From the NCBI RefSeq assembly GCF_001457655.1, contig NZ_LN831035.1:868001-932000 (forward strand): DNA of 64,000 bases, in the 5' to 3' direction. The DNA is from Haemophilus influenzae. GTDB taxonomy: Bacteria; Pseudomonadota; Gammaproteobacteria; Enterobacterales; Pasteurellaceae. The position numbers and the translations under genes are program-made. Shown here in pieces: positions 1 to 64,000 of this stretch; the stretch's first letter is position 1, and each line of letters starts with the position of its first letter. Below the pieces are notes generated by a model. The model was not told the origin of the DNA, did not search any database, and saw nothing but the letters and a program-made list of their open reading frames with translations.

Positions 1-187
1 AAAGGTTCAAAGTCAATAATTGCCCTTGCAATCAAGGAAAGAATTCTTTAAGATTGGAGGCATTGGGGACAACTCCTACATCGTCCCCTTGCGATTATCT
101 TAGATAACTGTTCCGGAACAGCTAACTAAACAACAGATAATCAAGAAAATGAAAAAGGCAATTTTTTTCATTTTACTTACTCCTGAT

Positions 188-229
188 AAGCCCCGCTCTT
201 TGGAATACGAGACGGGGTTTCTCGTTTTT
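188..229 (+). terminator. terminator-like hairpin, plus strand
   Basis: CCCCG plus CTC (191-198) pairs with GAG and CGGGG (209-217), with one bulged A. It is extended by A/U pairs and followed by a T run at 225-229. It would end a rightward transcript coming from outside the window. Confidence 0.5.
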
Positions 230-279
230 AGCAATATGCTAAAAAATCTTTTGATTATTCCATAACATAAAGTTTAAAT

Positions 280-319
280 AAAAAAGCCATACTGTTCAAT
301 ATAACAGTATGGCTTTTTT
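280..319. terminator. bidirectional terminator after ribA
   Basis: There is a perfect 11-bp stem, GCCATACTGTT (286-296) with its complement at 303-313, and a 6-nt loop. Six A precede and six T follow, so it works in both directions. It lies 15 bp beyond the ribA stop codon and should end ribA transcripts on the minus strand. Confidence 0.85.
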
Positions 320-334
320 AACATATCTTATTTG

Positions 335-985
335 TTAAATAATCTCTTCCTGGCAATGTGGACAGGTCATTAAATGTTGTTCGTCATTGTTATGCACAAT
401 GTAATGCCCCATTTTTTTCGCTTTTGTATCAAGATATTTTGTGTTGTAGCGGTTTTCGCCTACATTAAGCGGTACTCGTTCAACCACGTTGATACCTGCT
501 TTTTTCATGGTTTCTACTTTTTCTGGGTTGTTGGTCATTAAGCGAACTTTTTTTACACCAAGTAGCTCAAACATATCGGCACAGACTTCAAAGTTGCGTT
601 CATCCGCTTTGAAACCTAAAGCAAGATTAGCTTCAATGGTATCCATTCCTTTATCTTGTAAAGAATAAGCACGGATTTTATTAATCAAACCAATTCCGCG
701 ACCTTCTTCACGATGATAAATTAAGACTCCGCGACCTTCTTCTTGAATTTGTTTTAATGCTGTCGCCAGTTGGAACCCACAATCGCATTTTAAGCTGTGA
801 AGCGCATCGCCAGTTAAACATTCAGAATGGATACGTGCTAATACAGGTTCATCAGCATTAGAAATATCGCCCATCACTAAGGCTACATGTTCTTTTTTTG
901 TATCTGGGAATTCAAATCCCACCATTTTGAAAATACCGTATTCAGTGGGTAAATTGGCTTGCGCAACTAGCTGAATTTTTGCCAT
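335..985 (-). CDS. ribA: GTP cyclohydrolase II, first step of riboflavin synthesis
   Basis: RibA opens GTP to 2,5-diamino-6-ribosylamino-4(3H)-pyrimidinone 5'-phosphate, formate and pyrophosphate in the cytoplasm. The zinc-binding cysteines are at C56, C67 and C69 in the stretch [16 protein letters not shown], and the substrate-binding REEGRGIGL segment follows. I start at the ATG of 985 ([10 protein letters not shown]), which aligns with the E. coli N-terminus and has AAGGATC just upstream; an in-frame ATG further out (1045) would add 20 non-homologous residues. At 216 aa it is about 20 residues longer than E. coli RibA, because the C-terminus ends in an additional segment carrying a CPHC pair. 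Monocistronic, divergent from pgpB. Confidence 0.93.
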
Positions 986-1012
986 AAAGTGATCCTTATT
1001 CGTAGTCATTTC

Positions 1013-1021
1013 TGTTAGAAT
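1013..1021 (+). promoter_or_regulatory. candidate extended -10 promoter for pgpB
   Basis: TG-T-TAGAAT (TG at 1013-1014, hexamer 1016-1021) matches an extended -10 element. It would give a leader of roughly 27 nt before the pgpB ATG. It sits inside the 69-bp gap between the divergent ribA and pgpB starts. Confidence 0.4.
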
Positions 1022-1054
1022 GCGCGCGTTATTTTTTATTATCAAGGGGCGAGC

Positions 1055-1780
1055 ATGTTCAAAAGGCTGTCATTATATACGTTATTACTTTGTCTTGTAC
1101 CATTTTTTATTTGGGGTATTTCCTATCAATGGCATGGTAATAGCCAATTAACTCAAGCTGATTATTGGCTTTATTTGCTCACTGAAACGGGTAGCGTACC
1201 TTATGCGTTGATTACCTGTGTGTTATTTACGCTTTTGTTTGCGTTTTTATTTAAAAATCCAAAACAATGGCTATTAGGCGTAATTGTGATGGGGATTTCA
1301 GTTATTGCAACTCAAGCGGCAAAAACAGGGGCAAAAGCATTATTTGAAGAACCTCGTCCGTTTACCGTTTATCTAGCTGAGCAAACTCATTCAACGCCTG
1401 AAAACTTTTATAAAAATGACCGCACTTTGCGTGCTGAAATAGCTAAGAATTTTTATTCGATGGATGCTATCACACCAGCTTGGTTAGTTCATCATTATGA
1501 GAATGAAACGGGGTATTCGTTCCCTTCTGGACATACGATTTTTGCGGCAACTTGGCTAATGCTTGCTGTTGGCTTTACCCAATTATTGGGTAACCGTTCT
1601 TTTAAAGCAAAATTGCTGGTGGTGGGTATTGCAGTGTGGGGCTTATTGATGTTGATTAGCCGTGTGCGATTAGGCATGCATTACCCAATAGATTTATTGG
1701 TGGCGACATTACTGGCATGGTTGATTAATGGCATTATTTTTGCCTTTTTAAAGAAAAAGGCGATCTTCGTCATGAAATAG
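1055..1780 (+). CDS. pgpB: PAP2-family membrane lipid phosphatase (phosphatidylglycerophosphatase B type)
   Basis: This inner-membrane phosphatase dephosphorylates phosphatidylglycerophosphate and can act on related lipid phosphates such as undecaprenyl pyrophosphate. All three PAP2 motifs are present: K-x6-RP around residues 94-102 (KALFEEPRP), PSGHT at 158-162, and SR-x5-H-x3-D at 202-213 ([12 protein letters not shown]), the last supplying the nucleophilic histidine. Hydrophobic segments at residues 7-25, 47-68, 72-88, 163-180, 187-203 and 213-232 fit six membrane spans, with the large loop holding motifs 1-2 on the periplasmic side. The length of 241 aa is usual. It is divergent from ribA. 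The assignment to PgpB rather than a sister PAP2 enzyme rests on length and loop layout. Confidence 0.85.
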
Positions 1781-1798
1781 TATTAGGTGCTGACTTGT

Positions 1799-2539
1799 CT
1801 ATACAAAATTGTGTGTTTTAAACCACCGTTCTATATTTTGAATAATAAATTGGGGAAGTAATATTTCTTGTTCTAAGAAAGTTTTATCCATGATGAAATA
1901 ATTCATGTTTTTTAGATTTATTTCTGAAGGTTTTCTTTGTTTCCCTGATAGGTAATAATAGGTTGTCCACAATACTGGTAAAGAACTATTATTCCAAATA
2001 TCTTCATATCTTTGAATTGAAGCATCAAACCAAAATCTAAACCAGCAGTGACGTTTATTTTTATATGTTCCTTTTTGGTTAGGACAGTCTGCTAATGTTA
2101 ATAGAATATAAGGAATTTGATACTCTTCAAGTTTATTGTATTCCCAAATTTTTTGTTGATTAGCTAATATAATAAATTCAATAGGTTATAAGTTTTTTGC
2201 CGAAAAACTAATTTGACGATAATATTTTTGCCAATTTTTTCTGAATGAATTTTTTAATTCAGTCCATGCGTTTTATTTGGTGATAATGGAAAATATGATT
2301 GGTATAAATTGCTTTAGTTTAATTTTATGGGGCAGAATTCGCTTTTTGGGTAATTAGAAAAATTGCTATTAGAGGATGGCACTGTATTAACATTTTTCTC
2401 AAATAAAACTTGAGCACAAATAGGGCAGTGGCATTTGGGTGTAGTATCTTTTAAACCTAACGGTTTATTACCAAATTCAATAATGTACTCCTTGACAGTG
2501 ATTAAAATTTCTTTGCTTGGATGGTTTTGCTTTTTCCAT
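1799..2539 (-). pseudogene. decayed gene of unknown function next to dam
   Basis: Minus-strand reading recovers a protein of about 245 codons only by changing frame. The ATG is at 2539 (MEKAKP). The frame must shift almost at once to give SKEILITVKEYIIEFG followed by a KCHCPIC cysteine cluster. A TAA stands at 2314-2316, another shift is needed near 2266-2272, and another TAA lies at 2186-2188. After that a clean run of about 125 codons continues (KIWEYNKLEEYQIPYILL, then KNKRHCWFRFWFDAS) to the TAG at 1799. Several lesions in one otherwise coherent reading show a gene that has decayed rather than a sequencing slip. I do not recognise the family; the Cys/His cluster suggests a small zinc-binding site. 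Its position suggests a lost partner of dam, but nothing in the sequence proves that. Confidence 0.7.
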
Positions 2540-2870
2540 TTTTATCCTATTTGTTATACACTAAAGAATAAAGCATAACAGGCTTAAATTTTGATGAATT
2601 ATCCACAGTACAAATAAGGCGTTATTAAAATAATTTACATTCTACTATAGGATAATAATTATTCTGATGATTGGATGAGTTTTCTAGATAATCATTCTGA
2701 TAAAACAAAAGGATTACAGGTAAAATTACAGACTTGTGAGTATTTTGGGTTAGTATCAAAAAAGTATATAGGTACTGTAAGAGATAAATGGTAATACACA
2801 ATATATTATTTTATTGTGGTTTTAAAATTACGATTTTGGTACTTTTAGTATAAAGTAAGGGCTATTTTTA
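2540..2870. other. gene-poor gap with a possible gene fragment
   Basis: Between the decayed gene and dam I see one open stretch on the plus strand: 2651-2794, with an internal ATG at 2675 giving 39 residues (MSFLDNHSDKTKG to VRDKW). It has no Shine-Dalgarno and ends at TAA. It could be the C-terminal fragment of a lost gene. A direct ancestor cannot be named. The remainder is A+T-rich spacer. Confidence 0.3.
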
Positions 2871-3731
2871 TTATTTACGAGCACCAAATATCGCAATCAA
2901 TTCTTTCACTTTTACGCGTTTTTCTGGGTTTTGGCTAATAGAACGTTGGACTTTTACCCGTTTAAATTTAGCACCGTTATAAATTTCACGCGTAAATTTA
3001 GTATCGTGATTCGAGATCAATATCGAAATTTGTTTTTCTTTTTGTATAGATTTCGCTAAATCTGCCAAAGCACGTTGCTGCACTAGTCCAAACTCATTCC
3101 CTGCATAACCAGTAAAATTAGTCTCTTGTTGTAGCGGAGCATAAGGTGGATCACAATAAATCACCGAATCCTTATCGGCAAATTCAAAAGTTTTTTGAAA
3201 ATCACAGCATAAAAATACCGCACTTTGCGCTTTATGAGCGAAATAACGTAATTCATCTTCTGGAAAATAATGAGTTTTGTAAGCTCCAAAAGGCACATTA
3301 AATTCATTCTTGCTGTTATAACGGCATAATCCGTTAAACCCAAAACGGTTCAAATATAAAAAAATAATCGAACGTTCGAAAGGATCTGTTGATGCATTGA
3401 ATTGGCGACGTTTAGCATAGTAATAATCGGGTGTATTGGCATCATCAGCGAAGAAAATCGGCTTACAATCTTCAATATAACCCTCTACATTTTCTTTAAC
3501 AATATTGAATAGATTGATTAAATCAGGGTTGATATCTGCCAAAATATAGCGTTCAAAATTAGAATTCAGAAATATCGCTCCAGCACCCACAAATGGCTCA
3601 ATTAAGCAGTTTTTTTTGTTTGGAAAGGCTTTATTTATCTCGTCCGTTAAACGAAATTTTCCCCCCGCCCATTTTAAAAATGGACGGTGTTTTAACTTAG
3701 GTTTTAAAGATTGTTTTTTCGGACGTAACAT
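2871..3731 (-). CDS. dam: DNA adenine methyltransferase, GATC-specific
   Basis: Dam transfers a methyl group from S-adenosylmethionine to N6 of adenine in GATC. That mark guides mismatch repair and SeqA-controlled replication; seqA is also in this window. The SAM motif WAGGK lies at residues 21-25, EPFVGAGA at 45-52, and the catalytic DPPY at 194-197 within IYCDPPYAPL. The order places it in the alpha class. Its length of 286 aa compares with 278 in E. coli, with a slightly longer basic N-terminus. One base separates it from aroB upstream, so it is the last gene of an aroK-aroB-dam transcription unit, as in many gammaproteobacteria. It is intact even though the gene beyond it is broken. Confidence 0.96.
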   Translation of the reverse strand: MLRPKKQSLKPKLKHRPFLKWAGGKFRLTDEINKAFPNKKNCLIEPFVGAGAIFLNSNFERYILADINPDLINLFNIVKENVEGYIEDCKPIFFADDANTPDYYYAKRRQFNASTDPFERSIIFLYLNRFGFNGLCRYNSKNEFNVPFGAYKTHYFPEDELRYFAHKAQSAVFLCCDFQKTFEFADKDSVIYCDPPYAPLQQETNFTGYAGNEFGLVQQRALADLAKSIQKEKQISILISNHDTKFTREIYNGAKFKRVKVQRSISQNPEKRVKVKELIAIFGARK

Positions 3732-3732
3732 C

Positions 3733-4824
<1,092 letters not shown>

Positions 4825-4840
4825 TTATCCTTAGGTGTGT

Positions 4841-5383
4841 TTAAAGCGCACCATTTAATCCATTCATATTATCAATTAAATCAACAATTTGATTTACCAT
4901 TACTTTGGCATTTTGTTCATCAGTTGGCAAAGTGATGTCCGCAATTTCTTCATAAAGCGGATTGCGAATTTTTGCTAAATCTTCCAATACTTGACGAGGA
5001 TTCTCTGCATCTTGGAGCAATGGACGTTTTTTATCACGTTGAGTGCGTTGGAATTGTTTTTCCACCGTTGTTTCTAAATAAATTACAATACCACGTGCTG
5101 ATAAATAATTACGGTTTTCCTTAGAAAGCACTGCTCCCCCACCAGTTGAAAGTACAATACCTTGCATTTGTGTGAGTTCGTTAATAATGCGTTCTTCACG
5201 TTTTCGGAAGCCGTCTTCGCCTTCCAAATCAAAAATCCAGCTAATATCCGCGCCCGTACGTTCTTCAATCACTGCATCGGAATCAATAAAATCCATATTA
5301 AGCTGTTGTGCTAATTGACGACCGATAGTACTTTTACCTGCACCCATTGGTCCTACTAAAAAAATATTACGTTTTTCCGCCAT
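4841..5383 (-). CDS. aroK: shikimate kinase I
   Basis: AroK phosphorylates shikimate at the 3-hydroxyl using ATP. The P-loop GPMGAGKST spans residues 11-19, the metal and shikimate aspartate D34 lies in FIDSDAVIE, the substrate arginine R60 in GFRKRE, and the GGG motif at 81-83. At 180 aa it is a single-domain AroK-type enzyme. First gene of the aroK-aroB-dam unit on the minus strand. The 284-bp region upstream holds the nadN terminator and presumably the promoter. Confidence 0.96.
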
Positions 5384-5621
5384 TGTTTTTTATCTAATTA
5401 AATTAAAAGTGAAATAAAATTCGATCATTTCTAATGAAAATAAACTGCGTAAAAATGCAGAAGATAGAAAGATCTCCCAAAAAATGGGGTAGATTATCGC
5501 AATAAATCACCCTATTTTTCAACCTTTATAGGGAATTTATTTTCCACGAGAAAGCATCTAAATATGGAATAGTTAAAATTCTTAATCATCTATGAAGTCT
5601 TCAAACCTAGGACTAATAACA

Positions 5622-5650
5622 AAAATAGCGCGTTAAATACGCGCTATTTT
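5622..5650 (-). terminator. terminator after nadN
   Basis: Arms AAAATAGCGCG (5622-5632) and CGCGCTATTTT (5640-5650) form a perfect 11-bp stem with a 7-nt loop. It lies 18 bp past the nadN stop and is flanked by A and T runs, so it may act in both directions. Confidence 0.8.
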
Positions 5651-5667
5651 TAGCCTATTTTTCAATT

Positions 5668-7479
5668 TTATTTTTTAGGTAATGCATCAGTTGAAGCATT
5701 AAATTTCACATTTGATGAAGTGTAAGCCTCAAAGTGCGGATGTTTTTTCATAAATTTTATGAAACTTTCTGCATCAGGCAAGTAGGTATCAACGCCTTCA
5801 TATTTTGGATCGTTAAATAATTTACCAAAGGTTTTATAACCGTCTTTACCGCCTGCAACATAAGCATTTGTTCCGACAAGATAACGTTTGTTATCATCAA
5901 TCGGTTCCCATTGTTGGGTTTGTTTATTCAAGACTTCAACACTCACTAAACGTTTACCTTCCGCATTTGGTGTTTCATTCGCTTCATAACGAATACCTGC
6001 ACCATAAGGGAATGCGCCTGTAGAGCCATCAACCAAAGCAAATTGCATCGCATCTTCAAGCACTTGTTTCACTAACGAACCTTCCATTTTATAGGTATAT
6101 AACGTATTCCCGAAAGGTAAGAAAGTATAAGCATCGTTAAAGGTTACATTGCCCGGTAAAATATCTGCGCGTACACCGCCAGCATTTTGAATAGTTAAAT
6201 CCACTGTTTTGAGTTCGTTATACATTGTTTCTGCAATAAAACGCGTTGCAATAGAACCTTCTGGATTAGATCCTGCTTTATTTGGGATACGGTTTGCTGA
6301 ACCACCTGGCATTGCAGAACCAGTGATAACGCCCACAATTTCTTGTGCTAAGCGATCTTTTTCACTTTTATATTTAGCAATAAGCTTATCGGTTTTTGCA
6401 TCGTGATCATCAAGTGAAATACTTTTCATTGATTTTAAAGTATCAAGTGCTTTTTTACGTTCATCGCCAGTTAATTCAGCCCATTTACCTTCCGAATTTT
6501 TCACTTGAAGTTTATGAGAACTCATTAACACGTGAGGAATTTTACGAGTAATAGACGCTATACCTTCAGGACTGAATTTAACACCTAAATCCCCCACCAC
6601 GGCAGAATAAGCCCAGCCTTCCATTACAAATACAGGCTCTCCATTTGGATTTTTAAATTCAAGTGGATATTCATAGATTACTGGAAGTTTTAAACTACGT
6701 AATTCATCATTTCCGTATAAATAATGTGAATCGCCAGTAACGATCACATCAATATCATTTACTTTTTGAGCAATTTCGATATTTTTTTCACTACCTGCGT
6801 GTGAAAGTAGGATAATTTTATTAATTCCTTGCTGTTTTAGCGCATTTGCCATAATTTGTGCAGTAGCAATTTCATCATAAAACTTCACATCCTTACCCGG
6901 AGAAGAGGAATTCACTGTTTTATTCACGGTATCTAAACCGATAATGGCAATTTTTTCTCCATCCACAGTGAAAATATCGTAAGGTTTCCATTTGTTATAC
7001 AAAATTGAACTTTTATCAGGAATCACATTAGCTGAAAGCACAGGGATTTTTAATGGTTCAAGCAGTTTTAATAACCCTTCATTACCTGCGTCAAATTCAT
7101 GATTACCTAAAGTAAAATAATGAAAATTACCTGCGTTCATCACAGCTGCATCTGCAGAACCACCAAACAGCGTGAAGTAAAGCGTACCAGTAATGGCATC
7201 GCCTGCATGCAGTACCAATGGATTTTTGTATTTTTTACGCAATTTGTTAAGTTTTGCATTGACAGCAGAAAAACCACCAATATCCACTTTGGTTTGCTGA
7301 CCATTTAAATTAATCCGTGTTTCGTGCGGTTCTAAATAAGAATGGTGATCATTGATGTGCAAAATACTTAATTCCACAGCTTTGTGAGCTTGTGGTGCCT
7401 CTTTGGCAAGAGCTACACTAGTGAAAAGCATCGCAAATGTACTGAGTGCAAAGGTAGCTGATTTTTTGGATAAAAGCAT
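5668..7479 (-). CDS. nadN: periplasmic NAD nucleotidase / 5'-nucleotidase
   Basis: NadN hydrolyses NAD to NMN and AMP, then NMN to nicotinamide riboside. Haemophilus depends on this step because it cannot make the pyridine ring of NAD (V-factor requirement). The protein begins with a signal peptide cleaved after about residue 25 (FTSVALA). The calcineurin-like metallophosphatase domain follows, with NDHHS at 43-47, GDAITG at 93-98, GNHEFD at 125-130 and VTGDSHYL near 250. The C-terminal 5'-nucleotidase substrate domain contains NAGGVRADI and FPYGAGIRYE. The 603-aa length matches what I remember for NadN of H. influenzae. It is monocistronic, with its own terminator at 5622. The next gene upstream, a secreted unknown, ends 22 bp away. 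Confidence 0.93.
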   Translation of the reverse strand: MLLSKKSATFALSTFAMLFTSVALAKEAPQAHKAVELSILHINDHHSYLEPHETRINLNGQQTKVDIGGFSAVNAKLNKLRKKYKNPLVLHAGDAITGTLYFTLFGGSADAAVMNAGNFHYFTLGNHEFDAGNEGLLKLLEPLKIPVLSANVIPDKSSILYNKWKPYDIFTVDGEKIAIIGLDTVNKTVNSSSPGKDVKFYDEIATAQIMANALKQQGINKIILLSHAGSEKNIEIAQKVNDIDVIVTGDSHYLYGNDELRSLKLPVIYEYPLEFKNPNGEPVFVMEGWAYSAVVGDLGVKFSPEGIASITRKIPHVLMSSHKLQVKNSEGKWAELTGDERKKALDTLKSMKSISLDDHDAKTDKLIAKYKSEKDRLAQEIVGVITGSAMPGGSANRIPNKAGSNPEGSIATRFIAETMYNELKTVDLTIQNAGGVRADILPGNVTFNDAYTFLPFGNTLYTYKMEGSLVKQVLEDAMQFALVDGSTGAFPYGAGIRYEANETPNAEGKRLVSVEVLNKQTQQWEPIDDNKRYLVGTNAYVAGGKDGYKTFGKLFNDPKYEGVDTYLPDAESFIKFMKKHPHFEAYTSSNVKFNASTDALPKK

Positions 7480-7501
7480 AAAAACTCCTATTGGTAAGGG
7501 A

Positions 7502-8275
7502 TTAATTTAAACCTTCTAGCATTGCTTGAAAGGTTTTGTAACGAATTGCATCATTATTGTGCTGTAAATTTTCTCGAGGTTGATCTAAATACGAGAAATC
7601 ATCAACTTCCACACCTTTAAATTGGCGATTGAACATCATATTTGCTAAAGCAAGGCGAGACTTAATTTCTGAAGAAGGAGTAATCAAACTAATACGATTT
7701 TCAGTAATCGAAAAAATAGTCTGATTCGGAAAATCTTGACGTATTTGTTCAATAATTTTTTGAAATATACCTTTGGCATTCAAAGACAGTAATATAATTT
7801 GATCTGCTTTTGCTCCCCGCTCCATTAAAGTCTGAACAAATTGCTCTGAATTATCTGTTTGACGAATATAAATTTTTGCCTGATCATTTGCTAAAAAAGA
7901 CACCAGTAAGTTTTTCTTCATTTCCTGAATTAAATTAGCATCAACAGTATTTATTGGCTCAAAGTATAAGTAATCAAGAAATTTAGGCGTGAGATTTTTA
8001 TCTGTTTTAAAAATGCGAGTGAGGATTTTTTCGCTTATTTGGATCTGATTATCAAGAAATTGGGGAGGTAAAGAAAAAAGTGCGGTAAGTTTTTTTTGTA
8101 AATTTGTAATTTGTTGTTTGTCTTGTTTAGCTAAAGCCATTGAAAATTGTTGCTTCAAAGCCTCAGCTGATTCAGTGGATATTGATTGATGAGAAGATGG
8201 ACTAGCTATTACACCTTGTTGAACACCAATAAATGATGCTAATCCAATTAACACAGAATGAAAACTAATTTTCAT
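7502..8275 (-). CDS. secreted protein of unknown function
   Basis: I do not recognise a family. The 257-residue product begins with a signal peptide ([17 protein letters not shown], cleavage likely after IAS). The mature part is mostly helical and rich in Gln and Lys. I begin at the ATG of 8275; an ATG four codons earlier (8287) is possible. It lies 22 bp upstream of nadN on the same strand, so the two may be co-transcribed, which would place this protein in the periplasm beside the NAD nucleotidase. That functional link is inference only. An uptake core lies inside it at 8078. Confidence 0.6.
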
Positions 8276-8501
8276 AATAAACCTCATTTAACTGATATTT
8301 TATCAAGCTAAAATACCGCTATACGCGTAAATTTGACCTAAAACAGCTGGATGCCTCGTATTATATCGCAAAACAAAATAAATTGTGAATGATAATTAAA
8401 AGGAATACAACCTACTTTATGCATACAAAACTTGCAATTTTGCTTGAAAAGTATAAAATTCGCAGGCTTTTTGTCTATATATACAGAGAAAAAAGTAAGC
8501 T

Positions 8502-8534
8502 ATATTCTCAAATCACTTTCGAATTTGAGAATAT
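8502..8534 (+). promoter_or_regulatory. perfect 12-bp dyad in the rpsP leader
   Basis: ATATTCTCAAAT (8502-8513) and its exact complement (8523-8534) flank a 9-nt loop, ending 32 nt before the rpsP ATG. TCTTTT follows, too weak for a standard terminator. It may be a leader attenuator, a ribosomal-protein binding site or an operator. A TATAAAAT at about 8452-8459 upstream is a possible -10 element. Confidence 0.45.
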
Positions 8535-8566
8535 TCTTTTAGTAATTAAACATTTAGAGGAAGGTT

Positions 8567-8815
8567 ATGGTAACCATTCGTTTATCTCGTGGCGGAGCTA
8601 AAAAACGCCCATTTTATCAAATCGTAGTCGCTGACAGTCGTTCACCTCGTGACGGTCGCTTCATTGAACGTGTAGGTTTCTTCAATCCAATTGCACAAGG
8701 TAATGCAGAACGTCTTCGCATTAATCTTGAGCGTGTAAATCACTGGGTTGCTCAAGGTGCTTCACTTTCTGATCGTGTTGCGAGCTTGGTAAAAGAAGCA
8801 CAAAAAGCAGCATAA
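8567..8815 (+). CDS. rpsP: 30S ribosomal protein S16
   Basis: S16 is a small-subunit assembly protein binding 16S rRNA. The 82 residues start [17 protein letters not shown] and include [19 protein letters not shown], both typical. The ATG is preceded by GAGGAAGG, a strong Shine-Dalgarno. First gene of the conserved rpsP-rimM-trmD-rplS operon, all in order and closely spaced here. A folded leader precedes it. Confidence 0.98.
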
Positions 8816-8859
8816 TTTTGCTTTTTGATTTAGTTCTCAAACTAAGATAGGTGAAAAAT

Positions 8860-9387
8860 ATGGAACAACAACATATTGAAGTTGTGGGCAAATTAGGCTC
8901 AACCTACGGTATTCGTGGGTGGTTGCGTATTTATTCATCAACAGAACAAGCTGAAAGCATTTTTGATTATCAACCTTGGTTTTTAAAAATCAAAGGTGAA
9001 TGGCAATCAATTGAATTAGAAAACTGGCGTTATCATAATCACGAAATCATCGTTAAATTAAAAGGCGTTGATGACCGTGAAACTGCACAAATTTTAGCGA
9101 ATGTTGAAATTGGTGTAGATTTATCTGTTTTCCCAGAACTAGAAGAGGGCGATTATTACTGGCACGATTTAATCGGTTGTACAGTCGTAAACTTAGAAGG
9201 TTATACAATGGGAACAGTAACAGAAATGATGGAAACGGGTTCTAATGATGTATTAGTGGTTAAAGCCAATACCAAAGATGCTTTTGGAAAACAAGAGCGG
9301 TTAATTCCGTTTTTGTATGAACAAGTAGTTAAAAGAGTCGATCTCACCACAAAAACAATTGAAGTGGATTGGGACGCTGGTTTCTAA
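8860..9387 (+). CDS. rimM: 16S rRNA processing / 30S maturation factor RimM
   Basis: RimM helps assemble the head of the 30S subunit and binds S19. The N-terminal RimM domain begins [17 protein letters not shown], and the C-terminal PRC-barrel domain contains [15 protein letters not shown] and [12 protein letters not shown] start at the ATG of 8860 (MEQQHIEVV, 175 aa), which follows ATAGGTG; a GTG at 8851 in frame would put the Shine-Dalgarno inside the gene. It is the second gene of the rpsP operon. Confidence 0.95.
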
Positions 9388-9424
9388 TCTCAAGTATGCA
9401 CAAACGTAATGTAGTAGGCTTTTT

Positions 9425-10165
9425 ATGTGGATAGGGGTAATTTCATTATTCCCCGAAATGTTTAAAGCGATTACGGAATTTGGGGTTACAGGTAGAGCCG
9501 TAAAACATAATCTTCTGAAAGTTGAATGTTGGAATCCAAGAAATTTTACATTCGACAAGCATAAAACTGTGGACGATCGCCCTTATGGTGGTGGCCCAGG
9601 AATGCTGATGATGGTGCAACCTTTACGGGATGCGATTCATACTGCAAAAGCAGCGGCAGGAGAAGGCGCAAAGGTGATTTACCTTTCGCCACAAGGACGT
9701 AAACTTGATCAAGACGGCGTAACCGAGCTTGCTCAAAATCAGAAATTGATTTTAGTATGTGGACGTTACGAAGGGATTGATGAACGGTTGATTCAAACTG
9801 AAATTGATGAAGAATGGTCAATCGGCGATTACGTTCTAACTGGTGGGGAATTGCCGGCAATGACATTAATTGATGCTGTTGCACGTTTTATTCCTGGTGT
9901 ATTAGGCAAACAAGCCTCCGCAGAAGAAGATTCTTTTGCAGATGGTTTATTAGATTGCCCGCATTACACCAGACCGGAAGTGTTAGAAGGATTAACTGTA
10001 CCACCCGTGCTGATGTCGGGACATCACGAAGAAATTCGGAAATGGCGATTAAAACAATCGCTACAGAGAACGTGGTTCCGACGCCCTGAGCTCTTAGAAG
10101 GCCTAGCTCTGACTGACGAACAACGTAAGCTGTTAAAAGAGGCGCAAGCCGAGCATAACAGTTAG
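9425..10165 (+). CDS. trmD: tRNA (guanine-N1)-methyltransferase
   Basis: TrmD methylates G37 of tRNAs that read CNN codons, which prevents +1 frameshifting. The SPOUT trefoil-knot SAM site is clear: [13 protein letters not shown] around residues 113-125 and [14 protein letters not shown] around 138-151. The N-terminus [13 protein letters not shown] and GGGPGMLM are family hallmarks. The length is 246 aa (255 in E. coli). Third gene of the ribosomal/RNA-modification operon, 36 bp upstream of rplS. Confidence 0.97.
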
Positions 10166-10201
10166 TTTCAGTTACATCTAGGATCAATAAAGGATCAAAC
10201 A

Positions 10202-10552
10202 ATGTCTAACATTATCAAACAACTTGAACAAGAACAATTAAAACAAAACGTACCTAGCTTCCGCCCAGGTGATACTTTAGAAGTTAAAGTATGGGTAGTT
10301 GAAGGTAGCAAACGTCGTTTGCAAGCATTCGAAGGCGTGGTTATTGCAATTCGTAACCGTGGCTTGCACTCAGCATTTACTTTGCGTAAAGTATCTAACG
10401 GCGTAGGCGTTGAGCGTGTATTCCAAACTCACTCTCCAGCTGTAGATTCTATCGCAGTTAAACGTAAAGGTGCGGTACGTAAAGCTAAACTTTACTACTT
10501 ACGTGAACGTTCAGGTAAATCAGCTCGTATTAAAGAGCGTTTAGGCGCATAA
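10202..10552 (+). CDS. rplS: 50S ribosomal protein L19
   Basis: L19 lies at the 30S-50S interface. The 116-residue protein starts [14 protein letters not shown] and contains [16 protein letters not shown] and [14 protein letters not shown]-like C-terminal sequence ([21 protein letters not shown]). It closes the rpsP operon and is followed at once by a strong terminator. Confidence 0.98.
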
Positions 10553-10576
10553 TTCCATTATATTTAATGATAATCT

Positions 10577-10606
10577 AAAAAACCTTGGGATATTCCAAGG
10601 TTTTTT
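10577..10606. terminator. bidirectional terminator between rplS and selD
   Basis: AAAAAACCTTGG (10577-10588) and its complement (10595-10606) make a perfect 12-bp stem with a 6-nt loop. It is symmetric, so it can end rplS rightward and selD leftward. Confidence 0.88.
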
Positions 10607-10660
10607 GCTATGTGGATCATGGTAATTTAATTAATCATTAGGATGATCGATTAAAATTCC

Positions 10661-11701
10661 TTATTTTACTTCAACAACGATATCGGATTCTGATTTAGGT
10701 TTCAATTTACCCACTTCATATAAATCAATGCCAGTATCTTTGGCTATTTCAATTATAGTTTGAACGCTATTAGGCTCAACAGCCACTAATAAACCACCTG
10801 ATGTTTGAGGATCGCACAAAATCGCTTTTTGTTCTTCCGTTAATGCGCCAACTTTATGTCCATAACTTTCAAAATTACGCCCTGTTCCACCGGGTACGCA
10901 ACCTTGAGCAATATAATCTTTTACTCCGTCCAAGGTTTTAATTTTGTCCGAAAAAACTACCGCACTTAGATTTGAACCTTCACAGATTTCAATTAAATGG
11001 CCAAGTAAACCAAATCCAGTGACATCCGTCATTGCTGTGACGCCATCCACTTGGGAAAATTGACTGCCAATAGAATTCATTTGGCACATAGCGGCAGTGG
11101 CTAAACCTTGATGTTCTGGCTTAAGTTTTCCTTTTTTCTCCGCCGTCGTCAAAATACCAATACCAAGCGGTTTTGTCATATAAAGCTTACAACCTGATTT
11201 TGCAGAAGCATTACGTTTTACTTTTTCAGTGTCAATCACACCTGTCACGGCTAAACCAAAAATAGGTTCAGGCGAATCAATGGAATGTCCACCCGCCAAA
11301 GCAATACCCGCTTGATGGCAAGCAAAACGACCACCATCAACAATTTTCTGTGCAACTTCTGCAGGTAATACATTGGTTGGAAAACCTAAAATAGCGATTC
11401 CCATAATCGGCTTACCGCCCATAGCAAAAATGTCACTAATGGCATTGGTCGCGGCAATTCGTCCAAAATCAAAAGGATCATCTACAATCGGCATAAAAAA
11501 GTCTGTGGTACTGATAATTGCAGTTCCATTACCAAGATCATACACCGCCGCATCGTCTGCAGTTTCATTGCCAACGAGCAAATTTGGATCATAAAATTTT
11601 TCCAGTTCTGAATGTAAAATTGTCCCTAACACCTTAGGCGAAATTTTACAGCCTCAACCTGCACCATGGCTGTATTGCGTCAGCCGAATTTTTTCTTCCA
11701 T
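10661..11701 (-). CDS. selD: selenide, water dikinase, a selenocysteine-containing SelD
   Basis: SelD makes selenophosphate from selenide and ATP, the selenium donor for selenocysteine tRNA. The true start is the ATG at 11701 ([15 protein letters not shown]). The reading frame then meets UGA at 11654-11656 and continues [10 protein letters not shown] without a shift. The UGA occupies residue 16, the catalytic position that is Cys17 in E. coli SelD (GAGCGCK). It is therefore Sec, not a stop, and the enzyme (346 aa) needs its own product to be made. A SECIS-like hairpin follows directly. Glycine-rich ATP-site segments ([41 protein letters not shown]) are intact. Translation starting at the GTG of 11632 would give a truncated enzyme lacking the active-site residue. 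Confidence 0.93.
11613..11650 (-). promoter_or_regulatory. bacterial SECIS-like hairpin in selD
   Basis: On the minus strand the hairpin starts three bases after the UGA. The outer stem pairs TGTAAAATT (11642-11650 on the plus strand as AATTTTACA) with AATTTTACA (11613-11621). A 3x3 internal loop follows, then the inner stem CCTAA/TTAGG closing a GGTG tetraloop (11630-11633). Bacterial SECIS elements sit in this place, with a short apical stem and a G-rich loop bound by SelB. Confidence 0.75.
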
Positions 11702-11758
11702 TTCTTATTTACCTTATTGAATATCCGTTTTCGAGAATATGACTTTCAAACCCTATTT

Positions 11759-12715
11759 TTAATCGTAAAGATCCTCACCATCTTTCCTTGTACGCAATAA
11801 TTGCAAAATCCAAACATATTGCTCTGGAGATGGTGTAACAAAAGATTCTATTTCTTCGTTCATTGCTCGGGCTGATTGTTCAGGATCATCACTTAAATTC
11901 ATTGCAGGATGAATTTCCATTTCATATTTGCCCGTTTCAGCGTTATAACGAGGAAACATTGGAATAACAACGGCTTTAGAAAGTTTTGCCATTTTATTTA
12001 ACCCTGGCAATGTCGCTTTATAAGTCCCAAAGAAATCAACAAATACGCTTTGTTCCACCCCAAAATCTTCATCTGGTAAGTAATAACCCATTTCGCCTTT
12101 ACGAACATGATTTAAAAAAGGTTTAATACCATTTTGGCGTGCGTGCATTTTTCCGCCGAAACGTTGGCGTGCAATCGTCCAAAGCCAATCCACCAATGGA
12201 TTACGGTGTGGATTATACATAGAAGTCATTGGCATGCCTTGAGTGTGCAAAATAATGCCAGACGCATCAATCGCCCAGCCATGTGGCACCATAAGAATAA
12301 TATTCTTTCCTTCAGCTTTTGCCTGTTCGATATGTTCAAGACCGATAAATTCGCTTCGTTTTTGCAAATGTTTCTTTGAACGGATTGCAATCTCACCAAT
12401 TCCAAACATAACTTGTGTAACAACCGTAAACATTTTATCAATCACTTGCTCACGTTGTTGTTCAGTCCAATGAGGGAAACAATATTGCAAGTTAGTTTGT
12501 GCACGCGTACGCTGTTTCTTTGCTTTATGCCCAATCCAAATACCTAATTTTCCCGCAAATTTATCGCGCAGACGAAAAGGCACAAATGCTAACAACAATA
12601 AAAAGAAAATACCAAGCCAAATCCCCCAATATTGAGGCTTTAAATACGACCATGAAAAGTGCGCTTCATAGCCCACTCTCGCCGTCAAACGTAAATTTTG
12701 TTGATTATCCGACAT
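11759..12715 (-). CDS. lpxM: lipid A late acyltransferase, LpxM/MsbB type
   Basis: It adds the last secondary acyl chain (myristoyl in Haemophilus) to Kdo-lipid A on the inner-membrane cytoplasmic face. The single N-terminal membrane anchor is about residues 28-46 (WGIWLGIFFLLLLAFVPF). The HX4D acyltransferase motif is VPHGWAID, around residues 144-151. Length 318 aa, typical of the LpxL/LpxM family. Sister enzymes LpxL/HtrB are similar. I favour LpxM because its N-terminal form resembles MsbB and because of its genomic position, but the choice is not proven. It is transcribed towards selD. Confidence 0.85.
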   Translation of the reverse strand: MSDNQQNLRLTARVGYEAHFSWSYLKPQYWGIWLGIFFLLLLAFVPFRLRDKFAGKLGIWIGHKAKKQRTRAQTNLQYCFPHWTEQQREQVIDKMFTVVTQVMFGIGEIAIRSKKHLQKRSEFIGLEHIEQAKAEGKNIILMVPHGWAIDASGIILHTQGMPMTSMYNPHRNPLVDWLWTIARQRFGGKMHARQNGIKPFLNHVRKGEMGYYLPDEDFGVEQSVFVDFFGTYKATLPGLNKMAKLSKAVVIPMFPRYNAETGKYEMEIHPAMNLSDDPEQSARAMNEEIESFVTPSPEQYVWILQLLRTRKDGEDLYD

Positions 12716-12761
12716 AATAAAATGTAATTAATTTTAACCGCACTTTTGCGCGCTTTCCGAA

Positions 12762-13529
12762 TTAAAAATGAAACCAACCCTGATCGTAAATCATTTTAGC
12801 CGTCATCATAAAAGACATGATAACAACCATCGGTCGAATCAAGGTTTTACCTTTCGTCATCACCATTTTGGCACCTAAATTTGCACCTAAAATGCTCCCA
12901 GCCATCATCACGAAACCCACTTTCCAAAGAATTTGTCCACCCAATAAGAAAAGCGCAAAAGAAGCAAGGTTCGAAGTGAAGTTCATCACTTTTGCATGTG
13001 CCGTCGCTTTCGGGAGATTAAATCCTAGCAAAGTAACACAGGCTAAACTCATGATTGAGCCAGTCCCTGGTCCAAAGAAGCCATCATAAAAACCTAAAAA
13101 TGGGCTAACTAAAAGACCAAATAACATGTAACTTAAACGCTGTTTTCGATCTTCATCACCTAATTTAGGGGTAAATAAAAAATATAGACCAATAGCTAAA
13201 ATCAAAAAAGGCAGCATTTTTTTGAAAATCGCCACGTCAATTGATTGAATTAATAATGTACCTAGGGCTGAACCTAAGAAAACCCAAATCAAAATAAACC
13301 AAATATCGCGTAAATTGACCGCTCTTTTTCGCAAGAAATAAAGGCTTGCGGATAATGCACCGCCCATAGCTTGCAATTTGTTGGTGCCTAACGCCATTGC
13401 TGGTGGCATGCCAGTCATAAGCAACGCTGGAATAGTAATTAATCCACCACCGCCAGCAATTGCATCGATAAATGATGCGACAAAACCAACACAAAACAAT
13501 ATTGCTAAAAGATCAATGCCGATATCCAT
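12762..13529 (-). CDS. TauE/SafE-family membrane permease (YfcA type)
   Basis: This 255-aa integral membrane protein is a putative anion or sulfonate exporter. It consists almost entirely of hydrophobic segments with the family's glycine-rich N-terminal repeat (FIDAIAGGGGLITIPALLMTG, about residues 21-41) and the internal second repeat (GFYDGFFGPGTGSIMSLA, about 150-167). About eight membrane spans. The substrate is not known for this subgroup. It lies 17 bp downstream of mepA on the same strand. Confidence 0.85.
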   Translation of the reverse strand: MDIGIDLLAILFCVGFVASFIDAIAGGGGLITIPALLMTGMPPAMALGTNKLQAMGGALSASLYFLRKRAVNLRDIWFILIWVFLGSALGTLLIQSIDVAIFKKMLPFLILAIGLYFLFTPKLGDEDRKQRLSYMLFGLLVSPFLGFYDGFFGPGTGSIMSLACVTLLGFNLPKATAHAKVMNFTSNLASFALFLLGGQILWKVGFVMMAGSILGANLGAKMVMTKGKTLIRPMVVIMSFMMTAKMIYDQGWFHF

Positions 13530-13546
13530 ATTGATTTACCTTAATG

Positions 13547-14407
13547 CTATTCTAACCATTCACTCCGATTCGGGGAATTTAAAATTTGTTGGCACAAAAA
13601 CGGCTCAGGCGGTGTAACTTTAGGTTTGCTCACTGAAGCACCTGGTTTTGGCGGTTCAAACCAAGAATATAATTCGTCTCCACAACCATCACCAGCAGGC
13701 ACAGGCGCTTGATTTTCACAATAAGATGCATCTGCGGGGCAAGTTAAACGAACATGAAAATGAGAGTTGTGTCCATACCAAGGACGAACTTTGTGTAGCC
13801 AACCGCGATCATTGCCAGCGGTTTGACATAATTTTACCTTAATCGCAGGATTAACAAAAATACGCGTCACATTTGGATCTTGTGCGGCTAACTTGATTAA
13901 CGTCGCATGATTGCTATTCCATACTCGTTCATCCACTCGTTGCGCCTTTCTATCTACAACTAATAAACCTTTACCATCAGAATTCAGCGCATCGGCGTCT
14001 GACATTTCGCCCATTCTTAACCAAATATCCGCATCTAATCCCATCTGATGGCTAGCATGACCCGTTAAAAACCGCCCGCCACCCGGCATGGCAATATCAC
14101 CCACTAACATAGTTGGTAACCCAGCAGCTTTAGCTCGCTGCCCCAAACGTTCAATATACTGAATCATATTTGGATGACCATAATAACGATTGCGATTCAT
14201 ACGAATAACTTGGTAACCTTCACCTTTCGGCGGTAATGCTTGCGCTCCAATAATACACCCGTTGGTATAACTACCAATAGGACTTGCTTTACCATCTTCA
14301 CTTGGAATAGGGCGTTTCACTTTTTTCCAATCTAGAGGAGACGCAACAACGTTCAGAGAGAAAAGTGCGGTAAAAATTATGGTTGTTTTTAATAAAATTT
14401 TATTCAT
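13547..14407 (-). CDS. mepA: penicillin-insensitive murein DD-endopeptidase
   Basis: MepA cuts D-alanyl-meso-diaminopimelyl cross-links of peptidoglycan in the periplasm. It has a signal peptide (cleaved after VVAS, about residue 23). The LAS-family zinc site is intact: H120 and D127 within GHASHQMGLDADIW, and the C-terminal histidine pair in GHNSHFHVRL. Conserved cysteines (C51 and several near the C-terminus, including CPADASYC) fit the disulfides of the family. 286 aa, close to 274 in E. coli. It lies downstream of aroC as in E. coli, but here the two are parted by a 225-bp repeat-filled spacer. Confidence 0.94.
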   Translation of the reverse strand: MNKILLKTTIIFTALFSLNVVASPLDWKKVKRPIPSEDGKASPIGSYTNGCIIGAQALPPKGEGYQVIRMNRNRYYGHPNMIQYIERLGQRAKAAGLPTMLVGDIAMPGGGRFLTGHASHQMGLDADIWLRMGEMSDADALNSDGKGLLVVDRKAQRVDERVWNSNHATLIKLAAQDPNVTRIFVNPAIKVKLCQTAGNDRGWLHKVRPWYGHNSHFHVRLTCPADASYCENQAPVPAGDGCGDELYSWFEPPKPGASVSKPKVTPPEPFLCQQILNSPNRSEWLE

Positions 14408-14414
14408 TCTAAAG

Positions 14415-14522
14415 TTTTGCTGTAGGTAAGTATATCCTAGGTCTTGCCGTGGGTAAGTATATCCTAGGTTTTACCGTGGGTAAGTATATCCTAGGTTTTG
14501 CCGTGGGTAAGTATACCCACGG
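14415..14522. repeat. four tandem 27-bp units, each holding a dyad
   Basis: The units are 14415-14441, 14442-14468, 14469-14495 and 14496-14522. Each has a 5-base linker (TTTTG, TCTTG, TTTTA, TTTTG) and a 22-base imperfect palindrome around the tetranucleotide AGTA. The fourth palindrome is perfect (CCGTGGGTA 14501-14509 with TACCCACGG 14514-14522). Units 1-3 end CCTAGG, which contains the normally rare CTAG. Non-coding. Confidence 0.9.
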
Positions 14523-14532
14523 TTAGAAAAAT

Positions 14533-14551
14533 AGTTCCCCTTTGGGGAACT
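14533..14551 (-). terminator. probable aroC terminator
   Basis: AGTTCCCC (14533-14540) and GGGGAACT (14544-14551) pair around TTT. On the minus strand ATTTTTC follows. A second hairpin, TACCCC/GGGGTA (14559-14573), is complementary to the first in its core, so the two can also pair with each other. Confidence 0.65.
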
Positions 14552-14585
14552 TTACACTTACCCCAAAGGGGTAGCATCAAACTAA

Positions 14586-14607
14586 CCTAGGGTATACCTA
14601 CCCTAGG
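14586..14607. repeat. fifth copy of the intergenic dyad
   Basis: CCTAGGGTA (14586-14594) and TACCCTAGG (14599-14607) form a perfect 9-bp inverted repeat around TACC. It has the same architecture as the dyads inside the 27-bp units nearby. Confidence 0.85.
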
Positions 14608-14632
14608 CACAGACTCCCATCTTATACTAAGA

Positions 14633-15706
14633 TTATTTACACTGAGCCTTAAAACGTAAGAGATGATCTAATAAGACAATCGCCACCATAGCTTCCGCAA
14701 TTGGCACAGCACGAATCCCCACACAAGGATCGTGACGACCTTTTGTTACAACTTCTACGGGTTTACCATTAAGATTGATTGAACGACCAGGAATCGTAAT
14801 GCTTGAAGTTGGTTTTAGTGCAATAGTGGCGATAATTGGCTGTCCTGAACTAATTCCGCCTAAAATGCCGCCTGCGTGATTACTTTCAAAGCCATTAGGT
14901 GTCATTTCATCACGATGTTCCGAACCACGTTGTTCAACCACTGCAAAACCATCACCAATTTCGACGCCTTTTACTGCATTAATTCCCATTAATGCGTGAG
15001 CAAGATCTGCATCTAAACGGTCAAATACTGGCTCGCCCAATCCTACAGGTACATTTTCTGCAATAACAGTAAGTTTTGCACCAATAGAATCTCCTTCTTT
15101 TTTAAGTTCACGGATCAATTCATCGAATTTTTCTACCGCACTTTCATCAGGGCAAAAGAATGGATTGCTGTTTACCTTTTCCCAATCAATTTCTCCGATG
15201 ATCTGTGGCGAAATTTTCACATGACCGATTTGACTTAAAAAACCACGGACTTCAATACCAAAATGTTCGCGTAAATATTTTTTTGCAATCGCTCCCGCTG
15301 CAACTCGCATCGCTGTTTCACGCGCTGAAGAACGCCCACCGCCACGGTAATCACGGATGCCATATTTTTGCTGATAGGTAAAGTCTGCATGACCAGGGCG
15401 AAAACGATCTTTAATCTCGCCATAATCTTGCGAACGCTGATCAGCATTTTTAATGATCATCCCAATACTTGTGCCTGTAGTTTTTCCTTCAAACACACCA
15501 GATAAAATTTGAACTTCATCGTCTTCACGACGCGGCGTGGTATATCGTGATGTCCCAGGTTTACGACGATCTAAATCTGGCTGAATATCTTGCTCAGATA
15601 ATTCAAGATTTGGCGGTACCCCATCAACGATACAGCCTAATGCAATCCCATGTGACTCCCCAAAGGTCGTCACACGAAAAAGTTGTCCAATTGTATTACC
15701 TGCCAT
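14633..15706 (-). CDS. aroC: chorismate synthase
   Basis: AroC converts 5-enolpyruvylshikimate 3-phosphate to chorismate, the branch point to aromatic amino acids, folate and menaquinone (menE is close by). It requires reduced FMN. Signatures present: [17 protein letters not shown] (residues 16-32), the [14 protein letters not shown] segment, and [16 protein letters not shown] around 125-140. The 357-aa length is standard. It begins 9 bp after the stop of the mscK-type gene, so the two may share a transcript. An uptake core lies inside it at 15135. Confidence 0.97.
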
Positions 15707-15715
15707 AATTTCCCC

Positions 15716-18700
15716 TTATTTTTTTACATCAACAAAGGGAATTTCTTCGCCAGTGTCATTATTTTTGATAAATACATCTAATTGATTAAAGGCAATATCA
15801 ATATTATGTTCTGCAAATAATTCATTAATACGGCGATTAATAGCATCTGTAGTACTGGTACGATCTCCAACTTGTTCTACATAAACACGTAATTCGTGAT
15901 CCAAAGTACTTGCACCAAAAGTTAAAAAATAAGCAGATGGTTTAGGATCGCGTAAAACAGTCGGCTGTTCATCAGCTGCTTGAAGTAATAATTGACGAAC
16001 GAGTGTTAAATCAGAACCATAAGCAACACCAACACTAATCACTAAACGTGTCATCGTGCTAGATAATGCCCAATTGGTTACTTGACCTGTCACAAAAGAT
16101 TTATTTGGCACAATAATTTCTTTGCGATCAAAATCAATTAATGTAATTGCACGAATACGAATTTTCGCTACAGTACCGCTCACTCCATTAATGGTTACGA
16201 CATCGCCAACTCGGATTGGGCGTTCAAATAGCAAAATAATGCCCGACACAAAGTTTGCAAAAATTTCTTGCATACCAAAACCAAGACCAACGGAAAGTGC
16301 GGCAAATAACCATTGTAATTTTGACCAAGACATTCCTAAGGTTGCAAATGCCCACGCACCACCAATGGCGATAAAAATATAAGTGAGCAATGTCGTAATC
16401 GTATAAGGCGTACCTTGTGAAAGATTCACGCGAGAGAAAATTAATACTTCCAAAATACCTGAAATATTACGAACCAACACATAAGTAATTCCTAGGATAA
16501 CCAAAGCAACAAGAAGATTAAATAAAGTAATGCTTTCTATTACAGTGCCAGCATCGGTTGTCGTGGTTTGTTGCCAAAGTGTAATTTCACGTAAATAGCT
16601 CACTACTGTGACTAAATCTGACCATACATAGTAGAAAATCCCCAATAATGCTGTCCAAATAAAGAGATCTACAAAACGTAATAATTGGCTACGCACATCA
16701 TTTAACGCTAAACCTTCCTCTGGCTCTCCCACTGCAACCACATCATCAGAGGAAATATTTTCATAATTATTTTCAAGTGCTTTTTGACGACGTTTTTCTG
16801 CTAAACGGCGATGTGCTAAACGACGAGAAGAAACCGTAATACCACGGTAAATCGTATTACGTACTAACCACCATACACACCAAGCAATATAAGAATGAAT
16901 AAAATGCTCAATTAAATTTAAAGCAGTGTAATAATAGCCTAAAACAATAAGTACGATTAGTCCCACAGGAATTAATCTTAAACCAATTTGTACAATTCTT
17001 ATTAACCAATGATGTTTATTTGTTTCAGGTTCATAAGAGCGAAGTACTCGATTAAAGCGAGGAGCAATAATCGCCGCACAGAAAATTAGAGCTGTAATAG
17101 TATTAATTTGACCTAACACATCATTAGCTAAACCTGCATCAGTGACATTGCTAAACACAGAAGTATTTAAAAGCAATACAATCACAATAATAATGCGTTG
17201 GATAACACCACGAAAACGTTGTGCATTCTCTTTTGAAGATTCAAAATGATTAACAAAAATACCATTTGGACGGAACAATGAAATCCAAAATGTAAAGAAC
17301 CACCAATAACCTGCCATACTAAATGACCAATGCCAAAATTCTTCTGGATTTTTGAAGAAAAAGAAGCCGATCATTTGGCAAACGGCTAAAAACCAAAGTG
17401 TACTAGAAAGCGTTAAAAACGCAGTTAATAACAGGGCAAGTGGAGTACTCCACTGACTATCTGTATCTAAGCGATGTATTTCACGATTAATTTTGTTTAA
17501 TTGTTGTTTAATACGATTTTTAAATTTAAAAATTGCACCACCTACAATAAATAACCCTAAGAAATACATAAGTAAATAAGGTAAATTGTCATAATTAGTT
17601 GGAAAACCTAATTTTTTCAACATACCATTAAACTGTTCAATTAAAGCTCTTGGCAGCATTTTTATCCAATCTAAATTAATGGGATTATTACTTTTCACCC
17701 AAAAACTTTGCTGCTCTAATTTAGATTGAATTTGATCACTGATTTGTGTAATTTGCTGCTGCGTTAATTCCAAAGAAATCGCGAGATTTAATTGATTATT
17801 TAAAGATTTAATCAGATCAGATGTCATTTTTCGACGCTCAGTTAATAGCGTTTTAACCTGCGTTCTTTCTGCCTCAGTAAATTGTTTTCCATCTTCACTT
17901 TCAACTTTATTAATATAGTTATTTAGATCATAAAGTTCATTGCGTTTTTGAGTAATGTCAAAAATATGCACACGCAAATCGGCAATTTGTTTTGATAAAC
18001 CTTGAATATTTAAGTTAGTCGGTAATTTTTGTTTTTGTTGCTGGATAATACGTGAAAGAACTAACGTGCCTTGTAATGCACTAATTTGTTCATCAATAGT
18101 ATGTTGAGTTTGAGTGAGGCTATCTAAAATATTCCGCATTCTTAACTCATCTTGAGTTAATGAATTCGCTTTTTCTGTTTGTTGTAATAGATACTGACCA
18201 AGCTGTGCATTGCGATCAAGTTCTTTTTGAATGTAATCATTTTGCACAGTTTTTTGCTGTTGCTGCTGAGCTTGTTCTAGTTGATTTTGTGATTGCTGAA
18301 GATTTTTTTGATTAATGACTTCTTGAATCGCAATAATATTTTGTTGTTGCACCTGCAAACGTAAATTCAATAGGTCGTAACGACTTTGATAAAGTAAAGA
18401 AAGCTGATCATTATTTTTTAATAAATTTTGATTATAACTATTCTTTAAATCAATCAGTTGTAATTCAATCTGATATTGTTTTCGTAATGCGCTACCAATA
18501 TCATTATTGGCCAATTGTTGATTAATTTGCTGAGTGCGTACAACATTTTCCGTTAATGCCGCTTGAGCTCGTTCAGAAATAGAATTTTGCCCTGCCAATT
18601 GTGCATTTGCCGCGCCTAATGCGTTTTGCGTATCTTGTAATTGATCATTTAACTTAGCGAGACTATTTTGTAAATCGTCCTGTGACTGTGCATTATAATC

Positions 18701-19054
18701 AGTACTTGTTGCTGTTTCTTGTTGTTTTTTTAATGCTTGAATTTCTGCATTATTCTTTCTAATTTCACTCTCTGAATGGCTTAATGTTGTTTGCAATGCA
18801 TCATTGATTTTTTGTTGAGCTTGAATTTGCTGCAATAAATCAATTGATGTTTGTAATTCTGCTAACAACGTATTTTTTGCTTCCCCCTCACTCATTTTTT
18901 GAGCGTTAGCCAAATCGGCTTTAAGCGATTGCTCCGTTGGTAATACATTTGTTGAATTTGCCCCTAATGCCCCTTGTGAAACACTAAGGGTAAACATTGC
19001 CGAGGCAAAAAGTACGGTAAAAAATGGAGGTGTTTTCATAAGTTTCCTAATCAT
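15716..19054 (-). CDS. mscK: large mechanosensitive channel of the MscK/KefA family
   Basis: MscK channels open under membrane tension to release ions during osmotic downshift. The 1112-aa product has a signal peptide (residues ~7-30, ending ALGAN) and a long periplasmic region of about 450 residues that is Gln/Asn-rich and strongly coiled-coil. About eleven membrane spans follow from about residue 490. Last comes the MscS-type pore and beta domain (LSVGLGFGMQEIFANFVSGIILLFERPIRVGDVV). The pore helix and the VPN motif (IIVPNKSF) are intact. The ATG at 19054 and an in-frame ATG at 19039 both have AGGAAA upstream; either may be used. It is slightly shorter than E. coli MscK (1120 aa). Confidence 0.9.
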   Translation of the reverse strand: MIRKLMKTPPFFTVLFASAMFTLSVSQGALGANSTNVLPTEQSLKADLANAQKMSEGEAKNTLLAELQTSIDLLQQIQAQQKINDALQTTLSHSESEIRKNNAEIQALKKQQETATSTDYNAQSQDDLQNSLAKLNDQLQDTQNALGAANAQLAGQNSISERAQAALTENVVRTQQINQQLANNDIGSALRKQYQIELQLIDLKNSYNQNLLKNNDQLSLLYQSRYDLLNLRLQVQQQNIIAIQEVINQKNLQQSQNQLEQAQQQQQKTVQNDYIQKELDRNAQLGQYLLQQTEKANSLTQDELRMRNILDSLTQTQHTIDEQISALQGTLVLSRIIQQQKQKLPTNLNIQGLSKQIADLRVHIFDITQKRNELYDLNNYINKVESEDGKQFTEAERTQVKTLLTERRKMTSDLIKSLNNQLNLAISLELTQQQITQISDQIQSKLEQQSFWVKSNNPINLDWIKMLPRALIEQFNGMLKKLGFPTNYDNLPYLLMYFLGLFIVGGAIFKFKNRIKQQLNKINREIHRLDTDSQWSTPLALLLTAFLTLSSTLWFLAVCQMIGFFFFKNPEEFWHWSFSMAGYWWFFTFWISLFRPNGIFVNHFESSKENAQRFRGVIQRIIIVIVLLLNTSVFSNVTDAGLANDVLGQINTITALIFCAAIIAPRFNRVLRSYEPETNKHHWLIRIVQIGLRLIPVGLIVLIVLGYYYTALNLIEHFIHSYIAWCVWWLVRNTIYRGITVSSRRLAHRRLAEKRRQKALENNYENISSDDVVAVGEPEEGLALNDVRSQLLRFVDLFIWTALLGIFYYVWSDLVTVVSYLREITLWQQTTTTDAGTVIESITLFNLLVALVILGITYVLVRNISGILEVLIFSRVNLSQGTPYTITTLLTYIFIAIGGAWAFATLGMSWSKLQWLFAALSVGLGFGMQEIFANFVSGIILLFERPIRVGDVVTINGVSGTVAKIRIRAITLIDFDRKEIIVPNKSFVTGQVTNWALSSTMTRLVISVGVAYGSDLTLVRQLLLQAADEQPTVLRDPKPSAYFLTFGASTLDHELRVYVEQVGDRTSTTDAINRRINELFAEHNIDIAFNQLDVFIKNNDTGEEIPFVDVKK

Positions 19055-19081
19055 TATTTTTTCCTAATCTAAATGGTAAAA

Positions 19082-20440
19082 TTAATTTATCTTATCTTGC
19101 TTTGCCAGCCAATCGGCAAGCTGTTTACGTGAGATCTTAATGCCTTTCCCAAGCATCAGTGGTAAAGGATAATATGCAATAGGTTGTTTAAAACGTGCGA
19201 GTTTATCTTGTAAAAAAAACATTAAATTTTCAACCGCACTTTTGCTAAAGGATTCATTAAAATCCACTAAAGCGACAGGACGCTGACCAAATTCTTTGTT
19301 TTTTTGTGGTAAAACAAACACTTGATTAACTGAAGAATGTTGAATAATCACTTGTTCAATTTCTTCTGGCTGAATATTTTCGCCACCAGAAATAAACATA
19401 TTATCAAGTCGTCCGATAATAACAAGTTCGCCCTCTTGCCAAACACCTTTATCTTTTGTCGGAAGCCAACCTTGGTTATTCGTTAATGAAACAATTTGTC
19501 GATCCTTCCAATAACCCATCGCCAAACCCGCACCTTTCAGCCAAACTTCATCATTTACTAAGCGATATTCTCTGCCTAAGAGCGGTTGCCCCACACCTTG
19601 TTTTTCATCAGATTTTTTGGCAAAAACTGTCGAAGCCATTTCCGTCATTCCGTAGCCAGAATAAGTTTCAATACCATATTTCACTATTTTTTTCGTGAGT
19701 TCAGCAGGAATATGCGTACCACCAAGTAAAATATGACGTGTAGAAAATGAAATAATCGAATTTTCCTGTAAATAATCTAACAAACGTTGTAATTGCGTTG
19801 GCACAAGAGAAACGTGGGTCGTTTCTAATAATGAAGCATAAAAATCATCTTTTGGGAAATGTAATTGTGCACCACAATATAACCAACGCCAAACAATACC
19901 TTGTCCTGAAACGTGATATAAGGGTAATGAAAGTAACCAAGATTGATTACAATCAAACTTCATTAAGTTACATACCCCTTTTGCATTATCCAAATGCGCT
20001 TGGACATTATGCACAACTGCTTTTGGTAAGCCTGTAGAACCAGAGGTTAGCGTCATCGTCGCAGGACGAAAAAAATTAGCTTTTTGTGTAAAAGCATCAA
20101 TTTCTTGCAAATTCAGCAAATCTTTATCATAAAAACAAAAATCAATTTGATAAAACTCACATAATTCTGCAATTTTTTCTTGTGGAAAAGCAGGATTGAT
20201 GCCTAAAACTTTTGCGCCAAGCTGAATTGTCGCCAGATATAAAAATAAAATTTTCTCTGAATTTTTTCCCACAAAAGCAACCGCACTTTCCGCATTTACG
20301 CCTTTTTTTTGTAAAAAAGCCACCGTTTGGTTAATCTTTGTAGTTAATTCTATCCAAGTAAGCGCATCGCTCTGCGTAGTACGTAAAGCGATTTTATCTG
20401 AGAAATCAGGTTGAATAGCAAAATTTTGCCAAGGATACAT
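19082..20440 (-). CDS. menE: 2-succinylbenzoate-CoA ligase
   Basis: MenE activates o-succinylbenzoate with ATP and CoA in menaquinone synthesis, needed for anaerobic respiration. Adenylate-forming enzyme motifs are in order: TLTSGSTGLPKAVVHN (A3), YSGYGMTEMAST (A5), GRLDNMFISGGENIQPEE (A7-A8) and the catalytic lysine near the C-terminus in GKGIKISRKQLADW. 452 aa, as in E. coli (451). It starts 2 bp after the stop of seqA, so the two are probably co-transcribed. It carries two uptake cores (19233, 20280). Confidence 0.93.
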   Translation of the reverse strand: MYPWQNFAIQPDFSDKIALRTTQSDALTWIELTTKINQTVAFLQKKGVNAESAVAFVGKNSEKILFLYLATIQLGAKVLGINPAFPQEKIAELCEFYQIDFCFYDKDLLNLQEIDAFTQKANFFRPATMTLTSGSTGLPKAVVHNVQAHLDNAKGVCNLMKFDCNQSWLLSLPLYHVSGQGIVWRWLYCGAQLHFPKDDFYASLLETTHVSLVPTQLQRLLDYLQENSIISFSTRHILLGGTHIPAELTKKIVKYGIETYSGYGMTEMASTVFAKKSDEKQGVGQPLLGREYRLVNDEVWLKGAGLAMGYWKDRQIVSLTNNQGWLPTKDKGVWQEGELVIIGRLDNMFISGGENIQPEEIEQVIIQHSSVNQVFVLPQKNKEFGQRPVALVDFNESFSKSAVENLMFFLQDKLARFKQPIAYYPLPLMLGKGIKISRKQLADWLAKQDKIN

Positions 20441-20442
20441 TA

Positions 20443-21048
20443 TTAATTTACCGTGAAATATGATCGCACTTCATCAATCAATGTTTCAGGTAATTCCATA
20501 GATTGCATTGCACCTTCTAGCATCAACATTTTTCGTCCACTATTTGTATTGGTAATAACCCAATAAGGCGTATCTGGAATTTGTTTTGGTTTTGTATGAT
20601 TGCCAGCCATTAATAATGTCGCTTCGTCACGTGCAAAGTAAACTCGAGTACGTCCTTGTAAAGATTCCGTTGCTTGCGCAAAACTTTCAGGATTTGTACG
20701 ATAAAGCACACGTAAAATCGCTAAGAAACGCACCACCGCCTTACTTTCTTCTTGAAATTCAGTTGAATTTAATAAAGTTTGGACTTTTTCTACTATCTGA
20801 TTAATTGCGGTTATTGATTGCTTTTTTGTTGTTTTGATATTTACTTCTTTCACATTAATAGCCTGTTCTGGCTTTTGATCTGCGGATTTGTTAGTTTCTG
20901 CTGAAGTAAGAACTAAATCATCAACACTTGAAGTATGCACAGGTAAACTAAGCAAACGGCGTAAAATATCCGAAGCACTTTCCCCAATAGAGCGGGTTTG
21001 GCTCGCAATATATTGGTATAATTCTTCATCTACTTCAATGATCTTCAT
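20443..21048 (-). CDS. seqA: replication-initiation sequestration protein
   Basis: SeqA binds hemimethylated GATC pairs, sequesters oriC after firing and organises new DNA; it depends on Dam, also encoded here. The N-terminal oligomerisation region is MKIIEVDEELYQYIAS through GESASDILRRLLSL. The C-terminal DNA-binding domain contains RVYFARDEATLLMAGNHTKP and NTNSGRKMLMLEGAM. I choose the ATG at 21048 because it aligns with E. coli SeqA and follows GAGAGAT; the longer frame from 21081 adds 11 unrelated residues. 201 aa, against 181 in E. coli, because the central linker is longer. Divergent from ybfF with 70 bp between starts. Confidence 0.94.
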   Translation of the reverse strand: MKIIEVDEELYQYIASQTRSIGESASDILRRLLSLPVHTSSVDDLVLTSAETNKSADQKPEQAINVKEVNIKTTKKQSITAINQIVEKVQTLLNSTEFQEESKAVVRFLAILRVLYRTNPESFAQATESLQGRTRVYFARDEATLLMAGNHTKPKQIPDTPYWVITNTNSGRKMLMLEGAMQSMELPETLIDEVRSYFTVN

Positions 21049-21118
21049 TTTTATCTCTCTGTTTGCTAAAATTTTTTTCAATTATAACGACTTCTTTACA
21101 AATTCTCACGTAAAAATT

Positions 21119-21901
21119 ATGGCAAAATCATTACTCAATTATCAATTTCATCAAGTAAAACAAACGATTAATACACCTGTTTTAATTTTTATTCACGGTT
21201 TATTCGGCGATATGGATAATCTCGGCGTTATCGCGAGAGCTTTTAGTGAACATTACAGTATTTTACGTATTGATTTACGCAATCACGGCCATAGTTTTCA
21301 TTCGGAAAAAATGAATTATCAACTGATGGCTGAAGATGTTATCGCAGTAATCCGCCACTTAAATTTATCCAAAGTGATATTAATTGGTCATTCTATGGGG
21401 GGAAAAACCGCCATGAAAATCACCGCACTTTGCCCAGAATTAGTCGAAAAATTAATCGTAATTGATATGTCCCCTATGCTTTATGAGGGATTTGGTCATA
21501 AAGATGTTTTTAATGGCCTATTTGCGGTAAAAAATGCAAAGCCTGAAAATCGTCAGCAAGCCAAACCGATTTTAAAACAAGAAATTAATGATGAAGACGT
21601 TGTACAATTTATGTTGAAATCTTTTGATGTTAATTCAGCTGATTGTTTTCGTTTTAATCTTACCGCACTTTTTAACAATTATGCCAATATTATGGATTGG
21701 GAAAAAGTACGTGTATTTACGCCAACTCTTTTTATTAAGGGTGGAAATTCCTCTTATATAAAAATAGAAAATAGCGAAAAAATTCTAGAACAATTTCCTA
21801 ATGCAACTGCCTTTACGATTAATGGCAGTGGACACTGGGTTCACGCCGAAAAACCTGATTTTGTTATTCGTGCAATTAAACGATTTCTAAATAAGAATTA
21901 A
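21119..21901 (+). CDS. ybfF: alpha/beta-hydrolase esterase of the YbfF family
   Basis: YbfF is a cytoplasmic acyl-CoA/short-chain esterase. The 260-aa product has the oxyanion HGLFGDMDNLGV near residue 24, the nucleophile elbow GHSMGGKTAM near residue 95, and the catalytic histidine in GSGHWVHAEKP near residue 238. I take the ATG of 21119 (MAKSLLNYQFHQV), which matches the family start; the upstream open frame is antisense to seqA. In E. coli ybfF, seqA, fldA and fur also sit together, so this is conserved synteny. Two uptake cores lie inside. Confidence 0.9.
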   Translation: MAKSLLNYQFHQVKQTINTPVLIFIHGLFGDMDNLGVIARAFSEHYSILRIDLRNHGHSFHSEKMNYQLMAEDVIAVIRHLNLSKVILIGHSMGGKTAMKITALCPELVEKLIVIDMSPMLYEGFGHKDVFNGLFAVKNAKPENRQQAKPILKQEINDEDVVQFMLKSFDVNSADCFRFNLTALFNNYANIMDWEKVRVFTPTLFIKGGNSSYIKIENSEKILEQFPNATAFTINGSGHWVHAEKPDFVIRAIKRFLNKN

Positions 21902-21997
21902 GTAGTTTAAGTGAGAATGCTTTTATGATATAGTTCGCCAAATTTGGATAAGCCTTATAATCGATAGATTAAATTTAATATAAAAAAGGAAATAAAA

Positions 21998-22522
21998 ATG
22001 GCAATAGTTGGTCTTTTTTATGGTAGTGATACTGGAAACACTGAAAACATCGCAAAACAAATCCAAAAACAATTAGGTAGTGATTTAATTGATATTCGTG
22101 ATATTGCCAAAAGTAGCAAAGAAGATATTGAAGCATACGATTTCTTGCTTTTCGGTATTCCAACTTGGTATTACGGCGAAGCACAAGCAGACTGGGATGA
22201 CTTTTTCCCAACACTCGAAGAAATCGATTTTACAGATAAACTTGTAGGTATTTTCGGTTGTGGCGATCAAGAAGATTATGCAGATTATTTCTGTGATGCT
22301 ATCGGAACTGTGCGCGATATTATAGAGCCACACGGTGCAATTGTGGTAGGAAATTGGCCAACAGAAGGCTATAATTTTGAAGCTTCGAAAGCCTTATTGG
22401 AAGATGGCACTTTCATCGGATTATGTATTGATGAAGATCGCCAACCAGAGCTTACCGCAGAGCGTGTAGAAAAATGGTGTAAACAAATTTATGATGAAAT
22501 GTGCTTAGCTGAATTGGCTTAG
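21998..22522 (+). CDS. fldA: flavodoxin I (long chain)
   Basis: FldA is an FMN electron carrier that reduces enzymes such as pyruvate formate-lyase activase, which is encoded at 35.7 kb. The FMN phosphate loop is GSDTGNTENIAK (residues 9-20), with aromatic flavin contacts in PTWYYGEAQADW and in FGCGDQEDYADYFCDAIG. At 174 aa, with the additional loop, it is the long-chain form, as in E. coli (176 aa). AAAAAAGG precedes the ATG. 28 bp to fur, so fldA-fur is likely one transcript, with possible iron feedback through Fur. Confidence 0.96.
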   Translation: MAIVGLFYGSDTGNTENIAKQIQKQLGSDLIDIRDIAKSSKEDIEAYDFLLFGIPTWYYGEAQADWDDFFPTLEEIDFTDKLVGIFGCGDQEDYADYFCDAIGTVRDIIEPHGAIVVGNWPTEGYNFEASKALLEDGTFIGLCIDEDRQPELTAERVEKWCKQIYDEMCLAELA

Positions 22523-22550
22523 TATGTTGTGCATAATAGGAAGAAAAATT

Positions 22551-22991
22551 ATGTCTGAAGAAAATATTAAATTACTCAAAAAAGTGGGATTAAAAATTAC
22601 AGAGCCTCGCTTAACTATTCTCGCTTTAATGCAAAATCATAAAAATGAACATTTTTCTGCAGAAGATGTTTATAAAATTTTGCTGGAACAAGGTTGTGAA
22701 ATTGGATTAGCCACAGTTTATCGTGTGCTTAATCAATTTGATGAAGCACATATTGTAATCCGTCATAATTTTGAGGGAAATAAATCCGTTTTTGAGCTTG
22801 CTCCAACAGAACATCACGATCATATTATTTGTGAAGATTGCGGTAAAGTATTTGAATTTACGGATAATATTATTGAACAACGTCAGCGTGAAATCAGTGA
22901 AAAATACGGCATAAAATTAAAAACGCATAACGTGTATCTTTACGGCAAATGCAGTGATATTAATCATTGTGACGAAAACAATTCAAAATAA
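22551..22991 (+). CDS. fur: ferric uptake regulator
   Basis: Fur with Fe2+ represses iron-acquisition genes. The start at 22551 (MSEENIKLLKKVGLKITEPR) matches E. coli Fur and follows AGGAAG; the frame extends upstream without homology. The N-terminal winged helix covers about residues 1-80, including EVYKI-like EDVYKILLEQGCEIGLATVYRVL. Metal site residues appear in HHDHIICEDCGKVFEF (about 86-101). The C-terminal cysteine pair of E. coli is reduced: only HCDENNSK remains, along with CSD. 146 aa. Downstream is a strong hairpin terminator. Confidence 0.96.
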   Translation: MSEENIKLLKKVGLKITEPRLTILALMQNHKNEHFSAEDVYKILLEQGCEIGLATVYRVLNQFDEAHIVIRHNFEGNKSVFELAPTEHHDHIICEDCGKVFEFTDNIIEQRQREISEKYGIKLKTHNVYLYGKCSDINHCDENNSK

Positions 22992-23000
22992 ATAATATCT

Positions 23001-23021
23001 AAGGCGACAAAATGTCGCCTT
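23001..23021 (+). terminator. fur terminator
   Basis: AAGGCGACA (23001-23009) and TGTCGCCTT (23013-23021) pair with a 3-nt loop, followed by TCTTATATT. It lies 9 bp after the fur stop. Confidence 0.75.
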
Positions 23022-23047
23022 TCTTATATTCAAATTTCATCCTAAAA

Positions 23048-23078
23048 AATAACCGCACTTTATTACAGTGCGGTTATT
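23048..23078. terminator. uptake-sequence hairpin between fur and gdhA
   Basis: AATAACCGCACT (23048-23059) and its complement (23067-23078) form a 12-bp stem. One arm is an exact uptake core. It sits between convergent genes, 20 bp past the gdhA stop on the minus strand. Confidence 0.75.
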
Positions 23079-23098
23079 TAGTTTAACTTTTTTATTTG

Positions 23099-24490
<1,392 letters not shown>

Positions 24491-24494
24491 TTAT

Positions 24495-24523
24495 TGTATA
24501 CGCCTCGTGAAGCGCATAGACAA
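24495..24523 (-). promoter_or_regulatory. gdhA promoter
   Basis: On the minus strand TTGTCT (24518-24523) and TATACA (24495-24500) are separated by exactly 17 bp. The resulting leader is about 40 nt and ends with GAGGG before the ATG. Confidence 0.6.
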
Positions 24524-24765
24524 TATGCAATGGCTAATTTAATCTTGCAACCATTTTTATAAAGGAAATTTAAAGAAAAGGAAAAAGTAAAGAAATTATC
24601 TAAAAAATATCGTATTTATTAGATAAAAAATAAAAAACGACAGAAAACCATCAGGTAATGATATTTTCAATAAAAATATAGAGCAGACTACAAATCATAT
24701 TTCTAGTAAATCACTACGAAAATATGTTTTATGAAAAAACAAAATTAGGGTTATATCAATATAAT

Positions 24766-24786
24766 AAAAACGGGGGCAAAGCTCCC
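24766..24786 (-). terminator. tatABC terminator
   Basis: On the minus strand GGGAGC pairs with GCCCCC around TTT, with one A/C mismatch (24772-24786), followed by a T run (24766-24770). It lies 22 bp past the tatC stop. Confidence 0.65.
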
Positions 24787-24808
24787 ATACTATTAACAAT
24801 TAAGTTCA

Positions 24809-25579
24809 TCATTGTGTTTTTTCTGATTCATCATTATTTTTAACCGCACTTTCGTCGTCTTTTGGTTGATAAAATCGAGCGACCAATAGACCGAGCTCAA
24901 ACAGCAAGCACATCGGTATGGCAAGCAAAGTTTGTGAAAAAACATCAGGAGGCGTTAAAAGCATTCCAATAAAAAATGCTGCAACAATAATATAAGGGCG
25001 TTTTTCGGAAAGAGCCTTTACAGTGGTAATACCAGTCCAGCAAAGTAGAATAATCGCAATTGGCACTTCAAAACAAACGCCAAAAGCTAAAAATAACGCT
25101 AAAGCAAAATCTAAATAACTACTAATATCTGTTGCGATGGTAACGCCTTCTGGGGCTGTTTGTGTAAAGAAGCTGAATACAAGAGGAAAGACGACATAGT
25201 AAGCAAAAGCAACACCGCAATAAAATAAAATCGTACTGGAAAATAACAACGGATAAATCATCCGTTTTTCGTGCTGATATAAAGCAGGTGCAATAAAAGC
25301 CCAAATTTGATAAAGCAAATAAGGGACAGAAATAAAAATTGCAACAATCGCAGTTAATTTAATTGGCGTAAAGAAAGGAGTTTGAATATTGGTTGCAATC
25401 ATTGTTGCGCCTTTTGGCATAACAGCCGTTAAAGGTGCAGCAACAAAATGATAAATATCATTGGAAAAATACACCAAAGCAACAAAAACCAACACTACAC
25501 AAATCACACAGCGTAATAAACGGTTTCTTAGTTCAACAAGGTGCGTAATTAAAGGTTGAGATTCATCCACATTACTCAT
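24809..25579 (-). CDS. tatC: twin-arginine translocase subunit TatC
   Basis: TatC is the signal-peptide receptor of the Tat pathway, which exports folded proteins across the inner membrane. The 256-aa protein has six hydrophobic spans. The conserved N-terminal [15 protein letters not shown] lies at residues 9-23, the first periplasmic loop follows, and [12 protein letters not shown] near residue 173 holds the conserved glutamate. The cytoplasmic C-terminus is charged. Last gene of tatABC. An uptake core lies inside at 24843. Confidence 0.96.
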
Positions 25580-25588
25580 AAAAACTCG

Positions 25589-26149
25589 CTATGATTTAGT
25601 TTTTGAAGATTGAGATTTTGACGCTGGAGCGATTTCAATATCATCAGGAGGATAATAGCTAGATAAATGTGTGTTCAGTTCTACTTTCTCGTGAGTTTCA
25701 AGTGCGGTCAAATCTGTAGGTGTTTTTTCTGCTTCAGATAAAGTTTCTGCAGCCTCCTCAACTGAGATTGCATTTTGAGGTTTTTCTGCATTTTCAGCCG
25801 CATTTTTGATTTCTTTGATTTGATCTTCCACCGTTGTACCAGCTTGAGCTGCTTTATCTTCTAGCTCCGCTTTCATCTTATCTGCTTGAGCTTTTAATTC
25901 TTCCACCGTTTTACTCAATTCTGGTGAAAGGGCTTGCAAGTTAAGGGATTCCGCTTTTTTAATACTATCTTGTAATTCTTGCAATTTTAGCTCTTGTTTC
26001 AACTCATTTTGAACGTTAGCAGCTAAACCACGAATTGTTTTTACCCAATCCATTACAGTGCGAATTGCTATAGGCAAACGTTTCGGGCCTAATACAACCA
26101 ATCCCAAAACCATTAGTAAAATAAGTTCTGAAAAACCAATATCAAACAC
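25589..26149 (-). CDS. tatB: twin-arginine translocase subunit TatB
   Basis: TatB forms the receptor complex with TatC. The N-terminus MFDIGFSELILLMVLGLVVLGPKRLP has the membrane helix, the conserved E8 and the GP hinge. An amphipathic helix and a long charged, coiled region follow, rich in Glu, Lys and Ala. Its length of 186 aa is near E. coli TatB (171). 9 bp from tatC and 3 bp from tatA. An uptake core lies in its 3' part (25700), in the poorly conserved tail. Confidence 0.93.
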   Translation of the reverse strand: MFDIGFSELILLMVLGLVVLGPKRLPIAIRTVMDWVKTIRGLAANVQNELKQELKLQELQDSIKKAESLNLQALSPELSKTVEELKAQADKMKAELEDKAAQAGTTVEDQIKEIKNAAENAEKPQNAISVEEAAETLSEAEKTPTDLTALETHEKVELNTHLSSYYPPDDIEIAPASKSQSSKTKS

Positions 26150-26152
26150 GGA

Positions 26153-26380
26153 TTAAGCCTGCTCTTTCTCTTTTATATTTTCTTTTTTTGCAGACGCTGT
26201 TTCATTATCTATAGACTTAAATTCCGCATCTTTTACTTTTTCATCTTCTTTCATCGCCTTTTTGAAACCTTTCACTGCTGCACCAAGATCTGAGCCAGCA
26301 TTTCTTAATTTTTTCGTGCCAAAAATCAATAAAATAACGACTAATAAAATAATCAGTTGAGCGGGGGATAAACCAAACAT
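26153..26380 (-). CDS. tatA: twin-arginine translocase subunit TatA
   Basis: TatA oligomerises to form the export passage. I start at the ATG of 26380 ([27 protein letters not shown], 75 aa), which gives the standard short N-terminus and has GGAGTTTATT upstream. The open frame continues 20 codons earlier without homology. Membrane helix about residues 5-20, FGTKKLR hinge, amphipathic helix [13 protein letters not shown], then a charged tail. First gene of the operon. Confidence 0.94.
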
Positions 26381-26477
26381 AATAAACTCCGTTCTGTAAA
26401 AAAGAAAAAATTTGGCTCGGAATATACTCTTTTTAGCCATTTAGAACAATAGCTATAGGAGATTATTTTTATGTTAT

Positions 26478-26493
26478 CCTGATCTTGATCACA
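26478..26493 (-). promoter_or_regulatory. possible CRP site upstream of tatA
   Basis: The plus-strand segment CCTGA-TCTTGA-TCACA has a perfect right half and a 3-of-5 left half of the CRP consensus (TGTGA-N6-TCACA). It lies about 100 bp before the tatA ATG. The match is modest and may be chance. Confidence 0.25.
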
Positions 26494-26597
26494 AAACCTG
26501 ATTTTTAACTTATTGATGTAATAAAAAAGTTAAAATTTATCTATCTCTAAAAATTGTATTTTTCTTCTAATTCTGTGATGTGAGCACTTTTATCCTT

Positions 26598-27005
26598 TTA
26601 GCTCGTTTCAGGAATTTGCGGTAAATTCACAGCTTTTACCGAGCCTAGTGCTTTCGCTTTTTGGTAAAACGCTAATTTGTATTCAAGCAAATCTAAATAA
26701 CGTTTTAATTCGGCAATTTGACACTTTACATTTTTTGTTTGATTTTCAAATAAGGAAAGGCGTTCTTCAATAGTATCGTCGCCAATGATGGTACATTCTG
26801 CAAAGCGTTTGATGTCTTTTAAGCTCATTCCTGTATTTTTCAAGCATTGTAATAAACTCAACCATTGCAAATCCTTGTCGGTAAAACGGCGATTACCGTA
26901 TTCATCACGTCCGACATTAGGTAACAAGCCTTCTTTGTCATAAAAGCGTAAGGTGTAGGCGGAAATGCCTATTTTTTCAGCAGCTTTAGCGGTGGTGTAA
27001 GTCAC
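26598..27005 (-). CDS. nmlR: MerR-family thiol/aldehyde-stress regulator NmlR
   Basis: NmlR controls adhC and the response to nitrosothiols and aldehydes in Haemophilus. The N-terminal MerR winged helix (TYTTAKAAEKIGISAYTLRFYDKEGLLP, residues 2-29) is followed by a dimer coiled coil. The 135-aa product has cysteines near residues 54, 71 and 95. It lacks the C-terminal metal-binding cysteine cluster of metal-sensing MerR proteins, as the NmlR subgroup does. Divergent from adhC, with the shared operator at 27043-27073. Confidence 0.9.
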   Translation of the reverse strand: MTYTTAKAAEKIGISAYTLRFYDKEGLLPNVGRDEYGNRRFTDKDLQWLSLLQCLKNTGMSLKDIKRFAECTIIGDDTIEERLSLFENQTKNVKCQIAELKRYLDLLEYKLAFYQKAKALGSVKAVNLPQIPETS

Positions 27006-27042
27006 TTTTTATTCCCTTTAAACAAAAATGGTAAAAAAACAC

Positions 27043-27073
27043 TTGCTTTAGAGTGAACTCTAAAGTGTAAACT
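27043..27073 (+). promoter_or_regulatory. MerR-type promoter and operator of adhC
   Basis: The -35 TTGCTT (27043-27048) and -10 TAAACT (27068-27073) are 19 bp apart, too far for unaided RNA polymerase. Between and across them lies a perfect dyad, CTTTAGAGT (27046-27054) and its complement (27057-27065). This is the classical layout on which MerR-family activators twist DNA to start transcription. Confidence 0.85.
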
Positions 27074-27127
27074 GTTGCTATCTTGCTTACGTAAGGCAAC
27101 TTTGTCAATGGATTAAGAGGAAAAACA

Positions 27128-28264
27128 ATGGAAATTAAACAAATCAACTCAACCATCAAATCTCGTGCGGCGGTAGCATTCGCCCCAAATCAACCCTTAC
27201 AAATTGTGGAAATCGACGTAGAAATGCCTCGCAAAGGCGAAGTGTTAATTCGTAACACGCACACGGGCGTTTGCCATACTGATGCGTTTACGTTATCAGG
27301 AAGCGATCCTGAAGGGGTATTCCCTGTGGTGCTAGGACACGAAGGTGCGGGTGTGGTTGTTGCGGTTGGCGAAGGTGTGTTAAGCGTAAAACCGGGCGAT
27401 CACGTCATTCCTCTTTATACTGCTGAATGTGGCGAATGTGAGTTTTGTCGCTCGGGTAAAACCAACCTATGCGTCTCAGTGCGTGACACGCAAGGTAAAG
27501 GCTTAATGCCTGATTGCACGACACGTTTTTCTTATCAAGGTCAGCCGATCTATCACTATATGGGCTGTTCGACTTTCAGTGAATACTCAGTTGTTGCAGA
27601 AGTTTCACTGGCGAAAATCAACCCAGAAGCCAACCACGAACAAGTATGTTTACTTGGCTGTGGCGTTACCACAGGTATTGGTGCGGTACATAATACGGCA
27701 AAAGTGCAAGAAGGCGACTCTGTTGCCGTGTTTGGCTTGGGTGCGATTGGTTTAGCGGTAGTGCAAGGTGCACGTCAAGCCAAAGCCGGCCGTATTATCG
27801 CCATTGATACCAATCCTGCAAAATTTGAGTTGGCAAAACAGTTTGGTGCAACGGATTGTTTAAACCCTAATGATTACGATAAGCCGATCAAAGATGTGTT
27901 GTTAGATATTAATAAATGGGGCATTGACCATACCTTTGAATGTATCGGTAATGTAAACGTAATGCGTCAAGCATTAGAAAGTGCTCACCGTGGCTGGGGA
28001 CAATCCATTATCATCGGCGTAGCGGGTGCAGGACAAGAAATTTCAACGCGTCCGTTCCAATTGGTAACAGGCCGTGTTTGGAAAGGCTCGGCATTTGGTG
28101 GCGTGAAAGGTCGCTCTGAACTTCCGCAAATGGTGGAAGATTCAATGAAAGGCGACATCCAGTTAGAACCGTTTGTGACTCACACAATGCCACTTGATCA
28201 AATTAATGAAGCCTTTGAATTAATGCACGAAGGTAAATCAATCCGTACTGTTATTCACTACTAA
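27128..28264 (+). CDS. adhC: S-(hydroxymethyl)glutathione dehydrogenase / GSNO reductase (class III ADH)
   Basis: AdhC oxidises the glutathione adduct of formaldehyde with NAD and reduces S-nitrosoglutathione, protecting against host nitrosative stress. Catalytic zinc ligands are in GVCHTDAFT and GHEGAGVV (about residues 47-75) plus the later [12 protein letters not shown] cysteine. The structural zinc cluster is [15 protein letters not shown] (about 98-112). NAD-binding glycine motif [17 protein letters not shown] near 195. 378 aa. Base composition looks higher in G+C than the neighbours. It follows a MerR-type promoter and is followed by fghA 8 bp on. Confidence 0.95.
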
Positions 28265-28272
28265 GGTACGCT

Positions 28273-29100
28273 ATGAAACTAATTGAACAACATCAAATTT
28301 TTGGCGGTTCACAGCAAGTTTGGGCACATAATGCCCAAACACTTCAATGTGAAATGAAATTTGCCGTCTATTTGCCAAATAATCCGGAGAATCGACCTCT
28401 TGGCGTGATTTATTGGCTTTCTGGCTTAACTTGTACAGAACAAAATTTCATTACCAAATCAGGCTTTCAACGTTATGCCGCAGAACATCAAGTGATTGTG
28501 GTTGCCCCCGATACTAGCCCTCGCGGAGAGCAAGTGCCGAATGATGCGGCTTACGATTTAGGGCAGGGAGCGGGCTTTTATCTTAATGCGACCGAGCAGC
28601 CTTGGGCGACGAATTATCAAATGTATGATTATATCTTGAATGAATTGCCTGATTTGATTGAAGCAAATTTCCCTACTAACGGCAAACGTTCCATTATGGG
28701 ACATTCAATGGGCGGACACGGTGCATTGGTATTGGCACTGCGAAATCGGGAACGTTATCAAAGTGTTTCTGCCTTTTCGCCTATTTTATCGCCAAGCCAG
28801 GTGCCTTGGGGAGAAAAAGCCTTTTCTACCTATTTAGGGGAAGATCGTGAAAAATGGCAGCAATATGATGCCAGCTCGCTCATTCAACAAGGCTATAAAG
28901 TGCAAGGTATGCGCATTGAGCAGGGCTTGGAAGATGAGTTTTTGCCTACACAATTGCGTACCGAAGATTTTATCGAAACCTGTCGAGTGGCAAGTCAGCC
29001 TGTCGATGTGCGCTTCCATAAAGGCTATGATCACAGCTATTACTTCATCGCCAGTTTTATTGGCGAGCATATTGCCTATCATGCGGAATTTTTGAAGTAA
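28273..29100 (+). CDS. fghA: S-formylglutathione hydrolase (esterase D)
   Basis: FghA splits S-formylglutathione to formate and glutathione, completing formaldehyde detoxification after AdhC. The 275-aa alpha/beta hydrolase carries the nucleophile elbow GHSMGGHGAL near residue 147, the oxyanion region YWLSGLTCTEQNF near 50, and the C-terminal catalytic histidine in GYDHSYYFIASF. Co-transcribed with adhC (8-bp gap) from the NmlR promoter. Also called estD. Confidence 0.94.
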   Translation: MKLIEQHQIFGGSQQVWAHNAQTLQCEMKFAVYLPNNPENRPLGVIYWLSGLTCTEQNFITKSGFQRYAAEHQVIVVAPDTSPRGEQVPNDAAYDLGQGAGFYLNATEQPWATNYQMYDYILNELPDLIEANFPTNGKRSIMGHSMGGHGALVLALRNRERYQSVSAFSPILSPSQVPWGEKAFSTYLGEDREKWQQYDASSLIQQGYKVQGMRIEQGLEDEFLPTQLRTEDFIETCRVASQPVDVRFHKGYDHSYYFIASFIGEHIAYHAEFLK

Positions 29101-29284
29101 GCTAAAGAGCGGTCAGTTTTCAAAGCAGTTTGGGATAGCCGGCACGAGGGCGGTAAAAAGTGCTGGCAATAGTTTATTCAGTCTGAACTAGAAGAACCAA
29201 GCCTGAAACAATATCAAAAAATTTCTTTAAATAATAATCTAACTCTTTGGAAAGGTAGATAATCTCTTTCTAGCCATTTTATCT

Positions 29285-30730
29285 TTATTTCCAAATGCGG
29301 GAATCAAATATTTTCTTACGTAATTCAGGGTATTCATCAATTTTAAACTCTGGCGTTTTTCCTTCTTTAAGCTGGCGTTGATAATCCTTCATTAATTTCC
29401 ATACGATTGGCGACAACATCAAAATTGCGATCAAGTTAATGATTGCCATGACAGCCATCACCGTATCTGCGAAATTCCACACCACATTGCCAGAGCGAAC
29501 CGCACCGAAATACACGAAAAATAGCACCATTAAACGGAACAAAAATACAAACCAAGGTTTATTTTTTATAAAACGGATATTGCTTTCCGCATAAGCATAG
29601 TTACCAATAATAGAAGAATAAGCGAATAACAATAAGATAAACGCCAGGAAATGCACCCCAAATTCACCTATGTGGTATTGCAAAGCATTTTGCGTAAGTG
29701 AGATACTTTTGAGCGTTTCGCTACCATAATTATTCGAAAGCAAAATAATAACGGCAGTACAAGTACAAACGATCATTGTATCAACAAACACACCGAGCAT
29801 TTGCACTAAACCTTGGCTAACTGGATGCTTAACGTGAGCTGCTGCAGCCGAATTAGGCGCAGATCCCATCCCCGCTTCGTTTGAGAATAAACCACGTTTA
29901 ATCCCCATCATCATTGCTTTCGATACCAATGCACCAAACATTCCGCCAGCGGCAGCATCAAAACTAAATGCACTTTGAACAATACGATGAATCACGGAAG
30001 GGATCATATCAATATGCATGCCAAGAATAATTACTGCTATAATCAAATAGAAAAGTGCCATCATTGGTACAAGGTTGCTCGAAATAATCGCAATACGCTT
30101 AACGCCACCGAAAATAATAAGTGCGGTAAAAATTACTAATGAAATACCGACATATTCCCCTTTCCAATTCCACGCATTACTCGTTGCTTCAACAATAGAG
30201 TTTGCCTGCACAGAATTAAAGGCAAAACCAAATGTAAAAATTAATGCAAGTGCAAAAGCCACTGCCATACAACGTGATTTTAAACCTTGAACAATATAAT
30301 AAGCAGGGCCACCGCGGAATGATCCATCTTTATCTTGAATTTTAAATAATTGAGCAAGGGTAGATTCAGCGAAAGCACTCGACATACCAATAAATGCCGT
30401 TACCCACATCCAAAACACTGCGCCTTCGCCTCCCAAGGCGATTGCCGTTGCAACCCCACCAATGTTACCCACACCAACGCGGCTCGCAAGACCTGTCGTA
30501 AATGCTTGGAAAGGTGTTAACGAACTACCCTCCACCGCACGACCAAACCACATTTCACGAAGACTTGCTGGGAATAAACGGAACTGCACAAATCCTGTTG
30601 TAATGGTAAAAAATAGACCAGTCCCAAGCAAAATAATAATTGTGACATCCCATAAAGGCCCGTCAAGGTGTGCGACTATCCAAGTTAGCACTTCTTCTAA
30701 CATTTTTGAAAATTCAAAGTCCATAATCAT
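29285..30730 (-). CDS. alanine/glycine:cation symporter (AGCS family)
   Basis: A sodium-coupled inner-membrane amino-acid carrier. The 481-aa protein has about eleven hydrophobic spans. The AGCS signature is present in full: ASRVGVGNIGGVATAIALGGEGAVFWMWV (broken here as ASRVGVGNIGGVA and EGAVFWMW), near residues 83-110. The segment GLFSNEAGMGSAPNSAAAA around 285 holds the family's second motif. The exact substrate (alanine, glycine or glutamine) cannot be read from sequence. Two ATG codons (30730 and 30724) are possible starts. An uptake core lies inside at 30119. Confidence 0.9.
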   Translation of the reverse strand: MIMDFEFSKMLEEVLTWIVAHLDGPLWDVTIIILLGTGLFFTITTGFVQFRLFPASLREMWFGRAVEGSSLTPFQAFTTGLASRVGVGNIGGVATAIALGGEGAVFWMWVTAFIGMSSAFAESTLAQLFKIQDKDGSFRGGPAYYIVQGLKSRCMAVAFALALIFTFGFAFNSVQANSIVEATSNAWNWKGEYVGISLVIFTALIIFGGVKRIAIISSNLVPMMALFYLIIAVIILGMHIDMIPSVIHRIVQSAFSFDAAAGGMFGALVSKAMMMGIKRGLFSNEAGMGSAPNSAAAAHVKHPVSQGLVQMLGVFVDTMIVCTCTAVIILLSNNYGSETLKSISLTQNALQYHIGEFGVHFLAFILLLFAYSSIIGNYAYAESNIRFIKNKPWFVFLFRLMVLFFVYFGAVRSGNVVWNFADTVMAVMAIINLIAILMLSPIVWKLMKDYQRQLKEGKTPEFKIDEYPELRKKIFDSRIWK

Positions 30731-30864
30731 CCCTCAAGCGATAAATAATTTGATTGTATGGTTTTTCAATGAAAAGGCGAGATTTTTTAATAATTTCTCT
30801 AAAGAAAAGAAAAACAAAAAAGAAAAAATCTAATAAATTTAGAATATTCTAAATATTTTTCAAA

Positions 30865-30893
30865 AACAAAGGGCATATTATTTGAATACGCCC
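30865..30893 (-). terminator. nagK terminator
   Basis: On the minus strand GGGCGTATT (30885-30893) pairs with AATATGCCC (30871-30879), including one G-U pair, followed by TTTGTTTTT. It lies 16 bp past the nagK stop. Confidence 0.75.
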
Positions 30894-30908
30894 CACTAGT
30901 TTGTTGAA

Positions 30909-31823
30909 TTATTTGGTTAAAAACAACGCTGCCGCGCCACGCACACCACCAGAATCGCCGTGTTTCGCTTTTTTAATTGGTGGAACTTTTGCTGTCCGCA
31001 TCAAGTGAGGCGGTAATGCTTTTGGTAAAGCCTCATAAAGGTAATCAAAATTAGATAATCCACCGCCGAGTACAATCATATGCGGATCAAATGCCGTAAT
31101 GATATTGCCAATAGAAATCGCCGCCAACTCAACAAAAAGATTCACAAAATCTACCGCACTTTCATTGCCTTGATAGAACAAATCAATAATTTCACGAGCA
31201 GATAATGTTTCGCCTTTCAAATCTCGATAAAGCATTTCAAAACCGCGACCAGACAAATAATTATCCAAACAAGCCTTGTTGCCACAACCACATTGATAAA
31301 TAGGGGCGTTATCCCATCCCAATAATTTCAAGGCATGATAATTTAGTTGTAAATGACCAAGCTCTCCCGCCATTCCCACTTGACCTGAATGAACTTTACC
31401 ATTTAAGACAAAGCCGCCACCAAAACCAGTTCCAAGAATTAAACCAAGTACAGTCGGATATTGCTGATTTTCCGTATCCCACGCTTCAGATAATGCAAAA
31501 CAATTTGCATCATTTTCTGCCCGCACTTCACGGTCTAAACGCACAGACAAATCGCGTAAAATCGGTTTATTATCTGCCACACGAATATTGGTAATTTCGG
31601 CTAATCCAGTTTGTTGATTAACAAAACCAGGTACGCCCAAACCTACGGTGCCCACTTCACCAAACTTTTCATCAGCACGATTCACTAAATCCACAATCGT
31701 GTTAAGCCATTCTTCATAGTCGGTTTTAGGTGTTGGCACCCGTTCAGAATATAATTTTTCTAATTCTTCATTGAATACGGCAAGCTCTATTTTCGTGCCA
31801 CCAATATCTAAACCATAATACAT
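30909..31823 (-). CDS. nagK: N-acetyl-D-glucosamine kinase
   Basis: NagK phosphorylates free N-acetylglucosamine at C6, feeding amino-sugar use and wall recycling. The start at 31823 ([17 protein letters not shown]) matches E. coli NagK over its whole length of about 303 residues. ROK-family motifs: DIGGTK (6-11), the catalytic [14 protein letters not shown] near residue 105, [14 protein letters not shown] near 140, and the zinc site [17 protein letters not shown] near 178. Earlier annotations of such genes as glucokinase are less likely given the near-collinear match to NagK. Confidence 0.92.
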
Positions 31824-32327
31824 AATCTGCTCCTGTATAAAGAAGTGCACTTAAAATTAACCAAAATTTTAACCGCACTTAAATCATTATTTTATGACAA
31901 AGATCGCCTTTTTCTTCAAAAAGATCAAAATAATGCTATTAATTACTCAAAATAGCAAGTCTATACACTTAATCTGGTTCGTTTGAAAAAATTATGAATT
32001 TGCCTGTTGTGAATAATCAAGGTTTTGGAAAAGTGGATGATTATCTGGGGGAATTCACGGTATTACGCGAATAAAACAAGTTTCAAATTAAGTGCTTTAC
32101 TTACTCTGAATGTATGAAATTGAGCGAATATTAATATGGGAATTTTGTCTTTAATTAAACAAACCTTGCAAAATATCAAAGTTTGTTGAAATAATTTTTG
32201 CTTTTCTTTGCAATGAAAGGGGAGGAGAGTAAAATAGCACCAATTATAGAAGTATTTGTAGTCGTAAACTTGTTAAAAGTATTAAATTTTCATCAACTTT
32301 TTCAATGTCAATAGTTGGAGTTTGATT
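31824..32327. other. long intergenic region before focA
   Basis: About 500 bp between the divergent nagK and focA. It has an uptake core at 31872 and a candidate FNR site at 32166-32179. A 26-codon open frame at 31994-32074 (MNLPVVNNQGFGKVDDYLGE...) has no ribosome-binding site and may be a gene remnant. Nothing else stands out. Its length fits a complex anaerobic promoter region. Confidence 0.5.
32166..32179 (+). promoter_or_regulatory. candidate FNR site upstream of focA-pflB
   Basis: TTGCA-AAAT-ATCAA has a perfect right half-site and 3 of 5 in the left, against FNR consensus TTGAT-N4-ATCAA. It lies about 155 bp before focA. Anaerobic activation of pfl by FNR is known in E. coli. Confidence 0.4.
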
Positions 32328-33182
32328 ATGGCATCAGAAAATCAAAAACTATCTTCTGTTGCGCTCACACCTGTTGAAGCAACGGATTATGCAGAAAATA
32401 CAGCAACTTATAAAGCAAATAAACGTCCATTTTTATCGTTTATGTCTGGTATTAGTGCTGGTGCTTGTATTGCCTTAGCCTTTGTATTTTACACGACAAC
32501 ACAAACTGCTAGTGCAGGCGCACCTTGGGGATTAACCAAGTTAGTAGGTGGGTTAGTATTCTCCTTGGGCGTAATTATGGTGGTGATTTTAGGATCTGAA
32601 TTATTCACTTCTTCTACTTTAACTTTAGTCGCCCGTGTAGGCGGTAGAATCACCACGACACAAATGATTCGAAATTGGATCGTAGTATATTTGGGCAACT
32701 TCGTTGGTGGTTTATTTATTGCGGCTGTTATTTGGTTTAGTGGACAAACAATGGCAGCAAATGGTCAATGGGGTTTAACAATTCTTGCAACCGCCCAACA
32801 TAAAATTCATCACACTTGGTTTGAAGCTTTTAACCTAGGTATTTTATGTAACATTATGGTGTGTGTGGCGGTTTGGATGTCTTATTCTGGTAAGACTGTT
32901 ACAGACAAAGCATTTATTATGATTATGCCGATTGGTTTGTTTGTTGCATCAGGATTTGAACACTGTGTGGCTAATATGTTTATGATTCCGATGGGAATTA
33001 TTACCGCACATTTTAGTACACCTGAATTTTGGCAACAAATCGGCGTTGATCCGATGAAATACGCAGATTTAGATTTGTACCATTTCATCGTGAAGAATTT
33101 AATCCCTGTAACGTTGGGAAATATTGTCGGCGGGGCAATTTGTATTGGTGTATTCCAACGTTATTTAACCAAAACGCATTAA
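32328..33182 (+). CDS. focA: formate channel FocA
   Basis: FocA is a pentameric formate/nitrite-family channel moving formate across the inner membrane. The start at 32328 (MASENQKLSSVALTP) follows TTGGAG. Six hydrophobic spans; motif GLFVASGFEHCVANMFMIP near residue 205 contains the conserved histidine gate, and the conserved FVGGLF segment lies near 130. 284 aa, as in E. coli (285). It is 37 bp upstream of pflB, the enzyme whose product it exports. Confidence 0.95.
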   Translation: MASENQKLSSVALTPVEATDYAENTATYKANKRPFLSFMSGISAGACIALAFVFYTTTQTASAGAPWGLTKLVGGLVFSLGVIMVVILGSELFTSSTLTLVARVGGRITTTQMIRNWIVVYLGNFVGGLFIAAVIWFSGQTMAANGQWGLTILATAQHKIHHTWFEAFNLGILCNIMVCVAVWMSYSGKTVTDKAFIMIMPIGLFVASGFEHCVANMFMIPMGIITAHFSTPEFWQQIGVDPMKYADLDLYHFIVKNLIPVTLGNIVGGAICIGVFQRYLTKTH

Positions 33183-33219
33183 AGATTTACTTATTTATTA
33201 ATTAACAAAGGAAATGACT

Positions 33220-35532
33220 ATGTCAGAACTTAATGAAATGCAAAAATTGGCGTGGGCTGGTTTTGCTGGTGGCGATTGGCAAGAAAATGTCAATGTACGT
33301 GACTTTATCCAAAAAAACTATACCCCTTATGAAGGCGATGACTCTTTCTTAGCAGGTCCAACCGAAGCAACAACCAAGCTTTGGGAATCTGTAATGGAAG
33401 GAATTAAAATTGAAAACCGTACTCACGCGCCATTAGATTTTGATGAACATACACCATCTACCATTATCTCTCACGCACCCGGTTACATTAACAAAGATTT
33501 AGAAAAAATCGTTGGTCTTCAAACTGATGAACCTTTAAAACGTGCCATTATGCCATTCGGTGGTATCAAAATGGTGGAAGGTTCTTGTAAAGTTTATGGT
33601 CGTGAACTTGATCCAAAAGTGAAAAAAATCTTCACTGAATACCGTAAAACACATAACCAAGGTGTATTCGATGTTTACACGCCAGATATTTTACGTTGCC
33701 GTAAATCTGGGGTATTAACTGGTCTTCCAGATGCTTATGGTCGTGGTCGTATCATCGGTGACTACCGTCGTGTAGCACTTTATGGTGTAGATTTCTTAAT
33801 GAAAGATAAATATGCACAATTCTCTTCTTTACAAAAAGATTTAGAAGATGGCGTAAATCTTGAAGCAACAATTCGTTTACGTGAAGAAATCGCAGAACAA
33901 CACCGTGCATTAGGTCAATTAAAACAAATGGCAGCAAGCTATGGTTATGATATTTCTAACCCAGCAACTAATGCTCAAGAAGCCATTCAATGGATGTACT
34001 TTGCTTATCTTGCTGCAATAAAATCACAAAATGGTGCTGCAATGTCATTCGGTCGTACCGCAACCTTTATTGACGTGTACATTGAGCGTGATTTAAAAGC
34101 AGGAAAAATTACTGAAACTGAAGCGCAAGAATTAGTTGACCACTTAGTTATGAAACTTCGTATGGTTCGTTTCTTACGTACACCTGAATACGATCAATTA
34201 TTCTCAGGCGACCCAATGTGGGCAACTGAAACCATCGCAGGTATGGGTTTAGATGGTCGTACATTAGTAACCAAAAATACATTCCGTATTTTACACACCC
34301 TTTACAACATGGGTACTTCCCCAGAGCCAAACTTAACCATTCTTTGGTCTGAACAATTACCTGAAAACTTCAAACGTTTCTGTGCAAAAGTATCGATTGA
34401 TACCTCATCAGTTCAATACGAAAACGATGATTTAATGCGTCCAGACTTCAACAATGATGACTACGCAATCGCATGTTGTGTATCACCAATGATTGTGGGT
34501 AAACAAATGCAATTCTTCGGTGCACGTGCAAACTTAGCGAAAACATTGTTATACGCAATCAACGGCGGTATTGATGAAAAATTAGGTATGCAAGTAGGCC
34601 CGAAAACTGCACCAATTACTGATGAAGTATTAGATTTCGATACAGTAATGACTCGTATGGATAGCTTTATGGATTGGTTGGCTAAACAATATGTGACTGC
34701 CTTAAACGTAATCCACTATATGCACGATAAATATTCATACGAAGCCGCATTAATGGCATTACATGATCGTGATGTATACCGTACCATGGCTTGTGGTATC
34801 GCAGGTCTTTCTGTTGCGGCTGACTCACTTTCAGCAATCAAATATGCAAAAGTTAAACCAGTTCGTGGCGACATCAAAGATAAAGATGGCAATGTTGTTG
34901 CAACTAACGTAGCAATCGACTTTGAAATTGAAGGTGAATATCCACAATATGGTAATAACGATAACCGTGTTGATGACATCGCTTGTGACTTAGTTGAACG
35001 TTTCATGAAGAAAATTCAAAAACTTAAAACTTACCGCAATGCAGTGCCTACACAATCTGTATTAACCATTACTTCTAACGTAGTTTATGGTAAGAAAACG
35101 GGCAACACCCCAGATGGCCGTCGTGCTGGTGCACCATTCGGACCAGGTGCGAACCCAATGCACGGACGTGACCAAAAAGGTGCGGTAGCATCATTAACTT
35201 CTGTAGCTAAACTTCCATTTGCTTACGCGAAAGATGGTATTTCTTATACCTTCTCAATCGTACCAAATGCGTTAGGTAAAGATGCCGAAGCACAACGTCG
35301 CAACCTTGCTGGCTTAATGGATGGTTACTTCCACCACGAAGCAACGGTTGAAGGTGGCCAACACTTAAATGTGAACGTGTTAAACCGTGAAATGTTGTTA
35401 GATGCAATGGAAAATCCGGATAAATATCCACAATTGACTATCCGTGTATCTGGTTACGCAGTACGTTTTAACTCTTTAACTAAAGAGCAACAACAAGACG
35501 TAATTACTAGAACTTTCACAGAGTCAATGTAA
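33220..35532 (+). CDS. pflB: pyruvate formate-lyase
   Basis: PflB splits pyruvate with CoA into acetyl-CoA and formate by a glycyl radical, the main anaerobic pyruvate route. The active-site cysteine pair is in IACCVSPM (about residues 419-420), and the radical glycine is in RVSGYAVRF at residue 745, 26 residues from the end. I start at ATG 33220 (MSELNEMQK), placed well after AAAGGA. At 770 aa it is ten residues longer than E. coli PflB, owing to an insertion ([12 protein letters not shown] region, about residue 550-565). Very codon-biased, as for a highly expressed gene. A perfect terminator follows. Confidence 0.98.
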
Positions 35533-35570
35533 AAACATTTTTATTTTTGACCGCACTTTGGTGGGAACAT

Positions 35571-35602
35571 AATGAGCCTGATTTAAATCAGGCTCATTTT
35601 TT
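35571..35602 (+). terminator. pflB terminator
   Basis: A perfect 28-bp palindrome (AATGAGCCTGATTT at 35571-35584 and its complement 35585-35598) followed by further T. It separates pflB from pflA, so pflA may need its own promoter or read-through. Confidence 0.85.
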
Positions 35603-35656
35603 ATAGACTAAATATTTGGTAAAATTTAGCTATATCTAATTTTAGGAAATTTATGT

Positions 35657-36397
35657 ATGTCAGTTCTTGGACGAATTCACTCTTTTGAATCCTGTGGCAC
35701 TGTAGATGGGCCAGGTATTCGTTTTATTTTATTTATGCAAGGCTGCTTGATGCGCTGCAAATATTGCCACAATCGTGATACTTGGGATCTTGAAGGGGGG
35801 AAAGAAATCAGTGTCGAAGATTTAATGAAAGAAGTCGTGACTTATCGCCATTTTATGAATGCTACTGGCGGTGGTGTTACGGCATCTGGTGGCGAGGCTG
35901 TGTTACAAGCAGAGTTTGTACGCGATTGGTTCCGAGCTTGTAAAGCGGAAGGGATTAATACTTGCTTGGATACAAATGGTTTTGTACGTCATTATAATCA
36001 TATTATTGATGAATTATTAGATGTAACAGATCTTGTTTTACTCGATTTAAAAGAGCTTAATGATCAAGTTCATCAAAATCTTATTGGGGTACCCAATAAA
36101 CGTACCCTTGAATTTGCAAAATATTTGCAAAAACGTAATCAACATACCTGGATTCGTTATGTTGTGGTTCCTGGTTATACTGATAGCGATCACGATGTGC
36201 ATTTATTAGGTCAGTTTATTGAAGGTATGACCAATATTGAAAAAGTTGAGCTTCTTCCTTATCATCGATTAGGTGCACATAAATGGAAAACCCTTGGGTT
36301 AGATTATGAGCTTGAAGATGTATTACCGCCAACTAAAGAATCCTTAGAGCATATTAAAACAATCCTAGAAGGTTATGGGCACACTGTAAAATTCTAG
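35657..36397 (+). CDS. pflA: pyruvate formate-lyase activating enzyme
   Basis: PflA is the radical-SAM enzyme that sets the glycyl radical on PflB, with electrons from flavodoxin. The CX3CX2C cluster site is GCLMRCKYC (about residues 30-38), followed by the GG SAM motif region [14 protein letters not shown]. 246 aa, as in E. coli. The gap from pflB contains a terminator. Confidence 0.97.
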
Positions 36398-36428
36398 AAT
36401 AAATGTCAGCTAACATAAGGAGTAAATA

Positions 36429-36911
36429 ATGAAAAAAATTATTTTAACATTATCACTTGGGTTACTTACTGCCTGTTCTGCTCAAATCCAAAAGGCTAAA
36501 CAAAATGATGTGAAGCTGGCACCGCCGACTGATGTACGAAGCGGATATATACGTTTGGTAAAGAATGTGAATTATTACATCGATAGTGAATCGATCTGGG
36601 TGGATAACCAAGAGCCACAAATTGTACATTTTGATGCAGTGGTGAATTTAGATAAGGGATTGTATGTTTATCCTGAGCCTAAACGTTATGCACGTTCTGT
36701 TCGTCAGTATAAGATCTTGAATTGTGCAAATTATCATTTAACTCAAGTACGAACTGATTTCTATGATGAATTTTGGGGACAGGGTTTGCGGGCAGCACCT
36801 AAAAAGCAAAAGAAACATACGTTAAGTTTAACACCTGATACAACGCTTTATAATGCTGCTCAGATTATTTGTGCGAATTATGGTGAAGCATTTTCAGTTG
36901 ATAAAAAATAA
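36429..36911 (+). CDS. hpe: surface adhesin protein E (binds vitronectin, laminin, plasminogen)
   Basis: Protein E is a small outer-membrane lipoprotein of H. influenzae that helps it attach to epithelium and resist serum. The 160-aa product starts MKKIILTLSLGLLTAC, with the lipobox LTAC and lipidation at C16. It then has the ligand-binding region reported around residues 41-68 (RLVKNVNYYIDSESIW and what follows) and two cysteines, C99 and C148, able to form a disulfide. I recognise the sequence as near identical to protein E. It stands alone, 31 bp after pflA, convergent with bamD. Confidence 0.93.
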   Translation: MKKIILTLSLGLLTACSAQIQKAKQNDVKLAPPTDVRSGYIRLVKNVNYYIDSESIWVDNQEPQIVHFDAVVNLDKGLYVYPEPKRYARSVRQYKILNCANYHLTQVRTDFYDEFWGQGLRAAPKKQKKHTLSLTPDTTLYNAAQIICANYGEAFSVDKK

Positions 36912-36916
36912 AAAAA

Positions 36917-36962
36917 TCTGCACCTTAATTAGTTTAAATTTTATTCAACTTTTAGGTGCAGA
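36917..36962. terminator. possible terminator between protein E and bamD
   Basis: TCTGCACCT (36917-36925) and AGGTGCAGA (36954-36962) pair perfectly around a long A+T-rich loop of 28 nt. It is placed between convergent genes, but the loop is long and T runs are weak. Confidence 0.45.
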
Positions 36963-36989
36963 GAGTATTCGATTTTTCTGCAGTTATTG

Positions 36990-37778
36990 CTATTTTACTG
37001 CTGGCACTTTTAAGTCTGGCTCGTTTGGTTTTTCAATTGGTGCAAAAGTTTTATCTTTATTCGCATCAATAATTTTTTGAGTATCATTTGCTAATGCGGT
37101 TAAACCCATTTTTTCATAAGCTTCCTGCATCAGAAATAATCCTTCATAAGTTGCTTTAGTATCAGGATATTGTTTTAACATTCCTACCACACGATTTGCA
37201 ACTGCTACCCACGCTTTACGTTTTGCATAGAATTTTGCAATCTCTAATTCGTGACGAGCCAGTGCATCTTTAATATAAGCCATACGCGCTAAAGCATCTT
37301 GAGCATAAGGGCTATTAGGGAATACACGAACTAAGTTTTGGAAATTAGAAAAAGCGGTACGCATAGAGGTTGTTTCACGTGTAGCACGGTCAATTCCAAA
37401 AAAATCTTGAATGAAATTATCGCCTGTTGCTGCATTAGTTAAGCCAGCCATATATACCGCATAGGCTTGATTTGGGCTTTGTGGAAATTGATGTAAAAAG
37501 CTATCTACCATCAATAATACTTGCGTATAATCTTGAGTTTTATAATTTGCATAAATTAAATCTAACATTGCTTGTTCTTGATAAACGCTACCTGGAAAAC
37601 GCTCAGTCGTCGCTTTTAAATAGCGAATGGCTTCAGAGTAACTACCTTCTTGTAATGATGTTGTACCTTTTGTGTATAATTCATTTACCGATGCTTGTTC
37701 AACATCTTTTGAACCACTTGAACATCCAATAACCAATGCTGCCACGGCAAGCAATGCCAAAGATTTTATTTTACGCAT
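36990..37778 (-). CDS. bamD: outer-membrane assembly lipoprotein BamD (ComL)
   Basis: BamD is the essential lipoprotein partner of BamA in beta-barrel insertion. The start at 37778 (MRKIKSLALLAVAALVIGC) follows AAGGAAAAAA, and the lipobox VIGC puts the lipidated cysteine at residue 19. Five TPR-like helical repeats cover most of the remaining 262 residues (NELYTKGTTSLQEGSYSEAIRYLKATT onward, here abbreviated). The longer frame beginning at 37808 places ten charged residues before the signal and is unlikely. Divergent from rluD. Confidence 0.95.
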   Translation of the reverse strand: MRKIKSLALLAVAALVIGCSSGSKDVEQASVNELYTKGTTSLQEGSYSEAIRYLKATTERFPGSVYQEQAMLDLIYANYKTQDYTQVLLMVDSFLHQFPQSPNQAYAVYMAGLTNAATGDNFIQDFFGIDRATRETTSMRTAFSNFQNLVRVFPNSPYAQDALARMAYIKDALARHELEIAKFYAKRKAWVAVANRVVGMLKQYPDTKATYEGLFLMQEAYEKMGLTALANDTQKIIDANKDKTFAPIEKPNEPDLKVPAVK

Positions 37779-37885
37779 TGTTTTTTCCTTAATTTTTACG
37801 AAAACCAATAAATAAGATACAATTGTCCGCTATTGTATAGAACATTAATCAATAAGCCAACTTTTAAAATTTTTGAGAGCTATTT

Positions 37886-38860
37886 ATGCCACAAATTACC
37901 CTTTCGGCTGAAGTGCAGCCAGAACAAATGGGACAACGTTTAGACCAAACACTTGCAGAGTTGTTCCCTGAATATTCTCGTTCCCGATTAAAAACATGGA
38001 TTGAAGCCGATCTCGTAAAACTTAACGACCGCATTACTAATATTCCGCGTGAGAAAGTGTTTGGAGGAGAGAGAATAGAGATTATTGTTGAAGTGGAAGA
38101 TGAAACACGTTTTGAAGCAGAAAATATTCCATTGAATATTGTGTATGAAGATGATGATATTATTGTGATTAACAAACCAAAAGATCTTGTGGTACACCCC
38201 GGTGCTGGCAATCCAAATGGAACTGTACTCAATGCGTTACTCTATCATTATCCACCGATATCAGAAGTACCGAGAGCAGGAATTGTGCATCGATTAGATA
38301 AAGATACAACAGGTCTAATGGTTGTTGCTAAAACCATTCCAGCACAAACTAAGTTAGTGCGAGACTTACAAAAACGCAAAATTACGCGCGAATATGAAGC
38401 AGTCGCTTCAGGCATTATGACTAAAGGCGGCACAGTAGATCAACCTATGGCTCGTCATGCAACCAAACGTACTTTAATGGCTGTTCATCCAATGGGAAAA
38501 CCAGCTGTTACTCATTATCGTATTATGGAAAATTACCGTAACTACACCCGTTTACGTTTACGTTTAGAAACGGGGCGCACGCATCAAATCCGCGTTCATA
38601 TGGCACATATTGCCCATCCATTGCTAGGCGATCAAACCTATGGCGGACGCCCTCGTCCACCCAAAAATGCGAGTGAAGACTTTATGGAAGTATTGCGTAA
38701 TTTCAAACGCCAAGCTTTACATGCGGTCATGTTACGCTTAGCTCATCCAATCACAGGGGAAATTATGGAATGGTATGCACCATTACCAGATGACTTTGTT
38801 GAATTGCTTAATGCACTCAAAGCCGACTATCTCAAACATCAAGATGAGTTAGATTATTAA
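37886..38860 (+). CDS. rluD: 23S rRNA pseudouridine synthase RluD
   Basis: RluD makes pseudouridines 1911, 1915 and 1917 in helix 69 of 23S rRNA. It has an N-terminal S4 RNA-binding domain (about residues 18-75, SRSRLKTWIEADLVKLND). The catalytic aspartate is D138 in HRLDKDTTGL, and RLETGRTHQIRVHMA follows. 324 aa. Divergent from bamD, as in E. coli, and one base upstream of pgeF. Confidence 0.96.
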   Translation: MPQITLSAEVQPEQMGQRLDQTLAELFPEYSRSRLKTWIEADLVKLNDRITNIPREKVFGGERIEIIVEVEDETRFEAENIPLNIVYEDDDIIVINKPKDLVVHPGAGNPNGTVLNALLYHYPPISEVPRAGIVHRLDKDTTGLMVVAKTIPAQTKLVRDLQKRKITREYEAVASGIMTKGGTVDQPMARHATKRTLMAVHPMGKPAVTHYRIMENYRNYTRLRLRLETGRTHQIRVHMAHIAHPLLGDQTYGGRPRPPKNASEDFMEVLRNFKRQALHAVMLRLAHPITGEIMEWYAPLPDDFVELLNALKADYLKHQDELDY

Positions 38861-38861
38861 T

Positions 38862-39596
38862 ATGCAAGCAATTAACCCAAATTGGAATGTTCCAAAGAAT
38901 ATTCATGCCTTTACCACTACTCGTGAAGGGGGCGTGAGCTTAGCGCCTTATTTGAGTTTCAACTTAGGCGATCATGTCGGTGATGATAAAAGTGCGGTAA
39001 AAACTAACCGCACTTTATTAGTCGAAAAATTTGGCTTGCCACAAAAACCTATATTTTTAACGCAAACACACAGCACTCGAGTACTTCAATTACCTTATTC
39101 AGGACAAAATCTTGAAGCGGATGCAGTTTATACAAATGTTCCCAATCAAGTTTGCGTTGTTATGACTGCAGACTGTTTGCCAGTTCTATTCACTACAACA
39201 TCTGGCAATGAAGTGGCTGCAACACATGCTGGCTGGCGTGGTTTATGCGATGGCGTACTAGAAGAAACAGTGAAATATTTTCAAGCTAAACCTGAAGATA
39301 TTATTGCGTGGTTTGGCCCTGCAATAGGTCCAAAGGCCTTTCAAGTTGGGATTGATGTTGTAGAAAAGTTTGTTGCAGTAGATGAAAAAGCCAAACTCGC
39401 CTTTCAACCTGATGCAATCGAAGAAGGTAAATACTTGAGTAATCTTTATCAAATTGCAACTCAGCGATTAAACAATCTAGGTATTACGCAAATTTATGGT
39501 GGAAATCACTGTACATTCAACGAAAAAGAAAAGTTCTTTTCTTATCGCAGGGACAATCAAACGGGACGAATGGCGAGTGTCATTTGGTTTGAATAA
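38862..39596 (+). CDS. pgeF: YfiH-family laccase-domain enzyme (PgeF)
   Basis: Members act on purine nucleosides or correct mis-incorporated L-serine in peptidoglycan precursors (PgeF in E. coli). The 244-aa protein has FTTREGGVSLAPYLSFNLGDHVGDD, the metal ligands in MTADCLPVLF and AATHAGWRGLCDGVLEE, and the C-terminal FFSYRRDNQTGRMASVIW. Coupled to rluD by a 1-bp gap, as in E. coli. An inverted pair of uptake cores (38990, 39007) lies inside the coding sequence. Confidence 0.92.
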   Translation: MQAINPNWNVPKNIHAFTTTREGGVSLAPYLSFNLGDHVGDDKSAVKTNRTLLVEKFGLPQKPIFLTQTHSTRVLQLPYSGQNLEADAVYTNVPNQVCVVMTADCLPVLFTTTSGNEVAATHAGWRGLCDGVLEETVKYFQAKPEDIIAWFGPAIGPKAFQVGIDVVEKFVAVDEKAKLAFQPDAIEEGKYLSNLYQIATQRLNNLGITQIYGGNHCTFNEKEKFFSYRRDNQTGRMASVIWFE

Positions 39597-39603
39597 ATAG
39601 TTT

Positions 39604-39626
39604 AAAAGCGCATTTTACGCGCTTTT
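39604..39626. terminator. terminator between pgeF and mnmA
   Basis: AAAAGCGC (39604-39611) and GCGCTTTT (39619-39626) with a 7-nt loop, between convergent genes. Confidence 0.75.
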
Positions 39627-39639
39627 AGTCATCTTTGTT

Positions 39640-40791
39640 TTATATTCTTTCTGCGATAATACCGCCACCCAAACAAACTTCGCCAAGGTAAAATACGGCA
39701 GATTGCCCTGGGGTTACTGCTGATTGAGGTTCATCAAAAATCACTCGAATAGTTTCATCATCAATTGGTTCAATCACACAAGGAATATCTTGTTGGCGAT
39801 AACGTGTTTTCACCGTGCAACGTAATGACTCTCGAATTGGTTCGCGATCAACCCAATGTAATTGGCTAGCAATCAATCCTTTTGAAAATAAACGAGGATG
39901 ATCGTGACCTTGCGCGACAATAAGTTCATTATTTTCTACATCTTTATCTACTACATACCAAGCTTCATCTCCCGCATTTTTTAGACCACCAATGCCCAAT
40001 CCTTTGCGTTGTCCCAATGTGTGATACATTAATCCATCATGACGACCAATAATTTCATCATCTACAGTGCGAATATTACCTGGTTGAGCTGGTAAATAGC
40101 GTGCTAAGAAATCCTTAAATTTACGCTCACCAATAAAACAAATACCGGTAGAATCTTTTTTCTTCGCCGTAATTAAGCCAAGATCTTCAGCAATAGCGCG
40201 AACAATGGGCTTCTCGATTTCACCAACGGGGAATAAACTTTGCCCCACTTGTTTATGGCTTAAAGTATAAAGAAAATAACTTTGATCTTTATTGGCATCT
40301 AAACCACGTAATAGTTTTGCATTTTCATTATCTCCCGCTCTACGTACATAATGCCCTGTTGCAATATAATCTGCACCGAGATCTTCAGCTGCATATTCTA
40401 AAAATGCTTTAAATTTAATTTCTTTATTACATAGAATATCTGGGTTCGGCGTGCGTCCTGCTTTATATTCAGTTAAAAAATGCTCAAAGACATTATCCCA
40501 ATATTCTGCCGCAAAATTAATTTTATGTAGTTTGATCCCTAATTTATCGCATACTGCTTGAGCATCTGCAAGATCAGCTGCGGCAGTACAATAATCAGTA
40601 TCGTCATCTTCTTCCCAGTTTTTCATAAACAGGCCTTCCACTTGATAGCCTTGCTGTTGAAGAATAAAAGCTGACACAGAAGAATCCACGCCACCAGACA
40701 TACCACAAATCACTTTTTTTGTCGCATTTCTCGCAAGCTGTTCTTGCGTCAGTTGAGGAAAGTGTTGATTATAAGTATTTGAAATTAACAT
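39640..40791 (-). CDS. mnmA: tRNA-specific 2-thiouridylase
   Basis: MnmA puts sulfur on U34 of Lys, Glu and Gln tRNAs with sulfur from the Tus relay. The start at 40791 ([14 protein letters not shown]) follows GGGAG and gives 383 aa; the open frame goes 30 codons further without homology. PP-loop [13 protein letters not shown] near residue 32. Catalytic cysteines in [12 protein letters not shown] and [12 protein letters not shown]. It lies downstream of nqrM-apbE, 116 bp from nqrM. Confidence 0.95.
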
Positions 40792-40907
40792 AGTTCTCCC
40801 GTAACTTCGGTTAAGGCGAAGCACATTGGTCATTGAATTAGAAAACGGCAAAATAATTTTGCCGTTAATTTTATTTTGCACATAAAGTGCGGTCAGTTTT
40901 GAGCAAG

Positions 40908-41168
40908 TTATTTCACTTCATAAAATTGCGAGTTATCATCTTTTTTCGCAAATTTTTGCTCATATTCAGCTTTTGCTTGTTCATCGCCTGCATCTAATTT
41001 TGATTGAAGCGTGTCGCAAGGTTTATCACAATCACAAGCTTTGTCAATACCAAGGCTAGATAAACCACCGCAGCTGCCTTTTAAACTTTGTTTTTTGATA
41101 ATAAAGCCGATAGACATCAACAATATAATTGCGACGAAAGCGATTAAAGTAAAAAATAAAGTTTGCAT
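40908..41168 (-). CDS. nqrM: Na+-NQR maturation protein NqrM
   Basis: NqrM is needed to assemble the sodium-pumping NADH:quinone reductase; it is thought to help place the iron held by four cysteines of NqrD/E. The 86-aa protein has one N-terminal membrane helix ([18 protein letters not shown]) and then the conserved cysteines in [21 protein letters not shown]. It lies 2 bp after apbE, directly behind the nqr operon. This context supports the call. Confidence 0.9.
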
Positions 41169-41170
41169 AA

Positions 41171-42211
41171 CTATTCTTTTGTTTCTGTTAATTTTTTGAA
41201 AGCAGAGGATGATTTGGTAACAAAACCATTATCTGTTCTAATGATTAAATAAACGGCAAGATTATTTTTCTCAGCCACTTCTAACGCCTTGTCTTCCCCC
41301 AGCACAAATAACCCTGTAGATAAGCCATCTGCAGTCATTGAGGTTGGTGCAAGTACCGTAATTGAGGCTAAATGATGCTGAATTGGATAACCTGTTTTCG
41401 GATCAATTTCATGAGCAAAGCGTTTGCCATTTTCTTCAAAGTAAATACGGTAATCGCCAGAACTTGCCATTCCCATATTGTTTAATCCAATGACAGCTTC
41501 AGCCGCTCTTTCGCCTGTTGTAGTTGGTTTTTCAATGGCAATCTGCCAAGGTTTACCTTCAATATTTTTTCCTTTCGCACGAATTTCACCGCCGATTTCA
41601 ACCATGTAATTCTGAGCATTTAGTTGTTCTAACTTTTCAGCCACCTGATCAACGCCAAAACCTTTAGCAATTGACGATAAATCTACGTAAACTTGAGGAA
41701 GTGCTTTGCTTAATGTCGGTTTTGCACCACTCATATCAAGGGCAATTTTATCAATGCCAACCCAGGCTTGGCGTTCAGCTAATTGTTCTGGTGTAGGTTG
41801 TTTTTCGGGGCGTTTTTCAGGACCAAATCCCCATAAATTTACAACTGGACCAACAGTTACATCCAACGCGCCTTCGGTCACTTTATTTAAACGAATCGCT
41901 TCAGCTAATACTTTGGCAAAATCTGCTGAAATCTCAATCGGTGTGTTCACTTGGGTATTTTGATTGAAGCGGCTCAATTCCGAATCTTTTTTGTAAGTGG
42001 ACATTTTCGCATTCACATCTTTTAAGATTGCTTCAATTTCTTCATGCGTCTTTTCAGATGTTGCTTTTATTGAACCATCATCAAGGTATTTAACATGATA
42101 AGTTGTCCCCATTGTTTTACCGCTTAAAGAGATAACTTTTGTTTCTTTTTGACAAGCAGCAAGACTTAATGCCATTGCTACCGCTATGATACCGCTTATT
42201 AATTTTTTCAT
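41171..42211 (-). CDS. apbE: FAD:protein FMN transferase
   Basis: ApbE attaches FMN covalently to threonines of NqrB and NqrC, using FAD. It is a lipoprotein (ALSLAAC, lipidated C20), and acts on the periplasmic side. Conserved segments: GKTMGTTYHVKY, VGPVVNLWGFGP, VDLSSIAKGFGVDQ, VEIGGEIRAKG, and the metal-binding THE C-terminal MTADGLSTGLFVLG. 346 aa. It follows nqrF with a terminator in between, so may be partly uncoupled. Confidence 0.95.
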   Translation of the reverse strand: MKKLISGIIAVAMALSLAACQKETKVISLSGKTMGTTYHVKYLDDGSIKATSEKTHEEIEAILKDVNAKMSTYKKDSELSRFNQNTQVNTPIEISADFAKVLAEAIRLNKVTEGALDVTVGPVVNLWGFGPEKRPEKQPTPEQLAERQAWVGIDKIALDMSGAKPTLSKALPQVYVDLSSIAKGFGVDQVAEKLEQLNAQNYMVEIGGEIRAKGKNIEGKPWQIAIEKPTTTGERAAEAVIGLNNMGMASSGDYRIYFEENGKRFAHEIDPKTGYPIQHHLASITVLAPTSMTADGLSTGLFVLGEDKALEVAEKNNLAVYLIIRTDNGFVTKSSSAFKKLTETKE

Positions 42212-42297
42212 CTGGATTTCCTAAATTTGTGAATTACTGGCAAACTCAACAAAACTTACCTGTAATCATAGAAAATTTTTAAAAACATCTTAAATTT

Positions 42298-42326
42298 TGA
42301 CCGCACTTTATCACAAAGTGCGGTCA
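42298..42326 (-). terminator. nqr operon terminator made of paired uptake cores
   Basis: TGACCGCACTTT (42298-42309) and its complement (42315-42326), 12-bp stem and 5-nt loop, made of two exact inverted uptake sequences. It lies between nqrF and apbE. Confidence 0.75.
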
Positions 42327-42354
42327 GCTTTTATGATGAATTGATTAACTAAAA

Positions 42355-43590
42355 TCAGCCACCAAAGTCATCTAATAAAATGTTTTCATCTTCAACACCA
42401 AGATCTTTCAACATTTTAATTACAGCTGCATTCATCACTGGAGGCCCACACATATAGTATTCACAGTCTTCTGGTGCTTCATGATTTTTCAAGTAGTTTT
42501 CATAAAGTACATTGTGAATAAAGCCTGTATAGCCAGTCCAATTATCTTCAGGCAATGCATCTGAAAGTGCCACGTGCCATACAAAGTTTGGATTTTCAGC
42601 TTGTAATTGGTCAAAGTCTTCTTGATAGAATATTTCACGTTTAGAACGTGCACCATACCAGAACGACATTTTACGTTTAGAATGTAAACGTTTTAATTGG
42701 TCGAAGATATGTGAACGCATTGGAGCCATACCCGCACCACCACCGATAAATACCATTTCTGCATTAGTTTCTTTCGCGAAGAATTCACCAAATGGACCAG
42801 AAATTGTGACTTTATCTCCTGCTTTTAATGACCAAATGTAAGAAGACATTTGACCTGGAGGCGCATCAGGTTGGCGTGGTGGTGGAGTCGCAATACGAAC
42901 GTTAAGCATAATGATACCTTTCTCTTCAGGGTATGAAGCCATTGAGTAAGCACGGATAATATGCTCGTCCACTTTAGAGACATAACGCCATAAATCGTAT
43001 TTATCCCAGTCTTCGTGGTATTCTTCAGGAATATCGAAATCTTTATAGTTCACCACATGTGGCTCAGCTTCGATTTGGATATAACCACCTGCGCGGAAAG
43101 GCACTTCCTCGCCTTCAGGGATCGCTAATTTAAGTTCTTTAATAAAAGTTGCTTTGTTATCGTTAGAAATAACAGTACATTCCCATTTTTTCACGCCGAA
43201 GATTTCTTCTGGAAGTTCAACTTCCATATTACCTTTTACATTAACTTGACAAGCTAGACGATAACCTTCTTTTGCTTCACGTTTGTTAATGTGAGAAAGT
43301 TCGGTTGGAAGAATTTCTCCACCGCCATTTTTCACTTTAACAATACATTGACCACAAGAGCCACCGCCACCGCAAGCAGAAGACACGAAAATACCTTTAC
43401 TTGCTAAAGCCCCTAATAATTTGCCACCTGCAGGTAATGTGATCGCTTTTTCAGGATCGTCATTGATGTCGATAGTAATATCACCAGAATCGACTAATTT
43501 TGATTTCGCAAATAAGATGATTGCCACTAACACTAATACAATAACCGTGAATGCGGCAATACCGAGTGCAAGAATTACTGAATCGCTCAT
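42355..43590 (-). CDS. nqrF: Na+-NQR subunit F
   Basis: NqrF takes electrons from NADH through FAD to a 2Fe-2S centre. An N-terminal membrane helix (residues 5-27) is followed by the ferredoxin domain with [17 protein letters not shown] near residue 68 and a last cysteine in RLACQV. The FAD site is RAYSMASYP, and the NADH site is [14 protein letters not shown]. 411 aa. Last gene of nqrABCDEF. Confidence 0.97.
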
Positions 43591-43602
43591 TGATTACACT
43601 CC

Positions 43603-44199
43603 TTATAATTGAATACCAGAGAAAGACATAAAGCCTAGTGCCATTAAACCAACAGAGATAAAGGTAATACCTAAACCTTTTAATCCAGCAGGAATATCAG
43701 CGTATTTCATTTTTTCCGTTAAGCCAGCAAGCGCTACAATCGCTAACATCCAACCTAAACCTGAGCCGAAACCATACACGATAGATTCAGGGAAATTGTA
43801 ATCACGTTGAACCATGAAAGATACCCCACCAAAGATCGCACAGTTTACTGCGATTAAAGGTAAGAAAATCCCTAATGCGTTATAAAGAGATGGCATAAAT
43901 TTATCTAACACCATTTCAAGAATTTGCACTAAACCAGCAATAACCCCAATGAAAGTGATGAAGTTTAAGAATGATAAATCTACACCTTCAATTAAAGCAT
44001 TTTCTTTTAGTACATTTGCATAAATTAATTGGTTTACTGGCACTGCGATACCAAGAACGAAAGTTACCGCAATCCCAAGACCAAACGCAGTGGACACCTT
44101 TTTAGATACCGCTAAGAAAGTACACATTCCTAAGAAGAAAGAAAGTGCCATATTTTCAATGAAGACTGCCTTAACAAATAGGCTAATATAATGTTCCAT
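43603..44199 (-). CDS. nqrE: Na+-NQR subunit E
   Basis: A 198-aa membrane subunit with six spans, paired with NqrD around an intramembrane iron centre. Typical segments: [18 protein letters not shown] (cysteine in span 1) and [13 protein letters not shown] (cysteine in a central span). The gap to nqrD is 3 bp. Confidence 0.96.
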
Positions 44200-44202
44200 T
44201 GA

Positions 44203-44829
44203 TTACTTCTCCTGTTGTTCTGGTTTCCAAGTTCTTAATCCCCAGATCACAAATCCGATGATAAAGAATGCACTTGGTGCAAGTAGGAATAAACCATTTG
44301 CTTGATACCAGCCACCATTTTGAATAGTTTCGAAAATAGTCATACCAAATAATTTACCTGAACCGATAAGTTCACGGAAAAATGCTACGATAATTAACAT
44401 CGAACCATAACCTAAGCCATTTCCGATACCATCTACAAAACTTTCAACTGGAGGGGATTTCATCGCAAATGCTTCAGCACGCCCCATTACGATACAGTTA
44501 GTAATAATCAAACCAACGAATACTGAAAGTTGTTTAGATAAACCATAAGCATAGGCTTTTAGAATTTGATCCACTACGATAACAAGCGAAGCGATGATTG
44601 CGAGCTGTACAATAATACGAATGCTGTTAGGGATATAATTGCGGATTAGGGAAACAAATAAGTTTGATAATCCAGTTACTAAGGTAACTGCAATCGCCAT
44701 AACAAAAGCAGTTTCTAATTTTGTTGTTACAGCTAATGCAGAACAAATCCCTAAGATTTGCAATGCAATAGGGTTGTTTTTAGCAATTGGCGCTAACAAC
44801 AGATCTTTATAACTTGTTTTTCCAGACAT
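44203..44829 (-). CDS. nqrD: Na+-NQR subunit D
   Basis: A 208-aa membrane subunit, the inverted-topology partner of Nqr[22 protein letters not shown] and [17 protein letters not shown] hold the conserved cysteines. The stop overlaps the region of the nqrC end (nqrC ends at 44829), so the genes are translationally close. Confidence 0.96.
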
Positions 44830-45563
44830 TAGTTTGCTCCTGAATGAAGTTTTTCAAGATATGGACCAAAGCCATCTTTGCTGAACCAATAATTAAAGGT
44901 ACCTTGAACACCATTACCTGTTAAAGTTGCACCAGATAAACCATCAATGCTATGTTCATCTTGTGGAGCTTGACCTTTTACAATACGAATGGCAGGTTGA
45001 TGTTGCTCATCAAATAATTTTTTACCTTTAAATAGACTTGCCCAGTTTGGATTTTCAATTTCTCCGCCCAATCCCGGTGTTTCTCCGTGTTGATAGTAAG
45101 TGATTCCATTAATAGTATTACCATCTGGTTGAACAGATACTAAGCCATACATCACTGACCACAAGCCAGTGCCATAAATTGGTAAAATAACTTGTTGAGT
45201 TTGACCCTGTTCATCTTTTACAAGATAAACTTCAGTTGTTTTGCTACGAGAACGAATACGTGCTTTATCCGCATCAGCAGGAATTGCTTGTTGGCTATCA
45301 TCTGCTTGTTGTGTGTATTCACCCGTTGCTAAATCAACGAAACGCGGCTCAATAAATTTTGCATAAGTTTCTTTTACATTCGTATTTGCTTGTAAAAGAC
45401 CAGCTACATTTAAAATATTTTTTTGTTTATCAAGCAATTTTTGTTCTTCTTGTGCAGGCTTTAACATTACTGCGGAACCAGCAACAATAATGGAACAAAC
45501 TAAACTCAGTAGTAGCACAACAAGGATTGTGCCGCCTACGCTGTCTTTATTAAACTTAGCCAT
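44829..45563 (-). CDS. nqrC: Na+-NQR subunit C
   Basis: NqrC carries a covalent FMN on a threonine in the SGATLT motif ([14 protein letters not shown], near residue 218), facing the periplasm. The start at 45563 ([16 protein letters not shown], 244 aa) matches the family and overlaps the end of nqrB by 8 bp. The open frame extends upstream inside nqrB. One N-terminal membrane helix (residues 9-32). Confidence 0.96.
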
Positions 45564-46791
45564 TTGTTCTTGCTCTCCGACGTTTGATATTTGCTTGAAC
45601 AACGATGTAGTCGAAAATCGGTGCAAATAAGTTTGCAAATAAAATCGCTAACATCATTCCTTCTGGATAGGCTGGGTTTACAGTACGAATTAATACAGCC
45701 ATTACGCCAATTAATGCACCGTACCACCATTTACCAGTATTAGTAAAAGATGCTGAAACAGGATCGGTCGCCATAAATACCATACCCAATGCAAACCCAC
45801 CTAAAACAAAGTGCCAATGCCAAGGCATTGAGAACATAGGGTTAGTCTCTGAGCCAATTAGGTTAAACAAGGTTGAGGTTGCAATCATGCCAATCATCAC
45901 ACCAGCAATAATGCGCCAAGCTGCAATGCGAGTGAATACAATAACAGCACCGCCAATTAAAATTGCAAGGGTAGAAACTTCCCCCATTGAACCAGGTAAG
46001 TTACCAACAAAAGCATCCATCCAAGTAATTGGAGCGCCTGTTACGGTATGTTGCAATGCACCTTGACCACCTTGTGACCACTGTGAAAGTGCGGTTGCAC
46101 CAGAGAAACCATCTGCGGCAGTCCAAACCGTATCGCCTGAAATTTGAGCTGGATATGCGAAGAATAAGAACGCACGACCAGCAAGTGCAGGGTTCATAAA
46201 GTTACGACCTACGCCACCAAAAATTTCTTTTGCAACAATGATACCAAAAGTAATACCTAATGCGGCTTGCCATAGTGGCAATGTTGGTGGAACGATCAAG
46301 GCAAATAAAATGGTTGAAACGAACATTCCTTCATTTACTTCGTGACCACGAACCACAGAGAATAACAATTCCCAAATAGTACAAACGGTAAATACCACTA
46401 AGTAAATTGGTAAAAAGAAAATTGCTCCAAGAGCCATTTTAGAGCCCCAAGTTGCATTGGCAGTTAAATCTAAACCTAATGAACTTGCAAGAGCATAGTG
46501 CCAATCGTTAGCAATTAGTTGATCTAAATTGCCTAATTGATTTAACGCTGGAATCGCTTGGTTACCCACATTGTACATCCCATAGAAAATCGCAGGGAAC
46601 AACGCAAGGAAAACCGTAATCATCATACGTTTTGAATCTAACGCATCACGAACGTGAGTGTTTTTGTGCGTTACCGTACCAGGTGTATAAAGCAAGGTAT
46701 AAATCGATTCAAAGATCGGATAAAGCTTGCTGTATTTACCACCGGGTAAAAACGCGGGTTCCATTTTTTCAAAAAGATTTTTCAAACCCAT
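45556..46791 (-). CDS. nqrB: Na+-NQR subunit B
   Basis: The large membrane subunit (411 aa, about ten spans) with a covalent FMN on the threonine of [13 protein letters not shown] near residue 230, a riboflavin site and part of the sodium path. It begins [19 protein letters not shown]. 2 bp from nqrA upstream; overlaps nqrC by 8 bp. Uptake core at 46087. Confidence 0.97.
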
Positions 46792-46793
46792 TT

Positions 46794-48137
46794 TTAACCT
46801 TCCTTCTCAATCTTATCTAAGACTTGACGCAAGATTGAACCGTATTCATATTTGCCTGGACAAACGAAAGAACATAACGCCAAGTCTTCTTCGTCTAATT
46901 CCAGACAACCTAACTCTTGAGCGCCATCAGTATCGCCCACGATTAAATCACGTAATAATAATGTAGGTAAAATGTCCAACGGCATTACGCGCTCATAGCT
47001 ACCGATTGGCACCATTGCACGTTCGCCACCATTTTCTGAAGTAGTAAAATTAAACAATTTTTTACTGAAGTGGCCTAATACGGTACGAGTCACAGAATAT
47101 TTATTGGCTTGTGGCATAATCCAACCAAAAAATTCTTTTTCATTACCTTCAGCGATTACTGATACTTGCAGAGCATAGCGACCTAAATAATCATGTGAAT
47201 CTTTTGCTATTTGACCACAAAGAACTGAGCCAGAAATTACACGATTTTTACCCGCACTTAATTCATTTTGGGTTAATTGAGAAAGATTAGCACCGATTAT
47301 TGTACGTACTAAACGAGGTTCTTTCACTTGAGGACCTGCAAGAGAAATTACTCGTTCTGAATAAAGTTCGCCTGTTGTAAATAATTTACCTACAGCGATC
47401 ACATCTTGATAATTGATATGCCATACAGTTTTTTGAATACCGACAGGATCAATAAAGTGAATATGCGTCCCTACAAGACCAGCTGGATGAACACCAGTAA
47501 AATCATGAATCTGTAAATTTTCAAGATCAGCAGTGGGAATATTAGAATCGCCCGCTTTACATAAGTGTAATGGTTTTGAAGGGAATAGACGACTTAATAC
47601 GGTTAAACCGTTAGTGAAGTCTTGCGAATATTCTTTTAATACGACAGAGGGATCGGCTGCTAATGGATTGGTATCCATCGCGTTTACAAAAATAGAAGAT
47701 GCTTCACTTTCAATGGATGGAACTTTACTAAATGGACGAGTACGTAATGCCGTCCATAAGCCAGATTCTATCAAGTTTTGTTTTACTTGTTCAGAAGAAA
47801 GTGTATTCAATTGTTCTGTGCTATATTTTGCAAAAGTGATTTTTTCATCACCTTCTACATTAATAACAACAGATTGTAATACCCGTTTTTCGCCACGATT
47901 GATTGCAGTGATGGTACCGCTTGCAGGGGCTGTAAAAATTACACCAGGATTTTTTTTGTCTTCAAAAAGTACTTGACCTTTTTTCACAACATCGCCTTCG
48001 CGTACCTTCATTGAAGGACGCATCCCCACATACTCCTCACCTAGAATCGCAACTTGATTCACAGCGTTGCCGCTATGGATTACTTGTGCTGGTTTTCCCG
48101 CGATTGGGAGATCCAAACCTTTCTTAATTGTAATCAT
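46794..48137 (-). CDS. nqrA: Na+-NQR subunit A
   Basis: The peripheral ubiquinone-binding subunit of the sodium pump. The start at 48137 ([19 protein letters not shown]) gives 447 aa, as in Vibrio (446); seven extra codons upstream are unlikely. Contains [18 protein letters not shown] and [17 protein letters not shown]. First gene of the six-gene operon, with about 290 bp of leader and spacer upstream. Confidence 0.97.
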
Positions 48138-48335
48138 ACTATTTGCACTACTTTTCAAGGTTAAAAATACAATTGCTAATATAGTAAAAATACCCTAGAA
48201 GCAATCTCACGTTTGAGTGTGACAAACCGCTAAAAAAACATTAATGTCACAAAATAAAAAACTCAAATGGATTGATTTCACAGTTAATAATTTTACCGAG
48301 AAATCGAATTTGGACTAAATTAAACGCCTCATTCT

Positions 48336-48380
48336 AGCGAAAATCTCTGTTTTTCGCTACTTAAACAGAGGGTTTTTTGT
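48336..48380. promoter_or_regulatory. two overlapping, mutually exclusive hairpins between bolA and nqrA
   Basis: AGCGAAAA/TTTTCGCT (48336-48343 with 48351-48358) and CTCTGTTT/AAACAGAG (48345-48352 with 48363-48370) share bases, so only one can form at once. A T run follows on the plus strand (48373-48378). On the minus strand it lies after bolA and about 200 bp before nqrA, so it may end bolA transcripts. Confidence 0.4.
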
Positions 48381-48427
48381 TAGAACTTTTTGCGATATAT
48401 CAAAAATGTTACATTTTTATAACAAAA

Positions 48428-48739
48428 TTAACGCCCAATACCTGCACATTTTGTTGAGTGCGGTACAGTTTCATTTTGTGCTTTCCATTCTTCTGGAGTG
48501 AATAAATGTAATGCTAATGCGTGAATACTATGATTTAATTCTTAGTTCAATAATTGATAAATACGCTGATGACGTTGTACTTTTCGAATATTTTTAAAGT
48601 CTGCGCTGACAATAACGCATTTAAAATGTGATTCAGAACCTCGATTAGAGTGATGTAAATGGCTTTCATTTTCTATTGCTAAAAAGTGCGGTTGAAATTT
48701 TTTTTGAATTTTTTGCTCAATAATTTGTTGAATTGACAC
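48428..48739 (-). pseudogene. bolA: bolA split by an in-frame TAA
   Basis: BolA proteins regulate morphology and work with monothiol glutaredoxins in iron-sulfur handling. The reading from ATG 48739 (MSIQQIIEQKIQKKFQPHFLAI, then GSESHFKCVIVSADF, then QRHQRIYQLLN) stops at TAA (48542-48544). It continues in the same frame with ELNHSIHALALHLFTPEEW to a natural TAA at 48428. The restored product has 103 codons, the normal BolA length, and the post-stop part aligns with E. coli BolA (TTVHALALHTYTIKEW). A single base change (for example from GAA, CAA or AAA) explains it. The 65-residue stub keeps much of the KH-like fold but loses its last helix. Uptake core at 48684. Confidence 0.85.
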
Positions 48740-48832
48740 TATAAGTTCTCCACAAAAACTAAAATGAAACGCTATACATTAATAAGGAAGTTTGTAAGAA
48801 TAGCACAATTCTAATTGATTTATGGGGAAATT

Positions 48833-49432
48833 ATGGCATTAGTAAACAAAATTAAAACATTATCATCAGTAGGTATTCTAGCTGCTACATTATTTCTTGC
48901 AGGCTGCCAAGCACAATCAAATATATTAGCATTTACACCGCCTGTGCCAAGTGCTTCAATGAATGTTAATCGAACTGCCGTTGTATCTGTTACAACAAAA
49001 GATAGCCGCACAATACAAGAGATTGCGAGTTATACGAAACACGGGGAACTGATTAAATTAAATGCATCCCCAAGTGTTACACAATTATTTCAGCAAGTGA
49101 TGCAGCAAAATTTAATTAGTAAAGGCTTTAGAATTGGGCAATTAAATGGTTCAAATGCGTGGGTAACTGTAGATGTGCATGAATTTGGTACGCAAGTAGA
49201 ACAAGGTAATCTTCGTTATAAACTTAATACTAAAATTCAAGCGACAGTTTATGTACAAGGTGCGAAAGGTTCGTATAATAAATCATTTAATGTCACGCGT
49301 TCACAAGAGGGCGTATTTAATGCGGACAATGATGAAATTCATAAAGTGCTATCTCAAACTTTTAATGATATTGTGAACAATATTTATCAAGATCAAGAAG
49401 TTGCGGCTGCGATTAACCAATATTCTAATTAA
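48833..49432 (+). CDS. YajG-family lipoprotein
   Basis: A 199-aa predicted lipoprotein: signal [25 protein letters not shown] with lipobox LAGC. The mature region has [24 protein letters not shown] and a C-terminal [11 protein letters not shown], which resembles YajG, whose role is not settled. In E. coli yajG lies beside bolA, and here it stands divergent from the broken bolA, which strengthens the identity. Start at 48833 after GGGGAAA. Confidence 0.8.
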
Positions 49433-49447
49433 TCACATATCTACAGT

Positions 49448-49471
49448 GAGGAAGATTGAACAATCTTCCTC
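49448..49471 (+). terminator. terminator after the YajG-type gene
   Basis: GAGGAAGATTG (49448-49458) and its complement (49461-49471), 11-bp stem, 2-nt apex, followed by TTTTT. Confidence 0.85.
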
Positions 49472-49647
49472 TTTTTCTATCACGCTATTTCATTCTACAT
49501 ACTAGGCTTCACATAAAATTATTTCAAACTAATCATCTGTTCAAAAGAATAAAAAATATTCATAAAACCAATTAAATCAATTTATAGCATTCTTTATAAA
49601 AATTAGGCAAAATACGGAAAATTTTTGAGTTCAAAAAGGATCAAACT

Positions 49648-51018
49648 ATGACTAAACATTATGATTATATTGCTATTGGCGGTGGCAGTGGCGGTATTGC
49701 GTCTCTAAATCGAGCAGCAAGCTATGGAAAAAAATGTGCAATCATTGAAGCAAAACATCTTGGAGGCACTTGTGTAAATGTAGGTTGCGTACCTAAAAAA
49801 GTAATGTTTTATGGCGCGCATATTGCAGAAGCAATCAACAATTATGCGCCAGATTATGGTTTTGATGTTGAAGTGAAAAAATTTGATTTTTCAAAACTGA
49901 TTGAAAGTCGCCAAGCCTATATTAGTCGTATCCATACATCTTATAATAATGTATTAGCGAAAAATAATATTGATGTAATTAATGGTTTCGGAAAATTTGT
50001 CGATGCCCATACTATTGAAGTAACACTTGCTGATGGTACAAAAGAGCAAGTAACCGCAGATCATATTTTAATCGCAACTGGTGGCCGCCCATATCGTCCA
50101 AATATTAAAGGACAAGAATACGGCATTGATTCGGATGGTTTCTTTGCATTAACCGAATTACCAAAACGTGCTGTTGTTATTGGTGCAGGCTATATTGCTG
50201 TTGAACTTTCTGGCGTATTAAACAGCTTAGGCGTGGAAACACATTTATTAGTGCGTCGCCATGCGCCAATGCGTAATCAGGATCCATTAATCGTAGAAAC
50301 ATTAGTGGAAGTGCTTGCGCAAGATGGAATTCAATTACATACCAATTCTACCCCATCTGAAATTGTAAAAAATGCAGATGGTTCACTTACTGTAAAATGT
50401 GATGGTCAATCTGATGTTACCGTAGATTGCGTTATTTGGGCGGCAGGTCGTGTTCCAGCGACAGATAAAATTGGCTTAGAAAATGCAGGTGTAGAAACAA
50501 ATGAACACGGCTATGTCAAAGTAGATAAATATCAAAATACTAATGTGAAAGGCATTTATGCGGTAGGCGATATTATTGAAAACGGCATTGAATTAACACC
50601 AGTTGCAGTTGCAGCAGGTCGTCGCCTTTCTGAGCGTTTATTTAATAATAAACCGACTGAATATTTAGATTACAGTTTAGTTCCAACCGTTGTATTTAGC
50701 CATCCGCCTATCGGCACTGTAGGTTTAACTGAACCGCAAGCGATTGAGCAGTACGGCGCAGAAAATGTTAAGGTATATAAATCTTTTTTCACAGCGATGT
50801 ACACTGCGGTAACTCAACATCGCCAACCGTGCAAAATGAAATTAGTTTGTGTGGGTAAAGATGAAAAAGTTGTGGGTTTACATGGTATTGGTTTCGGTGT
50901 AGATGAAATGATTCAAGGATTTGCAGTAGCAATCAAAATGGGCGCAACAAAAGCTGATTTTGACAATACGGTGGCAATTCATCCAACAGGTTCAGAAGAA
51001 TTTGTAACAATGCGTTAA
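49648..51018 (+). CDS. gor: glutathione reductase
   Basis: Gor reduces oxidised glutathione with NADPH; this fits the glutathione-dependent AdhC/FghA pathway of the window. FAD site [12 protein letters not shown] (residues 8-19). Redox disulfide C42-C47 in [18 protein letters not shown] site [17 protein letters not shown] near 173 with RRHAPMR as 2'-phosphate contacts. C-terminal catalytic [10 protein letters not shown]. 456 aa. Confidence 0.97.
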
Positions 51019-51038
51019 TTGTTCAAATGAAAGAAGAA

Positions 51039-51064
51039 AAAGGCAGTAAGGTTATACTGCCTTT
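51039..51064. terminator. terminator between gor and psd
   Basis: AAAGGCAGTA (51039-51048) and TACTGCCTTT (51055-51064). A second pair, CAGGATTT/AAATCCTG (51089-51096 with 51118-51125), lies beside the psd stop and probably ends psd on the minus strand. Confidence 0.65.
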
Positions 51065-51126
51065 AAAGAAGTGAGAAATATCTATTTTCAGGATTTGTTT
51101 CTGTCATTTATGGAAATAAATCCTGT

Positions 51127-51999
51127 TTATTTTTTATATGCCAAGATTTCGCCCATGCGAACAGGTTCATTTACGCTTAAATGATCAGCCAAACGCACTT
51201 GATTGGCTTGGAATAAATTAATTACTGTTGAACCAAGTTGGAACCAACCCATTTCTTGACCTTTCAATAATTTGACCGCACTTTCGCCTTCATAAGTCCA
51301 AGTTTTCACTTCGTTGTGGCGTGGTGGATTAATTACGCCTGCCCAAGTTGTGCCAATACTTGCAGTGATGGTTGCACCCACTAAAATTTGTACCATTGTG
51401 CCAAATTCAGTATCAAATACACAAATCACACGTTCATTACGTGCAAATAAATTTGGTACATGTTGGGCTAAAAATGGATTCACAGAGAATAAATCACCCG
51501 GCACATAAATCATTTTGCGTAGCGTAGCATCGCACGGCATATGCACTCGGTGATAATCACGAGGAGAAAGATAAGTAGTAGCAAATTCCCCATTTTTAAA
51601 GGTTTCCACTAATTCTTTATCTTCTGCCAGTAAGTCTTCTAGGCTGAAAAAATGCCCCTTAGCTTGCAATAAAAGATTATCGTCAATATGACCGCACTCA
51701 CTAATGCGACCGTCTGCTGGTAAACAAAGTGTGGTTGGATTTTGATTAATTGGACGCGCGTTTTCTTTTAACGGACGAATAAAAAATTCATTAAAACTTG
51801 CGTAATCAGAAAATTGTTCTTTTTGCGCAATGCTCATATCAATGTTGTATTTTTTCGCAAAAGCTTTAATTACAAAATGTGTTGTTTTGCCCCATTTTTG
51901 TTTAGCAAACCAGCCAGCAATTTGAGTTAAATAAATTTGCGGCATGACATATTGAAATGCCACTTTTAAGCGTTGCCAATAAGAATTTGAAGTCATCAT
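51127..51999 (-). CDS. psd: phosphatidylserine decarboxylase
   Basis: Psd makes phosphatidylethanolamine from phosphatidylserine at the inner membrane. The proenzyme cuts itself at the LGST motif; here the serine is residue 257 (WFQLGSTVINLF), becoming the pyruvoyl group of the small subunit. 290 aa. The ATG at 51999 is followed by another ATG (51996); AAGGAAAG precedes both. Upstream 150 bp has no gene. Uptake core at 51275. Confidence 0.96.
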   Translation of the reverse strand: MMTSNSYWQRLKVAFQYVMPQIYLTQIAGWFAKQKWGKTTHFVIKAFAKKYNIDMSIAQKEQFSDYASFNEFFIRPLKENARPINQNPTTLCLPADGRISECGHIDDNLLLQAKGHFFSLEDLLAEDKELVETFKNGEFATTYLSPRDYHRVHMPCDATLRKMIYVPGDLFSVNPFLAQHVPNLFARNERVICVFDTEFGTMVQILVGATITASIGTTWAGVINPPRHNEVKTWTYEGESAVKLLKGQEMGWFQLGSTVINLFQANQVRLADHLSVNEPVRMGEILAYKK

Positions 52000-52153
52000 T
52001 ATCTTTCCTTGTTAAAAAAAGAGGCGTGATTATAGCAATTTTTATCAAAGTGCCAACTTTTTTGGTAATTAGAAATTTTTCTCTCGTTATTATCCAATAA
52101 AAATGTGATTTCCCTTTGACTATCTTCGTAACAACAGGTAATATTCACGCCCT

Positions 52154-52678
52154 ATGCAAAAGGTAAAACTACCCCTAACCGTTGATCCGGTAAAAGATGC
52201 TCAAAGACGGCTTGATTATGTTGGTTATTATTCGGCAAATCAGCTTGAGCGTTTGGCGGAATCAGTGGTAAACGTGCTCAGCGATGCACAGGTAACATTA
52301 TCGTTTTATGTTGATCCACAAAAATTAGTGGTGATGAAAGGTAAAGTACAGATTGATATCGAGCTTGAATGTCAGCGTTGTAACGAACCTTACAAACAAA
52401 CATTGGAATGTGAGTTTACTTATAGTCCAGTGGCTAATTGGGATCAGGCTGATGACTTGCCCGAAATTTATGAGCCAATCGAGTTCAATGAGTTTGGCGA
52501 AATAGATTTAATTGGCACGGTGGAAGATGAGCTAATTTTAGCTTTGCCGCTTGTACCAATGCATTCATCTGAACACTGTGAAGTGTCCGCGCAGGAACAG
52601 GTTTTTGGCGAATTGCCTGAAGAATTGGCAAAAAAACCGAACCCGTTCGCTGTATTAGCTAATTTAAAGCAAAAGTAA
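52154..52678 (+). CDS. yceD: YceD / DUF177 protein (23S rRNA accumulation)
   Basis: YceD family proteins sit before rpmF in almost all bacteria and affect 23S rRNA accumulation. The 174-aa product has [24 protein letters not shown] (cysteine-rich, about residues 73-96) and a family ending in [13 protein letters not shown]. 22 bp before rpmF; co-transcribed with the rpmF-fab cluster. Confidence 0.9.
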
Positions 52679-52700
52679 ATTAAATTTAGGAGTATAGCCA

Positions 52701-52871
52701 ATGGCTGTTCAACAAAACAAAAAATCTCGTTCACGTCGTGATATGCGTCGTTCACACGATGCTTTAACAACTGCTGCTGTATCAGTAGATAAAGCAAGCG
52801 GTGAAACTCACTTACGCCACCACGTAACTGCAGACGGTTACTATCGTGGTCGTAAAGTGATCAATAAGTAA
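52701..52871 (+). CDS. rpmF: 50S ribosomal protein L32
   Basis: A 56-residue ribosomal protein, [20 protein letters not shown], ending [10 protein letters not shown], typical of L32. It follows TTTAGGAG. It lies in the conserved yceD-rpmF-plsX-fabH order, in which plsX has been lost here. Confidence 0.97.
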
Positions 52872-52893
52872 TTTTTTACTTATAGGTGTTCAC

Positions 52894-53022
52894 TTGAACC
52901 GTCTAACCTTGGCGTTAGATGTGATGGGCGGGGACGTTGGTCCCCGTATTACTATCTGCATTCCATTAACATCGGAAAATAATCCGGTGTCGTCTTATCT
53001 CTTACTTGGCGATAGTCCATAG
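52894..53022 (+). pseudogene. plsX: 42-codon N-terminal remnant of plsX
   Basis: PlsX makes acyl-phosphate for phospholipid synthesis and normally has about 340-350 residues. From TTG 52894 the frame reads NRLTLALDVMGGDVGPRIT, matching the E. coli start TRLTLALDVMGGDFGPSVT. It goes on to SSYLLLGDSP (E. coli TLLLVGNSD) and ends at TAG 53020. About 35 bp later fabH begins. The remaining 300 codons are missing, and no trace lies between. It sits exactly where plsX is found in relatives. No ATG is present, only TTG. Confidence 0.85.
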
Positions 53023-53057
53023 ATTTTTTTCCTTTTTAATCGCTTATCTTATTGAGT

Positions 53058-54008
53058 ATGAATAGTAGAATTTTATCCACCGGTAGCTATCTGCCGAGTC
53101 ATATTCGCACAAATGCGGATTTAGAAAAAATGGTTGATACATCAGATGAATGGATTGTCACTCGTTCTGGTATCCGTGAACGTCGTATCGCAGCGGCAGA
53201 TGAAACTGTTGCAACAATGGGATTTGAAGCGGCAAAAAATGCGATCGAAGCTGCTCAAATTAATCCTCAAGATATTGAACTAATTATTGTTGCAACTACA
53301 AGTCACTCACATGCTTATCCAAGTGCGGCTTGCCAAGTGCAAGGTTTATTAAATATTGATGATGCGATTTCTTTTGATTTAGCCGCAGCTTGCACAGGCT
53401 TTGTCTATGCTTTGAGCGTAGCTGATCAATTTATTCGTGCAGGCAAAGTGAAAAAAGCCTTAGTGATAGGCTCAGATCTCAATTCTCGTAAATTAGATGA
53501 AACAGATCGCAGCACTGTTGTGCTATTTGGTGATGGTGCGGGTGCTGTAATTTTAGAAGCGAGTGAACAAGAAGGAATTATCTCCACCCATTTACACGCT
53601 TCAGCAGATAAAAATAATGCCCTTGTTTTAGCTCAGCCAGAACGTGGTATAGAAAAATCTGGCTATATCGAGATGCAAGGTAATGAAACGTTCAAATTGG
53701 CAGTTCGTGAACTTTCAAATGTGGTGGAAGAAACACTTTTAGCAAATAATTTAGATAAAAAAGATTTAGACTGGCTTGTGCCACACCAAGCAAATTTACG
53801 TATTATTACAGCAACAGCTAAAAAATTAGAAATGGATATGTCGCAAGTGGTGGTAACGTTAGATAAATACGCTAACAACAGTGCAGCAACTGTTCCTGTC
53901 GCTTTAGATGAGGCTATTCGAGATGGTCGTATTCAACGTGGGCAGTTACTATTATTAGAAGCCTTTGGCGGTGGTTGGACTTGGGGTTCAGCGTTAGTGA
54001 GATTTTAG
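53058..54008 (+). CDS. fabH: beta-ketoacyl-ACP synthase III
   Basis: FabH starts fatty acid synthesis by joining acetyl-CoA to malonyl-ACP. Catalytic triad: cysteine in [13 protein letters not shown] (about residue 112), histidine in VPHQANLR (about 244), asparagine in [13 protein letters not shown] (about 274). 316 aa. The ATG at 53058 fits E. coli; TTG at 53052 is possible. No strong Shine-Dalgarno precedes, perhaps because it was coupled to the lost plsX. Confidence 0.96.
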
Positions 54009-54036
54009 TTGATTTGATATAATTATTGATGATTTT

Positions 54037-54064
54037 AAAGTGCGGTAAAAATTGACCGCACTTT
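54037..54064 (+). terminator. fabH terminator made of paired uptake cores
   Basis: AAAGTGCGGT (54037-54046) and ACCGCACTTT (54055-54064), followed by TTG and T-rich bases. Confidence 0.75.
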
Positions 54065-54080
54065 TTGTGTTAAATGTCAG

Positions 54081-54272
54081 GGGTTCGCCTGACGGCGACC
54101 TACTTTCTTTTACTCGTGTAAAAGAAAGTAGGCAAAGAAAACACGCCCCAGTTAAATCGCTGTTCTTTGCTTTGTTTCAATTTTCTTAACGGCAATTTGC
54201 TGAACTCGCTACGCTCAAACAGACGCAAATTGCCTAAAAATTGAAAGTCGCAAAGGCGATTTATATGGGGCC
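54081..54272. repeat. large nested palindrome with flanking hairpin
   Basis: CTACTTTCTTTTAC (54100-54113) pairs with 54118-54131. Beyond it one long arm pairs step by step: GCCCCA with TGGGGC (about 54145-54150, 54267-54272), AAATCGC (54154-54160) with GCGATTT (54256-54262), CTTTGC (54165-54170) with GCAAAG (54250-54255), TTTCAATTTT (54175-54184) with 54237-54246, and GGCAATTTGC (54191-54200) with 54225-54234. The loop is 54201-54224. I believe related sequence occurs elsewhere in proteobacterial genomes, but I cannot check copies. Confidence 0.75.
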
Positions 54273-54399
54273 CCGAATTTATCAGAGCATTATTTAAAAA
54301 GTGCGGTTAATTTTAAATTCATTTTAAGAACAAAAAATATTTTGAGTTTTGACCGCACTTTAAATCGGATAAAGAACAAATTGGGTTCCCTTCTTTTTG

Positions 54400-54435
54400 C
54401 TTACTTTTTCTTTGGCGAAGCAAAGAAAAAGTAAG
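54400..54435. repeat. 15-bp inverted repeat upstream of fabD
   Basis: CTTACTTTTTCTTTG (54400-54414) with its complement at 54421-54435, followed by TCGCC-ATC-GGCGA (54436-54448). It resembles the flanking hairpin at 54100-54131 and may be the other end of the same element. Confidence 0.7.
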
Positions 54436-54507
54436 TCGCCATCGGCGAAACCCGATTTTAATTACCGAAGAAGAATTTTCAATTAAAAAACAATAGGACA
54501 AAACATA

Positions 54508-55446
54508 ATGAAAAAATTCGCAATGGTCTTCCCAGGTCAAGGCTCCCAAACTGTCGGTATGCTTGCTGATCTTGCCACTGAATATCCAATCGTTATTGAA
54601 ACATTTAAACAAGCATCTGATGCGCTTGGTTATGATTTATGGTATCTTGTTCAACAAGGTCCAGCTGAAGAACTTAATAAAACTTGGCAAACTCAGCCCG
54701 CACTTTTAGCTGCTTCAGTCGCTATTTATCGCGTATGGCAAGAAAAATTTCCTCAATTAAAACCAGAAGTGATGGCAGGCCATAGCTTGGGTGAGTATTC
54801 TGCCTTGGTTTGTGCTGGGGTGTTGGATTTCCAAGATGCGATTAAATTAGTGGAATTGCGCGGAAAATTAATGCAACAAGCTGTGCCTGAAGGCACTGGC
54901 GCAATGTATGCAATCATTGGTTTAGATAATGAAGCAATTATTAATGCTTGCAAACAAGCAGAGGAAGGCGAAGTCGTATCTGCGGTGAACTTTAACTCAC
55001 CGGGTCAAGTAGTTATTGCGGGTGCGAAAGCTGCAGTTGAGCGTGCGGCTGCATTATGTAAAGAAGCAGGGGCGAAACGTGCATTGCCGTTAGCTGTGAG
55101 CGTACCTTCTCACTGTGCATTAATGAAACCTGCAGCCGAGCAATTAGCGGTAACACTTGAGAATATTCAAATTAATACACCAACAATATCGGTATTAAAT
55201 AACGTTGATGTGAAAGCTGAAACTGAAGGCACCGAAATTCGTACCGCACTTGTTCGTCAGTTATATAGTCCAGTTCGTTGGACTGAAACAGTTGAAAAAA
55301 TGGCGCAAGATGGTGTTTTAGCGCTTGTTGAAGTGGGGCCAGGTAAAGTATTAAATGGTTTAACCAAACGCATTGTGGGTGATTTACAAGCAATATCTGT
55401 AAATGATGTTGCATCATTCAATGCGGTAGAAGAATTTTTAGCGTAA
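54508..55446 (+). CDS. fabD: malonyl-CoA:ACP transacylase
   Basis: FabD loads malonyl onto acyl carrier protein. Active-site S93 in GHSLGEYSAL, with FPGQGSQTVGM at residues 8-18 and the catalytic histidine in SVPSHCALMKPAA near residue 203. 312 aa. 16 bp from fabG. Uptake core at 55243. Confidence 0.96.
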   Translation: MKKFAMVFPGQGSQTVGMLADLATEYPIVIETFKQASDALGYDLWYLVQQGPAEELNKTWQTQPALLAASVAIYRVWQEKFPQLKPEVMAGHSLGEYSALVCAGVLDFQDAIKLVELRGKLMQQAVPEGTGAMYAIIGLDNEAIINACKQAEEGEVVSAVNFNSPGQVVIAGAKAAVERAAALCKEAGAKRALPLAVSVPSHCALMKPAAEQLAVTLENIQINTPTISVLNNVDVKAETEGTEIRTALVRQLYSPVRWTETVEKMAQDGVLALVEVGPGKVLNGLTKRIVGDLQAISVNDVASFNAVEEFLA

Positions 55447-55462
55447 GTAAAAGGAAGAAAAA

Positions 55463-56191
55463 ATGCAAGGTAAAATTGCTTTAGTGACAGGGGCTAGCCG
55501 TGGTATCGGTCGTGCGATTGCAGAAGAACTTAGTTCAAAAGGTGCATTTGTAATTGGTACCGCAACCTCTGAAAAGGGTGCAGAGGCGATCTCGGCTTAT
55601 TTAGGGGATAAAGGTAAAGGTTTAGTTTTAAACGTAACGGATAAAGAATCTATCGAAACTTTACTTGAGCAAATTAAAAATGATTTTGGCGATATTGATA
55701 TTCTCGTGAATAACGCAGGTATTACTCGCGATAATTTATTGATGCGTATGAAAGATGAGGAATGGTTTGATATTATGCAAACTAACTTAACTTCTGTGTA
55801 TCATCTTTCTAAAGCCATGTTACGTTCAATGATGAAAAAACGTTTTGGTCGTATCATCAATATTGGTTCAGTGGTTGGTTCAACGGGTAATCCAGGACAA
55901 ACTAACTATTGTGCGGCAAAAGCGGGTGTGGTTGGTTTTTCTAAATCTTTAGCGAAAGAAGTAGCTGCACGTGGTGTTACTGTAAATGTGGTTGCACCAG
56001 GTTTTATTGCAACAGATATGACAGAAGTGCTTACGGATGAACAAAAAGCGGGGATCTTATCTAATGTTCCAGCTGGACGTTTAGGCGAAGCAAAAGACAT
56101 AGCTAAAGCCGTTGCTTTCTTAGCTTCTGATGATGCAGGTTATATCACGGGTACAACGTTACACGTGAATGGTGGCTTATACTTAAGCTAA
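55463..56191 (+). CDS. fabG: 3-oxoacyl-ACP reductase
   Basis: FabG makes the first reduction in fatty-acid elongation with NADPH. Short-chain dehydrogenase motifs: TGASRGIGRAIA (7-18), NNAG (about 84-87), serine in NIGSVVGSTGNPGQ, and YCAAKAG with the catalytic Tyr-Lys pair. 242 aa. After AGGAAG. Next in the cluster is acpP, after a 256-bp leader. Confidence 0.97.
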   Translation: MQGKIALVTGASRGIGRAIAEELSSKGAFVIGTATSEKGAEAISAYLGDKGKGLVLNVTDKESIETLLEQIKNDFGDIDILVNNAGITRDNLLMRMKDEEWFDIMQTNLTSVYHLSKAMLRSMMKKRFGRIINIGSVVGSTGNPGQTNYCAAKAGVVGFSKSLAKEVAARGVTVNVVAPGFIATDMTEVLTDEQKAGILSNVPAGRLGEAKDIAKAVAFLASDDAGYITGTTLHVNGGLYLS

Positions 56192-56194
56192 ACT

Positions 56195-56447
56195 TTGACA
56201 TTGATTTATGGGGGGGGTTCTAAGCAATAAAATCATAGCCAAAGATTTTAGATAATGCTAAAATCCCGCTCGCAATGTAACTTGGTTACGCCTTGAGCGT
56301 ATGCAAAGGTACGTAACTATATTTGATGTGTGTGTTCACATTGCCTATTTTGTGGTGCGACCAGACCATAAAATAGTTGCAAGTTACTAAAAAATACATA
56401 CACTAACAGCTCTTTTATGAGTTAAAACTAACAAATAGGAAAAACAA
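56195..56447 (+). promoter_or_regulatory. structured acpP leader
   Basis: After fabG come TTGACA (56195-56200), a run of eight G (56210-56217), then nested dyads: GCAATGT (56272-56278) with ACATTGC (56338-56344), GTAACTTG (56277-56284) with CAAGTTAC (56380-56387), and CTATTTTGTGGT (56345-56356) with ACCATAAAATAG (56365-56376), one G-U. Some pairs overlap, so alternatives exist. I see no clear -10. Confidence 0.5.
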
Positions 56448-56678
56448 ATGAGTATTGAAGAACGCGTGAAAAAAATCATCGTTGAACAATTAGGTGTTAA
56501 AGAAGAAGATGTTAAACCTGAAGCTTCTTTTGTTGAAGATTTAGGTGCAGATTCATTAGACACAGTTGAATTAGTAATGGCTTTAGAAGAAGAATTTGAT
56601 ATTGAAATTCCTGATGAAGAAGCTGAAAAAATTACCACTGTTCAATCTGCGATTGATTACGTGCAAAACAATCAATAA
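56448..56678 (+). CDS. acpP: acyl carrier protein
   Basis: The 76-residue acidic carrier of growing acyl chains. S36 in [20 protein letters not shown] takes the 4'-phosphopantetheine arm. Starts [18 protein letters not shown] long structured leader (56192-56447) precedes it; AATAGGA is the Shine-Dalgarno. A strong GGCGACTT-type hairpin follows (GGGCGAC ... GTCGCC at about 56689-56707). Confidence 0.98.
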
Positions 56679-56770
56679 TTTTAAGTTGGGCGACGTTTTA
56701 AGTCGCCTAATTTTTTTCTAATAATCCTCTTTAAAATTACCGCACTTTTTATTTTTCCCTTTCATAAACA

Positions 56771-56784
56771 TTGATCTAAATTAT
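56771..56784 (+). promoter_or_regulatory. candidate FNR site before dcuB
   Basis: TTGAT-CTAA-ATTAT: perfect left half and 3 of 5 in the right, about 100 bp before dcuB. FNR activation of dcuB is known in E. coli. Confidence 0.35.
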
Positions 56785-56881
56785 CTTTTACTTAAAATCT
56801 TGGTTTAAATTTTAAAAAATTATTTAGTTATATGCCTAAAAAGAAGTATTATTTGCATAGTTTTTCATTTTTGAGGTGTTT

Positions 56882-58213
56882 ATGCTTTACTTAGAATTTT
56901 TATTTTTACTATTAATGCTTTATATCGGTAGCCGTTACGGCGGTATCGGATTAGGTGTTGTTTCTGGTATCGGTCTTGCTATCGAGGTTTTCGTATTTCG
57001 TATGCCAGTGGGGAAAGCACCGATTGATGTTATGCTTATCATTCTTGCGGTGGTGACTTGCGCATCCGTACTTGAAGCAGCTGGCGGTTTGAAATTTATG
57101 TTACAAATTGCTGAACGCATTCTCCGTAAAAATCCAAAACGTGTCACTTTACTCGGCCCATTAGTCGTCTATTTATTAACCTTTATGCTTGGTACTGGTC
57201 ACTCTGTTTACACAATTATGCCAATCATCGGCGATGTTGCATTGAAAAACAAAATTCGTCCAGAACGTCCTATGGCGGCGTCTTCTGTAGCATCACAATT
57301 AGCCATCACGTCTAGCCCACTTTCTGCAGCTGTTGTCTTCTATCTAGGTAAAATTACAGCAATGCCTGCTTTTGAGCATATTAGTTTATTAGATATTATT
57401 TGTGTAACCGTTCCTGCAACCTTAGCGGGTACGATTGCACTTTCTTTATACAGTATGCGTCGTGGTAAAGAGTTGGAACAAGATCCTGAATATCAATGTC
57501 GTTTACAAGATCCCGTATGGCGTGAACGTATTTTAAATACCACAAGCACAACATTGAATGAAACCCTTCCGCAAGGGGCAAAAAAATCTGTTTACCTATT
57601 TTTACTTGCTTTAGTTGTGATTGTTGCGATTGCGATGATTCCTGAAATTCGTACTATCGGTAGTGGAAAAGCAATTTCAATGTCACTTATCATTCAAATG
57701 ATGATGCTTTGCTTTGGTGGTGTGATTTTACTCGCAACGAAAACAAATCCTCAAATCGTGCCAAATGGTGTGGTATTTAAGTCAGGTATGGTGGCAGCAA
57801 TTGCGATTTATGGTATTGCGTGGATGAGCGACACTTACTTCAAATATGCAATGCCAGAATTTAAAGCTGCGATTACTGATATGGTGCAAACTTATCCTTG
57901 GACATTTGCATTGGCGTTATTTGCAGTCTCAGTTGTAATTAATAGCCAAGCCGCCACTGCTGTAATGTTATTACCTGTGGGTATAAGTTTAGGTATTCCT
58001 GCGCCAATTTTAGTTGGTTTAATGCCTGCAACTTATGCGTATTTCTTCATTCCAAATTATCCGTCAGACATTGCAACAGTAAACTTTGACGTAACGGGTA
58101 CAACAAAAATTGGTAAATATTATTTTAACCACAGTTTCATGGTGCCAGGTTTAATTGGGGTTGTTGTTGCTTGCTTAGTCGGTGTTTCTGTGGCGGAATT
58201 AGTGATTCGCTAA
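56882..58213 (+). CDS. dcuB: anaerobic C4-dicarboxylate transporter (Dcu family)
   Basis: Dcu carriers exchange fumarate for succinate during fumarate respiration. The 443-aa protein is hydrophobic throughout, with around twelve spans, and has the family segments IGSRYGGIGLGVVSGIGL (17-34), GTGHSVYTIMPIIGDVA and PNYPSDIATVNFDVTGTTKIGKY. Start ATG 56882 follows GAGGTG. I call DcuB by overall similarity; DcuA is the alternative. A terminator at 58243-58267 follows. Confidence 0.9.
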   Translation: MLYLEFLFLLLMLYIGSRYGGIGLGVVSGIGLAIEVFVFRMPVGKAPIDVMLIILAVVTCASVLEAAGGLKFMLQIAERILRKNPKRVTLLGPLVVYLLTFMLGTGHSVYTIMPIIGDVALKNKIRPERPMAASSVASQLAITSSPLSAAVVFYLGKITAMPAFEHISLLDIICVTVPATLAGTIALSLYSMRRGKELEQDPEYQCRLQDPVWRERILNTTSTTLNETLPQGAKKSVYLFLLALVVIVAIAMIPEIRTIGSGKAISMSLIIQMMMLCFGGVILLATKTNPQIVPNGVVFKSGMVAAIAIYGIAWMSDTYFKYAMPEFKAAITDMVQTYPWTFALALFAVSVVINSQAATAVMLLPVGISLGIPAPILVGLMPATYAYFFIPNYPSDIATVNFDVTGTTKIGKYYFNHSFMVPGLIGVVVACLVGVSVAELVIR

Positions 58214-58242
58214 TTTACACACAAACTAAATCCTTTTAATAT

Positions 58243-58267
58243 AAAAGCACCTTTGAATGGTGCTTTT
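58243..58267 (+). terminator. dcuB terminator, abutting the next gene
   Basis: AAAAGCACC (58243-58251) with GGTGCTTTT (58259-58267), then ATTTTT. The start codon of the next gene follows 7 nt after the stem. Confidence 0.8.
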
Positions 58268-58273
58268 ATTTTT

Positions 58274-58981
58274 ATGACAACCTACATCGCCTACGGCAAT
58301 ATAAATCAACCTTTTTCTTTGGAATCCTTACCTGATGAACTGATTCCAGAAAATCTATATCAAATTGAAACGGATAGCTCGCGTGTTTTTCAGCGTCATC
58401 AGTGCCGTCGGCTTGCTCACTTATTACTTTTCCAACTTCTAAAAATAGCAGGAAAATCCACCGCACTTTTATCTCAAATTCATCGTACCAAAAGTGGTAG
58501 ACCTTATTTTCTTGATGAGCGAATAGATTTTAATATTAGCCATTCTGGTGATTGGGTGGCGGTAATATTAGATATTAGAAATGAAGAAAAAAGTGCGGTG
58601 GGAATTGATATTGAATTTCCTAAAATAAGAAATTTTTCGGCGTTGATGGAACATATTGCACCAAAAGAAGAAATTGATTGGTTTTATCATCAGCAGTCTT
58701 CTTTGAAGACTTTTTATCGTTGTTGGTGTTTACGAGAGGCTGTATTGAAATCTCAAGGATTTGGGATCGTAAAATTATCCAATGTTCGCCATTTTCCTGA
58801 ACAACAACAAATTTTTTCAGATTATTGTCCGCAGGGGCAGTTGTGGTTTACTGATGAACTCTCTATTTATTTAGCCGCTTTTGTCAATCATCAAGAAAAA
58901 TTACCGCACTTTTATGAATGGAGTGGGGAAAGTTTACAGATAAAAGAACTTGAAAAATATGTTCTTTATGAAGTGAATTAA
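58274..58981 (+). CDS. Sfp-type 4'-phosphopantetheinyl transferase
   Basis: Transfers 4'-phosphopantetheine from CoA to a carrier-protein serine. The 235-aa length (from ATG 58274) and two-halved form place it in the Sfp/EntD class. Motifs: FNISHSGDWVAVIL (conserved SHS), AVGIDIEF (Mg site, aspartate pair), and WCLREAVLKSQGFGI (W-x-x-KEA equivalent, here REA). Haemophilus, as far as I recall, relies on this enzyme rather than AcpS; acpP 1.6 kb upstream would be its main substrate. Three uptake cores lie inside. No Shine-Dalgarno is visible; a TTG 7 codons earlier lies inside the dcuB terminator. Confidence 0.88.
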   Translation: MTTYIAYGNINQPFSLESLPDELIPENLYQIETDSSRVFQRHQCRRLAHLLLFQLLKIAGKSTALLSQIHRTKSGRPYFLDERIDFNISHSGDWVAVILDIRNEEKSAVGIDIEFPKIRNFSALMEHIAPKEEIDWFYHQQSSLKTFYRCWCLREAVLKSQGFGIVKLSNVRHFPEQQQIFSDYCPQGQLWFTDELSIYLAAFVNHQEKLPHFYEWSGESLQIKELEKYVLYEVN

Positions 58982-58986
58982 TTAAG

Positions 58987-59016
58987 AAAATCCTTGTGTA
59001 AAATCAAGGATTTTTT
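58987..59016 (+). terminator. terminator after the phosphopantetheinyl transferase
   Basis: AAAATCCTTG (58987-58996) and CAAGGATTTT (59005-59014), 8-nt loop, with T run. Confidence 0.85.
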
Positions 59017-59102
59017 ATTGCCTAAAAAGTCTTGTATTTTCATAGACGAGCCCCATTTATTTAGCTAAACTCTTAACAATTTTTTGACAAATGGAGAATG
59101 AA

Positions 59103-60323
59103 ATGTCACAGAACGGTTCAGATCGCGATCCTTGGAGTAAACCAGGGCAAAGCAACGACCAGCAGACGGGAAATTCATCCAACAATAATGGATGGAATAA
59201 TAACCAAAATCGTGGGAATCAAGAACAATCTCCGCCAGATATTGAGGAGATTTTTAATAATCTGCTTAAAAAATTAGGTGGTGGAAATAAAAAGAGCGGT
59301 CAAAATAATGGCAGTTCTCAAGGCAATACGCCATTTCATTTTGGCAAAGTTATTCCACTTGCTGTAGCGATTGGTGCGATTATTTGGGGCGTAAGCGGTT
59401 TTTATACTATTAAAGAGGCTGAACGCGGTGTGGTGCTTCGTTTTGGCGAGTTACATTCTATTGTTCAACCCGGTTTGAATTGGAAACCAACATTTGTAGA
59501 TAAAGTATTGCCAGTAAATGTGGAGCAAGTAAAAGAGTTGCGTACACAAGGTGCAATGCTGACTCAAGATGAAAATATGGTAAAAGTGGAAATGACCGTG
59601 CAATATCGCGTGCAAGATCCTGCAAAATATCTTTTTAGCGTAACAAATGCAGATGATAGTTTGAATCAAGCGACAGATAGTGCATTACGTTATGTTATTG
59701 GGCATATGTCTATGAATGATATTTTAACCACAGGTCGCTCTGTCGTGCGTGAAAATACTTGGAAAGCTTTGAATGAAATTATCAAATCCTATGATATGGG
59801 ACTTGAGGTTATTGATGTGAACTTCCAATCTGCTCGTCCACCTGAAGAAGTAAAAGATGCGTTTGATGATGCAATTAAAGCGCAGGAAGATGAACAACGT
59901 TTTATTCGTGAAGCGGAAGCCTATGCGCGTGAGAAAGAACCGATTGCACGCGGTGATGCACAACGTATTCTTGAAGAAGCAACAGCTTATAAAGATCGTA
60001 TCGTGTTAGATGCAAAAGGTGAAGTGGAACGTTTGCAACGCTTGTTGCCAGAATTTAAGGCTGCACCAGATTTACTGCGTGAGCGTTTATATATTCAGAC
60101 GATGGAAAAAGTGATGGCAAATACCCCAAAAGTAATGCTTGATGGCAATAATGGTAATAATTTAACTGTGTTACCGCTAGAGCAAATTATGGGCAAAAAA
60201 TCGGTAACAAGTGCGCCAAGTGCGGTCAATTCTTCGCCTGCTTTTACTGCACCAGAACGTCAAAATTCTTATCAGCCTCAGCCGACTACCGTTGCGCCGA
60301 TTCGTCAAGGGAGATTTAACTAA
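59103..60323 (+). CDS. hflK: FtsH protease modulator HflK
   Basis: HflK with HflC forms the cage around FtsH in the inner membrane. A Gly/Asn/Gln-rich N-terminal tail (about 85 residues) is followed by a membrane helix (LAVAIGAIIWGVSGFYTI) and the SPFH/prohibitin domain (EAERGVVLRFGELHSIVQPGLNW). 406 aa from ATG 59103 (after GGAG). Overlaps hflC by 1 bp. C-terminal Pro/Ser-rich tail with an uptake core at 60218. Confidence 0.95.
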   Translation: MSQNGSDRDPWSKPGQSNDQQTGNSSNNNGWNNNQNRGNQEQSPPDIEEIFNNLLKKLGGGNKKSGQNNGSSQGNTPFHFGKVIPLAVAIGAIIWGVSGFYTIKEAERGVVLRFGELHSIVQPGLNWKPTFVDKVLPVNVEQVKELRTQGAMLTQDENMVKVEMTVQYRVQDPAKYLFSVTNADDSLNQATDSALRYVIGHMSMNDILTTGRSVVRENTWKALNEIIKSYDMGLEVIDVNFQSARPPEEVKDAFDDAIKAQEDEQRFIREAEAYAREKEPIARGDAQRILEEATAYKDRIVLDAKGEVERLQRLLPEFKAAPDLLRERLYIQTMEKVMANTPKVMLDGNNGNNLTVLPLEQIMGKKSVTSAPSAVNSSPAFTAPERQNSYQPQPTTVAPIRQGRFN

Positions 60324-61210
60324 TGCGTAGATTTTTATTACCTGTTATTTTCGTGATTGCGGCAGTCGTTTATTCTAGTATCGTCGTTGTAACGGAAGGT
60401 ACCCGTGGCATTATGTTACGATTTAACAAAGTACAGCGTGATGCTGATAACAAAGTGGTTGTATATGAACCAGGCTTGCATTTTAAAGTGCCTTTAATTG
60501 ATAGCATCAAAGTTTTAGATGCGCGTATTCGTACTTTAGATGGCTCTGCAACACGTTTTGTTACTGTTGAGAAAAAAGATTTGCTAGTGGATTCTTATGT
60601 GAAATGGAAAATCAGTGATTTTGGTCGATTCTACACATCTACTGGCGGTGGCGATTATGCTCAAGCTGCAAATTTATTAAGTCGTAAAGTAAACGACCGT
60701 TTACGTTCTGAAATTGGTTCACGCACGATTAAAGATATTGTTTCTGGTACACGTGGAGAATTAATGGAAGGGGCAAAAAAAGCTTTAAGTTCAGGACAAG
60801 ACAGTACGGCAGAATTAGGTATTGAAGTGATCGATGTGCGTGTAAAACAAATTAATTTACCAGATGAAGTCTCTTCTTCGATTTACCAACGTATGCGTGC
60901 AGAACGTGATGCAGTGGCGCGTGAACATCGTTCTCAAGGGAAAGAAAAAGCAGCATTTATTCAAGCTGATGTAGATCGCAAAGTGACGTTAATTCTTGCT
61001 AATGCAAATAAAACTGCACAAGAATTACGAGGTTCAGGCGATGCAGCTGCAGCAAAATTATATTCAGATGCTTTTGCTCAAGAACCACAATTCTTTACTT
61101 TTGTGCGTAGCTTAAAAGCCTATGAAGCGAGTTTTGCAAATTCTGACAATATAATGATTTTAAAACCAGATAGTGATTTCTTCCGCTTTATGCAGGCACC
61201 GAAAAAATAG
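60323..61210 (+). CDS. hflC: FtsH protease modulator HflC
   Basis: Partner of HflK. N-terminal membrane anchor (LLPVIFVIAAVVYSSIVVV), SPFH domain with EGTRGIMLRFNKV and EPGLHFKVPLID, and a helical region of GKEKAAFIQADVDRKVTLILA type. 295 aa. ATG overlaps the hflK stop (TAATG). Confidence 0.96.
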   Translation: MRRFLLPVIFVIAAVVYSSIVVVTEGTRGIMLRFNKVQRDADNKVVVYEPGLHFKVPLIDSIKVLDARIRTLDGSATRFVTVEKKDLLVDSYVKWKISDFGRFYTSTGGGDYAQAANLLSRKVNDRLRSEIGSRTIKDIVSGTRGELMEGAKKALSSGQDSTAELGIEVIDVRVKQINLPDEVSSSIYQRMRAERDAVAREHRSQGKEKAAFIQADVDRKVTLILANANKTAQELRGSGDAAAAKLYSDAFAQEPQFFTFVRSLKAYEASFANSDNIMILKPDSDFFRFMQAPKK

Positions 61211-61224
61211 AGTTTAATTTGATA

Positions 61225-61251
61225 AAAACACCTTCCTCGTGAAGGTGTTTT
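61225..61251 (+). terminator. hflKC terminator
   Basis: AAAACACCTTC (61225-61235) and GAAGGTGTTTT (61241-61251). The stem ends next to the stop codon (61252) of the opposing gene, so it serves both strands. Confidence 0.8.
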
Positions 61252-61686
61252 TTATAGCCAACGTCTTACTTTTTGTTTGTAACGACGATATTCATCGCCA
61301 AATTTATTTTCCAAATAGGCTTCTTCTCGGGCTATTTGACAGTGGTTCATAACTAGTATAAAGACAATTACGCCTAACCAAGCTAAACTATTACCTAACC
61401 AAAGCGTCCAAGCAAGCAAAATTAACAGCAAACTTAAATACATTGGGTTACGGCTAAATCGAAATATGCCTGTGGAAACTAATTTTGTTGTGCCTTTAAA
61501 GTCACGAGGATTAATGGAGGTTTTACATATAAAGAATTGCATAACGCTGCTTAAAGCAATCAAAAATGAAAGGGAAATAACAAAAACAATCACTGAAAAA
61601 TGGACAGAATAACTAGCAATCTTTGGCAAAAAATACATTGCTATGGCAATGAATAAACAGAGTAGTGGTGGTGGAATAAATAACAT
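61252..61686 (-). CDS. isoprenylcysteine/phospholipid methyltransferase-like membrane protein
   Basis: A 144-aa protein with four hydrophobic spans (about residues 4-20, 27-51, 81-94 and 98-113). The ICMT-type SAM region is visible: GIFRFSRNPMYLSLLL, then REEAYLENKFGDEYRRYKQKVRRWL. Families of this type methylate lipids or protein cysteines, but the bacterial substrate is unknown. Monocistronic, convergent with hflC. Confidence 0.75.
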   Translation of the reverse strand: MLFIPPPLLCLFIAIAMYFLPKIASYSVHFSVIVFVISLSFLIALSSVMQFFICKTSINPRDFKGTTKLVSTGIFRFSRNPMYLSLLLILLAWTLWLGNSLAWLGVIVFILVMNHCQIAREEAYLENKFGDEYRRYKQKVRRWL

Positions 61687-61784
61687 CGCTAAATCTTATT
61701 AATAAAAATGCCAGCTCTTTATAGCGCATTTAAAGTGCGGTCAAAATTTGTCTTAATTTTGCTTTAATTACTTTTATTTTGCAT

Positions 61785-61810
61785 AAAGCGGCGATAAATT
61801 TCGCCGCTTT
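61785..61810 (-). terminator. nanM terminator
   Basis: AAAGCGGCGA (61785-61794) with TCGCCGCTTT (61801-61810), 6-nt loop, 37 bp past the nanM stop. Confidence 0.8.
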
Positions 61811-61847
61811 TGATTATTATAAATTTTATGCACTATTCTGTGATAAA

Positions 61848-62975
61848 TTATTTGATGGTTAATTTTTTACCGTCATAGCTTATTGCTTTGACGCTAGTTA
61901 AAGCCTTACCTCCATCAGTTTCACCGCCAATCAGTAAAACTTTATTGTTGTAAGATACAGAAAAACCATAACCAATATTCATTGGTAATTCCCCAACGAT
62001 GCGCCATTTACCATTATTCAACGTATAAACTTCGTTATGCCAAGCTTTGCTTAAACCTTTATGTGCGTGAAGTTTTCCTTCTTTGAATTGTTTGATTGAA
62101 CCTGGAAAATTTGCGCCACCAGTGACTAAATAATGACCGTTACTATAGCCTGCAAGCGCACCAGCTAAACCATCTTGTGATTTGCCTTTTGGTGCAGGTA
62201 AGTCAGGTAAGTTTTTCCATTGCACACCTTTAGCAGTGAATTTACCTTGATGGGTTTCAGCGGTGCGAAGTCCAGGTTTAATTTCGCCATTGACAACCAC
62301 GAGATCATTACCTTGAATTGTAAAGGCTGCACCAGCACGACCAGAGAATGGAATGCGTCCTTCATTGCGCCATTTATTGGTTGAGGGTTCATAGCTCAAT
62401 AATTCTGTTGTAAAGAAATAATCTTCTGGACGTTGATCGAAGTAAGCTGCTGCGATTTCATCTTTTTTCGCTTGATCTTCTCCTGCCGCAACGTTGTCTT
62501 GGAAGAAGCCATTAAATATAGAGAGATTAGAGCCGCCTAAAATATAAACTTTATCTCCGTGAGATGCGCCACTTGATCCTACTAAACCACGGGGAGAACG
62601 AGTAGGAAGTTTCATCCAAGTATTATCGCTTGGGTTATAGCGATAAGCGTCATTAACGAGTTGAAGTTCGCCTTTTTCATTTTTTTGTAAACCACCGAAT
62701 ACATAAAGTTTTCCATCCACTGCGGCTGCAACAGGTTGATTGCGTTCGCCACCTGGAAATGTAGCAATTTCTTTCCATTGTGCTGAAGGATCTTTTAGGT
62801 CTAAGGTATAGAATTTATCGCCACCAGAACCTAATCCCACATAAACTGTGTCGCCAATTAATGCACCTGTTCCTCCTTTGATCCCCACTGGCAAATCAGG
62901 ATAAGTTTGTGCGTTCGCTGAAAAAGTAAAGGTAGCAAAAAGTGCGGTACATAATGCTGTTTTAGTTAGTTTCAT
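61848..62975 (-). CDS. nanM: N-acetylneuraminate epimerase (sialic acid mutarotase)
   Basis: NanM turns alpha-sialic acid to the beta form, which the SiaP binding protein prefers, in the periplasm. Signal peptide [22 protein letters not shown] (start 62975). Kelch repeats form a six-blade propeller: [73 protein letters not shown] and [14 protein letters not shown]. 375 aa. It lies behind siaT, separated by an uptake hairpin. Uptake core at 62940. Confidence 0.95.
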
Positions 62976-63106
62976 AATAAACCCCATTTTGAGTTGTGTT
63001 TACAGTTTTTTATTCATTAAACGGCATTGAATAGGCGTTGATAAAGTGCAGTTATTGCACCCTTTTGTATTGTAAGGTACAGCAGATGTAACTTACGAAA
63101 ACGATG

Positions 63107-63147
63107 AAAGTGCGGTTAAAAAATTTAATCTTTTTCAACCGCACTTT
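63107..63147 (-). terminator. uptake-core hairpin after siaT
   Basis: AAAGTGCGGTT and AACCGCACTTT (63107-63117 and 63137-63147), joined by further A/T pairs. It lies 3 bp past the siaT stop on the minus strand. Confidence 0.6.
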
Positions 63148-63150
63148 TTA

Positions 63151-64000
63151 TTATGGTATCAATAGATTTGGCACAAATGTGATGATTTGTGGGAAAATCG
63201 TGATTAATACTAATGTGACGAAAACGGGAATCAAGAACGGTAATACGCCTTTGGTTACCGTGGAAACTGACATATTACCTACACGAGCAACAACAAAGAG
63301 AGCCATTCCCATTGGTGGGGTAAGAATACCAATCATCATATTTAATGTGGTCATTACACCAAAGAAGATTAAGTCAATATTGAATTGCATTGCGATAGGA
63401 ATAAGCATTGGTAATACTAAAAATTGTAATGCTAGGGCATCAATGAACATTCCAAGAAAAAGTAACAGTGCGTTAATCATTACCAATACGGTTAAAGGCG
63501 AATCGGCAACGGCAACAAACACATTAGCAACACGCATTGCGACTTGTTCACGGGCAATCATATCGCCAAAGAAAGTCACGGTCATAATCATTAAGGCGAC
63601 TACGCCCGTAATTGCCATTGCTTCTATGCAACTATTAAATAAGCTTTTTAAGGTTAATTCTTTATACACAAATTTACCAATAATTACAGAGTATGCGGCT
63701 GCAACAATGGCAGATTCTGTTGGACTGAATAATCCTGAAAAAATACCACCGATAATTAATAACGGCGTTAAGATTGCCCAAAAAGATTGTTTAAAGCTGC
63801 TGCAAAGTTGTTCTCTCGTAGCTTTTGGTGTTCGTGGATAACCTCGTTTTTTGGCAATGCGATAATTCATTGCCATTAAAGCTAAAGTAATTAATACACC
63901 TGGAATAAAACCTGCAATAAAGAGTTTTGCGATAGATTCATTGGCAATTACACCGTAAATAATCATTGCAATACTTGGCGGAACTAATGGCCCAATAATA
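63151..64000 (-). CDS. siaT: sialic-acid TRAP transporter, fused permease SiaQM (3' part)
   Basis: SiaT takes up N-acetylneuraminate with SiaP, using a sodium gradient (which the Na+-NQR of this window maintains). Only the C-terminal 283 codons of the large (M) domain are here; the frame is open to the window edge. The DctM signature [18 protein letters not shown] stands at the edge. Further family segments: [21 protein letters not shown] and [18 protein letters not shown]-like ([12 protein letters not shown]). The fusion itself cannot be seen, but I know it from H. influenzae. Confidence 0.9.

Follow-up and report, generated by a model that had tools for sequence, protein, structure and literature searches.

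A selenocysteine codon in the selD gene of Haemophilus influenzae and the possible transfer of a UGA and hairpin segment between SelD lineages

The selD gene and its in-frame UGA

The window, a stretch of 64,000 nucleotides at positions 868001-932000 of an H. influenzae genome (G000) that consists of one contig, carries on its minus strand the selD gene for selenide water dikinase, or selenophosphate synthetase (10661..11701). The reading frame runs from an ATG (11699..11701), with an AAGG about 10 nt upstream, to a TAA ending at position 10661, and its 347 codons include a single UGA, which is codon 16 (11654..11656). Translated with UGA as selenocysteine (Sec), the product has 346 residues with Sec at residue 16 and gives full-length matches to the SelD equivalog models (NF002098, residues 2-345, 585 bits against a cut-off of 299; TIGR00476, 444 bits against a cut-off of 125). 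A Pfam search finds two AIRS domains.

The product aligns without gaps to the structure 3u0o, which we take to be the SelD of E. coli, and the UGA residue 16 lies opposite Cys17, presumably the catalytic residue. The active-site motif HGAG(C/U)GCK is present as SHGAGUGCK, where U is the UGA codon. A first-pass annotation, made from the sequence alone, had proposed that the frame passes from the ATG at 11701 through the UGA into the conserved domain without a shift and that the UGA takes the place of the catalytic cysteine. Translation and the gap-free alignment bear out the former, and the latter agrees with the register of the UGA, which matches Cys17 of 3u0o and the Cys of family homologues.

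For the comparison we used 140 genomes of the family, which represent 43 genera and are referred to by genus codes (g5, g13, g14, and so on). A SelD match at an E-value of 0.001 or better was found in 136 of them. Leaving out three weak partial matches (G111-G113) and two broken genes (G070 and G102) gave 131 genes, 130 of which were aligned. The alignment is free of gaps around the UGA codon, where TGA is found in 73 genes, TGT in 33, and TGC in 24, making 57 Cys genes.

If the UGA were a true stop codon, the gene would be broken or would give a shorter protein starting at a GTG (11630..11632, minus strand). A mechanical open reading frame does start at this GTG, and gene decay occurs nearby, in a genome with selB and tRNA-Sec below the cut-off and a selD gene lacking 13 codons (G063, described below). 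However, the GTG is located inside the apical loop of the hairpin described in the next section, and TGA occupies the same codon in 73 of the 130 aligned relatives, in which it is the sole stop inside the SelD match. The short gene was rejected because its product lacks the active-site motif, as the first-pass annotation had warned for automatic calls starting at 11632, and we regard a true stop as highly improbable.

The hairpin downstream of the UGA

A bacterial SECIS-type hairpin (11613..11650, minus strand) begins 3 nt (GGC) past the UGA. It is composed of a 9-bp lower stem (11650-11642 paired with 11621-11613), an internal loop of 3+3 nt, a 5-bp upper stem (11638-11634 paired with 11629-11625), and a GGUG loop (11633-11630), and the earlier description of a two-stem hairpin with a GGTG loop 3 nt after the UGA was exact. 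The computed fold recovers both stems and adds some pairs, within the internal loop and between UGAG and the 3' end. The sequence folds only moderately better than its shuffles (z = -2.9, with 2 of 200 shuffles as good), and among 5,000 random synonymous recodings 655 equal or exceed its stability, so that the single sequence alone proves little. Folding energy was dropped as sole proof of the hairpin, being nonsignificant against the synonymous draws.

The covariance model R1, built from 31 rows of UGA hairpins that include the window's own, finds the selD hairpin at 92.7 bits, followed by the next nonoverlapping match in the window at 8.7 bits. A search of the hairpin against Rfam gave no SECIS family match even at an E-value of 10, which reflects the coverage of Rfam rather than the function of the hairpin. 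R1 does not separate UGA and Cys genes cleanly: among the 25 Cys loci scored (of 57), one outside g14 reaches 68.7 bits.

The comparison across relatives shows the hairpin beyond chance. At codons 17 to 30, the mean pairwise difference at third positions, computed only from gene pairs that share the residue, is 0.167 for UGA genes versus 0.504 for Cys genes, while the control codons 64 to 85 give 0.441 and 0.472, respectively. The 73 UGA genes have standard pairs in 998 of 1,022 hairpin cells, the 57 Cys genes in 624 of 798, and the mean folding energy of codons 17 to 30 is -12.8 versus -6.5 kcal/mol. Over all 130 rows, the true structure pairs in 87% of the cells, compared with 22 to 49% for slid controls. 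With pairing more complete in the UGA genes and a threefold lower third-position diversity found only there, we conclude that the hairpin is selectively constrained in these genes only.

Columns 18 and 51, both third codon positions, hold U-A in 65 UGA genes, C-G in six (all from g5), U-G in one, and an unpaired combination in one, and they are unpaired in 10 of the 57 Cys genes. The change from U-A to C-G in the six g5 genes speaks for the hairpin. For covariation over the 130 rows (105 distinct), the controls are weak: a score as high as the observed one turns up in 26 of 500 shuffles, and as many doubly changed pairs in 490 of 500.

The hairpin could also be a mere by-product of a conserved protein sequence, and synonymous draws for the same peptide do often fold nearly as well. 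Yet third-position variation is threefold higher in the Cys relatives, which have similar residues, and five of codons 17 to 30 show no third-position difference at all among UGA genes with the same residue. At residue 26, whose codon supplies a G needed for upper-stem pairing, 66 of 73 UGA genes have Gly, whereas 50 of 57 Cys genes have Glu or Asp. A by-product of the peptide is therefore very hard to credit.

The selenocysteine gene set and its decay

The first-pass annotation had named the absence of selA, selB, or selC as grounds against its reading, and the genome of the window has selB (888.9 bits), selA (625.6 bits), and tRNA-Sec (73 bits), all above the family cut-offs. It also encodes a formate dehydrogenase, FdhA, with one in-frame UGA, at which the Rfam family SECIS_3 matches within fdhA with 76 bits (L135, 3908-3966, minus strand). 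With the UGA in register with Cys, the hairpin under constraint in UGA genes, and the Sec gene set present, selD almost certainly encodes a selenoprotein in which Sec is inserted at residue 16 by means of the hairpin.

Across the 140 genomes of the family, selB is found above the cut-off in 131, selA in 132, and tRNA-Sec in 132. All but one of the 73 UGA genomes have selB above the cut-off and tRNA-Sec above the gathering score, the exception being G063. The 57 Cys genomes also have selB and tRNA-Sec, with a selB match of 337 of 581 positions in G086 and one holding a TGA in G024, and Cys-SelD is therefore no sign of a loss of the Sec trait.

The genome of the window contains a single SelD match, and the selenouridine synthase gene mnmH/ybbB is above the cut-off in none of the 140 family genomes, seven of which have weak partial matches, so that the known use of the SelD product here is Sec-tRNA. 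Following known biochemistry, SelB carrying Sec-tRNA(Sec) would bind the hairpin just 3' of the UGA (11656-11654), and Sec would be inserted at position 16, where the active site of the E. coli enzyme has Cys. The predicted enzyme would yield selenophosphate, from which SelA would make the Sec-tRNA that both new SelD and formate dehydrogenase require, closing the loop. The self-dependent loop proposed by the first-pass annotation is supported in this way, as SelD would make the selenophosphate for the very Sec-tRNA that SelD itself requires. An autoregulation idea for SelD reportedly dates from 1996.

Such a loop raises the question of whether the UGA and the hairpin act mainly as a selenium-responsive switch, with translation stopping at codon 16 and no SelD being made without selenium. 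A switch would be logical for a single-copy SelD in need of its own product. However, it is compatible with Sec insertion as the main explanation, and a pool of enzyme would probably be inherited at cell division, and we consider switching unlikely to be the main role.

Some genomes appear to have lost parts of this system. G063, which is labelled as the same species, has selB and tRNA-Sec below the cut-off and only a trace of selA (E-value of 9.7e-4). Its selD gene keeps the UGA and the hairpin and has an in-frame loss of 13 codons in a conserved stretch (L010, G063:C1:964431-968429), and its fdhA gene contains one UGA plus a TAA. Decay of the Sec trait seems to be under way in this species.

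In G062, also labelled as the same species (L140, G062:C1:857000-865500), selA lies in two overlapping pieces, through early decay or misassembly, and selB and tRNA-Sec look whole. The selD gene of G070 (L138, G070:C10:42100-43800, 1240-1305) has the UGA, an intact hairpin with 89.6 bits, and a frame change in the middle of the gene. Despite the broken selD, for which an assembly error is possible, selA, selB, tRNA-Sec, and a UGA-containing fdhA are above their cut-offs in G070. These three genomes are consistent with a Sec trait that disappears as a whole after one of its parts has failed, three being a small number for such a pattern.

History of the Sec and Cys forms of SelD

An order-level search of 247 genomes, at least 19 of which belong to the family, gave 70 genomes outside the family with a strong SelD match (E-value below 1e-96), and only one of these 70, G161, has TGA. 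The hairpin region of this gene (L155, 1231-1293, minus strand) is of different sequence and scores 36.7 bits with R1. A record titled Pseudomonas stutzeri NCTC11607 (CABDVE010000001.1) contains a SelD that is 81% identical to that of the window, and the strain is probably mislabelled.

SelD trees were computed without codons 1 to 34, with 20 of the 70 strong matches from outside the family as outgroups, and the 73 UGA genes fall in several places. A single clade of the 73 UGA rows was rejected on a quick tree (p-AU 8.7e-5), and so was a single origin with 81 Sec or ex-Sec rows (the UGA rows with those of g5, g14, and g27) as one clade for codons 35 onward (p-AU 0.0076), where the groups tested were named post hoc, once a tree was known. 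Maximum-likelihood state reconstruction indicates a Cys ancestor of the family (probability of Sec below 0.001); since this method models each gain as a point event independent of the others, it was not used for counting gains. Parsimony on the careful tree gives three gains and two losses or, when regain is disallowed, one gain and 15 losses. The first quick tree had nested a UGA clade within Cys genera. This was discarded, as the likelihood rose by 33 when the 13 Cys rows were constrained to group and the Cys grouping was not rejected on the careful tree (p-AU 0.389), and the nesting is thus not used as evidence.

One clade, named clade B, includes 23 UGA rows, which come from six genera, and 13 Cys rows. 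As a stand-in for genome history, we used a SelB tree of 40 hand-picked genomes, mostly one or two per genus, although SelB may itself be exchanged. It keeps clade B together (16 of 16 rows, support 100/100). The SelD state requires 11 changes on the SelB tree, which is not an event count, against 13.6 for shuffled labels (196 of 2,000 shuffles as low), and three changes on the SelD tree pruned to the same 40 genomes (0 of 2,000 shuffles as low).

The UGA genes of clade B appear to be mosaic. In the following, column numbers equal codon numbers save for small indels late in the gene, and the comparison set on the Haemophilus side consists of 41 UGA rows, with g5, g14, and g27 set apart. Codons 17 to 48 of the clade B UGA genes group with the Sec genes of the Haemophilus side, and the remaining gene groups with the Cys sisters. 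The clade B UGA consensus equals the Haemophilus-side UGA genes against the Cys sisters at six sites within codons 26 to 48, and three of these sites (26, 27, and 30) lie in hairpin codons. The opposite pattern is absent before codon 56, and past codon 55 the sites stand 26 to 5 in favor of the Cys sisters.

A graft test, in which the 23 clade B UGA rows were moved to the base of the Haemophilus-side clade of 49 rows (46 UGA and 3 Cys), changes the log-likelihood by -5.4 for codons 1 to 15, +14.9 for codons 17 to 30, +17.8 for codons 31 to 48, -2.0 for codons 49 to 62, +1.8 for codons 63 to 100, and about -156 for codons 101 to 350. With the graft at a neighboring node, codons 31 to 62, which are outside the hairpin, reject the tree of the gene body (p-AU 9.6e-5, p-KH 0.013, IQ-TREE), and columns 95 to 350 reject the graft (p-AU 2.9e-31, IQ-TREE), these p-values being optimistic because the graft position is the best of 213. 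A fairer control is given by six other windows of 32 columns (up to column 254), for which the best graft gain is at most 1.55.

Recombination of a short segment with the UGA and the SECIS, not repeated codon conversion, would be the simplest account that fits these sequence comparisons. The main rival is convergence, in which Sec enzymes need the residues within codons 31 to 63 and no transfer took place. Ala48, present in 64 of 73 UGA genes versus 5 of 57 Cys genes, is as convergence would have it. However, the residues L33 and A48, which are linked to the segment, are absent from the UGA genes of g5 and g13 (M33 and K48), whose hairpin has one pair fewer, and the UGA outgroup G161 carries E33 and S48. 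L33 and A48 persist in the g14 Cys genes and in those of a single g27 genome, so the residues track descent better than Sec, and convergence seems to us somewhat unlikely. In g5 and g13, the gain may have been a separate one, or the piece transferred may have been shorter.

Four Cys genes of g14 (L057, L115, L120, and L122) have a SECIS-like hairpin and Gly26, in a genus that also has UGA members. Their hairpins score 72.8 to 80.2 bits with R1, and four UGA genes scored for comparison, which are themselves rows of the model, score 72.7 to 94.4 bits. The hairpins of the g14 Cys genes look like fossil SECIS elements left after a change from Sec to Cys, and the g14 Cys genes, like those of the g27 genome named above, look ex-Sec by sequence.

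Our proposal, to which we give an even chance, is that the Sec codon and its hairpin form a small transferable unit. A segment from about codon 17 to codons 48 to 63, with the UGA, the SECIS, and the residues G26, T27, Q30, L33, and A48, would have passed by homologous recombination from a lineage on the Haemophilus side to the ancestor of a different clade, whose Cys enzyme would have become a Sec enzyme in one step; g5 and g13 would perhaps represent a second gain, and the reversion to Cys in g14 would leave the hairpin for a while. If this transfer is true, the harmful intermediate of a UGA without a hairpin would have been avoided, which would help to explain the interleaved Sec and Cys forms in the family. 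The family is naturally competent. These relatives offer a testable case of how a functioning gene can acquire a stop codon, together with its RNA signal, in its active site.

An open-literature search did not find a partial-gene transfer of SelD, which is no proof of its being unpublished, and the clade B mosaic is the part that may be new. Sec in the SelD of H. influenzae and the general direction of SelD evolution are already known, and selD is a known case of an enzyme needing its own product, in which a mechanical open reading frame call shortens the gene. PMC1242214 tabulates SelD for both H. influenzae and H. ducreyi, and also formate dehydrogenase for the former. The older PMC1794560, in the part available, saw no Cys-to-Sec events in SelD, and the available part of PMC5322559 adds nothing on Cys/Sec conversion of SelD.

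Within the genome of the window, the fdhA SECIS and the selD hairpin are alike in lying at a UGA and in having GU in the apical loop, but they differ in stem sequence, and fdhA is matched by Rfam SECIS_3 whereas the selD hairpin has no Rfam SECIS family match. The Sec position of the H. influenzae SelD studied in 1999 is presumably the same as that of the window. That study, judged by its title (Lacourciere and Stadtman 1999, cited in PMC8538045), compared the Sec-containing H. influenzae SelD with the Cys enzyme of E. coli, so that Sec in the H. influenzae enzyme was already in print, and the first-pass annotation had given the use of Sec at this site as known for some bacterial SelD enzymes. 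Gene, Sec, and genus are the same, and at the level of this title no difference was found, so the gene of the window looks like a strain-level copy. For the Pasteurellales, the accessible part of PMC4561486 (2015) describes Cys-to-Sec conversion of SelD in the same gene family with the same Cys-outgroup pattern. It favors codon conversion over horizontal transfer, whereas codons 17 to 48 of the clade B UGA genes studied here differ in history from the gene body.
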